A stretch of DNA of 64,000 nt, taken from Neckera pumila. Taxonomy: Eukaryota > Streptophyta > Bryopsida > Hypnales > Neckeraceae. Shown here piece after piece: positions 1-64,000 of the stretch. Within the stretch, counting starts at the first letter, position 1, and the number at the start of each line of letters is the position of its first letter. The position numbers and the translations under genes are program-made. The notes below the pieces were generated by a model. It was not told the DNA's origin. It searched no databases and saw only the letters and a program-made list of their open reading frames with translations. Location: positions 6,448,001 through 6,512,000 of the forward strand of contig OZ018415.1 of the NCBI GenBank assembly GCA_963969595.1, given 5' to 3'.

Positions 1-1346
1 GAACCAAACAATACTTTTTTTTTAAGGAATTTGACAAAACAAAGTTAATACCTTGCCTTCCCTCCAACTTTAATTCAATAACATGTTGCCAGGAACACTA
101 AAGCTACAATAAAAAAAAAAGGGGGGGGGGTAGAGCCAACTATATTTTAATATATCATTCGTATTTAAGAGCCCAACCACATTTGGGTACATAATTCGTA
201 CTGTAAGAATTTTGTGTCCCAGGGCATCGACGATCCTACGGCGTGACCGTCTCTCCGACGATATCGTCAAGAGATTGAACCTCCGTCTCTCCATAGCAAG
301 CACGGAACATGCCTCCCATAGGACGAAGAATATCTTCGTCGTAACGGAACATGCCTCCGTTGGCGTGGAACATACCTCCCCCTCTTGCCATTCTAGGGTT
401 CCGCTCCCAAGCTCGGTCTTCGCTGAGTCGATACTTGAATTTTGCAATTTCTCCTGCTCGATCGCCATTTCCCGACAATCAGTCGCCTACGAGAACAACA
501 GGAGCGCTGATTCCTGTGCTTACAATCTAGTTTTAACAAATCCCAGTGTATTTGAGGAGGATCAATTGGAGGAAGTCAGTGGTCGCCTGCTCTTTATTCC
601 AAACTTTCGAAGCTGCGGAAGTCCAAAGTGGCGAGGATCAGCCGGCGACGGGGAGTTTCGTGATTGTCTCCATACGATTGTGGTCTGATTGTGGACCTGT
701 ACGTTAGGTTGCTTCGCTTCGGCTGGTCTTCTAGCTAGAAGTTATTTGTCAGGGCATTGTCGAGGTTTGTTCGATTTGAGAGTTGAGAATGTAGTACGCG
801 CTCTGCTGGAGGAGATGGGTTTTTGAAGTCTGGTTTGTGATTTCCAAGGTGTGGTCATCAGGTACGCTATTCTATTTTCTCTCTGTTTTTTGTAATTTTT
901 GTAGTCTTTTTGATTATTATTATTTTTTTTGCTGATTAATTGTAATCTTAATTAGAGTGTGCAATTATACACCCCGGTGACTTCATTTGTAACATGAGAT
1001 AGCAATTTCTTCATTGTACTACGATTGGTGGCACTTTGTTCCGAAGTTCTGGGAAATTTGCGTGAAATTTGCGTAATCAAGTCGTCTCAGTGGGATGTTT
1101 ATAGTTCGAGCGTATTGTGGATTGAAGGGCTTCATTGATATTTCCTGGCGACACTCAATGGCAGTATCGTAATTTGTGTTGTCTCTGGAAGGAAAATGTA
1201 CATTAATGAGATGCTAATTGGTGTTTGAATTGTGAGCAGCGTTTTTGAGGCGGAACGTGAAACTGCTGATTCCAGACGAACAACTAATTGTCTTTTTGCG
1301 AAGCAGATACGTTGAGGTGTGGTTTCCAGGAAGCAGTGTTGCCAGA
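1..1346. other. Upstream region of P4H1; possible small minus-strand ORF
   Basis: No gene could be confirmed here. A minus-strand reading frame at 236-478 encodes three spaced GGMF(R/H) motifs, but it lacks a convincing ATG and has a stop just upstream, so it could be one exon of a gene running off the left edge or chance. A G10 run preceded by an A run sits at 111-130. The sequence around 862 reads as a good splice donor (TCAG/GTACGC) and that around 1239 as an acceptor (GAGCAG), so a 5'-UTR intron of P4H1 between them is plausible. Confidence 0.3.
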
Positions 1347-4300
1347 ATGGGTCCCTCTAGATACGTCATCGTGCTCCTCACATTTGTGACGATCGGCATG
1401 GCTGGTGGTAAGTAGTCTTGACTGCAATTGTAACGCTTGGTGAATGCGTATGGTGTGGATTCTCTTGTAATCGTCAAGCTTTTGATCTTTTAGTAATGGT
1501 TCTTATTTTAAATATTGAACTTTTTGCAGGAGCCTTATTGCAGCTAGCGTTCTTGAAAAGATTAGAAGAAAGTAGTGGTACGTTTCTCGTCTGGATAAAT
1601 CCATATAGTCCCTATGGTTGGTGATATGATGTTCTACGACTCTTGTACATCCTTCAATTGCGTTTCTCTGTTTTTATGTCCCATCTTCTGTAAACGGTTA
1701 AGGTTATGAACTCTGACAAGATCTGGTAGCGAGTTCACTTGCATGGGATGAGTTCTGTTTTATTCATATTATTTCTCTGCTTTGTAGAATCCTTAACTTA
1801 GAGAAAGCTGAGATTTACGCTGAATTAAGGAATGTCAACAGGATCTGGGCTTCTCAATCTCAGAAGGGATTGGTCGGAATTCGATAATCAAACATTAGCA
1901 TCGGGTGAGCGAAATTCCTTGTTCTTTATGCTCATCTTGTGATTGCTTCAGCAGGGGACTTGATACAATGCTAGATTTTAGACCGTCTTAGATAATTATC
2001 GAGAGTTAGATCTAGTTTTGAATGTCACCTTTTCGTGCTCTGCAGGGATATCTCTGTGGCACAACGATGAAGGTGCAAGAACTTTGCGTGTTGGACTGGT
2101 AGGTGTTTTTTCTTACATCTTAAGTTGTCGATTGGCGACGTTATTCCATACCTTTTCATTGAGTTGCAGATCATTTGCTGAGTCCTGCCTTAGTATTTTA
2201 TCTGGAACAAGGGAATGGTGTGCAAATAGTATCCTTATGCATGGAGCATGATAAGATCTCTCCTATTTATAAATAGTGAAGGAGCAAACAGTTGATGTCA
2301 AATGTTGGAGTTAGAAAGATTCTTAATGGTTAATTGTTTCCTTGTTACCTAGCACAATTGATTGTCTTGTTAATTCGAATTGAGAAAGCGTTATCATGCC
2401 AACCACTGCTCCACAGACAGCAGCTGGACATTTTTCATTACAATTGTCATTACTATTTGTGTATCAATTCTCGAGCCTTCTGTTGGCTGCCATCTTTTGG
2501 AATGCAGATCAAGCAAGAAATTATCAGCTGGCAACCAAGAATCATTCTGTTGCATAACTTCCTCAGTGCTGATGTACGTTCATTTTCATTCTTGCATACT
2601 TAACTGCAAGTCTCAAGATAAGTATCGTCTACAAGAATTTGGCCTTGAGCCTAACGCGTTAGACGAATTTCCATATGCTTTCATTGGCACAGGAGTTTAT
2701 TGTATTGAAATAGCAATAGTTAGAAATATTTCATGGTGTGGTTGGAGAGCAATGTATGTTCCTCTTATCTTCCCATGCCGTGTATAAGCCCTCTTTCTAT
2801 ATGACTACGCGACGTTAAAGGTGAAAATGATTCCCTGCAGGAATGTGATCACCTGATCAATCTTGCACGTCCAAGACTTGCGAAATCAACAGTTGTGGAT
2901 GCTAACACAGGCAAGGCACGTATCCCAACTATTGGCTTTTCTTTATGCACATGGTAATGTCTGCGCTGTTTGTTGCTTCTCGGAAGCACACGTAGTATTG
3001 CTCCCGCTCCATAATTGAACAAGTGTATCGATCCAACGATTTGTTCATCAAGCCTGCTGGAGTTAGCCCTTGATCATCACACAATTGACCCGGAATTTCT
3101 GATATGCTTAGCAGAGTTTAAAAGATAGCTGTTTGTAGTCACTAATGTGAGCGTTGTGATGGGAATGTTCACTGGCTTGTTAGTTTTATTCTTGAAACTC
3201 TGTGTGACAGTTGCATTTTTTGACCAATTTCAACAGGGAATAGAGAGCAAGGTTCGAACAAGCACTGGCATGTTCTTGAATTCGCAGGATCGTAAGCATC
3301 GCACTATTCAGGTGAGGAACTGATTAAATATTTCATCTGTCAGTGAGTTCACCTGTGGTTGTAAGGCTGTTGGTGGAAGTATGAGTTTGTGCTTTTTCTT
3401 TCTTTCCATTGACGATGGCTTGCACCTTTTATCTTCAATGCGTGGGTTTGCATGGATCTTGTCCTCAGGCAATTGAAAATCGGATTGCAGCGTATTCTAT
3501 GGTACCTGTTGAGAATGGGGAACTGCTCCAAGTTTTACGGTGAGTTTGTTAGGGATGTGTGTATTGTCAATGCTTTCAGTTGCCACTGAACAAGAATATG
3601 CACTTGACTCTCTTATGTTGTGAATTCTGGATTTGGCTGTCATCTTCATTTTGGATTTATTTTTTACTAGCAAAAATTTGACCTCTGCTGGGATACGTCA
3701 TCTCGAGTTCAAATTAAATCCAGTCTCCCGTATTTCTGTCATCTGTTGTATCAGATGCAAATCATTTCTTTGTGGTTCTGAGCATCATTAATTATCTTGC
3801 TAACCAGGTATGAATCCGATCAATATTACAAGGCACATCACGACTACTTTTCTGATGAGGTAGTGTCTATTTTCTCTCTGAAAATTGATGTATGGAGTAA
3901 GGCGACCTCATTTGCTGGAAACGAGTATTCTTGCAAGAAGTGCGTCTAGTATTCATGCGTGCATATATTTTATAGTAGTTGTGAAGACCTGAAGCTGGTC
4001 ATTTGTGGGAGAGGGAATCACGTGTCAGAGTTGGTTTTGCAGGCCATACACCTTGATTTATCATAGATGTCTCGATAGTTTTCCGATTTGAAATTTGTTG
4101 ATAGACACTTCATCTGCATTTGAACCTAGGTTTTTTGCTGGTTCATATTTGGCCATGTATCTCTTTATACAAGTGAAGCCCTTACGCCAGACGCCGGATG
4201 TCTCAAATAATTGTCGCCCTTGTTTTTCAGTTCAATTTGAAACGGGGTGGGCAGCGTGTGGCCACAATGCTCATGTACTTGACCGAAGGAGTTGAAGGGG

Positions 4301-5429
4301 GTGAAACGATTTTCCCAGGGGTACAATCCATTCTATCATCTCAAATTCCTTCTGATCTCCTGCAATTTAGGGCATAAGGACAGTAGTAGGCACCCCATCA
4401 GTTTTTTGGAATTTTTTGGATTTATCACTCATTATTTTGTGCCGCTTGTTGATCTCAGGCTGGAGACAAAGAGTGTAGCTGTGGTGGGGAAATGAGAAGA
4501 GGCATCTGTGTCAAACCTAAGCGAGGTGATGCGGTCCTTTTTTGGAGCATGGTAAGTGCCTCTTATTTTCTCGCACCTACCATGTCTCTTTATTGTCAAT
4601 GGTTGGGGTTACTGGCATATGCGTGGAACATGCCTTCCCGAAGCCATCTTACAACTCTTCTTCATTGTAAAATTTTCACGCATTTACGATTGGGTGGTAA
4701 GCTAAAAATATTTTTAAATTACTCATTTTACAAGAATACCATTACCAAAAGATTGGTGCACCTTTATCAATTAGATGTTACTTGACCCTTGATGACTGAA
4801 GTGAAAATAGAAAGTCCACTTTAACGGAGTATAGTTAACTAGCTTGATATGTGCCTGACATTGGTTGGAAGTTTTGAAAGTGCTTCCATGCACGCTTCAT
4901 GTAAGTAATTGAAAATTGGAATAGAATTGATGTTTTTGCTTTTATTTTCAATGTAAACAACAGTAAAAGAGACCCCTAGGCAACAATCCTATACGGAATC
5001 TAATTTAAGCAGAATGAAGTAACATTAGGAATCCAAGCCTCCAATTCCGCATGGAACAATCACATAGAAGATCTATGGACAAATAGATTCAATTGTGTTG
5101 TAATGTAGATGATAGTAACTTTCTAGACGTATTCTTTCCATCCATTTTTGTAGGCCATATTTTCTTCTTCCAATAGTTTATTTAACAAATTTCCTTCTCT
5201 TCCTAGAACCTTCGTAGATGGTTCATTTCAACTCCTGCAACTTTTGTCCATTTACGCATAGGGATTGAGCATAAATTAGTTGCAAGCATGGTTCTGCGGT
5301 TAAGTGTCTGTTGATGTGCAGAAACTGGATGGATCAGTCGACCCATCAAGCCTTCATGGTGGGTGCAAAGTTCAGGCAGGAGAGAAGTGGTCATCCACCA
5401 AATGGATGAGGCAGCGAGCTTTTGACTAG
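1347..5429 (+). CDS. P4H1: Prolyl 4-hydroxylase, P4H1 type (12 exons, 284 aa)
   Basis: Fe(II)/2-oxoglutarate-dependent dioxygenase that hydroxylates peptidyl proline in secreted cell-wall proteins and acts in the ER/Golgi as a type II membrane protein. Exons: 1347-1407, 1530-1577, 1842-1904, 2046-2098, 2508-2573, 2841-2915, 3237-3311, 3469-3539, 3808-3859, 4231-4320, 4459-4551, 5322-5429. These sum to 855 nt with every phase matching. The N-terminus is a short hydrophobic signal anchor followed by KRLEES. The Fe-binding HxD is at H181-H182-D183 (KAHHDYF), the distal His is H261 (LHGGC), and the 2-oxoglutarate Lys is K271 (GEKW). Length and residue order match Arabidopsis P4H-1 (about 283 aa) almost end to end, including FNLKRGGQRVATMLMYLT. 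Intron 6 needs a GC donor (see findings). No breaks seen; it looks functional. The ATG follows the predicted 5'-UTR splice and is the only start that supplies the anchor. Confidence 0.95.
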
Positions 5430-6558
5430 GGTTTGGGAGGAAGAGCCATTACAAGGCCTTTTATTAGTTTCTACTGGTGTGACAGTCCAGTGATGCATGT
5501 AGTGAGAGACTTTGAGTAGAGTAAATTTTTTCATTCCGATTCTAGCTTCAGGGACGTTGAAATCGATGCCAAAATTTCCAGACGCATTTATTTGCCGTCG
5601 TGTAATAACCCAAATAGGCAGATAAGGGGTATTGCAAGGGATTGGAGAAACTGAATCTAGAATCTGTTCTCTCTTGGAAGAACGCTCAAAAGTAAGTTCA
5701 TGTCCAGTAATTTTTCCATGGTTGGAATTCATCTTCCTTATTTCTATCAGGGATAATGACTCTACAGAAACCGCTTGTCCGTGTGCAGCTACTGGATTTG
5801 TGAAGAAATTCAAACCTTCGTCTTCACTTTTTCCTTATATTTTCTTAGAGTACATTAAAGTTCAATGACTTCCAACAGTAAATCTGCATTTGACAAAGAT
5901 AATACTGTCCATTACTATTTCACTGCCCGTACACTGATTTGTCCAATCTTCTGTTTAAGGTCCCCCGGCGGGAGGGGGTGAATCTTTTACTAGGCAATTC
6001 TCTTCCTATTGTGCTCTTCCTAATTCTTACAATGGTATCGTATTTTGATTCTTTGCACATTGTTAGCACTACCTAAAAACTTCAAAAATATTACGAAAAA
6101 ACATTATGGTCTCTTTCAAGTGAACAAGTGAACAGAAATTTCCATTCTCATCAAACATTCTCAGCAAAGACATGCATATCGTGTGTACAGGACCAATTGT
6201 ATGACGCTCCCTTTACGGATAAAAAAAACTCTTCACAATTTGATCTGTACCCTGAATCTGGGATTCAAGGTTTAAAGTTACAAAGTTAAGTGGCATGGTC
6301 TTGATTTCAAGACCTTCCAAGCACTTAATGAATTTTCATTCTGCCTTGCTGAGATGGCAAAAGCTAGTAATTACAAGCAGCACCTGTTCGATGCAATAGG
6401 ATACCACCCTGAATAAATTGTTGGAAAAATCTCAAATTGCTCAAAATAGGTTAAAACACCACTGTCGACTATCCTCAAGGTATGATTATCAATACAAGTA
6501 CAAATATGTGCAGAGCTGGTTGGAGCTGCACTGAACGGAAAATCGAAGACCCGTTCCG
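5430..6558. other. Convergent intergenic region, P4H1 and PQ-loop gene
   Basis: The two genes converge here, so this stretch must hold both 3' UTRs and polyadenylation signals. I see no other gene, repeat family or RNA gene. Confidence 0.5.
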
Positions 6559-9401
6559 TCAGGCCAGCAATGGTGTGTACTCGCTCAGCTTGTCCTTTCT
6601 TGACTGAGCGTAGTGAGCTAGGTAATGCGCCTGTAACCATGCGATGAAACTTGAGTCAGCAGTTTTCTCAAGAGGTATACAGTTTGCCTTGGACAAAATC
6701 AAACCTTGCAACCATACACTCATGCAATGAAGGAGTGGAATCCAAACCTGTGAAAGTATGATAATGTCGAGGGAGACGGTTCCTAAGCTCCCCACAAGCC
6801 ATGGTGCCTTGGCGATAAGATCTTGCCTATGAATCAGTAGAGAAATGTCGGTCAGTACAGTATAAAAACACGGACGCGCATCACATCAAACTACTTCTCA
6901 CTCTTGTTCATTATGAGGTCGTGTAACATCATGAAGAAGGTCCCTCATTATAAGGACACTCAACATCAAGAAGAATATACCGCCGAGTAAATGAAGCTGG
7001 GTGACAGCACGCATACCAAGAGTAAAGCCGCATACAAATGGAGCTGCCGTACGTCAAATTTGCCGCAATTGCACAAAAAATCATAGCAAGTGATAAGCCC
7101 TCTACGGAACCGCGATCATTGTTCTTAACCACTTGCGATATTCGAGATCCCACGTAAAACGATGCGGATGACCATCTGCAGGAACAAACTTGAAATGATG
7201 AATTCTCGCATATCTTAGCTCCTAAGTTATAAATAAAGTGACCATGTCAACCGCATAATTCATCACCTACGCAAAAACAAATAAGTCACCAGTATCGCCA
7301 AGAGTAAGAAGAGTCTTATGTCCACCCCCACTTCAAAACAGCAGGTTGAACACATAAGAAGAGTTCGAGCCAGAAACATACCCAATCACAGTCCCAAAGT
7401 TCTTAATCCAAGGTGTTCTTGGATCTTTACAGATTGTCAGCAACTTTCTTCCAACCGCCAAACCCATCGTGCTGACAGCAGACTGATTACCCACTTTAAC
7501 ACCACGAGAGGCAGTCCCTAAACATACGAGACCAACCAGACTGACAACAGCAGCAACAGCTGCTCGCCGAACATTTGTACCATGCTTCCTGAGAGGTCCA
7601 TGGTGTATTCTGAGAAGTGGTCCAGTAGGAGGGCCGTACTCCAAGCCATATTGCATAATAACCCGTCGTAGCTGCTTGTTCATGGAAGGAGACGGAGAAG
7701 TATGTGAAGAACGTGCATTGAGATTCTCAAACTCAGAAATCTTGTCATCCCACGCCTGGTTTAACAGCAGAGGTGTTGCCTCTCCACGTTGATATTTTGC
7801 CAAATGTTTCTGCCATCCTTTTAATTGTTGTTCCCCCTCATTCTCAATATCTCTGGAACGGCCTGTATCTGTACCCCATACATGTTTTGATATCTTGGTC
7901 AGCCTTCAACATGCCATCAAGCAAAAGAAACCAATCCATATTGAGAGGTGTGACTCCGAAGCAACTATAAACAACTGAAACAATTCAATTCATCCCCTGA
8001 TTCACGCTCGCCAATGCAGAAAGTTGCATATCCTACCTTTGACATAAAGATTCCTCAAAAATGCCGCATAACACATAAAAGCGGGAAGTACATTTAAGAA
8101 TCTACTTTTCTAAGATTCTTACCTGACGGGACAGGGGACAGAGAGCACACTACAACTGAGCCGTCGAGTGTCGGCTGCTTCACATCCTCATATGTAGAAA
8201 GCAGCACTTCTTCCTGATCATGCGGTTTCTGATAATACATGTACTGGTACAAACAATTGTAGCCAAGTCAGAAATGTACAAATCGCACAACGGGAAAACT
8301 CAGTCGATGAGAATTATCGAAAAAACGATTGCATTAATAATCAGTTCCATCACCTGTGTGATTAAAGAGATGAGTGCTCGAAAAATGTATTTGCTTTCAC
8401 GATGTCTGGATACCATCAACTAAAGATGGAATCCACCTGCCCTTGCAATGAAATTGCCTAATTGCGTCAAAGAATTTAATTTACTAATTTTTTTTTAAAA
8501 AGAGCAACTCACCTGACTAATAACTACAAAGTCGGCGAACATAAAATAGCTGGCTGACAAATTCTGAGTTGCAAGCTGGTCCCCAGTAAGAAGACATCCA
8601 AGGAAGTTGAAAGTATCGCCCTACATGTGACAATTGCGGAATCAATGAGTAAGAAAACCTTCAAAGAACATTGAGGTCATCCGGTAATACAAGACACCAT
8701 GAACGGTCGAGTATCTACAACATGAGACAAACAAACCTAAGCAGAATAGAGCAACCATTCCTATAGCATATTACAAGTTCATGTCTATTCAATGAAAACT
8801 TCTCAGGTAGCATACGTTGCCCTGATCAATATCGTCCCTCCAACGACAATATCTATCCGATAGTCAGAAGTGCGACTACCAGTCCAGCATTCCCTGTCTC
8901 ACACCATAATTGTAACCAGATAATTTTACACGGTCTTGGTCTTCCCCAAAGAGAACGAACTGCTTGTCACTCCCGCAGTAATAATTTACAGCAGAACCTA
9001 AAATGCTACCCTACCGTGAATTCGCTTTGATAGCCTTAGTAACAGAATCAAAGAAGGACAATGCCTACGTTGAACTCGTTCAACGTTAGCAATAGCATTC
9101 CATACATCGTGTAGCCTTTGTCAGCTATGAAAAGAGAAAAATAACAGCATTAAAGGAAAGAAATGCGCACCGCAAGCCATTGAAAAAGGAACCACGGAGA
9201 AAGAGCTTCCGCACTCCGCAAGCGCCAGTTGCTGATAAACTGTGGCACTTGAGCGACCAACCAGAACAGAAGTGATGACAGGCCGAGGTAAAACGACGTC
9301 AACTCCCAGGAAGAGTAAACGCAATCCCCAAACCATGCTTCTATCCATAAGCTCGCCCCCGCCTTGCATCCACAAGCGGATTCGGCGTGCAATCCGTACA
9401 T
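6559..9401 (-). CDS. PQ-loop repeat transporter, vacuolar/lysosomal basic amino-acid type (8 exons, about 434 aa)
   Basis: Seven-helix PQ-loop (MtN3/SWEET-like clan) family related to PQLC2/YPQ exporters of lysine and arginine from lysosome or vacuole. The substrate here is inferred from the family. Exons in transcription order: 9401-9171, 8620-8513, 8243-8123, 7974-7911, 7852-7382, 7175-7017, 6826-6748, 6630-6559; total 1305 nt, phases consistent. The first PQ loop is at residues 52-56 (QVPQF) after the family's WIEAWFGDC N-terminus. A long hydrophilic loop (about 160-310) separates it from the second repeat, which reads RISQ (S345-Q346) instead of PQ, followed by GSVEGLSLAM and NLTYGSS as in plant homologues. 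The weakest point is the 58-nt intron 7853-7910 with a GTTGAA donor: without it the frame breaks, so a 1-nt frameshift is the alternative. The start at 9401 gives the expected N-terminal length. Confidence 0.8.
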
Positions 9402-10717
9402 GGTTGCGAATCTATCCCTCTTTGGAGAAATACGGATTCAAAGAGGGAACTCTAGCGCTTTTCACACCACGCCGTGCTGCGATCTAGTAGCTCTCACCAC
9501 AAGCGGCCGTCGTCCGTGCAATGCTACTGTAAGAGGAAACAGAGTTCCACTTCCGTGGCTACTCTGGCTATTGAAACCGAATCCCATGAACTTTCCAAAA
9601 TTGTCCAAACCTTCACTCTAATTCGAATCAAAAAAATCGAATTCGCTTTTTCCTTCGTTTAAAGGACGACAATTCACAGAAGCAAGCCTTCTCCAAGAAC
9701 CTCTAGGTTCACAGCAATTTCGACAAAAAGAAACAAACAACTCAACGTCGACCAACACGCGCGACAGATGCAATCTCAAAACGAACAATGCACTTTACAA
9801 TTCACTTGCCAAACTCTTTCCCCCGTCAAAATCAAAACTAATCCAAACTTATCCTCACTCCCAAACCAGCAGAAGCGCAAGAACGTAACTACACGCCTTC
9901 GAACTTAACCACAAGATCCCTCTCACCGCTTCCACCAATACTCTTAACCAATCCAACCTCCCTTCTTAAAAACTCTCAACACTTTCTCTTAATAAGCGCG
10001 TAACCTGTGTTGAATCACCACAGTACATACGCGGTAGCGGCTTGATAAGCCGTATTACTGCAGCAATCCGACATGGTTCCTCAGCAGCAGCAGCAGCAGC
10101 AAAAGTAGACTTCACTCCAACTCCGTCCGTCCAAGAAACACACTATAAACTCACTCACACACCAGCTCTTTCAATTAAAAAATTGCAATTAACAAAAAGA
10201 ATCGAATGTGCTCCCGTCCCGCTCCTAGTGGCCCACGCCTGATTCCGTCATGCACGCAAAATTCGTGTGCAGCGTCTTCGGCCGTCCAAATGTGAAAGAA
10301 ACGTAACTGAAGCGCTTTTTCTTGCGAAGCCGGCCCAGGGGAGAAGGGAGAAGCCACAAGAGGGGGAAAGCCAAGACCGCGGCGGAATGGTTGCTCCACA
10401 GGCAGTGGTACTGTACTTCCCATCAACGAAACCGCTGTCAGGAGACAAAAAGAACCTTGCCTACGTTCCCTTCGTTGCCCTACCTACGACTGACCTCTGC
10501 CTCTGGTCCGGCCTCTGGTCCGGCCTCAGTCCGAGATGTCTGCCATAGCCACAGAAATACCGGCGATCCTACCTCCCTGCGCAAGAACAGTATTTGGCAA
10601 GACAAGACAAGCGTGAGAAACGAGCGAGACTACTGGCACACACACGCGCCTATGCTAATTCGTATTGGCGGGCTGATTTGGAATTTTACTGCGGGATTCA
10701 CCAAATTCAAAATAGGG
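9402..10717. other. Upstream region of PQ-loop gene; short CAG repeat
   Basis: This is the promoter side of the PQ-loop gene. A CAG/GCA trinucleotide run lies at about 10080-10100. Several short frames are open, but none has recognisable protein features. Confidence 0.35.
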
Positions 10718-10775
10718 TAAGGTAACTACACCTAAAACCGCACAGTTAAGCAATTGAGCATGGTTTTCACTATTA

Positions 10776-11988
10776 CTAGTGTGGCCCTGTGCTGTTGGTC
10801 CAATTTTCATCTACTCCCGGTTCCACTCTTGGTTCTACTTCCGATTCTACTCCCAGTTCTACTCCCCGTTCCACTCCCAATACCAAGAACGCCACCAAAA
10901 TCAAAGTAAAAGTAATTTTCTAATTTTTTAATCAATAAATACTTTGAAATTCAATAACTTTTGCACCACCGCTCCAAACACCACAAAACCAAGCAGGTGC
11001 ACCCCTCCTCAGCGAGAGCTTTCCGATGGTACCAACACGCGGCCGGCGGACGCACGGTCAGGAAGTTGTCCACGCTACAAACAAAACAAAACAAAACAAA
11101 ACAAACAAACAAACAAACAAACAAACAAACAAACAAACAAACAAACAAACAAACAAACAAACAAACAAACAAACAAACAAACAAACAAACAAACAAACAA
11201 ACAAACAAACAAACAAACAAACAAACAAACAGCCTCATTTAAGGTATTGACTAGTGTGGCCCTGTGCCGTTGGCCCACTTTTCATCTACTCCCGATTCCA
11301 CTCCTGGTTCTACTTCTGATTCTACTCCCAGTTCTACTCCCAGTACCAAGAACGCCACCAAAATCAAAGTAAAAGTAATTTTCTAATTTTTTAATCAATA
11401 AATACTTTGAAATTCAATAACTTTTGCACCACCGCTCCAAACACCACAAAACCAAGCCGGTGCACCCCTCCTCGACGAGAGCTTTCCGATGGTACCAACA
11501 CGCGGCCGGCGGACGCACGGTCAGGAAGTTGTCCACGCTACAAACAAAACAAAACAAAACAAAACAAAACAAACAAACAAACAAACAAACAAACAAACAA
11601 ACAAACAAACAAACAAACAAACTCATTTAAGGTATTGACTAGTGTGGCCCTGTGCCGTTGGCCCACTTTTCATCTACTCCCGGTTCCACTCCTGGTTCTA
11701 CTTCTGATTCTACTCCCAGTTCTACTCCCAGTACCAAGAACGCCACCAAAATCAAAATAAAAGTAATTTTCTAATTTTTTAATCAATAAATACTTTGAAA
11801 TTCAATAACTTTTGCACCACCGCTCCAAACGCCACGAAACCAAGCCGGTGCACCCCTCCTCGATGAGAGCTTTCCGATGGTACCCAGCACGCGGCCGGGG
11901 GACGCACGGTCAGGAAGTTGTCCACGCTACAAACAAAACATAACAAACAAACAAACAAACAAACAAACAAATTGATTTAAGGTATTGA
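10776..11988 (-). mobile_element. Three head-to-tail Helitron-like units (10776-11250, 11251-11638, 11639-11988)
   Basis: Each unit begins on the plus strand CTAGTGTGGCCCTGTGC, carries a degenerate 12-bp repeat (GGTTCTACTCC type), a conserved core that includes CTAATTTTTTAATCAATAAA, and an (AAAC)n tract of very different length, and ends ATTTAAGGTATTGA. Read on the minus strand the unit ends in CTAG preceded by a 7-bp hairpin (GTGGGCC/GGGCCAC, one mismatch), as Helitron 3' ends do, and the insertion lies between A and T without a duplication. Units abut with no spacer. No Rep/helicase is present, so these would be non-autonomous. Tandem retroposons are the alternative. Confidence 0.6.
11080..11231 (+). 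repeat. (AAAC)n microsatellite
   Basis: Roughly 130 bp of uninterrupted AAAC units after a few AAAAC units, inside the first Helitron-like unit. Shorter tracts occur at about 11544-11622, 11932-11971, 14623-14665 and 15011-15117 in the other units. All three forward frames (NKQT) and all three reverse frames (VCLF) are open through the tract. Confidence 0.95.
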
Positions 11989-12388
11989 ACACAAATTTGT
12001 GGGGTCTCATTGGTAGTCAAAAGGGGATTTTAGATTCTCTTTGAATGCATTTTTTGGACACCATGTGAATAAACTATGAATTTTCAAAGTGCTGAAAATA
12101 GGTGTACCTAAAAGCAATCATAGAGTTATATGAATAGTGGAAATACTTTTTAGGCAAGAATATCCAATGTGTGATTTTAGAAACTGTGCAATTTGGGTGT
12201 AGTTACCTTAGATGGTTTTGTAGGACGGCCTCCGTCCCACGGTCCCACAGTGAAATAAGAGATAGACTAATTGAGCAATCCTACGCTAATTGTTATTGAA
12301 GGCTGATGCGGAATTTGCTGGCCTGTTTACCGGGGTTATCTGAATATCAAATATTGCCGAAAAGCAAATACAGGTATAGGTCAGTTGG

Positions 12389-12591
12389 TTGGGAGCCTCT
12401 TGTGGAGGCCATTTTGTCCCTGGAGAAAACGCAGGAACGTTTTATTTACAACGCATGAATTTTTTTGCAAATTCTGAGTTCATATTTGCAATCAGAGGCC
12501 CCAAATTAGATAGTAGAGGTGTTAATAATTGAATACAGACGGCACAAATTAGGCTTTCACTCTGGTCTTTACCTCCGCAAGAGGCTCCCAA
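12389..12591. mobile_element. Small TIR element (about 200 bp)
   Basis: A 20-bp inverted repeat, TTGGGAGCCTCTTGTGGAGG at the left and its complement with one mismatch at the right, bounds a non-coding 163-bp core. I found no convincing target-site duplication and no second copy in the window. Confidence 0.6.
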
Positions 12592-12693
12592 TATTCCTTG
12601 AGACACAAGTCACACAACCGTGTAGGTCATCGTAATACTGTACAGTGGATTTCAGTCAACTTGTGGAGCCGCTTGCGGTGAGTGTGTTCTTCG

Positions 12694-12920
12694 TATAGGG
12701 CAATGCCCGCAGAGGAGGGCATTGCGCCAAATAATTGGCCGACGAGGAGGGCGGAGCCCAACGAGGAGGGCCAATTATTTGGCACAATGCCCGACGATAA
12801 GGGTATTGCCTGACGTAAAGCACAAGCAAAATTCAATGAAAATCCGGATGATAAATTGGAGCCGGATGAAAAATCTGTAATCCCCGAATACGCGGGTTTG
12901 CCCAATAACTGGGCATTACG
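12694..12920 (+). repeat. Dispersed about 230-bp repeat with 23-bp palindromic arms, copy 1
   Basis: GC-rich island in AT-rich DNA. The arms 12718-12740 and 12769-12791 are inverted repeats (with CAAATAATTGGCC and GGCCAATTATTTG innermost) around a GACGAGGAGGGC loop. The end reads GGGCATTACG. It is homologous to 17756-17992 in inverse orientation. Confidence 0.7.
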
Positions 12921-14320
12921 GCTCAGAAACTTCCCCGCATAATGAACGGGAAAAGTCCCGCGAGTGGTTTACATTAGCGGTTTCACTGTCTCAGTTCAAT
13001 TCCCGGTTTTTAGGATCCACTTTTTTTTCGAATTGCGTTCCGGGCATTCTGTGGTAGTTATTCATGACCAATTAGGGTTAAGGGGACTCTTTCACCCTAG
13101 ACCGGCTTCTTTTAGGGTAAGTTAATTTCACTGAGTGGCACAAGTAGTAAATAGGTCAGTGAAAACTAAGACCCTTTATTTACCCCCCAAGTATATCAAT
13201 GGACTTATTATTTACTACCCTGATGATAAAATTTAGAAAATTTCAATTTGTACTGAAATTGAAGATCCAAATTAGTTGTTTGAAGATGAGCATTAGAAAA
13301 CTAACTACTACAGAATAGGGGCAAAATTATACATTCATCCTTGATTGAGGTAAGGTCTCCTTGGCCGTCATTACCGGCTAGGGAGGACTGACCCCTCTAT
13401 TGCCCCATCGGAAGGGTAAATGTAAAAACTGCCCCCTATTTTGTGCCGCTTCAAGGATAAATATAAAAAAGTTACTCTTATTCTATAGTTGGTTAATTGG
13501 ATATTTTATGACATCTTCAAGCTAATTCAGAAAATGTGGTTCCTAGTTCGAGTTCAAATTTTCCATTTAGTAGTAGTAATACATGATAAGTTTGACCTAA
13601 TCAAATGTTTCAGTTATCCACTTCTCAATACGGATAAATGTTGTTCAAAAGAATGAATACTTTTTAAAGCAAATGGATTTTCCTACAAATTAATGAATAT
13701 TTATTAAATCCCAAAAAATAAATTGGAGTGTTATAACTTTGATTGACTTCATGTTGAAATTGACCACAAGTTTATATTTATAAGGTGAATCTTAAGCCAC
13801 AACATATATCAAAAAATTTCCCTCCTAGATACTAGAGAGTCTCCCTTATTCATGGTCAAGGGCCTTCTTTATAAACTAACCAATGAATCAATGGTAGAAA
13901 AGATCATCCAAACTAAGTATACAACAATTTTATAACCACCACGTAAAGGAAGCCAACTTGACAATGAAGAATTTTGACGAGTCACAAGTAAAGAAAATAT
14001 ATAGTCAACCTTCACCTCTATATGTATTAAATTCTCATATGTATTATGGAGATTTGCACTCCCGTAAAATATTCACTATCAAATATTAAGCGTTAAGTGA
14101 TACGAAATGTTTAGATCCCTACTTCATTGATTTGATTATGATAAGTGATAAAGTTGGAAAAAGCTGTGGGATTCAAAGATGTTAAAAATGCACTTAAAAC
14201 TTTGAAGAAATTTTGGAGCAAAACCTAATGATGCCATATGGTTCATCAAGAATATCCAAGTAATTCAAAAGCAAATATAATCTAAGCATGTAAAAGAATC
14301 TCATCAAACTATTATATATA

Positions 14321-15136
14321 CTAGTGTGGCCCTGTGCCGTTGGCCCAATGTTCATCTACTCCTGATTCCACTCCTGGTTCTACTTTCGATTCTACTCCCA
14401 GTTCTACTCCCCGTTCCACTCCCAGTACCAAGAACGCCACCAAAATCAAAGTAAAAGTAATTTTCTAATTTTTTAATCAATAAATACTTTGAAATTCAAT
14501 AACTTTTGCACCACCGCTCCAAACGCCACGAAACCAAGCCGGTGCACCCCTCCTTGGCGAGAGCTTTCCGACGGTACCAAGCACGCGGCCGGGGGACGCA
14601 CGGTCAGGATGTTGTCCACGCTACAAACAAAACAAAACAAAACAAAACAAACAAACAAATAAACAGCCTCATTTAAGGTATACTAGTGTGACCCTGTGCC
14701 GTTGGCCCACTTTTCATCTAATCCCGGTTCCACTCCTGGTTCTACTTCTGATTCTACTCCTGGTTCTACTTCTAATTCTACTCCCAGTTCTACTCCCGGT
14801 TCCACTCCCAGTACCAAGAACGCCACCAAAATCAAAATAAAAGTAATTTTCTAATTTTTTAATCAATAAATACTTTGAAACTCAATAACTTTTGCACCAC
14901 CGCTCCGAACGCCACGAAACCAAGCCAATGCACCCCTCCTCGGCGAGGGCTTTCCGACGGTACCAAGCATGCGGCCGGGGGACGCACAGTCAAGAAGTTG
15001 TCCACGCTACAAACAAAACATAACAAACAAACAAACAAACAAACAAACAAACAAACAAACAAACAAACAAACAAACAAACAAACAAACAAACAAACAAAC
15101 AAACAAACAAACAAACAGCCTGATTTAAGGTATTGA
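14321..15136 (-). mobile_element. Two head-to-tail Helitron-like units (14321-14682, 14683-15136)
   Basis: Same unit as at 10776-11988. The junction at 14682/14683 reads AAGGTA/TACTAG, slightly different from the TTGA junctions in the first array. The second unit has an extended GGTTCTACTTCT-type 12-bp repeat and an (AAAC)n tract of about 100 bp. The flanks are (TA)n sequence. Confidence 0.6.
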
Positions 15137-17755
15137 AATATATATATATATATATAATTTTTTTTTTCAACTAGTTTAGATGAATAATTATTTGTATTTT
15201 TTATACTTTCATCAATCCTTTATTTTTATAAACATTATACATTAAAATTTGAAGTCTTACAAATGTTATTTTTTAAATATTACATATGATCAAGAAAAAA
15301 ACTTGTAAGCATTTAATGTTATTACTATATATGTGCAACAATATTATTTGCACGTGGCCTCTAACATTTATGGATGCTTGATTGTAGTGAGTCTAGAAAA
15401 ATGCCTTCTAAAGGTCCACAAAAAATCTTTTTGAAGAATATTCTATTGCTTAGAATATTACCATACTAAATAGTTGTGCCACAAAGTCTTGCCATATAAA
15501 ATTGAAGTACATCTATAGAGCTACCTTAGGATTCTATGGAAATAACAACCAAGTGATAAAAGATGGTGGCAAAGGAGAGTGGTCAAATCACTTGACTTGT
15601 CTATAAATACTTGGGAATAAACCTTCAACGGGCTTTTGAAAGTTAAAAGTCATAAAGTACTAATTTCAAAAGAATTTACTGAGGTAGGAAGCCTATTGTG
15701 GATTGTTTGGTTACCATGCTGATAAATATAAATATTGAATTCACAAAAAAGTTTGGGCCAAAGAATGACAAATGAGGGTGTATTTCATGTGTATTTGGAA
15801 CAACTCATTTTTGAAAAAAGGTAATGATGTATTATAGGCAGTCGAAGCAAAAATGTAGATCTTTCTATTGTAGATTCCTAGGGGGAGCTATTCTTGTTCT
15901 TTTGGGTTCTAATGTGGCTTTCCTTCTTCTCTATATGATTCCAATGGAAATCCTAAAGCACTCTTTTTTTATAGTGGAACTTTTGCTATGTGTAGAAGCT
16001 ACATGAGTGAGTTCATTGAATTCATTAAATGGTGTCTTTCCAACCTAATTCCAACCTTTTCATCTCTAATTCCAAAACTTTGTGTCCCAAGTGCACATTC
16101 CATGCAATAAAAGCTACTCTGTACATTAAAATGCAATATAATTAAATTAGATCCCAAAGTAGAGTTCTAAATTGGTTTATAGCCATAAAAGGTACTAGTA
16201 TATATATTTACTTTGCTTTCAAGATTGTGAAAGGTGCGTCTTTCAATTAAAGTTGGAGCATTAGGAAAAAAATGAGCCTTCAAAGGAGCTGCTTTACTTT
16301 GAAGAGTTTGAACTCACAATCCCTTTGAAGAATAGTGGTCACTATTCATCATCAATGATGAATATTGGCCTCAATAAAAAAAAATATATAAAATTTAAAA
16401 TCAATTTAAAAATTATTTAAAAATTATTTAAAAATTATCTAAAAATTATTTAAATATTATTTAAATATTATCTAAATATTATTTAAATATTATCTAAATA
16501 TTATTTAAATATTATCTAAAAATTATCTAAATATTATCTAAAAATTATCTAAAAATTATTTAAAAATTATTTAAAAATTATTTAAAAATTATCTAAAAAT
16601 TATCTAAAAATTATCTAAAAATTATCTAAAAATTATCTAAAAATTATTTAAAAATTATTTTTAAAAAAATAAAAAAATAAATCATAATAATTCAAAAATA
16701 GCATACTAACATGGCATTAGATTTGAAATTATGTAATTTTGTATTTATTTTAACATGAATTTTTTCCAAATTTTTAAATATTTGTTAAATTATTAAATTG
16801 AATGACCTTATACTATTCATGCTTGCAATTTGCTGGAAGAAGAAGATAAATAAATAAATAAAATAAAATAAAAAATTGAATATTTTTTTCAACCAGTATT
16901 CTTTGTTGTTCCTTGCTGTCCAGATTTCATAGCCCTTTTGAGGGCTCATTTTTTTCCTAATGCAACCAACAGGTCAATCAAGTCATCCACAAAATTATTG
17001 TCACTAATAATAAATCCTTTGAAGGACATTAGTATAATATACTAATATTTCATTTTGGTACATAATATTATTTGCCAAAGAGACAGGTGGAGACTTTGCA
17101 TCCTTAAAAAGGGGACCTTACAATGAACAAAATTGTCTTATGTACATGGCTCTTTATCCAACTCCAATCCTATGAACTAACTGAGAAGTAGCTCCCAAGT
17201 ATCTAGCAAAGCATAAGACCTTTCCAACATGGGAGAAGACCATTGCCTAGTTGTACTATATTATGGCATGTTCTAAGTTGAAATAGTGTGCCTGTGGTAA
17301 CTTTCAATTTCTATGTCATAAATCAGTGTACTCAATCATAGGACAAGATGCCTGCAAAGAGAATGAAACCAAGTGCATCTTAACAAAAATTAATAACTAA
17401 TGTTCTAAGAGCAGTTACATTGTAATATGCTAAAGCAATCATACCATTGATCTTAGAAGATCTTAGAAGATCAATAGTGCAGAACCTTTAGAGTGTTGCT
17501 TCAATGAGTTGCAATGTGGATGCTATGATAATCACAAAGCTGTTGGAATGTAACAAGGCCTACTTTACTTATTATTTGAATCAATTTTAGAATCATGTTT
17601 GGAAGGAATAAATTGCCAACTTTGGAACAGTTGCACAGCTGCCACCGAGCAAGCATGCACCAAAGAATATTAAGAAAGATGTACCACTTCAACTCAATAT
17701 TACGTACACCACTCCCTGGAAATGAACCATTCATTTTCTGGGAAGCTTTTGTAGT
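15137..17755. other. AT-rich intergenic DNA
   Basis: (TA)n at 15138-15158 and the minisatellite at about 16385-16665 are the only structured features I see. No supported gene. Confidence 0.5.
16385..16665 (+). repeat. AT-only minisatellite, about 11-bp unit
   Basis: Roughly 25 units alternating between AAAAATTATTT and AAAAATTATCT, with an AAATA sub-variant in the middle. The T/C position makes two unit types that occur in blocks. Confidence 0.9.
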
Positions 17756-17992
17756 GTAATGCCTGATTGTTTGGAATTTCTTGCGTAATTGAGCATTACA
17801 AATTCCTCATCCGACTTCAATTTCTCATCCCCAATATTCATCATGCTGCTCATAATGCTCGTGCTTTACTCTAGGCAATGGCTTCTTGTCGTTGGGCATT
17901 TTGCGAAATGAAGAACCGATGAGGAGGGCGGAGCTTGACAAGGAGGCCCTTTATTTCCCAAAATGCCTTCTTCCTTGGGCATTCCCCTATAC
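17756..17992 (-). repeat. Dispersed about 230-bp repeat, copy 2 (inverted relative to copy 1)
   Basis: Its reverse complement aligns with 12694-12920 through TATAGGG(G/C)AATGCCC, GAGGAGGGCGGAGC, TAAAGCAC(A/G)AGCA and the GGCATTAC end. The palindromic arms are more eroded. The bases just left, TTTTGTAGTG, resemble a CACTA terminus but have no partner. Confidence 0.65.
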
Positions 17993-18774
17993 AACAACAG
18001 TTTATTCGGAGTATAACTTAATCATCGAATAATGATGTGGACCCCCCCCCCCCCAATCCAAACCCCCTTTCTGACTCAAGACTCGCATTTTGACAGAAAG
18101 GCTCGATGCAAGTTCCATGAGGACTAATTGACTTAAAGGAGGCAACCCACTTTTGACCACTTAAGCAAATACACATATCTAAAAGGCAGGTTTCTTCAAT
18201 TGGGGGAAATTTTCTTGTGTACAAAAATAGAGTTCAGAGGATATCCATAACTTTCCAGATTTTTATTTCTCAAATCATAATTACTATGAATTTTTTTGCT
18301 GAATATTTTGATCATGTAGACCTTCATATTTCCGGCCAAGGGTTGGTTGCAAAATCTACCAAGGGTTGGTTGCAATATTGAGACTCTTGTAGCCAATCAT
18401 AAAGCACCACAACTGTGTCCAAAACCATGCTATAATTAATCATTATTCATCTCCTCCTCCACAAAAAGAGAGCAACCTACATTGCTAAATTGGAAGGGGG
18501 TGATCAGGAACGGGTTGCCTTCTATATGACAATCTGTCTCATTTGGTTTATAATTTTTCTGATTATTAATAATATTATTATTACTTCCGAAGTTCATTTA
18601 ATTAGTTTGAAAGTCTGAACATGGTAGTGTAAGACCTTCTTACAACAATTGAAAGAAACTTTTAAAGAACTCAATGTCAATTAATGTAAGTTTTCAAATG
18701 AAAATTGGGCAAAATTAGAAAAAATTGGGATGAAAGTCAGATGACCATCACATTAGTTGAGATCATTAGAAGAG

Positions 18775-19020
18775 ATTTGAGGGCATTGGAGGGCCGTTTC
18801 AAGCCCGTTCTCCAATCTGGCCAAACAAAAAACAAAAAACAAAAAACAAAATTCTCTCCCAAATAACATTTCAGGCAATTTTTTAATTTTTTTTTAATTT
18901 TAAATTTAAATTTAAAAAAAGTAATATAGCACTGTCTCGACCACATCAGCTAGCAGCTTTCCTGCGTTCCCGCAGTCTGGAAACGCAAGATAACTCGCGG
19001 GCTCTTGGAGGCCTCAAATC
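18775..19020. mobile_element. Small TIR element with internal hairpin, copy 1
   Basis: The inverted ends GATTTGAGGGC / GCCTCAAATC enclose A- and T-rich tracts and a hairpin at 18964-18986 (GCGTT...AACGC around CCCGCAGTCTGG). It is homologous to 60727-61006. Confidence 0.6.
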
Positions 19021-19192
19021 TCTCCTAATGAGTATGATGTAGTTGGACCTCTATATATGTTACAAATTAGGGGGGAGAAGATTTCTAATACATAAAACAC
19101 ATATTTATTTCTTGGACTCTTAAAAAATTATCTATATTTAATTTATCAAATTTTTAGCTATTAAGATATGTGTATATATATATATATATATA

Positions 19193-19440
19193 TTAGTGCA
19201 CCCTGTATTGTTGCCACAATCAAAATAAAATAAAAATATTTTTTTAATTTTTTAATTCATAGAAACTTCAAAATTCAATAACTTTCACATTATATGTCCA
19301 AATGCCACAAAACAAAACCCATGCACCCCTCCCCATTGAAAGCTTTTCGACAAGACCAAAAACAAGTCTAAGGGATGCATAGTCCAGGAAATCTCATCGT
19401 AACAAAAAAAATAAAACAAACAAAGAAATAGCTTAATTTA
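19193..19440 (-). mobile_element. Diverged Helitron-like unit
   Basis: An old copy of the 10776 unit: TTAGTGCACCCTGT start, TTTTTTAATTTTTTAATTCA core, CACCCCTCCCCATTGAAAGC segment and a short AAAC-like tail. It is inserted beside a (TA)n run. Confidence 0.55.
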
Positions 19441-20365
19441 ACCCCTAAAAGACCAAACGGCATTTTTTGGCAACATAGCGATTTTGGGCAGCTCACTACA
19501 AATGGAAATTTTATTTTTTTTCTTTGAAAGTTTCACACAATATGTGCTCGAGGAGTAGCTTTAAGGCCAACAATTTTCAAAACTTTTGACTACATGGTTA
19601 AAAAGTTATTGGATGATATGTCATTTTCAATGGTCGGCAGGCAGCTCAAATTTTTTTCGAAAAATCACTTTTAAGAAAATAAAAACTTGAAATTGGTTCT
19701 TTAGATTTATATATATGCGTAAAGCAATGAAATATTCCATTTTGATTGATGAGATAAAAATTATGAGGTGTTCTAGTTTGCGGATAGTTATGGACTCTCT
19801 ACTCTTAAATAAACTTAGAAGTCCTTTATTTAATTCAATTTTTAATAGTTTTTGAAAAAAATAAAAATATAGGATGTATATTGTTTACTACAACATTACA
19901 ACCGTTGGAATTGACATTTTTTTATTCCATAATTAAATTCTTGACAATTCCGTGTTTTGAATCATTCTCTACTTGTTTCTACAACCTATTTTTTTCCTAT
20001 ATGTTGTACAAGTTCCAAATGATCTGAATTTTTTCAAGCATGTAGCCAACTTGCTTTGAAGAGTGAATCCAAGGAGTAACCACCATTTTGGACATTTTTT
20101 CATTTAAAGGTGACCTTGTGAAGTACGGCTACCCGAGTTTCCGCAAGGCCCAAAAAAGGGTTTTTGTCAATTCAAATGCTAATATCTTGCAATCTACAAG
20201 GTGGAAAATTCTGAAATTTTTTCTACATATTTTCAAACAAGTTTACTACAAGTTCCTATGGTTATATGTGTCCAAAAGTGTTTTTTTTTCTGAAATTTGA
20301 TACTTGTACTAGAACTAGCAGTTTTGGAGTGCTTTTGGTGAAAACATAGTCTCTGACCTTTAGGT
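19438..20365. mobile_element. TTAA-flanked TIR element, copy 1 (right end eroded)
   Basis: The left end is TTAA followed by CCCCTAAAAGACC. The right end reads GACCTTTAGGTATGG, an eroded match to the complement. The interior aligns with 50642-51576 (CATTTTTTGGC, TTTTCAAGCATGTAGCCAACTTG, ACATAGTC). Non-coding, so non-autonomous. Confidence 0.65.
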
Positions 20366-20379
20366 ATGGAATATAATAT

Positions 20380-20625
20380 ATCCTATAATTTATCCACTCT
20401 TTCTCCAACAATATTTTTGCCCATATGAGCCAAAAAAGATAAATTTTGGCTCATAAAAAAAATGACGGAACTCCAATCTTCCCAAGTTACATACTTGCAC
20501 TTCTTTGCCTACTGAAAACAACGTGCTTGATGCCTCTTTGTTGAAAGTGGCTTCTTCATCTTCACACATGATCGCAATCCTTGCCTCTGAAGGCTCCTTC
20601 TATAGTGTCATCACTCAATTGCATG
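20380..20625 (-). pseudogene. Tc1/mariner-like transposase relic, C-terminal part
   Basis: Continues the relic at 31916-32231 across the MULE. Joining the two flanks at the target-site duplication gives an unbroken frame ending EGAFRGKDCDHV before a stop. Further left, in a shifted frame, it reads STKRHQARC, then WEDWSSVIF, then EPKFIFFGSYGQKYCW, which is the second catalytic-Asp region of Tc1-like transposases. Stops and frameshifts make it clearly dead. Confidence 0.75.
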
Positions 20626-20635
20626 CCCTCAGACC
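20626..20635 (+). repeat. 10-bp target-site duplication, left
   Basis: CCCTCAGACC directly precedes the MULE and is repeated exactly at 31906-31915. Confidence 0.9.
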
Positions 20636-20745
20636 CGGGGATGCTAGTATGTGAGCCTATGAGCATGAGCCTGTGAGCGTATGAGCCTATGAGCCTGTGA
20701 GCCTTCAATTTTTTTTTGGAAATTTAGGATTTGTAAATTTGTTAA
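20636..20745 (+). repeat. MULE terminal inverted repeat, left
   Basis: Starts CGGGGATGCTAGTATG and continues with alternating TATGAGCCT and GTGAGCCT sub-repeats. It aligns with the complement of 31797-31905. Confidence 0.75.
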
Positions 20746-21337
20746 AGATCTATGACTGTGGAATTATATGAAAGGATCTACAATCCAAATGAACAACAAA
20801 TGAATATGCCACTATGTGATTTTGTACCAAAAATTGATCTATAGGCCTTCATGTAAATTTAAAGAATGAAAATGGTCCACCTATTTTATTTTATTTTTTA
20901 TAACTATGCTTTAAAATTTTAAAAATATCTTGAACATGTAATACATAAAATAAACATAATAGTCATATTTTATATACCAAATGAATGTGTAAATCCCAAA
21001 TGACCTAAACCACTATTTTTCTAGTATGATGCCCTTTTGGGGGGAACTACTTTTAATTGATTACATAATTAATCTAGTGGTAGTAGTTTCATTGAATTCC
21101 AAGTTAAATTCAACTTCCTAAAATTTCATAGAGTTTAGTGGTGGAGTATAAATCAAGGCTCATAAAGTATTGGCAATTTAGGCACAAGATGAAGTTTTAG
21201 GGCAGCAAATGGGATTCGAATTGCTACACTGCTACATCATTGCTATGTTCAAATTGCAAATTGCTACATCATGTATAGGCAAATTCAATTTGAAAAACAA
21301 GACAATAGGAATAAAATATCAAATTATGAAAATAAAC

Positions 21338-24300
21338 TTAGATTTCGTCTGACTCAGATGCACTGAGTTCAAAATAAGAACATACTCTAGAATCATAAGA
21401 TCTACGAGGAGATTGAGAAATTGAAGATGAATAAGATGAATCATTAGCATAAGCTAATGCTAAATCTTCAGCATAAACAGGGAGGCCACGAGGACTAAAA
21501 GAGGGACTTCTAAAAAATCCAGAGTGTTGATAAAAAGGCAAGGTTTGCCTTGGCAATGGAGTCATCCGACTGCAAACAATAAACCATATATCAAAAATGG
21601 AGTAACAAATTAAAATACAAGGTATAGAATTTATAATTGAAGTTGTTGAAAAAGAATAATATAAGTAGAATAATATAAGAATTTACTTACATAAGTCAAG
21701 TAGTGCAACGTCTTCAATTGGAGAGTCATCATCAATGTCCATACCATCATGTGTGGTAATAGAATCTAGATTTTTGGAGATGGTTATAGGTGTTTTTAGA
21801 GGCTTCAGTACCTCATCAAAGAGTTTGATATCACTTTCTAGTGCAAGGATATGGCGATTAGAAGAATGTGCCGCTTTAATAGAAGAACCTGAGTGAAACA
21901 CAATATATGAATTATGAAACATCAAAATTGAAGAATAGAATTAAAAATCAAACAAAAAATAGAGAAAGAAGTAAGTCAATATTGTAGATTACAATACCTG
22001 TAGAGGCAGTCATGTCTGTTACAATGCCACCTACAGGACTCAAGCCATGAACAAAAAGCTTCATTAGAACCCCAGACTTTTCTTTTGCACCCCTCCATGG
22101 CTTGCCATCTTCCTTTCTACATAATTGACTTGCTATAGTAACAGAATTGAAGAGGACGTCGTTTGTGGCTAAATCAACTTCAGGAATAGAAGGATCATTA
22201 GTAATCACAAACTCCCGAGGCTGCCTTGTAATGGGAGAAGCAAATGATCGAACCAACAATAAAGCCTTGAACTTCATAGTCTAGAATGAAAATCAAATGA
22301 AATTAGAAAGTGCGCATAAAATCAAAGGAAATACAATAAAAAATGAATCAATGACAAAAATGAAAGTTTGAAATTGCAACTTACTTTTTTAGTTGGATTC
22401 ATAGAATTAGCCAAGTGCAAATAGTTAATGATAGTCCACTCATCCTTGACCTTCAACTTGTAGTTTTTAAAGAATCCTGCCACTTCTCTCTTCACCGTCA
22501 AACTATCAGGATAAAATAGAAGGAATGCTCCATCATCATGAAGATAGGTGAGACAAAATGCCATCATTATTTGGAGAAAACTTGGAATGTTGGCATTCCA
22601 GTGGGGAATTTGAGATGGTGGATTTGAAACCCTTGGAACTGGAAAACCATCTGGATAATCCGCAATGATGAGATCCACTGCAGGTTTCTTTTGAATTTTG
22701 CCATCAAAAAAGAACTTCTTGCCTTCACCAACCTACAAAGACAAATTTATAGAATGTTAATTTATAATTGAAGATGTTAAAGGCACAAAACATTATGAAT
22801 TCGAAGAGATGGATTTTGTAGAACATGTAAGATTTTATAACAATGAAACATGAAATAGCAAAGAAAACCAATAAAAAGAATGAACTCACCTTTGATAGAA
22901 AAGATACAATGTCGTCATATGGCGCGCCAAATGTACCAATCTTCTTTTTCTCCTCGATAATTCTAACAAAAGAATCATTTAAGATCAACTCCAAAGATGT
23001 ACGAGGGGACGACAAAGGAGCCAAAGTACCCATCATACCTTTAAGTTGGGGAGGAAGCTCAAAGATAGGAGAAGAAGTTGGCACCAAAACCACAGGAGTA
23101 GAAATAGTTTTTTGTCGCTTTGAAGGGGGGAGGGTAGCCTCAACATTTGAAGAAGAAGGTCCAGTAACAAGAAGGTCCTTGAGACTATCTTCAACTGACA
23201 CATCTTCATTGGAATCATCAAGATGAACTACTTCTTTCTTTGGCTTAGCCTTTGTCTTTCTTGTTTTCTTGGTTGCATCCTTATCCATCGTTGTAACTAC
23301 GATTGTACCTTTGAGTGCAGGTTCAATGGAATCTTGAAGGGCAATGTCAAAAGTGGGAGGTCTTTTGAGAGGACAATCCAAATACCACCCACACCTTTCC
23401 CAATGCAAGGGATCCTAAGAACTCATGATCCCCTCTGTGAACATGCAATCTTCACTTTCTTTGTCCAAGTAATTTGCAAAGAAAGCAGGAGATTTGGAAA
23501 TGGCTTTAGCAGGAAAAAGAACATACTTGAAGTATCTGTAAAGCACCCTTTGCATAGCTGGTTTGAAATTCAGTTGTTTATCAATCTTATGGTTTTTGTG
23601 GATCCCCTTATCCACATCAAATTCACGGAAAAATGCAGCATCCCACAACAATATGCGCATTGACTCCACATAATCAAAGATTGTGGGCAAAGGATCCATA
23701 CCATCTGGAAGATAGTTAATAGACACTCCCATATCAGCTACTGTGGCATCAAATAGCTTTTCTGTTTCAACAGCCAACTGTAACATACAAAATATAGATT
23801 AGAAGAATGTTATGATTGAACAAAAAGGTTTGAAGGAAGAATATGAAAAAAAAATAAGACTAGTACTCACCTGAGCTCACCATGTAGCTTTATGAAGCCA
23901 CTTGGGGAAGTCAATATCATTGAATTTTGACTTAGGAAATTTGAGCACTTCGCGAAGAGAAGGAGACTTGTTCCACCTCTCTAACCACTTGATCTTCATA
24001 GAAGTGTCCATTGCTGAAGTTGCTAGCATCCAAAGTTTCTCTTGAGTCATCTCTGGACTTTCATCGTGAGTTTCATAGTGAAACTTTACTTGCTCTAAGA
24101 AGGCAGTCGTGTGTTTTGGATCTGCAATCAGATGATGTTTCCTCAATTCAGAATGAGAAGCTATCTTGACCTTGTCAACAGCTTTAGACACCCATTCATG
24201 AACTGCAGATGGAGTCCAATCTGCTGGATTGGGATATTTCTCATAAAATTTCCTTTGAGCAGCTGCAGCAGACTCTCCCAACTCTTGCTGCATAAGATAA

Positions 24301-27089
24301 TTGATGTATAAAAATAAGAAAAATGACACACGATGACAAATGATATATACAATGATTCATAGGATATTAATTCAAATTAACAATAAGAACAAAAAGAAGA
24401 CATAAAAATTGAAAACAAAATATGAAGTGGCCAATAAAACTTTACCTGGTATAAGACTCCATTTAGAGCCTCAAGAGTGAGAGTGAACCATGTTCTTTGT
24501 TTTGACTTCTGCTTTGCTTCAGCTGCAACAAGATCATCTTTGGAGACAAGTTTTTCAAAATATGAGAGTGGTTGGCCAGCAATACTCTGAATGCAATAAA
24601 GTTTGTGAACAAGATTTATAGAAACATGGGATTTTTGGTTTCTCCTGGACAAACAAGATGTATTGTGTTAAAATTTGTGAAGTGAACATGAAAGAAAAAA
24701 AATATAGAATAACAATAATTCCAATGTTTCAAACCAAACAACCTTTAGTGACTAAGAAGTGAAATGAACCAAACTTTGATAAATAAAGAAAAGAGATTAC
24801 CAATTCACTTCATGTAATGCTGCCAACATAGTTGCAATATCTCCCTTAACCTCCAAAATAATACTTTCAACCTCGTAATGCCAGATGAAGTCATCTGCAT
24901 GATCGCGGTTGATTATAGGCAGTCATGCTCGCAGACAATGGTTGCCATCCCATACCATAAACATCTTGCTCGCAAAAACTTTGAGATCTTCATCATTCTC
25001 CAATTTTTTCTCAAATGCAGCATTGGCCCTCACCCAATTGGCACTCTAGGATTTAACAATATCATTCGTGACATCTACTGTCTTTCCTTCATTGTCCTCC
25101 AAGGCCACATAAAAAACTCCATTTCCTTCCATGTAACCGCAAGTAACAAAATGTGCAGCAAGGTTCATAACGTCATTCTTCAAAAAGGGCCTCACAATTG
25201 GTAAAGAAATCATACGACACAAAGGAATGTTGATTTTTGATTTTGCCTTTGGTTGATACCTCAACCGCTCAAGAAAAGAAGATGTGTTGACAATCTCTTT
25301 CTTCAAAAAGCCATGCAACTGTAACTCCAATTGATCCTCAGAAAGAGGCTGATGTACGACATCTAATCCCGGTGCGTCTGGATCTCTTTGTGTCATGATC
25401 TCTGTAATGACATAAAAAAAAAGATTAATATGTAATTTGACATAACAATTGTTAATTGTTGCAGCTTAGAAAGACTCCAAAAATTTAGCATTGAAGGAAA
25501 TCGTAATATACATAGCAAGCAAATTTATGTTCTAAAAGAGGCTGCCGTTAACGGCTGAGGTGTAGGATGCTAAAACATTTCAGCAATGAATCTGAAATTT
25601 GAACCGCGGTGGAAGAAATTCTACGTCCCGAAAAGGGCTACCGTTAACGGCTGGGGTGTAGGATGCTAAAACGTTTCAGCAATGAATCTGAAATCTGAAC
25701 TACAGTGGAAGAAATTCTACATCCTGAAAAGGGCTGCCGTTAACGGCTGGGGTGTAGAATGCTAAAAAATTTCAGCAATGAATCTGAAATCTGAACCGGA
25801 GGGAAAAAAATATTCTACGTCCTGAAAAAGGCTGCCGTTAACAGCTGGGGTGTGAGAAGGTGAAAAATTACTATGTGCGACCTAATTTCTAATGTGCAGA
25901 ATAGGAAAGTTTGACTCTCAAAAACGGCTGGGGTGTGAGAAGGTGAAAGAAACTGCGCCATTGGACGGAATCCTAGCATACACTATTCTAAATCGGAACC
26001 CAAAAATGCGCAGCCGTTAACGGCTGGGGTTTAGAAAGGCCAAGAAAAAAGCCACATACCTGGATTTCCTTCAATGCTTGCACTTGTCTCGTGATTTCTT
26101 CCTTGTCCATCTTGCCGCACAGATTCCGCTGTAGCCTCCACTGCAACCTCCGCTTCTTCCATGGTGATCGCTTCTTGTCCCTCCCTCGTTGATTGTTGCC
26201 TCGGCGCCTTCAAAGACGACGTTCAAAGACAACACAAGAGTTAGGGTGAAACTGGTCTCCAAAAAAAAAAAAAAAAAAAAAACAAGGAAGAGATTGGTAG
26301 ATATAGCTCAAGGGAATCTTGTAAATAACTTCTTCAATTTTTAAGATTTCAAGCCAAAATTTTTTATACCCATAGATTATACACGTCAAATTCACTCTAA
26401 TTTTTTTTCAGAATTTTAGGACACTTGAGCAAATTTAAAAAAATCAGCAAAAATTGCTAAAAATAAAAGTGCTGGATTTTGCCTAAAAATCATCAGAAAC
26501 TGAACATTTCAGGGAAGATTCTAAGATGCTAAATTAGTTTTTAGGGCATAAGATACTCAATATTTGTCCGTTTTTTACATGCTATATACCGTTGGAATCG
26601 GGCTTTCGACGCGCATGAAATGATGAAAAATTGCAAAATCTGCCTCTAAGAAAAAATTTCACATATATTCAAACTCAATATCACTTGGGATAATTATTTC
26701 CTTACCATTGTATTTGTGCTTCCTACCTCCTGCTCCAATTCTACTGTTGGGGCTATTTGTTGTTGTTGTTCTTCCTCCTCTTCTCCGTTAATATCTTGAT
26801 CCCAATCACTACAACTTGAGGCAATATCTGGTTGAGCTTCGCAAGAGACAGGTTCAACTTCCACGTTATCTTCTCCAATTGCTTCACATGAAACAATACC
26901 TTCATACGTCAAATTCCTTGTTGTGCCAGACATATCAACCGCACTAATTAGAGGCACCCGTCTAGTCATTCTAACCCTTAACAATTGCCTTCTACTTGAA
27001 TAATGAAAACTACTTTTCTTCCTCCTCTTCTTCCTACCTTGAACTGGAGTGTCCAACGCTAACAATGGAGAAAACAAATATCCTTGCAT
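21338..27089 (-). pseudogene. ParB-like / N4-N6 amino-methyltransferase fusion gene (10 exons, about 1233 codons, four stops)
   Basis: Exons in order: 27089-26706, 26207-26060, 25401-24801, 24644-24446, 24287-23871, 23777-22890, 22732-22385, 22280-21998, 21888-21687, 21569-21338; 3702 nt. All junctions are GT-AG and all phases fit if the exon 9 donor is the GTAAAT four bases after the stronger GTAAGT. Residues 1-128 are basic then acidic (GRKKRRKK, a nuclear signal). About 180-445 reads as a ParB/sulfiredoxin fold with WDGNH at 328-332. About 710-780 has further basic signals (KKTRKTKAKPKK, PPSKRQK). About 880-1130 is an amino-methyltransferase with a DLIIADYP catalytic block (about 904) before the SAM block DMTASTGSS (about 1084), the beta-class order. 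In-frame stops lie at 25046-25048, 24923-24925, 23877-23879 and 23415-23417. No indels seen. A domain search is needed to confirm both domains. Confidence 0.72.
25402..26059 (-). repeat. Intronic tandem repeat (about 100-bp unit) with 12-bp palindromes
   Basis: Fills most of the second intron of the ParB-methyltransferase gene. Units read GGCTGCCGTTAACGGCTGGG, then GTGTAGGATGCTAAAA, TTTCAGCAATGAATCTGAA and GAAATTCTACGTCC. The palindrome GCCGTTAACGGC or a one-mismatch form lies at 25544-25555, 25640-25651, 25736-25747, 25834-25845 and 26013-26024, with a half-site near 25921-25930. Confidence 0.9.
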
Positions 27090-27767
27090 CTGAAATAATA
27101 AACTAGTAGGGCCTTACAATATCAGCATCCTCCAATCTTCCATACTACATCACCCACTTCTTGCAGCATGTGTTTCTACATACTGCTTCATTCCACTCTG
27201 CAACCTTTTATATTCTAAGGAACTTCAACAGCTATTCTCCACAAAATTGGAATTCAATTTTATAAGTAAGTGACGGCTTCATATGTCTGTTACTCATATT
27301 ATCATCAATGAAAAAAAACTTTACCTATCTAAAGATATGCAATTATCATTGCAAGTATGTCAGGGATCATGCAATATAAGGCATTTTGATCTATCGTCTC
27401 CTATCAGTGCCAGCTCTAATTCTACTAACATTGTCTGACAGAAAATGATACATTATCAATATTATAGTTCATTTATTATTTTTGATTTACTAATTGATAC
27501 TATGCAGTACGCCGCCTTACCCAACTTCATTTCAAATGTTGTTGATATATCTTCTTCTAGAGCAAATCTTGATATGATACGCAATAACAAGCATTGAAAT
27601 CATCAATCGAATTTCAAATTATACGGCATCCCTGATATATGTCCGTTCATTTCAAACAACCGTAGAAGCTTTCATTCTTCTTTATATTTGCACCCCTTGC
27701 ATTTGTAAACATCATTGCTTGCTTCCTAATACTGCAACTTCCTTGCAACTTTATGTAACACTTCAGT
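27090..27767. promoter_or_regulatory. Divergent intergenic region of the MULE
   Basis: A 678-bp AT-rich gap between the start codons of the two MULE genes, which must hold both promoters. I see no clear TATA pair or repeated operator. The role is inferred from position only. Confidence 0.45.
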
Positions 27768-30700
27768 ATGGCTACTATTGTTGCAAGAGGTCATGAAGTC
27801 CCATTTGTTTTACCATTAGGTAGTCAAGGTTTTGTACATGTGCCCGCCCATCTCCTTCATGTCCGCTTTGGGTTCTCCCCTTCTTCTATTGTCATAGAGA
27901 AAGAAGTCCAAGATGACTATGGCGTTGTTAAGGAATCAATCTTGCAATCAAAATGTAGTGATCAAGAAGGGTTCTACTGGCTTCTTTTTGCAGGGCGCTT
28001 CAGAGTTTATGGTCTCTCGTCTGAGCTTTTGCTAACTTCAACTGAAATACTGACACCCCTTCTTGATAATTCTAATGCTGAACTCCCACTTGTACGTCCA
28101 GTCAAAGTGGAATCTCTAGCTAGTGGATGGTCTGAGAATACAGTTATGTTCAATGTCAATGATATCAAACGCGAGTCTCTAGAACCAGTCATAGAGTTAT
28201 CCAGTGATTCTGAAGGCGAGACACCAATTCAAGTCTGTCAACCTTCTTCTTTAAATGTTGCTTTGCCACCTACTGTGAGTCATTTGTTCCTACTACCTTT
28301 CGTTCTTCCTTTAGTAGTCCCGCATCGTCCGGATTTTCTCGTTCTCCTCTTCCTCCCAATCATCATGATTCCCTAACTGTATTACAGTGTCTACGCAAAT
28401 TGTCTTCTATGCCTGGATCACGGAATGAACTTGCCCAAATTGATTTTGATGCCATTGAATATCAGAACGTCCAATTCCTCCCAGCTAGATTTGATGGCAA
28501 TGTTCTTTTTGAGCTATTGCCGTGTCGTGGATCCACATCTGGGTCTAGGGGCGTGGAGGGCATGGATAAACGGTATGATGGTCATGCATGGAGTCGCACT
28601 ATGACCTCTAACATCCATAATGACCTCGGTTTAAAGTTCAGAAAGTCGCATTGTGTTGGGCATTTGATTTGTGAGAATCCGAGATGTGACTATCGCACAC
28701 GAGCTTCAAAAAATTACGAAACTGAGTGGATTGGGACCACCAAACATCCTTTCAACATAGGCCAGATTCCTCTACTAGAGTCTACTGTGCTTTGTAAAGT
28801 TTGTAGACAACCTCCTACTTGTCTCAGTCTATGTAACTCGCGGATTTATTATGTACAGAGAACTGCATATTTGTCACGTGCAGCGATCCACTTGGGTGTT
28901 CATTCACATCCAGTTGCTGATGGCCAGTGTAGAGAGTCTCTCGAAGCAATCACCGGATTGATTGCTCACGAAGTGGCAACGACTCCAACTGCTAAAACTT
29001 CTGCCATTACCATAGTGGCAAGCAAGAAGTTCCTTGATACATTTCTGATTCACAATGGACCCAGACCAAAGGAGATGCTCCATGGCAATGCATTAGAGAA
29101 TGTCATGGATAAGTTCCAACTGCTTAGCACGCTGAATGTGCGGAATATGATATCTTCTTTTAGGAACAACAACAAAGGAGGTGGTGAGATTGATCGGATT
29201 CTTGACATGAAGGGACGTGCAAAAATGGAGTATATACATGATAGTGTATTTCCAGGACAAGGACAAGAGAAGGTCTATTTGTTCAAGATGCTTGTGGATG
29301 GACCTGGGAGCGGTGTTGATCTTGTACGACAGATGCAACCAAATGACGACCTTGGAAATTGCTTCATCATGTTTGACCATGTGAAGAGGGTGAAATTATG
29401 GACAACTATTGCTTGTCACGTCTATGACTCTACTTACTACAAAGTCATGACCATTACCGTCTGTGATATGCAGACTGAAGGCACCGAAGGTCAGATCATT
29501 TTTTGGCGTTGTCTGAATAAGGTCATGGCACAAAATGGGATGTCAAATCCAACCTTCAAGGGATTCATGTGCGATAGTGCTCAAGCCAACTTCAATGCAG
29601 TTCGCATTGTATATGGGTTGGGGAATCCATTCCTTCCAATGGTGGATCGTAAAAGGACTTGCTTGTTCCACTGGGCAACAAGCATGCACAAGCATACAGA
29701 GAAGCTCATTGCAAAAGAGTTCCAGAACCAACATATCCGACTGTACAGGCAATATAAGGATGCAACATCAATGTCCAAGGCGGACAAGATGTATCTAGAA
29801 ATTAGAGTGTGGTGGTATTCCTCCGGAGCTGCATCAGAACCAGCAATTTGTGAACTCGAGGATTGGTTGGCCTTTTGGCACTTTCGATATCGGCAGTGGG
29901 GTGGATTCATGGAAACGATATGATCTTCACTCTCATTCTTTTTTTCATATCTTTTTCTACATTTCAAACCAATCCAATAATGACTTCATTATCATCTTTG
30001 CAGAAACTGACAATTGAAGAACTAGTAGACATCCCAACGTGCAACCTTGCAAAAATAGTGCATAATAAATGGATGCAAGCTTCTGGCAAACGCGGGTGTG
30101 ATTTGTTTGTAGCCACTTGCGATGATTGGGTTCGAGCTTTTATACAAATGACAAATTATAGGGCTTATCTTTGCGGAGGCCCTTCTGGGAAGGGCCCCCT
30201 CTAAAGAAGATTTGAAACTGAAGAAAGCTATGGCATCTGGAGATGGGAAGAAAATTGCAGACGCTCTAAGTCAGATGCCTGAAGCGGAAGACATCTGCAC
30301 CCGAATTCCGCATTTGGAGGGAGAAGAGGTATTTGGGTCCGGCAAAAGAAAACTGGATCTTCCAATCGGTTCTGAAGGTGATTTTCATCGCCCTGACAAA
30401 GTGAACTTTTTCCATCCTCGAGTTCAAATTAAATCAGCCGTTGCTAGTGTACAAAGCGGGGCTGAAAGTAAGGAATTTAATACAGTCATGCCCCATACCC
30501 AATCTGTGGTGGAAACAGATTGTAATACATCGGAGTGGCACATAGCGAGAATTTCACACAAGTCAAGGAAGCAGTGTCATGCCATTCAGAAGTACACACA
30601 AGCCAAATGCAAGCTACTAACTGATAGACATGGTAAACCTACTGCTGCTCCTACTTACAAAGGACAAAAGTGTGAATATAAGGGCACAGCTATTTAGACC

Positions 30701-31387
30701 GAGGATTTCTGGTTTTGTGCAGATCAAATTGCACGATGTGTCATGGGACCTAAACGTTCTCATGTTCTTATACGACCCGAGATTCCTAACGTCTGGCCTA
30801 TTCTTACTGGTACCAATCTTACTCGTACTGAAATCATAGAGTTGGAAGAAGCTGGATTTCACCTGCAATCTAGTGTGCCAATGTCACCTCAACGTCTATT
30901 CACCTCATCTAGGGTATTTGAGCCTATGCTCTGGACTCATCCTCGACCAGCACATGCTGAAAGAATCCCTTCCATTCGAAATGGCAAGCAAGTTCGACGG
31001 AGTAGTAAGGCGCCCACTGAAAATCATCGCAATCAGTGGGAAAGTGCAAGGAATGTTACTGCAAGTATTACTGGTGTAAACTTCCTTCCTTATCCTGGAC
31101 TTGGTGCTATTATTACGCTTTCTTCTGGGATTGAACCTAATCAGAAGGTTTACAGCATTACTCTCTACAATTTTCCATCTTGTACTTGTCCCCATTATGG
31201 AAGTATGAATGGGATGTCCATTGGAAAGCGTGGCATGTATGTTAACTGCAAACATCTTTATTATGTCTTTCGCTATTTGTACAAATTGGATTATAAGATA
31301 AATCCATTCATCCACGCTCCTACCCTCAGCTTGGACGAAGTTAAACAAGTGCTTATTACAGCCGGAATCATCAAGACATACAAGTGA
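27768..31387 (+). pseudogene. MULE transposase (WRKY-GCM1-like finger, DDE core, SWIM finger), 3 exons, degraded
   Basis: Exons 27768-28274, 28388-29917 and 30004-31387; about 1140 codons once whole. Exon 2 has a CxxxxC/CxxC/HxH cluster (CENPRC, CKVC, HSHP) typical of WRKY-GCM1 fingers, then the MULE core: HVYDSTYYKV (first Asp), FMCDSAQANFNAV (second Asp), CLFHWATSMHKH and a Glu-rich helix near EDWLAFWH. Exon 3 ends with a SWIM finger (CTCP...NCKH) at about 31170-31260. Lesions: the exon 2 donor reads ATATGA where GTATGA is expected (29918); about 2 nt are missing from a CT run near 30199-30203; TAG at 30695-30697. The exon 2-to-3 phase fits only if the mutated donor is used. It would have catalysed cut-and-paste of this element. 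Confidence 0.85.
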
Positions 31388-31796
31388 CCAAGTTAATTGA
31401 CAGATATTAGCATGATATAAAATAGATATGTAGTACCAATATATTATCTTCAAAATCTCCAAATTTGAGTAGCAAAATATTATATTTATATTCCAATATG
31501 TATTCTTTGCTGCAATGAAAGAATATTTTATTATGTACACAGTGTTCCACGTCCTATGATATTTTCATTGCATTTATCTTCTTCTCATCTTTGAAATTGC
31601 CTCTAAATTATATATACTCTCACTTAATTAGTCCACCCTTGGACGGCCTCTCTAAATGTAATATAAATTCCAAAACATGCAATAACGCCAACTTCCCAGG
31701 CTTTTAGATATAAAACCCACGGTCATAGGTCTAGTGGTAATAGGGCATCTTTTCTAAATATAAGAAACAAAATCAATCTTTTTACATTTTAACCAA
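31388..31796. other. MULE 3' region
   Basis: Non-coding DNA between the transposase stop and the right inverted repeat. Nothing recognisable. Confidence 0.5.
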
Positions 31797-31905
31797 ATAA
31801 ATTTACAAATTACATCAAGTTTTCTATTTTCAGGCTCTAGGCTCACACAATCCCCACTCACCGCTCTCAGGCTCACGTTCACATGCTCACATGCTAGCGT
31901 TGTTG
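31797..31905 (-). repeat. MULE terminal inverted repeat, right
   Basis: The complement of the left repeat, diverged. It ends ACATGCTAGCGTTGTTG before the duplication. Confidence 0.75.
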
Positions 31906-31915
31906 CCCTCAGACC
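31906..31915 (+). repeat. 10-bp target-site duplication, right
   Basis: CCCTCAGACC, identical to 20626-20635. Confidence 0.9.
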
Positions 31916-32231
31916 TTAAGCCTCTTTCTCTTGCAATAGCTATACTGGTATGTTGATCATTTAACCTCCTTATAATGTCTTGCTCGCCACATTCATTAAG
32001 AATTCTAGGTTTGTTAGGTGCAGCTCTATCTCTCAGACTCCTTCTCTCACCAAACCTTTGCACTATGTTACTGCAAGTGCTTTGGGGAATGTCCCAAATT
32101 GCTACATATTTGCTATATGAATTGTCTCGCCCATACATCAAAAACTGCCCTTTGCTTACTTTAAGATCTCCTAGGAGCCATAGCAAATCACTAGAAACTT
32201 CTCTCAAATACCAAAATTCTTTGTAGTACAA
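31916..32231 (-). pseudogene. Tc1/mariner-like transposase relic, N-terminal part
   Basis: A helix-turn-helix stretch reads IPQSTCSNIVQRFGERRSL followed by PNKPRILNECGEQDIIRRL, the paired-like DNA-binding region of Tc1 transposases. The frame runs straight into the MULE target-site duplication (GLRSEG) and resumes at 20625. The element is old and truncated. No terminal repeats of its own were identified. Confidence 0.75.
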
Positions 32232-32370
32232 AAAAGCTTCAAAACAACACTTGCATTGAAAAGATAGTGTTGTTCACAACTTGCGTGCATCAAAAGTTGT
32301 ACTCACTACTTTAAGATATTTCAATATGTAGGTTTAACAAGTGGCTAATTTTGAGGGAAACAATCTTAAT

Positions 32371-32945
32371 TACTCCCTTTGTCCCACTAAAAAACTCCAA
32401 AAAGCTTCCCCATGAAGAATTAACTACATTTTTAGTCTTTCTAATAGGGATATATGCATTCAAAAACTAGCGACCCATCCTTTAGATCTTTGCAAAATCT
32501 CCAACATAGGCACCATCGTTTAGGCACCCAAAATTCATGCGGAAAGTACCGTTTTTGACAAAATTTGTAAACGATGCCAACTCCATTGTTCTTGATGATT
32601 TAAATGTTGGTAGCAACATTGGGATTCTAGAAACATCTACTGCAACCTAAATATCCACAACAAAGATTGCTACACCACTTCAAGAAGAACTCATCAAAGT
32701 GTTGAAGTGGTCACCAAATCCATTGTCAATATTACTATCTAAGGAAGCACAATGAGTCCAAGGTGTCTCATGTGGGTAAGGCCAAAAAAATTTGGCAAAG
32801 AATGCTCCCTAGTCACTTGACTTGCCCCCACGAGGTCGTTCAGCACGGCCAACACTTACCCAACAATTGAAATCTAAAAACAGAGCTTTTTAGTAGGACA
32901 GAAATTGAGCTTGATTTGGAGGTTTTTAGTGGGACAGAGGGAATA
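32371..32945. mobile_element. Stowaway-like MITE (about 570 bp)
   Basis: The terminal repeats CTCCCTTTGTCCCACTAAAA and (complement) TTCCCTCTGTCCCACTAAAA are flanked by TA on both sides, the classic Stowaway signature of Tc1/mariner MITEs. It is longer than typical Stowaways and non-coding. Confidence 0.8.
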
Positions 32946-33074
32946 TATGCCATGTATTCTTCTTAATTAATGAGGTCCAAAGTATCTTTTGACAACTACA
33001 CTATTTGTTCATTCTGTGAGCAATTTCAAAATTCCACCATCTATCTAAACACTTTTACTGGCCACTATAAGTGT

Positions 33075-34201
33075 TTAATTCCTAAGAGCCCAAGGCCTTT
33101 TCTACCTCAAAAAACACCCAAAACTGCCATTTCTAGAGCATTCATCAAAAAAGTTTGAAAAATTGAATTTTTGGGAATGTAACCATTAGATCTTGTAGTT
33201 AACTTGTGTGAGAATATGTGATAAAAATTTTGTGGGGTTTGACCGTATAGATTGGGAGATAAGGTGGGTACACCCAAAACCGCCACAAATTGGTATTGTG
33301 CCTAGTTACTGTTACTAGGCTGGTCAGATTTTCATACAATCTTATTGACAAGTGAAAGGAAGTTCCAATGCACCAAAGAACATAGCATTTGGATACTGTA
33401 TGCAAAAGTTATTAAGGAACAAAGTTTGGTTCTAAAAGCGTTTCTTCCACATAGGTACAGAACTGATTTTGGAGATGTACAGAGAGTATAGATGGCGGTT
33501 TAAGGTCAGTGGCGCATTTGGGTGTACCCACCTTATTTGCATTCAAATTCTGTCTTTTTTTTCTCTCCACTATACCCGAAAATTTCAGATGCCTTTGACC
33601 ACCATTTGCTAAATTTTTTTCCACTACAGACCTCCAATTTAAAAAAAATTCTTATGGGGAAACATATTAGGCATATGCATGCCAATTTTCAAGGCAATCC
33701 AAGACAATCCCAACATTCAAAAAAATTAAAATTTGCCACTATGTCCCAAGAAATGACAATATACTATGCCATTTTCAAATAATTTTTCCCATCACACATT
33801 TTTTGATCTAGAAAATCTGAAAGGTGGATTGAAAGATGCACTTGTACTTCAGAAATAGGAAAAAAAAATTGGAAAAATGTCAAAATCTCTAACATCTACA
33901 AGCTCCTAAAGCCTAATGTGACCTCCCAGTAGGCACAACAATAGCCTCTCTTGCCACCTCTGCTGCCCCTTGGGAGTCAAAGGCAGGGGCAGCAGACTCC
34001 CAAACTGAAATTTTTATTCAAATGCTCATAACTTTTGGAGAATAAAGTCGGATTTTGACAAAATTTGTATCCACGCGAAGCTAATGTGATTTCCTATCTC
34101 CCAAAAAAGTTTCAAAAAATCATGTGAAAAATTGAGGTCACATGAGCTTGCCCAAAGTACCAAATGACCCCGACAGGAACATTTGGGCTTTTAGGGGTTA
34201 A
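33075..34201. mobile_element. TTAA-flanked TIR element, copy 2, with nested MITE
   Basis: TTAA at 33075-33078 and 34198-34201. The ends TTCCTAAGAGCCCAAG and (complement) CCCCTAAAAGCCCAAA are inverted repeats. The interior aligns with 61228-62144 outside the nested MITE at 33260-33535. Confidence 0.7.
33260..33535. mobile_element. AGGT-type MITE (276 bp) nested in TTAA element copy 2
   Basis: TIRs AGGTGGGTACACCCAAAACC and (complement) AGGTGGGTACACCCAAATGC, flanked by TA. Related to the MITEs at 10718, 50140 and 57407 by the AGGT tip and TA target. Confidence 0.85.
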
Positions 34202-37164
34202 AGTGAAAAAGGAATTATTTTTTTCTTAGCACCTTGTTACACAAGATTATAAGACTATACATTTTTAAATTAAAAAATTTACAATTATAAATTTTGAATT
34301 GAAGTTTGTGAAAATTGAGTTCAAAAACAAATCGTACAAGTTAAATTTTTATGAAGAAGCTTCAATTGCTCCAAAAGAAAATATTCAATTACTTTCACAA
34401 ACTTTCATTGACATAACTTCCAACAGTATAACTTTTACTCCCAAACACCTCTTCATTGAAACAAAGATAAAATTCCATAATAGCTAATTTGTTCTCTTAC
34501 CTTAAATAAAGCTTCAAAAATCATGCCAAAAATTGAGATCATGGGAACAACCCAAACTTGCATTGGCCCCCAATGGGACAATGGTTTGTCTATTACAAGG
34601 TTAATTCAAATAGCAAAGACCGTTCTACTTTAGACTGCAAATGAATGGGTTGCTCTACCTTAGAGTACACTAATTAGATCAACAAATTTATACAAATTTT
34701 GTTGGTTTTGGGGTAGTCTAGCTTTTAGGCCATGATAGGCTACACACTTCAAAAATTCATAAATCAAACATTGTTGAAAAAATATAATTTCAGCTGCTCT
34801 CACTGTTTTTCACACTTGTCTTTACGTGGTAGAAAAATTAAAAAATTTCAGCAATGGCATGAGGACAAACTCCTAATTCTGACTGCAATGGCGCTGTTTT
34901 ACCTTGTTTAGTGTTAACGTTTGGAACAAAATTCAATGAAAGCTATTATTACTGCGTGGTGCACTACTTGAATTAACTTTATCCGAAAAACTCTGTGTTT
35001 CTGAAGCCCGACGGAATGAGCCTGGAGGGTCTGAACTCGTGAGCGGTAGGAGTTCATCTCAATTGCGAGATAAGCTTAACAGCAAGCAGGCAGACAGACT
35101 TCGCAAAGCCTCTGAAAATGCTCCTTCTGTGCCAGAAAGAAACGAAGAGCCCGACTTTTCAAAAGCTCCGTGTTCCACACAATATTGAACTCTAGTCATA
35201 TCCACAAGTCTAAAAACGTCAAGAAATTGATGAATCTTCGACTCATGCATTGAGAAGGAAAAGGTCGGGTTTGTTTCGGATACACTCAATAATTCAAGGA
35301 TTTGGAACTCCATCTGACATAGCTACTGAATATGTAGCTAGCCATTCCAAATGCCTTGCCATGGTTGGCACATCTCTTTGGTGGTCCAGTATAAATTTCT
35401 GCAGTGCCCCTTCGAAGCTCGAAAGGTCACCCCAGGTTTGACACATTGAAGGGAGGTTCTTGGTACGTAAATTGGACACAATTAATGGCCACGTATGGCA
35501 GCAAGGCTGCTGTTGTGGATCCGACGTCGGTGCCGCAAGGCTGTAATCTGGGCTTAACTGTAACTGTAACACCAGCCTTTCATGATCGATGGTCCCTGCA
35601 AGATGAGGTCCGAATTTTTATGAATCACATTACGATACTGCAGTCACCTACTCTTGCTGAATGAGCGTTCTCTGATTAGCAGAAAGTCTACATGCAATTC
35701 ACGATATCCTATTTCTGATTTAGTGGCTTTGTCCTGAACTGAAAGAAGAAAAGTGCATGGAGGCGACAGTCTTGTAAATTTGGGGTGAAAGGACCGAATC
35801 ATATGGAGGCGAGAGTCAATAGGAATGTAATAACTCACAATTCGTAGTACTCTTCAATCTGTCCGTTTGTCACCAAATTGGGCACAATACGATTCCTCTT
35901 TCCTCATAGAACTAACTTCCTTGTGGGACACGATTCAGAAATCGCCCTGGCCTGCAGGTCAACACTCACTCCTCGTGATTTATAATTATATGCTTGAAAT
36001 ATAATACGGAGTATGTAGTTTGAATACTAAGTGCCAGCAAACACTTCCAAGGGTTTACAGTATTAAGAGACTTCAAACCTACGGGATACAAAGCGTAAAC
36101 ATTGAACAATCCAGTACCAGTATTGTGGACGAGTAAGAACGCAGTAAATCGTCGCCCCTCTGAAGTTCAAGTCAAATATGGAATGTCCACGACCCGCCCT
36201 GCGTGAAGCAACGGTTGCACCAATAACTTTCAACGCCAATGTCCTCGATAGCAATGGTACTTAAACTGGTCAAAATGAACCATGCCAAACAAGTTGGGAT
36301 CTAGAGTGTGCCCATTCTGTTCATACTGAACAAAAGAAGTGAATTGTAGACCAATACTTTAGTCTATCAATCCTTCAGGTCAAAGTTCACTGGCTACACA
36401 AGAATTTACTGTCCCAAACATCGTCATTTGACACAATATTTTGTAATAATGAAGCAAATGAAGTTTGCACCTTTCATGCAAATTCAATGACGCCTTCCTT
36501 CTCCAAAAACATAAACGAACAGTCAGAAAGCATATCAAATTCGGCATTGTAACCGAATTCAGTAGTACAAACTCGACTCCATCCCGTGTCCTACGTGCCA
36601 TTTGGCAAATCGATGGTTGGAGTCGTAACACGCATACAATACGACACAAGACTTCTTACAGGATTGATTGGAGCATCTCTCTACACTTTTGATCGTGACT
36701 GAGATTTCGCACACTCTCAAGGAACATTATGAACCATTAGCAGTCAAGCGTGGACTCCATCACGCGGCCATATTTCTTCTAATTGTCGATGAGCGCGCTC
36801 ACAACCCTAATAGGTCACCCCCACTCCCCACCCCGTCCCCATCGACACCACATTCCTTCCCAAAAGATTCAAAGACATACATAATAAACCAACTGCACCA
36901 TTCAAGAACTCATGTAAGATATATTACAATACGCTCTTTAAAGAAAGTGGTTGTACTCTTCAAGAATTGCAATTCCACCAAAACAGAAGGCTCCCGCAAA
37001 AAATGTCAATGCTTCTACTCAAGCGCTCAATGCTAAGCAAAGCAAATTTGACCAACCTTACTTTGAATCGGTCTGCTCACTTCAATATACTACACTGCTA
37101 CTCTGCAACTCCAATTGCAGCAAAGGAGCTGCCAAAAGAAGAGGAATGCCATCTTCAACACACA
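34202..37164. other. Intergenic; short unassigned ORFs at 35059-35572
   Basis: Minus-strand frames at 35572-35294 and 35313-35059 include a plausible helical stretch (QKFILDHQRDVP), but I recognise no family, see no supporting splice structure and do not call a gene. The rest is AT-rich. Confidence 0.35.
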
Positions 37165-37521
37165 TCACGTTTTTAAAGGATCTCGTTTCTTTGTGGAATC
37201 GGCAAGAACAGCAGGCGATGATGCTTCAACGGCAGAAGGCTGCTTCTTTGAGGCAGCTGTTGCTTCTTCTTGTACGCGCTTCAAAAGCTCCCGTTGATAA
37301 TGCATGACTCGATTTTCAATCTTCCGAAGCTCCCGCCATCGCCAGGCACCGTAAATACCTAAACCTCCGAAGGTCACCACGTAAGAGGCCCAAACATAAG
37401 GATACGTCTTGGCGTGCTCCAACGTCCTCTGCCACTGCTGCTCGTAACGGGAAAGAAATCCTCCTGGCTGCGCATCACCTCCCACTTCCACATCCTCTTC
37501 ACTAGCCATTGCTAAAATCAA
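37165..37521 (-). CDS. Small single-span membrane protein, unknown function
   Basis: Single-exon frame of 118 codons. A second in-frame ATG at 37509 (GCAATGGCT) has the better start context and gives 114 aa. The layout is an acidic N-terminus (SEEDVEVGG), one hydrophobic segment at about 48-66 (YVWASYVVTFGGLGIYGAW), a charged helix likely to form a coiled coil (RWRELRKIENRVMHYQRELL), and a basic tail ending KKRDPLKT. The topology suits an organelle or ER tail-anchored-like subunit, but I do not recognise the family. Telo-box sequence lies 150-170 bp upstream, and the 39-bp promoter block is repeated inverted upstream of NOC2. Codon use and lack of breaks suggest a real gene. Confidence 0.7.
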   Translation of the reverse strand: MILAMASEEDVEVGGDAQPGGFLSRYEQQWQRTLEHAKTYPYVWASYVVTFGGLGIYGAWRWRELRKIENRVMHYQRELLKRVQEEATAASKKQPSAVEASSPAVLADSTKKRDPLKT

Positions 37522-37668
37522 TCATTTGCTACGAATTTCGAAGTCAGCTTGCGCGAACCCTAACGACGAGATTTTAGTGATCGAACGAAAACAGAACAAC
37601 TGCTTTGCAAGTTCCTCTGTTTCGGAGGAGGAGGTGAATTCCAACGCAGAACTGTCATCAGCACATAC

Positions 37669-37707
37669 CCTAAACCCTAGCCAGTCTCGCACTCGAATGC
37701 TTGAATG
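37669..37707 (-). promoter_or_regulatory. Telo-box promoter block, copy 1
   Basis: CCCTAAACCCTAG followed by CCAGTCTCGCACTCGAATGC. It matches the complement of 39913-39951 with one mismatch over 39 bp. Telo-boxes are typical of plant ribosome-biogenesis and translation gene promoters. Confidence 0.75.
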
Positions 37708-37712
37708 ACTCT

Positions 37713-39910
37713 CACTACAAGAAAAGGTGATATTAAGATCTTCTGATTTTTTTTTGCAAAGTTTGTCTCATATTGTAAACGGGAGACCGCCCAAATTAGT
37801 GTGAACAGTTGGATGAATTTTAGATAAATAGTAGATGTATGTTCATGAAATTTGTATTTGTATGAAAGTTGGACAATCACACTATTTGAGATAGTATCAA
37901 ACTAATGTAGATAATATTATATTATATGGATTTTATCAAGTAGTATGAGATAGGATTACTATTGTAGGACCTTGCACTAAGTAAATTGACTTGTGTAATA
38001 AGTTATTATGTTATACCAGAAAACTCTATTGCCTCATATTTCAAAATGCTCTAATGCATTGTTTGAATTGTAAAATAAGCCATTTTTGGAATGTATGTCA
38101 ATTTTTACAATCGTAAGTCTATTGATTTTTTGCATAGGAATTATAGAAATGCAAGGTGTGAACTTTCTTTAAACTCGCTGTGATTTTGGGTATCCTAGTT
38201 CTCAACTAGGGAACAAACATCACACTAAAAGCAACAACCGGTAAATTATAAAACATCTACTTTTCATTGAATTCTAAAGTCAATATATACAATTGTGGGG
38301 GGGGGGGGGGGGGGAGGTGTTGCTTGTTCAAGGCAACAAAATAAAAAAATAACAAACAGTGAATAACTTCATTGAAAACTTAGATCTTACAAATGGCAAA
38401 GAATTTTGATTTCAATTTTTTTCTATATATTCTATGGCAAATAACTTGCCCATCTAAAATCATAGTGGCAAATTCCTTAGGCTGTCCTTTAAGGAATGAA
38501 AATGTCATGCTTTATAGATTAAAGTAAACAAGACATTGCTTTTACCTTTGGTCGACATTTGAAAGTTTGTAACAAAAGACAATAGAATGAAAAAAACAAA
38601 TTCTAAAATTTTAATTAAAAAATGTTGTGAAAGTTGCTATATTTAATTGTTAATTTCTTGGGTGCAATTTTTATTTTAGATATAGAGAATGAAGAGCTAA
38701 AATTACAGAATAGCTCAACTTGCTCCTTTCACTACATTGGAGGATATTTTGATACAGATTTGTAGTGAGGTCATTTACATCATTGTTGAGGATATTTTTT
38801 GAGTTTTATCAACTATTTTTTTTCAATTCCTATATTGAATTGGTTTTCAAGTATTGAGTTCAATTCTTTTCTCTATTTTTCTATTCTAAATAGAAAGTTT
38901 ATGGTAGAGACTTTTCGATGGAATCCATAAGGTTCTCGGTTTAACTACTTGTGCTGACATTGCTTGCATGGGGGCTCTTTATGCTGGCACACAAGGAGGG
39001 TTTGTCCCTCCACTTGTTAATGACGGGGATATCCGAAGTCTGTAATTCTCAGGCTTTAACCCTTGAACGTCGAGGCGGACGTTTTGCGTCCGATGAATGA
39101 CAAGAGAATCTCCTGTGTAGGACAGAAATGCAACTATTCATCCTCCAAATTTTGTTGTGAAAAGGAAGGTCCTTTACAGTAGTTTGACTTCCAATGAATA
39201 CTTTTTCATTTTTTTAAGCCAATTGTTCCCACGGTTTTGCAAAAGGGTGATTTCCACGGCCACCAGCCCGGCGTTTAAGGGTTAATGCTAGGTCACCTTA
39301 GTCATGTCGTGTCAGTCCAGCTACGGCCCTTGAAGGCCATATGTTTCACAAAAAAAAATAGAAATATTATTGATTGCAATGTTTAATCAAATTGCCACGA
39401 TTTTTTTTCCAATTCTACCAGCTAACAATGACAATGAACTACCCCGGTGGTTCTTCCCACAACATTTTTTATTTTTATTTTTTCGCATTCCAAGAACAAT
39501 GTCGATTGGTCACAATGAAGAGTAGTCTGGTCTTATAATGATAGACCTGAAATGTGTCATTTCCTGAGTGGTGCCAAAGGAAGAGAGCTGCCTCACAGGG
39601 AAGATTTACAGACCACCTTTTACTTTCATTTAAAAAAGCTACAATAGGATTAAAGTAAAAGATCAAAGAGATCAACACGAATCACCGCCGGTGGAGACCC
39701 TCGGTCATAGGGACAACAGGTTCCAATTAGGGTTCCGCCTGCAAAGCCGTCTTTGCTCGATTTTTTCTCTTTGAATTGAGGTTTTTCCTAGTGCGTTGTG
39801 CAGGGAAGCTGCTCGGTCGCCCGCTTCATTTGCAACGCATTCTTGGTGGCGAGCCTTGTTTTGCAATTATGAATGCCAGTTGCAGTGGCTCTCGGTTTCA
39901 AAGTTTCATT
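37713..39910. other. Spacer between inverted promoter blocks: CACTA-like tip, G18 run, small TTAA MITE
   Basis: CACTACAAGAAAAGG at 37713 looks like a CACTA terminus, but I found no partner end with a matching 3-bp duplication. A run of 18 G lies at 38297-38314. The MITE at 39056-39285 is listed separately. No gene seen. Confidence 0.4.
39056..39285. mobile_element. Small TTAA-flanked MITE (about 222 bp between TTAA sites)
   Basis: TTAA on both sides. The inverted ends are CCCTTGAACGTCG and (complement) CCCTTAAACGCCG. Non-coding and shorter than the CCCCTAAA family, but with the same target and a similar tip. Confidence 0.6.
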
Positions 39911-39912
39911 AT

Positions 39913-39951
39913 TCAAGCATTCGAGTGCGAGACAGGCTAGGGTTTAGGGTT
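39913..39951 (+). promoter_or_regulatory. Telo-box promoter block, copy 2, upstream of NOC2
   Basis: Contains ATTCAAGCATTCGAGTGCG and the telo-box CTAGGGTTTAGGGT about 80 bp before the NOC2 ATG, on the strand opposite to copy 1. Confidence 0.75.
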
Positions 39952-40029
39952 TAAGGGAATTGGCTTCAGGGTTTAAGGAAACGAGTTAGAGCAATCTTTT
40001 CAGGGACTCGGGTACAAATTTGAGGCAAG

Positions 40030-43000
40030 ATGGGGAAGGCGGTGAAGAGCGTGAAGAAGTTCGCGCAGAAGCATTTAGGAGCCACGATAGCGCGGAGGCG
40101 GAAGCTGAAGCCCATGAACAATGCTCTTCGGAAGAAGAAAGCTGGACAGCTTATTGCTGATTACAAGGAGGATCAAGCTGTGGCTGAAAAGGGAAATTCG
40201 GTGAATGGAGGCGCTAGAAAGTTAAAGTACGTTGCTCATTGTTATTGATAATGCAGAATGGATACTGCTTCGTCTTCTTTGACTAGTTTTGAAGGAGCTT
40301 ATAATGGATGGCAGCTTACTCAACGCTGCTTGTAGTTGAGTTTATTGTTAGATGTTTTGTAGTCTCGTTCTGAGGTTTGACTTGGTGGTCACAGGAGAGT
40401 CCAGGATATGAGCGTTGATGAGTTGATGCAAGGAGATTTTCTTGAAGATTTGAGTGACAAGGATGAGAATGACGAAGATGAGGATGTTTCCGAAGATGAT
40501 GGACTTTCCGATGGGGTAATTATTTTCTCTTGGTGTTGATTGGGCATAAGGTTTTAGGCAAGTTATTGAGTTCCTATGAATGCTACTATTTTCATACCTA
40601 ATACACAATGGAGAGCCTTAGAATTTCCAGTACTTTTTGAGATACTGATTGTTGCGTACTGGATCTTCTCCAGGACGAGGAAGATGATGAAGATCTGAAC
40701 CAGGCAATTGCTGATCTTAAGGCTGAGATGGGTAAGACTTCTTCTTTCACTTCCAGAGTAGTCTTTTGTTGGATGGTTAACGTGCTGATGAGCGCCTCGG
40801 CTTACCTTTTACCGTATTGAAATGTATCCACCGTCTTGTAAATCTTACGGTGAAATGCTTATTATTTGTTGTTGGCTAAATTGATAGATGAGGATGATTA
40901 CGAGGATGACGACGGAGATGAAGATGGTGACGAAGGAGGCACAGGATTGGGTTCACAAAACAAAGTTCTGAAGTCTGAAGTTTCGAAGCACAAGCAACAA
41001 CTTGAACACCTGCAGCAAAAAGTTTGATTTCTTTCGCCTTAGTTTTTCTTCAGATCTGGCATATTATAACAGTCTTCACATTTTTCCAATCATTCCATTA
41101 GTTGCATATGAATTATAGAAGCTTTTAAAGATTCTTGATCTGAAATGTTGAGTTTGGGTGAAATTTGATTTCAGGATCCAGAATTTTATCAGTTCTTGAA
41201 AGAGCATGACAAGGAACTACTGGACTTTGATGATGAAGATGCGGAGGTATGCGTCTGTTTCTCGTTTGCTTTGCGTAACTTTCTGACTCGACAGGTTGAG
41301 TCGGCGTTTCGCTGTTCATGTTCATTCAGTATCAATTGTAGGGATGTGATCCTGGCTTCGGTGGTTTGACCTTCTTGATATTACTTTAACTGAAAAATTT
41401 GAGGAAGATGTTGTCTCATGGTAATTTTAACTGAACCAGATTGATTCCAAATTTCTGTTGGCAAGAACAATTGGCAGTCGCTGTGGTCAGCAATTCAGTC
41501 AATGATTGTCATGCTTTATGTAGGAATCTGAAGAAGAGGATGGCGACGATAGAATGGACCAAGAATCTGGTGAAGAGGAGAAAACTATCGAGGATACATC
41601 TGTCAGTCTTACGACAGCTGTGGTGGAAACGTGGTGTGCTGCGGTCAAGGAAAAACAACATATTGGAGCTCTGAAAAACCTTCTGCGTGCTTTCCGAACA
41701 GCTTGTCATTATGGGGACGGAGAAATGGAGGACATGGGATCTAAATATAACATATCTAATAGTCATGTCTTCAACAAGATCATGCTTTATGTCCTTGTTG
41801 AAATAGATGGAGTTTTTAAGAAAATGCTTGGTCTGACGGATATGAGTGAGAAGAAAAGTGGTGCCGTGGAGGTTCAAAAATTATCCAAGTGGAAGAAGTT
41901 AGAGCCCTTTGTAAAAACATATTTAGGAAACGCCTTGCATATTCTAAATCAAATGACGGACAACCAGATGATTGCTTTTACTGTACGGCGATTGAAGGCT
42001 TCTGTTATTTTTTTGGCGGCATTTCCCATATTGGCGAGAAAGTACTTGAAGGTAATCCTTCTAATCATTCTTAAAGTGAAGGATATTGTAGGGTTTATTT
42101 TTTTGTAATGGAAGTGCAAAGTACTACATATTGTATAGTTTCTCGACCACTGATATGTTCTGGATCATATTCTGGAGCGGTCTAATCAAGCCAATGGTAT
42201 TCTAATGTTGACTTTCCTCTGCTTGTATGTACAGGTTTCATTGCACTTCTGGGGCAGTGGTGAAGGGGCCCTTCCATTATTGTCATTTATGTTCATTCGA
42301 GAGATGGCGTTGCGTTTAGGATCGGATTACTTGGAAGCCTGCCTTAAAGGGATGTACAAAGAGTATGTTGCAAATTCCAGATTTGTCAATCCAACCTCTC
42401 TTCCGAGAATACAGTTCATGGCAAGCTGTGTCGTAGAGCTTTATGGCATTGATTCAGCAGCAGCATATCAACATGCCTTCATCTTCATCCGGCAGTTAGC
42501 TATTGTCCTTCGCAATGCGCTTACTATGAAAACCAAGGTATGGTGCATATTTCTACATCTGTCCTTTCCTTTTTAACATGGTTATATATTTAGAACGGTG
42601 TTGATGACAGGCACAGAGCGACGGCCAAGCACATGACAGAATTTTGCTTAATAATGTACTTGTTTCCACATCATTGTTAGGTTGATTGGTTTATGATGAA
42701 TCGCCAAATATCTTTAAACTGGATTCTATTTTATATCAGATTGATGTACTCGTTTCTAGAGCGTGCTTACCATGTCTGAGATGGGTTGGTATTGAAGACG
42801 AACAGTGCTGTTGAATTCGTTTATGTTCTGATTTTGTGGTGACGACTGAATTGTGTTGAGAACCCTTGTTGCTGTGTGACAAATTCCTTGCTACTTTTGT
42901 GTTGCTATGGTTTTGAATGTCACTGCTGTTTCTGAAAAATGGGCTTTGGAGAGATTATGCAGGAAGCATTCAAGCAGGTGTATAGATGGCAATACATTAA

Positions 43001-45668
43001 TTCCTTGAATGTATGGGTGCGGGTGCTTTCGACCTATAAGGATCAGCTACGTCCACTAGTGTATCCGTTATCGCAGATCATTGATGGAGCAGCGCGATTG
43101 GTACCTACAGCCCGTTATTTTCCACTCCGTTTGCAGTGTGTTCGTATGCTCAACAGACTTTCAGTTGCCACCGATACATTTGTTCCAGTTGCATCTCTTC
43201 TGTTGGATATGCTACAATTTAAAGACTTGCACATGAGTCCTACTGGCGGGGTTGGAAATGGCCTTGATTTTTCAACCATGATAAAGGTACTAAATTCTTA
43301 GACTGCCATTTTCTGTGATTTCTTAATTCAATGAATCCCCATTTGTCTTTGTTTTGTAGTTTAACCTAATTTAGGCTAGTCTGATTGAAGGTACTTTTTT
43401 GGAATAATTTGGTAGGGCAGTGATGTGGGCGTTTTGAATTTGTTATGCACTCTCATTGCTGGAAGTGTCTCTTAACGGCGAAGTAGTATTTGAGAGTCAT
43501 ATGATGCAAAGTTTATTATACTTAAAATAATGATGCCATCTTTAATCGTCCGCAGTAAGATTTCAGCTGACTGTTAGTTTATTTCTGTGCTTTTGCAGGT
43601 ACCTAAGCAAGCTGTGAAGACACGTGCTTTTCAGGACGACTGTGTCACAGGAGTGATTCAACAGCTGACTGAGCATCTGGCTCAGAACAGTTACTCTGTA
43701 GCGTTTCCTGAGTTGTCTGTGGTTCCGCTAGTGCAGCTTCGGCGAATGTTGAAGGAGGTTAAAGTGGATAGGTTTCGCAAGCTCATGAAGCAGTTGGTGG
43801 ATCAGGTCAGTTCTGGAGCAAGGGCAGAATTTTAGGCATTGAAAAGCTTTGTGCACCGGACGTCTGGATGACCACAGCATACATGCTCTTTCACTTTACA
43901 GTATTAAGGATCAGGGCTTGTGAGTTTTTATGCTGTTGTTGTTACAAAGGAGCCTGTCAGAAGAGTGAATAAAATTATTTAGGGTCGAACTCTACTGTGG
44001 TCAATTGAATTGTGGTAATTTTTTCAGATTGAACGTAACGTTGAGTATGTGGGGAAGAAACGGGACGGTGTTTCGTTCTCTCCAAAGGACATTACGGCTG
44101 TGGCGTCGTTCCTAGAGGTCTGATACCGTCTACTTTGAGTGTTTATTATCGTATACATATCGGCACTTGAGGTATATGCATGACGTACATTATTCAATTC
44201 GTATTCCTTTTTCAATTTTGTTTATAATCGATATTGTCATCACTCACAAGAGTATGCTTGTTTTGTTCCAGGAGGAAAAGAAGGCAGGCGCAAGTCCATT
44301 GTCTAAGTTTGCAGTTTCTTTGCAGCAACGGGCTGCTCAGCGGCAGGCTGCCCTTCATACATCTAGGTCCGTTCTTTGAAGTCATGAATATTAATGGGCC
44401 GGCAAAAAATCTTGCACATTGCTTGGGTCCTTGTTATCTGCCGATTAATGATTTGCTGAGTCTGTTGGGGACTAAAGTGCCTATTTTTTCTTGTGTTTGC
44501 AGTGTGGTTGTTGAAGGAGATAATGAGCGGGTTGCAGATAGCGATGATGAAGAGGGTGACGAGATGGCAATCGAGGAGGGTGCCAAGGCATTCAGTAACG
44601 ACTGGTTACCTCCCAAGCAACCTCCTAAGCTAACCTCAGGGTGCGTCTCTAGTCTGCGGCCTCTTTGTGCATGAGTAACAGCTCTCGGAGTCTGAAGTTC
44701 TTTGAATCAAGGGATTGTTTATGCTTTTGTGTTAACTTGCCTACAAGAGATATATAACAGGCTTTATTATTAGGTCACGCTACTGCACACATGTATTTAA
44801 CCCAAAAGCGGTCGTTTCCATATCAGTAGGAGTTGAATTTAATCATTTAGCAAGCTTCAAAGTAGGTAACAAAATGTACAAGTAGAAAGAAGGAAGGACA
44901 GCCTACATTTTTGAACTGTTGAAGTATGTTTGAGACGTACTATAATTGACTATTAGCTTCCACAGTGGACTCTCTATTTTGAGTTTCGGCACTTAGGGGG
45001 CCAGTTAATCACTGAACCTCACATGCACCGTATCGGAATACTAATTTTTCGCCTTCTATTCCTTGTGCAGGGATCAACCTGATAAGAAAGCGATCAAGAA
45101 GGTCCAGGCGGTTACTCCAGTTGCAGGTGGTGATGACGATGAAGATGTTGTGGAAGATCTGATGCTCTCCTCATCAGATGACGAAGAGGACGAAATGGAC
45201 GAGGATGATGATGATGCTAAGTCAGTAGGGAGTGGCTCAGATATGGATTCTGACGCTAAAGAGCAGGAACCATCCGTGGCAAAGAAAGAGACCAAGTTCA
45301 GTGGACGTAAGGACTCCAAAGCGGTGGACTATGGAGGCGGGAGCACCAGGGGTGGAAGGGGCGATTCTTTGAGAGGTAATAGAGGAGGGTTTAAGAGTAG
45401 GGGTGGCCCAGCAGGGGGCAGTAGAGGAGGTTTTGGTGGTGGAAGAGGAGGTAATAGAGGAGGCAGAGGTGGATCCCCAGGTGGAAACAGAGGGAGAGGA
45501 GCTTCCCCAGGAGGTAACAGGGGAGGAGGGTTTATGAGCAGAGGTGGATCGCCAGGTGGATTCAGGGGAGGGAGAGGAGCTTCCCCAGGGGGAAACCGAG
45601 GAGGGTTTAAGAGCAGAGGCGGGTCAGCAGGGCGGAGTAGAGGAGGAAGTAGGGCTTGGCGAGAGTAG
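40030..45668 (+). CDS. NOC2: Nucleolar complex protein 2 (13 exons, 954 aa) with C-terminal RGG domain
   Basis: Noc2 partners Noc1 and Noc3 in 60S pre-ribosome maturation and export, in nucleolus and nucleoplasm. Exons: 40030-40226, 40395-40515, 40674-40731, 40888-41021, 41175-41246, 41524-42051, 42235-42537, 42963-43286, 43599-43805, 44028-44117, 44272-44366, 44503-44640, 45071-45668; 2865 nt, phases exact. It has a basic N-terminus (nucleolar signal), acidic stretches over exons 2-6, and the Noc2 HEAT-like core from about 195 to 700 (DPEFYQFLKEHD, LHFWGSGEGALPLLSFMF, QVYRWQYINSLNVWV). From about residue 842 the tail is RGG/GNRGG repeats, which I do not know from yeast or Arabidopsis Noc2 (about 710-764 aa). 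The ATG sits just after a telo-box promoter. It looks functional. Confidence 0.95.
45330..45665 (+). repeat. RGG-encoding minisatellite in NOC2 exon 13
   Basis: G/A-rich imperfect repeats encode about 112 residues dominated by RGG, GNRGG and SRGGS(P)GG. The complementary strand is open as a proline/leucine-rich frame, an artefact of composition. Confidence 0.9.
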
Positions 45669-46681
45669 AGGTTGTGATACCAGTATTCAACAAAATGATA
45701 TGAAAGAGGTCTCACTGTCTTGATAATGTCATTTCTATGGTGTATGTAACGCATTTAGTGGAGTGGCGCATTCAAGGAGGTGATATTAAAGAGGTCTTAA
45801 GTGTATTGATAGTGTCATATCCTATGAACAAATGAAATGAATATAGTGGAGTGGCAGCAGTCACCTAAATTTGAAGTATCTATATACTGTACTGCACTAA
45901 AACAAAGGTTATCCACTATGTTGTATTTTTTGAGACTCACATACAGTAATATAGTTGAGAAAATTCGAAGCCACATTGGTATTGGTATACAGACAACAAA
46001 GCATATTGCTGTTGATTGCCACAAATGACTACCAAATGCAGCGGAGCATCATCAATGACAGAATTGGATTATTTGCCCAACAAGTTATGACTGGTACATA
46101 TCCTTCTTCAATCTCAAGCCTTACTTTTATCATATCATTTATGTACAATAAAATGAGTGACAACATAGTACATAGTACAAAGAGCCACAAGCAACTCATA
46201 CTTTTATACACCAAATGTACAAATTTTCTATTGTCAACATACTTATTTACAGCAACAAACCACAATTTATTAAAGTGAACATTTACAAAGTTATTGATAT
46301 AACCAATATAGCAAGTAAAGACTACTCCCTTCTTTGTTGCTATAAAGGATATTATTCCCTTCACTCTAGCTATCAAGCTTAATATAAATATTAAGCTAGT
46401 ACAAACAACATACACATAAGTTAGAAGGATATCATTCCTTCCTTCACTCTATCTATAAAGCTCAACATATAAAAGCTAGAAATGATACTATTCCCTTTAT
46501 TTTGGCTATAAAGCCCAATACACATAAAGTATATTGTATAGCAAATGCCAAGAATTAGTGATGATGGATCATAAGCTAAAGAAAGTACACACATGGTATC
46601 AAGACCACCAATGGCATGCAATGATGTGAAAACATTGTTTCTCATCAAGTTTGTCCTATGCAACTTTCCTCAAATGGAAGA
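45669..46681. other. Intergenic with three imperfect about 70-bp repeats
   Basis: At 46330-46530 the motif GCTATAAAG...ATTCCCTT...CACTCTA recurs three times. No coding signal. Confidence 0.4.
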
Positions 46682-47960
<1,279 letters not shown>

Positions 47961-48840
47961 CAAAAACTCCAGTTCCATTCTGGGTCTAGAATGAATCAAA
48001 GAAGCCCAGTTGTTCAAGTCTGCAAGACATATATTAATGTTCGCCGTTAATATCTATGGACTAAATATCGTGCGGCTTCCTTGGGAGGGATGAACAAGCG
48101 TACGTGTGGTGAGTTCATCCTCCCATGGGCCTGCCATATATCTAGCATTACCCACTTGGTCGTGGATGCAAAGCACCTTCAACAAATGCAATCCAGCTAT
48201 CTCCGGATATGGAGAGAGCATATGTGCATGGACTATTGAAATCAACACCTTGGACTATTGAAATCAACACCTTAGATGAAAATTCTATCATGGATCAGAT
48301 TCTATAATGGTGCACTGTTTGATTCTAGAGTATCCTTGGAACTCATTCATTGGACTCGTCTACTGTTCAGCTTTCTAGCTTGCAAGGTTGATAATGTAAA
48401 AACACAATTCTGTCAATCACCAAGTTTGTTTGCCAAACATGATTAGTTCATAAGAATCATAGGTATGTTCACTTCTTCATTTCTACATGTAGTCTCTTTG
48501 AAAGTCATTCAATCATTGTTAGGTACAAGTTTAGTGCTTTCTTAGTTTCCTCATAGGGTAATCTTGTAAAGATGTGACCCTATTGCCAAGGTAGTCTTGC
48601 CAAAAAATATCAAATTCTAAGATGAATAGGTGTATCCTCTATTTGTCAAAAACTTCTACTCCGTGATGTCCTTACACAGTTAATCTTATCCATAGAGTGA
48701 ACCTTTTTAGTCGTTTGTCAATTTTGAGTATACTTCTCTTTAAACACGCCGTCGAGGCCCTTGTTTTTTTGGCTACCTTACACTACAATGTGAGACACTT
48801 GATATATAGATATATTTAGATATATACACTTGATATATTT
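47961..48840. other. Intergenic; left part of a duplicated block
   Basis: 48480-48770 shares patches with 52400-52545 (TTGAAAGTCATTCA, GATGTCCTTACA, TTGAGTATACTTC). No gene called. Confidence 0.4.
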
Positions 48841-48841
48841 A

Positions 48842-48980
48842 AAAATATAGATATATAGATATATAGATATATAGATATATAGATATATAGATATATAGAT
48901 ATATAGATATATAGATATATAGATATATAGATATATAGATATATAGATATATAGATATATAGATATATAGATATATATAG
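48842..48980 (+). repeat. (GATATATA)n satellite, 8-bp unit
   Basis: About 16-17 near-perfect units with a short degenerate lead-in. Confidence 0.95.
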
Positions 48981-49153
48981 ATAGTGCAGACTGTCAAGAA
49001 ATTAGTGTGGGGCAATCTAATTTCACTATTTTGTGTACAAAAGGTTGCACCAAGCAATGGTCCCAAAACTAGCTAAATTTTGCTCGATTTCTACTTAATT
49101 TTTTCATGCCTCACTATAAATTCAAAAAAAAGCTTCCAAAAATGAACATTTGG

Positions 49154-49852
49154 CTAAAACCCCTGAACCCTTTCTGAGATTGCTATCCAGGAGATAATAA
49201 AGCTGCAGATACCTTGAGTCATAAGATGCTCTTCATGATATTCAAAGGTGTAGCATGGCATTTGGTCATTGGTGAAATGTTTTATCATGTTGCACCGGTC
49301 TACTTGACGATAGCCTTCCAAACTGGCTAAGTAAGCTTCAATTTGATGCCTGGAGCCTCTAGAAAAGGTTGTGCTGACTCCAAGAAATAAGGTAGGAGGC
49401 TCGAACTGCAATGGGGCATTTTGAACCGAACATGACATAGAGGTACATTTTGCTTTCTCTTTATTTAGAGTTATTTGTAAAGTACTCAAAACCGGGGTTT
49501 AAACCCCGCATTTTTGTGAAAAAGCAGGTTTTGGGCAAAAAGTCAATACAAAAGTGGGTACCAAACTTTCTTTTGCACCCAAATCAATCAAAAATAAGTT
49601 TTGTCCGGACTTTGCTTGCAGGGTCATGATCACCTGCGGGGTCGTCCATTAGAGGAAATTTGTCGGAAAAAGTCCCTTCCAAATTGGGGGGGACTTTATG
49701 AATAACTCTATTGTGTTGCACCAGTCTACTTCCCAATAGCCATCCAAATTGTCCAAGTAAGCTTCAATTTGATGCTTAGAGGCTCCGAATAGATATCTAC
49801 AAAAGGTTGTGCATGGAAGGTACTTGCACCACCAATACCATGTGTAGGTCAA
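49154..49852 (-). pseudogene. Two degenerate copies of an unknown coding fragment
   Basis: Minus-strand frames near 49370-49280 and 49790-49700 encode RHQIEAYLASLEGYRQVD and KHQIEAYLDNLDGYWEVD. Conservation at the protein level between copies suggests a former coding sequence, perhaps from a transposon, but I do not recognise it. A perfect 16-bp palindrome, CGGGGTTTAAACCCCG, lies at about 49492-49507 between them. Confidence 0.4.
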
Positions 49853-50139
49853 TTTTATAAATAGTTAGGCAAAATTTTGATCATTTTTGAAATTTTAAAT
49901 ATTCTACAACTATTTTTGAAAATCTGAAAAAAAACTCAAGAAAAGATCTCAGAAAATTCAAGGGATAATTTGAGAAGTTTTCAATTATTCTGAAAATAAG
50001 AGAAAATTAGGAAAATCAAAACAGGTTGTTAAATTGTCAAAATGTGAAAATTAAATTATTTCGACAACAAGTTGCCAAATCAAACCTAAACATACGGTAT
50101 TCCCACTTGGAGCACAAGAGCATAGTTACTACTAAGTTG

Positions 50140-50420
50140 TAAGGTAACTGCACCTAAAATCGACCACTTTTTAAACCGCACAGTCTAGATTTTTGCCTAA
50201 AATATGCTTCCACTATTCATGAGAGTCTATGGTTGATTTTAGGTGTACCTATTTTTTAGACCTTGAATTATTTATACAATGTTCAAAAAATGCATTCTAA
50301 AAAAATGAAGAATCTCCATTTGATTACCAACATGACCCCACAAAAACTTTTTTCAATATAATAATGGAAACCATGCTGAAAATGTGCAATTTGCTTAATT
50401 GTACGTTATTAGGTGTACTA
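50140..50420. mobile_element. AGGT-type MITE, inverse copy of the one at 10718
   Basis: The plus strand aligns with the complement of the right half of 10718-12210 through GCCTAAAA, CCACTATTCAT, AAAAAATGCATTC and ACCCCACAAA. The left end is TA-AGGTAACTGCACCTAAAA; the right end is eroded. The related sequence at 53170-53400 lacks it. Confidence 0.75.
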
Positions 50421-50641
50421 TCACAATCACCCCACGCATACCATGTGCCTCAACATAGTTACTACCATACCTGGCTTCAAGGTCAATACTTCATGCTTAT
50501 TTTTAGTTGAAAGAAAGAAGTTTGATATAATGAACAAATGATTGCAAATAATACATTGTAATAATGCAATAAATTGTATGTTTACGTGTGAACCCACGAA
50601 ACAACAATAACTACATGATAATTATTGACAAACCACAAGTT

Positions 50642-51576
50642 TTAACGCTTGAATGACCAACATGCATTTTTTGGCTATATAGCAATTTTGGGCATGTACG
50701 TGTGACAAGAGGTTTCCATATTTTTGGCCCAAATTTTGATAGAAGGTGAGGACAAGGAATATCTTTTATATGCACTAATTTTCATGACATTTGGAAATGT
50801 GAGTCAAAAGCTATGGCCTAATACATTATTTTTTTTTGTAATTTGGCAATCTGATAGATTAGAAAAAATCACTTTTTTTAGAAATAAAAATTTGAAATTG
50901 GTTTTCTAGAGTTATATATATGTGGAAAGATTTTAATCATCCCGTTTTGATCAAAGTGTCAAAAGTTATAAAGATTTTTAGTTTGCAAGCAATCAATATG
51001 GATTCTCTACTCTAAAGTAAACTTTGAAGTCCTTTATTTTACTCAATATTCAAAAAATTTGAAAAAAATAAAATCATAAGATGTAGATTATTTATAAAAA
51101 CATTACAACCATTGGGATTGGCATTTTTCAATTCCGTAATTAAATTCTTGACAATTTAATATTTTGAATCATTCTCTACTACTATCTACTTACTATTTTT
51201 TTTTATATATGTTGTACAATTCCAAATGAAATGAGAATTTTCAAGCATGTAGCCAACTTGTCTAGGAAAAAGAATCCAAAGAAGCACCATCAGTTGGGGC
51301 ATTTTGTCATCAAAAATTGAGCTTGTGAAGTGTAGCTGCCCTGTTTTTTGCAAGGCCAAAAAAATGATTTCAATGAATTTGAATGCTTTGTATCTTGCAA
51401 CCATGTAGTGGAAATTTCTGAGATTTTTACCACATGTTCTCAAGTCAACATACTACACAATTCTATGGTTACATATGTCAAGAAAAGTTTTTTTTCAAAA
51501 ATTGGGTGCTTGTACTAAAAATGACAGTTTTTGAGCGTTTCCAATGAAAACATAGTCATGGAACTTTAGGGGTTAA
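50642..51576. mobile_element. TTAA-flanked TIR element, copy 3
   Basis: TTAA at 50642-50645 and 51573-51576. The right end GGAACTTTAGGGG is intact in type, and the left end CGCTTGAATGACC is diverged. The interior matches copy 1 closely. Confidence 0.75.
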
Positions 51577-54500
51577 ATATTGTGATGTCTATGATCACAC
51601 TTTAGAGTCGTTGCTTAGAAGTCAGTAGTAACAAGCTACCATTAGTTTATTACCCGCCTTCAATACCTACCTAGTATGGAGTCTTCAGTGCTTCACGATG
51701 GGATCACAAGTTGAAGTCAATTATTATTTTAAAAGGAGTGTTTTTGAACATGTTTGTACAAACAAGTGATACTTTACACTTTTTCAAATAGTTTTAACTT
51801 TGTAAATTTTGAAATGCCTAGGAGGTCAAAATATAGACTTTGAATGAACTTTAGCACCTCCAAGGACGGGAAAATATAGTTTCTCATCGTATTATGAGGA
51901 GGACTTTATTGAATATTTTTGTAAGAAGTTGGTGTTGAAAATCCTATCTTTATGGTATTGTTGATTTTTATATATAGGAAGATGCTTAATCCATAGATCA
52001 ATAAGCACTGCATTTTCACAGCTTCAAGATCCTTGCTCTTGGTTGAATTTGAGCGATAAAAATAATCTTTTTTGAATGTAAGCCCAACTAATGAAATGAA
52101 TTTAATAAAATTCAGCTTCAATTCCAACTTGAAAATTTGAAAATTTTATTGTTAATTGAATTTTGGATTGACAACCATGATCTACTAATTTTCTAATTAC
52201 AAAAAATCACAAAAATTTCTTTCCTTTCATATTATTCTAGACTCATACACATCTATGGAGAAATTTCTAGATTTTTCCAGTTTATTTTGTATTTGATATG
52301 AACTTTCTTCACTTTTTCTTTCAAAAAATCATACTAATTTCAATTTTTGCACGAATAAATCTAAATTTTTTATGACTTATAAAAAAAAAAGTTTTACTCC
52401 TTGAAAGTCATTCATTGAACACTTTTACTCCTCAATGTCCTTACAAGGTTCATCTTGTTCATAAGAGTGACATAGTTAATCTTTTAGTGTGTCATTTTTT
52501 GAGTATACTTCCCTTTCAACATGTCGAGTCCCTCAGTCCTTTTGTCTTTGAGTTGAGTAAAGTTATACAAACACTTGCAACAAAAAACAACAGTCTTCAG
52601 AACCCATGTGCAATGCATTGGACTGACACTGACCTTGTAAAGACCAGATTCATGAAATTCCGATAAATGATGTTTCTATACAAAGATATAAGCAAAAATG
52701 TGCAAAAATTCAGAAAAGGATGGAGACGTTTAGGGATAAAACTGACCATCTGAGGGATAATGGACCTTTGTAGGAAAATCAGTAGAGTATAATGTTTTTC
52801 ACATATTTTGGGTAGAAAGAGAAAAGAGAAACAATTCATTGACAGTTTAAATGGTAATTTTTTGATTTAGAATGATTTAACTATGAATCTTCAAAGTGAA
52901 AGGTGCACAGGTAGCTATTGGTGCTCATAAACTAGACCAATCTTAATCAAAATCAGCCTTTGAATGGAGCACTTCAAACTTAGGAAGTTTCTGTAATTTT
53001 GACTCTCAAAGAATGATCCACATCATGCTTTCATTTATTTTAGCCTTACATGAATGTAAATTTTACGCAAAGGGATTTAAGAACACAATTAAAAAGCAAA
53101 AAGCGCATTGAAAGAACTGTGATCCATTTTTTAAGCTCTCTGCACTATTTGTGACATTTCTATTGGGCGATTGTAATTGTCCCTCCAACATTCAAGCCTC
53201 CTACCGTATATAACACCCACAATCTTCCCATTCAGAGCCCGTGAGCGTAATTACTACTAAGTAGTATTCTCGGCTATCCCAATCATCCCATGCATAGCTT
53301 CTGTGCATATTTACTACCATACCCGGCTATCGAGGTCAACATTTTGTACCAAATAATTTGATTTTAAGTTGAAAGAAAGAAGTTTGATGCAGTGACAAAC
53401 AAAACTGAATATGGAACTGAAACTTTTTCATTCAAACAACCATACCATAAGCATCAATGGGCAAAGTCAAAAAGTAGATATAAGAAAGCTATAGTTAGTA
53501 TGCAATATATAACACATTACTACGGAAGTTTGAAGAAAAAAGTAGTTATGATTTTCTAAAGGAAATTAATAGAAATTACTAACTTTCATAGAATTGATAG
53601 TTTTTTTATGTTATCAAATGTATCTCTTTTCTTGTCCTTGTTAAAAGAAATCTCTAAGTGTGAAACTTTTGGGATGATGTTATAGTCGTTAAGATTTCAT
53701 AATGAGTTGATGCTAGAGTAAAGAGATTGGAAATCGACAAAACAAATTTTTTCTGTGGGTTGGTTCAACTATATAAGTTATAAACTCTAGTCTTTGTATA
53801 AAAGATTTGAACCTAAAAATGCATTATCCAGCTCTAAAATATAAGTTGAACTCATTGTCCTATTCAATAAATATTTCAGAATTAATGCAAGGTCACTAAG
53901 ATGTAACAATGATTTATGTTGTAACATATATTATTTCTTAAATGGCTAATGCAGTTCTCATGCTCTCAATTCCAAAAAATATTCAAATACTATGAGAATC
54001 ATCACCATTTACATGTTTATCACTGACACTATAAATATTTTAAATTCTATACATGTCAAATTCCTTCAATTTTTATGTACAACAATCTAAAATGATGTGT
54101 ACTAACATGCCAAAGTACAAAAAGGTTTTTTGGAGTTCTTTATAAAAATTGACAAAATATAAAGTCATTCCAAATTATGGTGCACAAAACCAAGTTTTGA
54201 TGTGGCTAATTTTGAAATTGATTTTTCTCTTAAATCACAACTATTTATTTCTTCAAACTTCCATAGTAATGTATTATATGTTGCATACTACAACTTTCTT
54301 ATCTAACCAAATCAAACCAAATTAGTACCAAAGGTTAGGTTTTGGCTACAACAACTAGGGCCAATGGGGATAGTTAAGCGGAGAAATTAAGTAGAATGTG
54401 TTGTAGGGCTGATTTTTCCCTTTCTAAAATGATTTAGAAAGTTAAATTTGACCAAATTCCCTAGGAGATATCTACAAATGAAGTTTGACATTAAAACTAC

Positions 54501-55805
54501 CCTCCAAAATTTCATCCGGGAATTTCTAATGTTCTAGCTATCAAAACTCACTTTCATTCGTGGATTGTTTTTTATTTTTTGTCTTCTATCTAAATTCTAA
54601 ATTTGATTTTTGTTTGGTCAATTTTAATTGACTTTCATCCAATTCTTCCTAACTTTTGTTTAAAACTTCATTCTACTCTAATTCGTTCAATATTCTTTCA
54701 ATTCTTGAGGTTAAATTAGTTTAGAAACCCTTAAAATATTTACTTTGAGATTATGTCCTAAACTTATCCCTTGGTTATCTTTTGACCTAATTGATAAATT
54801 CATAAATGTTTCTTCTACTTTTGATAATTTTAGATTTGTTTTTTATTTTTAGGATTAATTAATTTTATCTTTGAAGGTTCTACTTTTATCTTTTTTAAAA
54901 GGTTAAAAAAACCTTCTTACTTTTCCTTCTAGGTAGATGTTTTTATGGAGGAATTCTAACCATTAATTGGTTCATCAAAATTTATCAGTAAAAATTCTCC
55001 TACTTTTTACTTCCAAAATTATTTCTATCTTTGACCTTTTGCTTCTACTTTGACCTAGATTCTAAGATTTTTTTAAAGATTCTTTTGGATGATTCTCTAA
55101 TTTTTTATCCACTTCCTATTATTTCTATTTAACGATAAATTTTGAGGTAACTAAATTATCATGGTAATTATCTATATTATCATAGTAACTTTCTACCTCC
55201 TTTTGAACTTATCACGTGGTTTTCTAAATCCTATAGGTTAAATCAGATTCAAACTTTAAATTCAAAAGTCGAATCTTATTATAATATTGTTGTTGGTGAA
55301 AACGCAAGAAATTTGATAAAAGAGAGCACTAACTAACGTGACATTTGGAGGCTTCAACAGTTTCATTTTCATGGATGGCATTCACGATGTTGTTGTAGGC
55401 TGCTTCCATTTCAATGTTTTTGTATTCAAATGTTGTATTTTTTGAGACTTGTATGATAAATTGGAGGTGCCAAATTCTTCTGTTCCCTTTTTTTTTATTT
55501 TTTATTTTTTTCTCTTAGGTCTTTCTAATGTTTTCTTTTTCTTTCTAGATATTTTTTGGGAATAAATCCTATCAAATCTAATCTCTAATGTTTGGATAAA
55601 TTGTCTTAGTATCAAACAAAACCTCAGACAAGACAAAAGTTTGTTTGACTTCTACAAACTAATAGCTAATCTATAGAATCTTCCTAAGTCAAAAGATGCT
55701 TGTATTACATTTTCCTTTTGTCTTCTAATCAAATCAAAGGATGGTTAACAAAGCCAATATATGCTTTGTTAATGGACTAAAATGATTTGAGAATGCGCTT
55801 GCAAC
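51577..55805. other. AT-rich intergenic; duplicated block with empty MITE site
   Basis: 53170-53400 is a paralogue of 50090-50540 without the MITE. Nothing else recognisable in about 4 kb. Confidence 0.4.
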
Positions 55806-56124
55806 TAAGGTAATAGGCTTTAAAATTGCCCACCCTATTCAAATGTACACTGCTTATGCATGTTTTTTTTTTATAGCCTTCATCAATGTACAAATAGTGT
55901 ATTTTTTAGGGGGTGGCCGGGCGATTTTAGTGCCCTATGCCACTTCAACTTCAAAACTTCATAACAAATTCCAGAAAGCTCCAAAAAATAAGAAACGACT
56001 TGGGTTAGATGCCAATTCCTCTTGTCTTTCAAGGAAAATTTACTGAAAATTATTTCAAGAAGCTTGGCCTCCCCAAAATTCACTTTCAGCTCTTAAAGGG
56101 GCGATTTCTAAACCTATTTCCTTA
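55806..56124. mobile_element. AGGT-type MITE, tandem pair member 1
   Basis: TA-AGGTAATAGGCTTTAAAAT and (complement) TA-AGGAAATAGGTTTAGAAA ends. The core (ACTTGGGTTAGATG, TTTCAAG(G/A)AAAATTTACTG) is shared with 56252-56568. Confidence 0.75.
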
Positions 56125-56251
56125 ATATGAATGCCAAGTTCCCCAGGTTTGTGTTTAGCCTATTGTTCGCAATTTTGGGAGTTAGAACTTTGGATCCATA
56201 ACAGAATGTGAGTTGCAATTCGGTTTGCAAAGGCCAAGTTTCAAATCAATA

Positions 56252-56568
56252 TAAGGTAACAAGTTCTAAAATGGAGCGGGTTCTAAAATCAATCAAGCTC
56301 TAGAGGTACATTTTGCACGTTCCAATGTACAAGAGGTGTGCATTTGAGGAGGTGGTCGGTTTTAGAGCCCACAAAACTGCGCTTTTCTGCAACTTCAGAA
56401 ATTCATAACTAATTCTACAAAGCTTCAAAAAATATGAAACAACTTGGGTTAGATGTCAATTTCTCTTGCCTTTCAAGAAAAATTTACTGAAAAATATTTT
56501 AAGAAATTCTACCTCCTCAAAATTCAGCTTCAGCTCTTAGATGAGTGGTTCATGGACCTCTTACCTTA
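56252..56568. mobile_element. AGGT-type MITE, tandem pair member 2
   Basis: TA-AGGTAACAAGTTCTAAAAT at left and CTCTTACCT-TA at right. Same core as the neighbour. Confidence 0.7.
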
Positions 56569-57339
56569 CTGGACAGACAGAGTTCACATTAGAGTGAGTA
56601 TAAAGCAGGTGAGCTTGTTGACTTTATAGCCAATCTGAATTGCAATTGTTGAGGCCTGGTGCACTTGATCTGGCTCTTGATCTGGTTCTTTGATGTTTTG
56701 GGTTCTTTTGCTAATCTGGTTCTTAGTTGGAAACACATAACATTCAGTAGCTCTACAGTGATGGTGTGGTATATTCCACACCCCAACAGTGTTTCATCAG
56801 TAACTACTGATAAATTAGTAACTACTGATAAATTAGACAGGTGGAGGATGTAGAGGCACACCATCAACACATGCTACTGAATGTTATGCACGCCTTGAAC
56901 TTCTTGAGTGAAATTTAAGAAAAGCAAGTCCCTGTTGGACAAACTCTAAACTCTCTCTTTTCTCCCCAACTGTGAGAAATCCAAGTCTATTCTCCTATGG
57001 CAATTTCCAGCTTCTGGTACCGTTTCTTCTTTTAAAAAAAATCAAAAACTATCCCTGTTGGACAAATCTTAATTTCCTAGCAAAACGTGATATCCAACAT
57101 GTAATGGTATGTCAAAAAAGAGACAAGCCCCAATCAGCGGGGTTTTTTCTGGCGATATTTGACAAAATTGTCAGAGCATTTAGCCACTGCGCCTGGCTCC
57201 CTCCAGATATCCACCTTTGTTGGGAGGGCACGCAGGGTGGCCTGTTGCCAAAAAAAAAGAAACTGGCCAGTCCAACAATCGACTGATTTGGGACCGGTTT
57301 TGAATTAATTGGGTAGTAATCGATAACTAGCTCGGCTGC

Positions 57340-57400
57340 TAGCTACCTTGCTTGCTAGCTGGCTGGCTTGGTAAGCTAGCCGGTATTGCTAGCTCTGGTT
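57340..57400. repeat. GCTAGC-rich low-complexity tract
   Basis: Repeated GCTAGCT/GGCTGGCT words. Short and non-coding. Confidence 0.7.
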
Positions 57401-57406
57401 CTGGTG

Positions 57407-57821
57407 TAAGGTAGGAGGCTCTAAAAGCGAGCATTTAAGGGTTGGTCCGCCTTTTTCATGTGGTTTATTGGATGGGATTATTTTTTTTTCATTTTTTGAA
57501 CAAAGAGAAATAGATTTTGATTGTAATACAAGTTTTTTTGTCTTTTTTTTTGTCTTTTTGAATTACTTGTGAATTTTTCAAACAAAATGTGTCATAGGTC
57601 CCTATTTATGACCTTAGATCTTCCATAAACTGTTCACTTGCAACTTCTAGAGAGAAATCGGGAAAGCAAGACAACGATTGGCTCTCGCAATAAATAACAA
57701 TTTTTTTATTGATCCATTCAATGACTATAGAAGGTCCATTTGAAGACCACCTCATATCTATTCTAGGTAAGTCTATATGGCGGTTCTAAATGACCCTCTA
57801 GAATTTGAGCCTCCTACCTTA
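57407..57821. mobile_element. AGGT-type MITE (415 bp)
   Basis: TA-AGGTAGGAGGCTCTAAAAGC and (complement) TA-AGGTAGGAGGCTCAAATTC ends. Solo ends of the same subfamily occur at about 49392 and 53190. Confidence 0.8.
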
Positions 57822-60726
57822 CTGGTCATTTGATCTAGACTCCTTCTTTTGGTCGTTGCTTGCCAAATTTTTGTATTTAAATCCTATTTTTTGAGATTTA
57901 AGCCAAATATTTGGGTCTCCTTTTGGGGTCCCCTTAACTAAGACAAAAATACAAAAAAATTTATGCTAGGAGCAAAGCTTCGCCATCCAAGTGTTTAAAC
58001 CTAAAGTTTTGAATGATTTTGAAAATAGTTTTGTTAAAAAGGCGGTAGATTGACGATAGCTTTGCTGCTTTGGGTTCTAGGCCCAAATTTTAAAGTACAA
58101 CAAGGGAGAAATACTTGATAACAAAATTTAAAAAATGGTTCTAACAATGATAACTTTGTTGTATTCAAGGGGTCAGCCTCAATTTTCCAACACAATCCAA
58201 AAAGATGGATAGTAAAAGATTCAAAATTTGGAGATAGCTTTGCCATATTGGAGGGTTTAGCCTCAAATACTATCAATAAGATGACATAAACTAGTTGGCA
58301 ACGGACTGTTAGATGGTTGGTTCCAACCCAACTTCTCTTAAAAAATGCCACGTGGACACATTTTCAATGTCAAGGCTTCAAGGGGGATTTTCAATAACCA
58401 AGGCATCAAATTCCAAACTAAAAAAGCTCAATTAGGAGTTAAGCCATCCAAAATGCAAATGAACGCAAACTCTAAGGGCTTCCAACTAACGGCATTGCCA
58501 GAATTCGGCTAGGAATTCCTTAGGATTGGTATAACAAGAAATAAACCACTTAAAAACGCAAGAACTTGAAGGCAAATGTTCAAAGGGCCAACGTCCTTTA
58601 GATGGCCTCAAATATAAACAAGAAGGGAGCAAAATGCCCCAAATGCAATTTCAAGCAAGTGTTTTAGTCCAAAAAAGACCAAAAATCAGACAAGCCAACA
58701 AGTTTGGCAGTTACGAAAATGCGCAAAAGATTTTTGGCCTCAAACGGCCAAGAAGCAAATGAAGAAATAGGTGCAAATTGAGAAGAGGGGAGGTCTTTAA
58801 TACTCTTCCAAGGCCTCCTCCCTCCTCAAGTTACCTAAAACTATCTAGAAAATCAAAACCAAAAACTACCAATTACTCTAATTTCTAACCTATTGCTGGA
58901 CCGTCTTACAACTTTTGGAAAAATACTCCAGTTGCCACAATAATTACGCCATTGGGTTTAGAAGATCCAAATTTACCTACAAGATCCCTACTTCTAGAAC
59001 AATTTGTAAGCAAAAGCCAACAATTTATAAACCAGTGAAAAAGATCAAAAACTCAAAAGATAGAGTTTATCTTTTTCAAAGATCTTAACTAGCTTTGGAT
59101 GTTTGCAAGGTTCAAGGAAGTAAGAAAAGAATCCAAATTGATTTGATTTGGACACCGCTTGTCAACTTGTCAAATGTTTTATAATTCCATTAAAAAGCGT
59201 TGCCACTGCCGGTTTGGATATTTGTCAATATTGGAAAGTCTTGAAATTTGGTTGGGCGCTTATTTATGCTAAAACACATTATCCTAATTTTTGATGGGAT
59301 TTTATTGCTATTAGGATAGTTTCTATGAATTTTCAGCTGTAATAAATGAGGTTGACTTTCCATAGAGTCATCTTCTGCAATTCAAAAAAATATGAAACTT
59401 TTTGGCCAACTTCTAGAAAGTTTTTAAATGCCAAATGCAAGTTTTTATATTAAATTCGCACTAATCATGAGAGGATTGTAATTACGAACTCTTATTTTAA
59501 TTCCACCATGGAGGAATCATTTCCATATGAGGAAATATGGAGAAATCAATTTTGCTATTGAGCTCTTGGCGTGTCTTTATATTAAAAACACCTCTCTTCA
59601 ATCTGCGGTCGCATATATCCTTCAAATGCCGGATTTTAACCTGTATGCCAATAAATAATTTTTTTCAATTCTTATGAATTGGATTGGAGAGTGACCTTTA
59701 TGTGCATCTAGGAGACTCCTACAGCCTAAAAGGACAATTACCAATTTGTCCAATTACTCATTTAGCTTTTCACTGTATAACATGCATTTACAAAAAATCC
59801 AATTATAGTCTAAGTTAGGGTAATTTTTACTATTGTGCCAACAAGGTCTAATTATATTTCAAACCACTAATCAACATTTTAGCTACCTAATTAGACTCTG
59901 AAAATAGAAAAGACAAGTGCCTAAAGCACTTCTGGACTTTTAGAAAATACTCACCGTATTTATAGGGACTTCTACCTACCACGGTGCAAACACTTTTTTA
60001 GGTCTTACTTATTGTAATTTGAATACCTAGAGGCCTAGGTGACAACTACGGGGTTTACAATGGGATGACTTAATACCATGGCAAAGTTCTATGAATTTGG
60101 TGTGCACTATAATAGAGAAGTATAGTACTTAAGATAAGTTGGTAATTGAAACTTTCAAAGCATGGAGGACGGCACCATCCCTTTGTTTGACTAGTTTCAT
60201 AACTCGGCAAGAAATACTAGTCAACAATGTTGATTCTAGCAAGACGGAGGTTATGAAAAGAAAAGGAAATTTTGAAAAATTATGACCAGTCCGCTAAAAA
60301 AATTGACAAAAAATCTACTTTCAATGAAGGAGAGCAGTCATGATGCATTCAACATCTAAAATGCAAAGCACATACAAGAGCAACAAATTAACTACTTGAA
60401 ATTCCTATTGAAGGCATTAAGTACCTACTGAACCACCATTGCTTAAAAAAAATGCCACCAATTGTTCTTTGTGACCAAATTTGAGTAAACTAATTATTAA
60501 ATTACATCTTTCAGTCCCCATATAATTGTGAAATCACAAGCTTTTTGATGTTTCAAAACATCTCAAAAAAGTGGAAAATCTGTGAAACCTGCCAGTAACC
60601 TAGTAATTTTGATATTGCAATAAAATCCATACAATTATGGTGATGAATAGTTCATAGTGATCTTCATAGCTCAATCTATAGCTATTCATAGTTCTATAGG
60701 CTTTCTAGCTCTATAATCATTAGATG
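57822..60726. other. AT-rich intergenic
   Basis: No gene, retrotransposon protein motif or RNA gene that I can support over about 2.9 kb. Confidence 0.4.
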
Positions 60727-61006
60727 ATATTTGGGAGTCTTAGAGGGCCGTTTCAGGTCTGTTCCCTGATCTGCCCAGATTTAGTGAACGCTGGTGCAGG
60801 TGTGTTAGAAATTTTTCTTTTCCAAAAAAAAAAAAAAAAAAAATTTACCAAAATATCATTTTAAGCAAATTTTTTTTTTTTTTTTTTTTTCAAAAAATGA
60901 CGTGGCAGTCGCTCGACCACGTCAGCTAGCTGCTGCTGCATTCCCGCAGTCTGGGAATGCAGCAAACAGCATGGGAACTCAGAGCCTTCTAAGACCCCCG
61001 AATCTC
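60727..61006. mobile_element. Small TIR element with internal hairpin, copy 2
   Basis: The ends GATATTTGGGAGTCTTAGAGGG and (complement) GAGATTCGGGGGTCTTAGAAGG are inverted repeats. A 23-nt hairpin at 60938-60960 (GCATTCCC/GGGAATGC) matches the one in 18775-19020. Confidence 0.65.
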
Positions 61007-61139
61007 ATTTAATGAAAAATCAAATCCTACATTTGCCGAAGTAACGCAAATAGAATTCAATTGTGCATTTGCAATTAAAATTGAGCCCATGTACAAAACT
61101 GTTTGCAAGTGCCCAATTATCCAAGCGTCCAACTGTCCA

Positions 61140-61196
61140 AGTTGCAACTACCCAAGCCGCAATTGCCCAAGCCGCAATTGCCCAAGCCGCAATTCG
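61140..61196 (+). repeat. 15-bp tandem repeat (about 3 units)
   Basis: GCCCAAGCCGCAATT repeated. It encodes AIAQA in a short open frame that I do not consider a gene. Confidence 0.8.
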
Positions 61197-61227
61197 CAGT
61201 CTCTTTTCAAACTTTCAAAGGGTCTCT

Positions 61228-62144
61228 TTAACCCCTAAAGGACCGAGGTGATTTTCCTACCAAAAACCATTCAAAACTCTCATTTCTATTGCAAAGAGTT
61301 TAAGAAATTGTATTTTTTACATATCCAACCATAAGATCTTATACTTGACTAGTATATGAATATGTGGAAGAAATTTCAGAAACTTTGACCACGTAGAGTG
61401 CAAGATATATGCATTTAAAGTGAAGAAAACAAGTTTTTTTCCACCTTGTTTGACTACATTTTTTGGCTTTGAATCTTTTTAGTTCAAATTTTTTGCATTA
61501 TTGATTTTGATTTTCTACTTATTTATGTTAAGTAGTTGAGTTGAGAATCTACCAAAAAAATTTAGGAAAAAAAGCACTTAATTTTCATTCATTAAGAAAT
61601 TGTTCAGTAGAGGTGGGTACAAGATTGAAGAAAAAACTAAATTGTTAATAGCTTTTAGATGGAATTGAATCACAATAATTCCAACGGTGAGATTGTTCTA
61701 GCAAGAAAATCTAACCCTATCTAACAAAAAAATTTGAAAAATTGCATTCAAAAAATGAATTCTACAACTTATTTTTTCAAGAAGATGCTTAGATTACTTG
61801 AAAAACTAAGATTGTCTATAACTTTCTCATTATTAGTCCAAATTGAATGAAACAAAGCTTCACATGTAGACAAAAATATAATTGTTGAAGAAAAAATTTA
61901 AATTTTTTTTTTTTTGACTTTTTGTGATTTTTTTTGTGCTTCCCGCAAAATTCCAATTTTACTTATTGTGCCATAACTTTTGCTCCCAGGCATCAATTAA
62001 AATAAAAATTATATATTTGCAAAGATCTCGCAAAAATACACAAACTCAAAAAATCCCAAAAAATCCTACTAAAAATTGAGATCGTAGGAACCTGCCCAGA
62101 CCCAAATTGTTCCTCGAGGGGACAACCGGTCCTTTAGGGGTTAA
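61228..62144. mobile_element. TTAA-flanked TIR element, copy 4 (best preserved)
   Basis: TTAA-CCCCTAAAGGACCG at left and its perfect complement CGGTCCTTTAGGGG-TTAA at right; 909 bp between target sites, non-coding. Identical ends suggest this is the youngest copy. Confidence 0.85.
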
Positions 62145-62725
62145 AAGCTTAAGCGGTGGCAACGACCTTGCGCATGGCACTCTCCAAAAGCGCGTCCACC
62201 TTCTCTATTCCTCCTTCAATCTTCCATGCCACAAGGCATACTCCCAAGAAGAAGCACCCTCCCGCAATGCAACCTCCTTTGACGCCCTCCGAAAGCCATC
62301 TTCTCCAATTGGCCATCTTAGAATTTGCTAGAACAAGAATCGCAAAGAAAGGAAGCTCAAAGAATGAAGCTCATTGGAAAAGGGAGTTCTACAATTACAA
62401 GTAGCACTGCAATTTTGCTATTGTACGTTGAAACACTCAATGTGTATAAGGCAATCAACTAAGATGAGTGCTATTCGAAATACAAAAATTGAGTGCTAAT
62501 TGAATTACAATATATACAATGGGGTGTTCTTGCAAATCAATTTTAGCAAATCAATTGCCAATATTGATTATAACTTCTTCAATATAACTTAGAATTGTTG
62601 AAAACTTTGCAATGTTTCTTTATAGGTGTAGGCTAGGTTAGCACTTCTACAGAGAATATATATTTATTTTTAAAAATAAGCTTTAGCAAATACCAAAAGT
62701 TGAATTATTCTACAAGATTTTTTTT

Positions 62726-62767
<42 letters not shown>

Positions 62768-63628
62768 TTTTAGAAAGTATTGATAATGATAGTTATCACA
62801 TTGAACAGACTGTCTGTCTTATTTGTTTGATTTGTCCGCCTCTTTGGACGTTTGGTGAACTCAACCCGCCCAAGGTGACTGTCCTAAGGTAATCAAGTTA
62901 TCTGCCTACTCCACCCAAACTGTCCATTATGTCCGCCCATCTTGGAAGTTTGTTGACCCTAATTAACTTCCCTAATGTAACAACAATGAAAATAACTTTT
63001 CAAATTTTATGATATATAGGTTTAGAATAAATTTTTGCCAATTCTATTATGCACTTATAGTATTCAAGATCGTTCTTGAACAATGATTTCAAGACATACC
63101 ACATACAACAATGAATATTTGTGTTACTATAACAATGAAGGTAATCAAAACGAATGTTTTCCAATAATATAGTGCCCAACACTGTAGACACGAAGCTTAG
63201 AGGGAAGCCCAAGCTGCTAATATGCTTCCCCTACGCCATAAGTTCCCATTGTTTTTCTCACTTCTTAATCTTAATTGACAGTGTTTTTCTTTTATTAATT
63301 GTACCAGTCATGATACTATGATATGTTTACACCAAAACATGAGTTCTCCTAGTATAATATGTTCAAGATTTATATAGATTAATGATTTAATAATATGATA
63401 ATATACAAAAAGACAAGTTTTGCCAATAGTATAAAACCCTTATGACATAAGCTTTATGCTGACAACTCTTGTGTTGATTGTTTGCTGCAGCATAGTTTAG
63501 AAAACTACAGCCACGGCAAAGCAGATGCAACGGATTTAGAACAAATTATTCAAAAAAATGCCTTGTCCATTTAGGGATTAATATTCGGCAAAGGTCAAGA
63601 TTTACATAAATATTGCGAGCCTTTTGTG
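62145..63628. other. Intergenic; CT/TA microsatellite
   Basis: A (CT)n(TA)n tract lies at about 62727-62766. A short frame at 62156-62404 has no recognised features. Confidence 0.4.
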
Positions 63629-63631
63629 TTG

Positions 63632-63801
63632 CACTACAAGAAAATAGTGTCCAAATTGACACGTCCTAATTGACTAAAATGTCCAAATTGATAGAATTCT
63701 GTCAAAAGAATGTCCAAATTGACAGAAAATTGACAAAGTAATGTCCAAATTGACAAAAATTGACAAAAAATTGTCCGAATTGACACTGCTCCTTTGTAGT
63801 G
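63632..63801. mobile_element. Mini-CACTA element (170 bp)
   Basis: Starts CACTACAAGAAAATAGTGTCC and ends (complement) CACTACAAAGGAGCAGTGTC. A 3-bp duplication TTG lies on both sides (63629-63631 and 63802-63804). The interior is almost wholly sub-terminal repeats of TGTCCAAATTGAC. Too small to code, so mobilised in trans if at all. Confidence 0.75.
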
Positions 63802-64000
63802 TTGACACTAATTTGTGAGATATATTGAAAAAAAATTTGATTACTATCTGCCAAACATTGGTCTCTATAGATTTCACTTGGAATGAATGAACTATTTACC
63901 TAAACTCTCCCTTAGAATACCTGCTAGAACCTGTGTATAGTACTTCAGGTTTTGTAGTGGTTCCACTATGGACGGCTCCATCTTTGACACCTTGAGCGAC

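Follow-up and report, generated by a model that had tools for sequence, protein, structure and literature searches.

The window analysed here, a 64-kb stretch of Neckera pumila DNA, contains an 11.3-kb element, a DNA transposon that is complete though decayed; its two genes diverge, and both are broken. The best overall explanation, which we consider probable, is a dead two-gene transposon of the Mutator type (IS256/MULE clade), whose passenger gene would encode a self-recognising protein with a ParB fold and a methyltransferase-like (MTase-like) domain. The structure and class described below are put forward with good confidence. A self-recognition or anti-silencing role of the passenger, drawn by analogy, falls somewhat short of probable. 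The limits and ends of the element are:

20624..20635, no strand: left target-site duplication TGCCCTCAGACC, identical to the right copy
31904..31915, no strand: right target-site duplication TGCCCTCAGACC, identical to the left copy
20643..20679, plus strand: left terminal inverted repeat, 31/37 identical to the right one
31862..31898, minus strand: right terminal inverted repeat, 31/37 identical to the left one

The direct repeat of 12 identical bases at both flanks places the element at 20636-31903. When two 30-bp pieces of the window were drawn at random 20000 times, with overlapping draws skipped, only one pair shared a 12-mer. The inverted ends are imperfect, with a local score of 44 against a best of 27 among 500 random window pairs. 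Units resembling TGAGCCTA form an array at 20652-20704 that overlaps the left terminal inverted repeat. The TGTGAGCC unit shows no clear enrichment across the window (43 matches with at most one mismatch against an expectation of 34.8; 43 is reached in 7 of 100 shuffles). Joining the flanks in silico produces a minus-strand reading frame that crosses the junction, as is expected of an insertion into older sequence.

On the plus strand, the element carries the transposase gene:

27768..31384, plus strand: transposase gene, broken, in pieces, starting at the ATG at 27768
28391..28927, plus strand: GCM-like zinc-finger region, predicted fold, match to 1odh
29363..29923, plus strand: RNase-H-fold DDE core, best fold match ISCth4
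31181..31256, plus strand: SWIM-like CxC...CxH motif near the C-terminus, read from sequence, conserved in locus L013

The frame of the gene is broken twice and holds one in-frame stop, and the expected splice donor is not GT. Its one intron lies at approximately 29918-30003, a place conserved in L013, the sole related locus among the genome contigs searched. In the viral contigs, no relative was found with the transposase or MTase sequence, nor with alignments A1 and A2. Within the DDE core, D388 is present in 49 of 50 members of the transposase family and D454 in all 50, the row of the window included. Searching with the transposase model in Foldseek revealed the ISCth4 transposase, which we take to belong to the IS256 family, as the top three matches, with 9-13% identity among the alignments listed. 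The remaining PDB rows, long alignments with an rmsd near 20 Å, were set aside as noise. The window transposase shares the predicted DDE fold of its best PDB match, ISCth4, and adds the GCM-like and SWIM-like fingers; we presume that the CxC...CxH stretch fits the definition of a SWIM motif.

The predicted IS256/MULE fold of the DDE transposase is that of Mutator-like (MULE) transposons, and the terminal inverted repeats (31/37) agree with this class, although some MULEs lack such repeats. None of the 50 family members matches the Pfam MULE, FAR1 or SWIM models at E≤0.1. At such a distance, a missing match to a sequence model does not exclude MULE membership. The duplication has 12 identical bases, of which one or more may be chance, against the 8-11 bp given for MULEs in the part of PMC6446971 drawn on here. 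The sequence-only reading had described a MULE at 20636-31905 with a 10-bp duplication, inverted ends and two divergent genes. Its clear ends hold, with the repeat of 12 bp and the right limit corrected as above. The inverted ends are confirmed, and so is the divergent pair, with the passenger at 26162-21338 on the minus strand and the transposase opposite. The assignment to MULEs is upheld by predicted fold and anatomy and gains nothing from sequence profiles.

The passenger gene has the following structure:

21338..26162, minus strand: passenger gene, 9 exons, 8 GT-AG introns, 1090 codons, 4 in-frame stops
26162-26060, 25401-24801, 24644-24446, minus strand: exons 1-3
24287-23871, 23777-22890, 22732-22385, minus strand: exons 4-6
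22280-21998, 21888-21687, 21569-21338, minus strand: exons 7-9
25517..26048, no strand: array of 96-bp direct repeats in intron 1, with 5 palindrome copies
24801..25240, minus strand: ParB/sulfiredoxin-fold domain with WDGNH, predicted fold (exon 2)
22890..23777, minus strand: exon 5, a conserved region and a basic/acidic linker, no known domain found
21687..22732, minus strand: methyltransferase-like domain (exons 6-8), DLIIADYPDGF at the motif IV position, then DMTASTGSS at the motif I position

The splice junctions were set manually so that the frame is maintained, and additional exons upstream are possible. The spliceosomal introns by themselves point to a eukaryotic host. A protein search with the whole product gave no match at E≤0.001 among 6662 candidates, probably because introns split the homologues into exon-sized open reading frames (ORFs). 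A query of exon 2 and part of exon 5 retrieved 77 proteins from 1033 candidates at E≤10, 75 of them at E≤0.001, in a database of ORFs only, where broken copies escape detection. Exon 2 is matched by 31 of the 77 and exon 5 by 46, with none matching both; the best homologues are 83% and 91% identical, respectively. Judged by these matches, the passenger family is widespread, and its exon-length open copies of 50-90% identity speak for selection. Pfam returned no family for the whole spliced passenger, and its best match to single ORFs (E 0.012) is unrelated; across 26 exon-5 ORFs it listed nine families with one member each, the best (0.0025) being a domain of unknown function. No NCBIfam family was found for either passenger domain, and PDB sequence searches had no match at E≤0.1.

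Three of the stops, two in exon 2 and one in the conserved portion of exon 5, lie at tryptophan positions of the family. At positions conserved in at least 90% of members (exon 2, exon 5 and the transposase exon), we notice 19 differences. A single C>T/G>A change explains ten of them, the opposite change 2 and a transversion 3, and the other 4 require more than one change. Decay through C-to-T change may be read from these counts and is only weakly tested by them. That passenger and transposase form one unit is suggested by the present copy and by analogy with algae.

The ParB/sulfiredoxin fold of exon 2 rests on a predicted model. Scores are moderate, the match lists are dominated by this one superfamily, and the match extends a few residues into exon 3. 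The WDGNH motif lies at 24938-24952; DGNH is present in 30 of the 77 homologues, and WDGNHR in 27 of 29 aligned exon-2 ORFs. Proteins of this superfamily have CTP/ATP binding or nuclease activity, and true ParB also has an HTH and binds parS. Sequence searches did not recover the fold: none of the 29 exon-2 members matches a Pfam or PHROGs model named ParB at E≤1, PHROGs lists only scattered unrelated families for the exon-2 ORFs, and a PDB sequence search with exon 2 found no ParB and nothing at E≤0.1.

In intron 1, next to this exon, copies of the palindrome GCCGTTAACGGC lie at 25544, 25640, 25736, 25834 and 26013, three of them exact and two with one mismatch. Elsewhere in the 64-kb window, GCCGTTAACGGC does not occur with two or fewer mismatches, and five copies were reached in none of 100 shuffles. 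ParB-type partition proteins usually target palindromes, and by this analogy the array is a candidate target of the passenger protein.

The METHYLTRANSFERASE-like domain of exons 6-8 contains DLIIADYPDGF and, approximately 180 residues on, DMTASTGSSIKAAHSSNRHILALESD. DLIIADYP is encoded at 22652-22675, and DMTASTGSS runs from 22016 down to 21881, spanning an intron. The order of motif IV before motif I was read by eye, and the C-terminal stretch weakly matches beta-class methyltransferases. Both motifs were found in 10 of 11 phage methylases, with a spacing of 132-365 residues, against 180 in the passenger.

Support for a methyltransferase comes from the C-terminal stretch of about 55-65 residues, which the DNA methyltransferase family phrog_3008 matches with E 0.0026. 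The sole other PHROGs family listed there, phrog_6952, is also a DNA methyltransferase (E 0.097). PF01555 reaches E 0.079 and 13.3 bits, under its cut-off of 26.7. An HMM of the 11 phage methylases scores 16.3 bits on this stretch, and its controls give 3.7 for the best shuffle (1000 shuffles, 626 scored), -1.5 for the reversed sequence and -2.2 for the remaining passenger. This HMM is not blind: two of its proteins were chosen from a tblastn listing (E 4 and 7) against the same stretch, and the others were found through one of those two. That phage tblastn search with the MTase piece listed 9 records, every one at E 3 to 9. NCBIfam and PDB sequence searches with the domain gave no match, and the motif IV half (exon 6) scores -1.1 bits with the phage-methylase HMM against 5.6 for its best shuffle.

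Both catalytic motifs are altered. DYPD replaces DPPY of the catalytic (D/N/S)PP(Y/F/W) motif, and DMTASTG(SS) replaces DPFxGxG of the SAM-binding FxGxG motif; the domain is thus called MTase-like and is not filed as an N6_N4 methylase. One other copy of the family is readable at motif IV, P0161, whose ORF enters exon 6 in a shifted frame and which may itself be decayed. Its residues are compatible with those of the window at 39 of 53 positions in exon 6, against 6 to 14 when slid. Motif IV has D followed by P in the canon; in P0161 the first place can be read as E, K, Q or a stop and the second as Y or H. The alteration is therefore not peculiar to the dead copy in the window.

These results bear on the sequence-only reading, which saw a ParB domain followed by an amino-methyltransferase that could write N6A or N4C marks and called for a profile search of the spliced passenger. 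The order WDGNH, DLIIADYP, DMTASTGSS is present as claimed. The ParB fold is supported by predicted structure and finds nothing in Pfam, PHROGs or PDB sequence searches. In the profile search of the spliced product, no ParB model appeared, and PF01555 stayed below its cut-off. Of the amino-methyltransferase, only the C-terminal stretch is matched, weakly; the motif IV half does not exceed its shuffles, and both catalytic motifs are altered. The writing of marks is doubtful for these same reasons, and DNA methylation is a weaker claim than first supposed.

Among the alternatives, a non-catalytic DNA-binding accessory protein survives best, as a tentative possibility well short of probable. Its ParB-fold and MTase-fold modules would bind DNA of the element or assemble the transposase complex. 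Other Mutator elements carry helper genes. The conserved scaffold alongside altered catalytic motifs, the palindrome array and the position of the passenger opposite the transposase fit such a protein, whereas it would not explain why the MTase-like domain is kept rather than lost, and no HTH was recognised beside the ParB fold (no dedicated search). Active self-marking, as put forward in the sequence-only reading, appears unlikely. The MTase-like domain, guided by the ParB fold, would methylate adenine or cytosine-N4 of its own DNA and time transposition or block silencing. This finds support in the C-terminal match, in the beta-class order and spacing, and in the same domain pair as described in the consulted part of PMC12477816. 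However, the substituted motifs IV and I weigh against it, and P0161 can encode neither the catalytic D nor the P that follows it. Because the motifs are altered, activity as a DNA methylase was rejected as the principal claim, and active N6A/N4C methylation by the passenger family as a whole is likewise improbable.

The closest known system comes from algae. In the part of PMC12477816 used here, Sola1-1_Ec32 of Ectocarpus (21.5 kb) encodes a 1104-aa protein with ParB-like and DNA methyltransferase domains opposite the transposase strand, and proteins of green and red algal transposons are cited with it. The same part predicts N4mC or N6mA for these proteins, proposes that they bind and epigenetically modify their own transposon, and states that the transposase gene of large families is often pseudogenised. 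Compared by description, the two systems share the opposite strand, the domain pair and the size (1104 aa against 1090 codons). They differ in the carrier, Sola1 of 21.5 kb there and a Mutator-type element of 11.3 kb with a 12-bp duplication here, and in catalysis, since methylation is predicted there and the catalytic motifs are altered here. As far as described features allow, the passenger agrees with the algal accessory proteins in strand, size and predicted ParB fold, and strict MTase membership fails.

This close agreement in domain pair, size and orientation means that the central idea of the sequence-only reading is already in print, in the algal account as excerpted. Its statement that it knew of no such cargo gives way for algal transposons and, as far as the literature searches reach, stands for a Mutator-type or land-plant case. 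Judged by titles and abstracts, no paper among those listed by searches of the open-access literature concerns a ParB-methyltransferase passenger in a MULE or a land plant, and only PMC12477816 is relevant. By term search, 'ParB' and 'methyltransferase' are absent from the main text of the plant-transposon gene-capture review PMC13317346. New are the Mutator-type carrier, the altered catalytic motifs and the five GCCGTTAACGGC palindromes in the first intron.

VANC proteins of VANDAL MULEs offer a second comparison. In the sections of PMC5735166 and PMC13317346 consulted, they share the Mutator-type element, the passenger gene and a short motif in tandem repeats within introns or non-coding parts of the element. 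They differ in that those sections do not describe VANC as a ParB or methyltransferase protein, and binding of the array by the passenger here is putative. Among phages, part of the DNA methylase of Mycobacterium phage Vincenzo matches the ParB-fold model (rank 15, E 0.15, prob 0.90), and this fold match suggests a ParB-methyltransferase fusion. By our own patterns, 9 of the 11 phage methylases have DPPY and 9 of 11 a DPF-type motif I, whereas the passenger has neither. It further differs from phage fusions in its introns and in the approximately 500 residues between its modules.

A Pack-MULE-style capture, in which the passenger is a host gene copy with no role in the element, is very improbable. 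Gene fragments are common in MULEs according to the portion of PMC13317346 used; however, the passenger gene extends from start to stop and its splice sites are usable, its exons are conserved across a diverse family, Pfam offers no match along its length, and the PMC12477816 extract places its domain pair on other transposon superfamilies. Chance resemblance of an unrelated gene with another fold, which the lack of a ParB sequence-profile match and the weak MTase matches would favour, is just as remote and was rejected, since one superfamily dominates the fold lists and two independent approaches yield a pair reported jointly in algal transposons (PMC12477816, in part).

We return to the preferred explanation, the dead Mutator-type transposon with a self-recognising passenger. 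The ParB-fold protein would recognise the palindromes arrayed in intron 1 of its own gene, perhaps also the ends of the element. The element and its relatives would be bound and then marked or shielded from host silencing, as with VANC. Methyl transfer would be one possible output; since motifs IV and I are altered, a SAM-fold module that is inactive or serves another purpose is at least as likely. We speculate further, with distinctly little confidence, on a parS-like system of Mutator-type elements, probably of land plants, in which a ParB-fold clamp, fused to a non-canonical and re-purposed SAM-methyltransferase module, would recognise the palindrome arrays of the passenger intron and insulate or mark the element against silencing. 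Such a system would be convergent with VANC and spread across several transposon superfamilies.

Given the altered catalytic motifs, it should not be taken for granted that proteins of this kind write 6mA or 4mC in eukaryotes. The palindrome array adjoining the ParB-fold gene provides a direct, testable target. With this element, the recently described small class of transposon accessory proteins with ParB-like and methyltransferase domains now reaches a Mutator-type element. That two or more transposon superfamilies carry a similar pair of modules is an argument that the pair does real work in the life of the transposon.

In the broken passenger gene of the Mutator-type element, which encodes a product with a predicted ParB fold and a methyltransferase-like domain, intron 1 contains a repeat array:

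25517-26048: array of 96-bp direct repeats, within intron 1 of the passenger gene

This array holds five GCCGTTAACGGC palindromes. In exon 5 of the same gene, the linker carries an acidic-hydrophobic stretch, VVHLDDSNED (window 23202-23231, minus strand), which is similar to a SUMO-interacting motif; its counterpart in the compared protein P0125 reads VVQLDDSDED. In P0161, a passenger homologue, KKSTPEA units are repeated in the linker region as an internal peptide expansion.

Both ends of the element contain short TGAGCC-type repeats (20652-20704 and 31840-31891), which are mutually inverted. Across the whole window, this type of unit showed no clear enrichment.

Joining the flanks 20400-20635 and 31916-32273 revealed a minus-strand reading frame that spans the empty site. 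Our impression is that this frame resembles a Tc1/mariner-type helix-turn-helix, and a Pfam scan of the minus-strand ORF of the right flank (31916-32273 side) gave no match at E<=0.01. Elsewhere in the window, we notice two further reading frames:

41524-42105, plus strand: reading frame
45045-45668, plus strand: reading frame

Our impression is that they are similar to a Noc2-like host gene and to a Gly/Arg-rich tail; the frame at 41524-42105 had no Pfam match at E<=0.01.

The locus L013, a relative of the element's transposase, comprises a transposase gene that looks eukaryotic and is interrupted by a GT-AG intron (L013:1-4101). Its contig, CADCWO010000080.1, is assigned to a cyanobacterial MAG and is probably a contamination of that reference genome.
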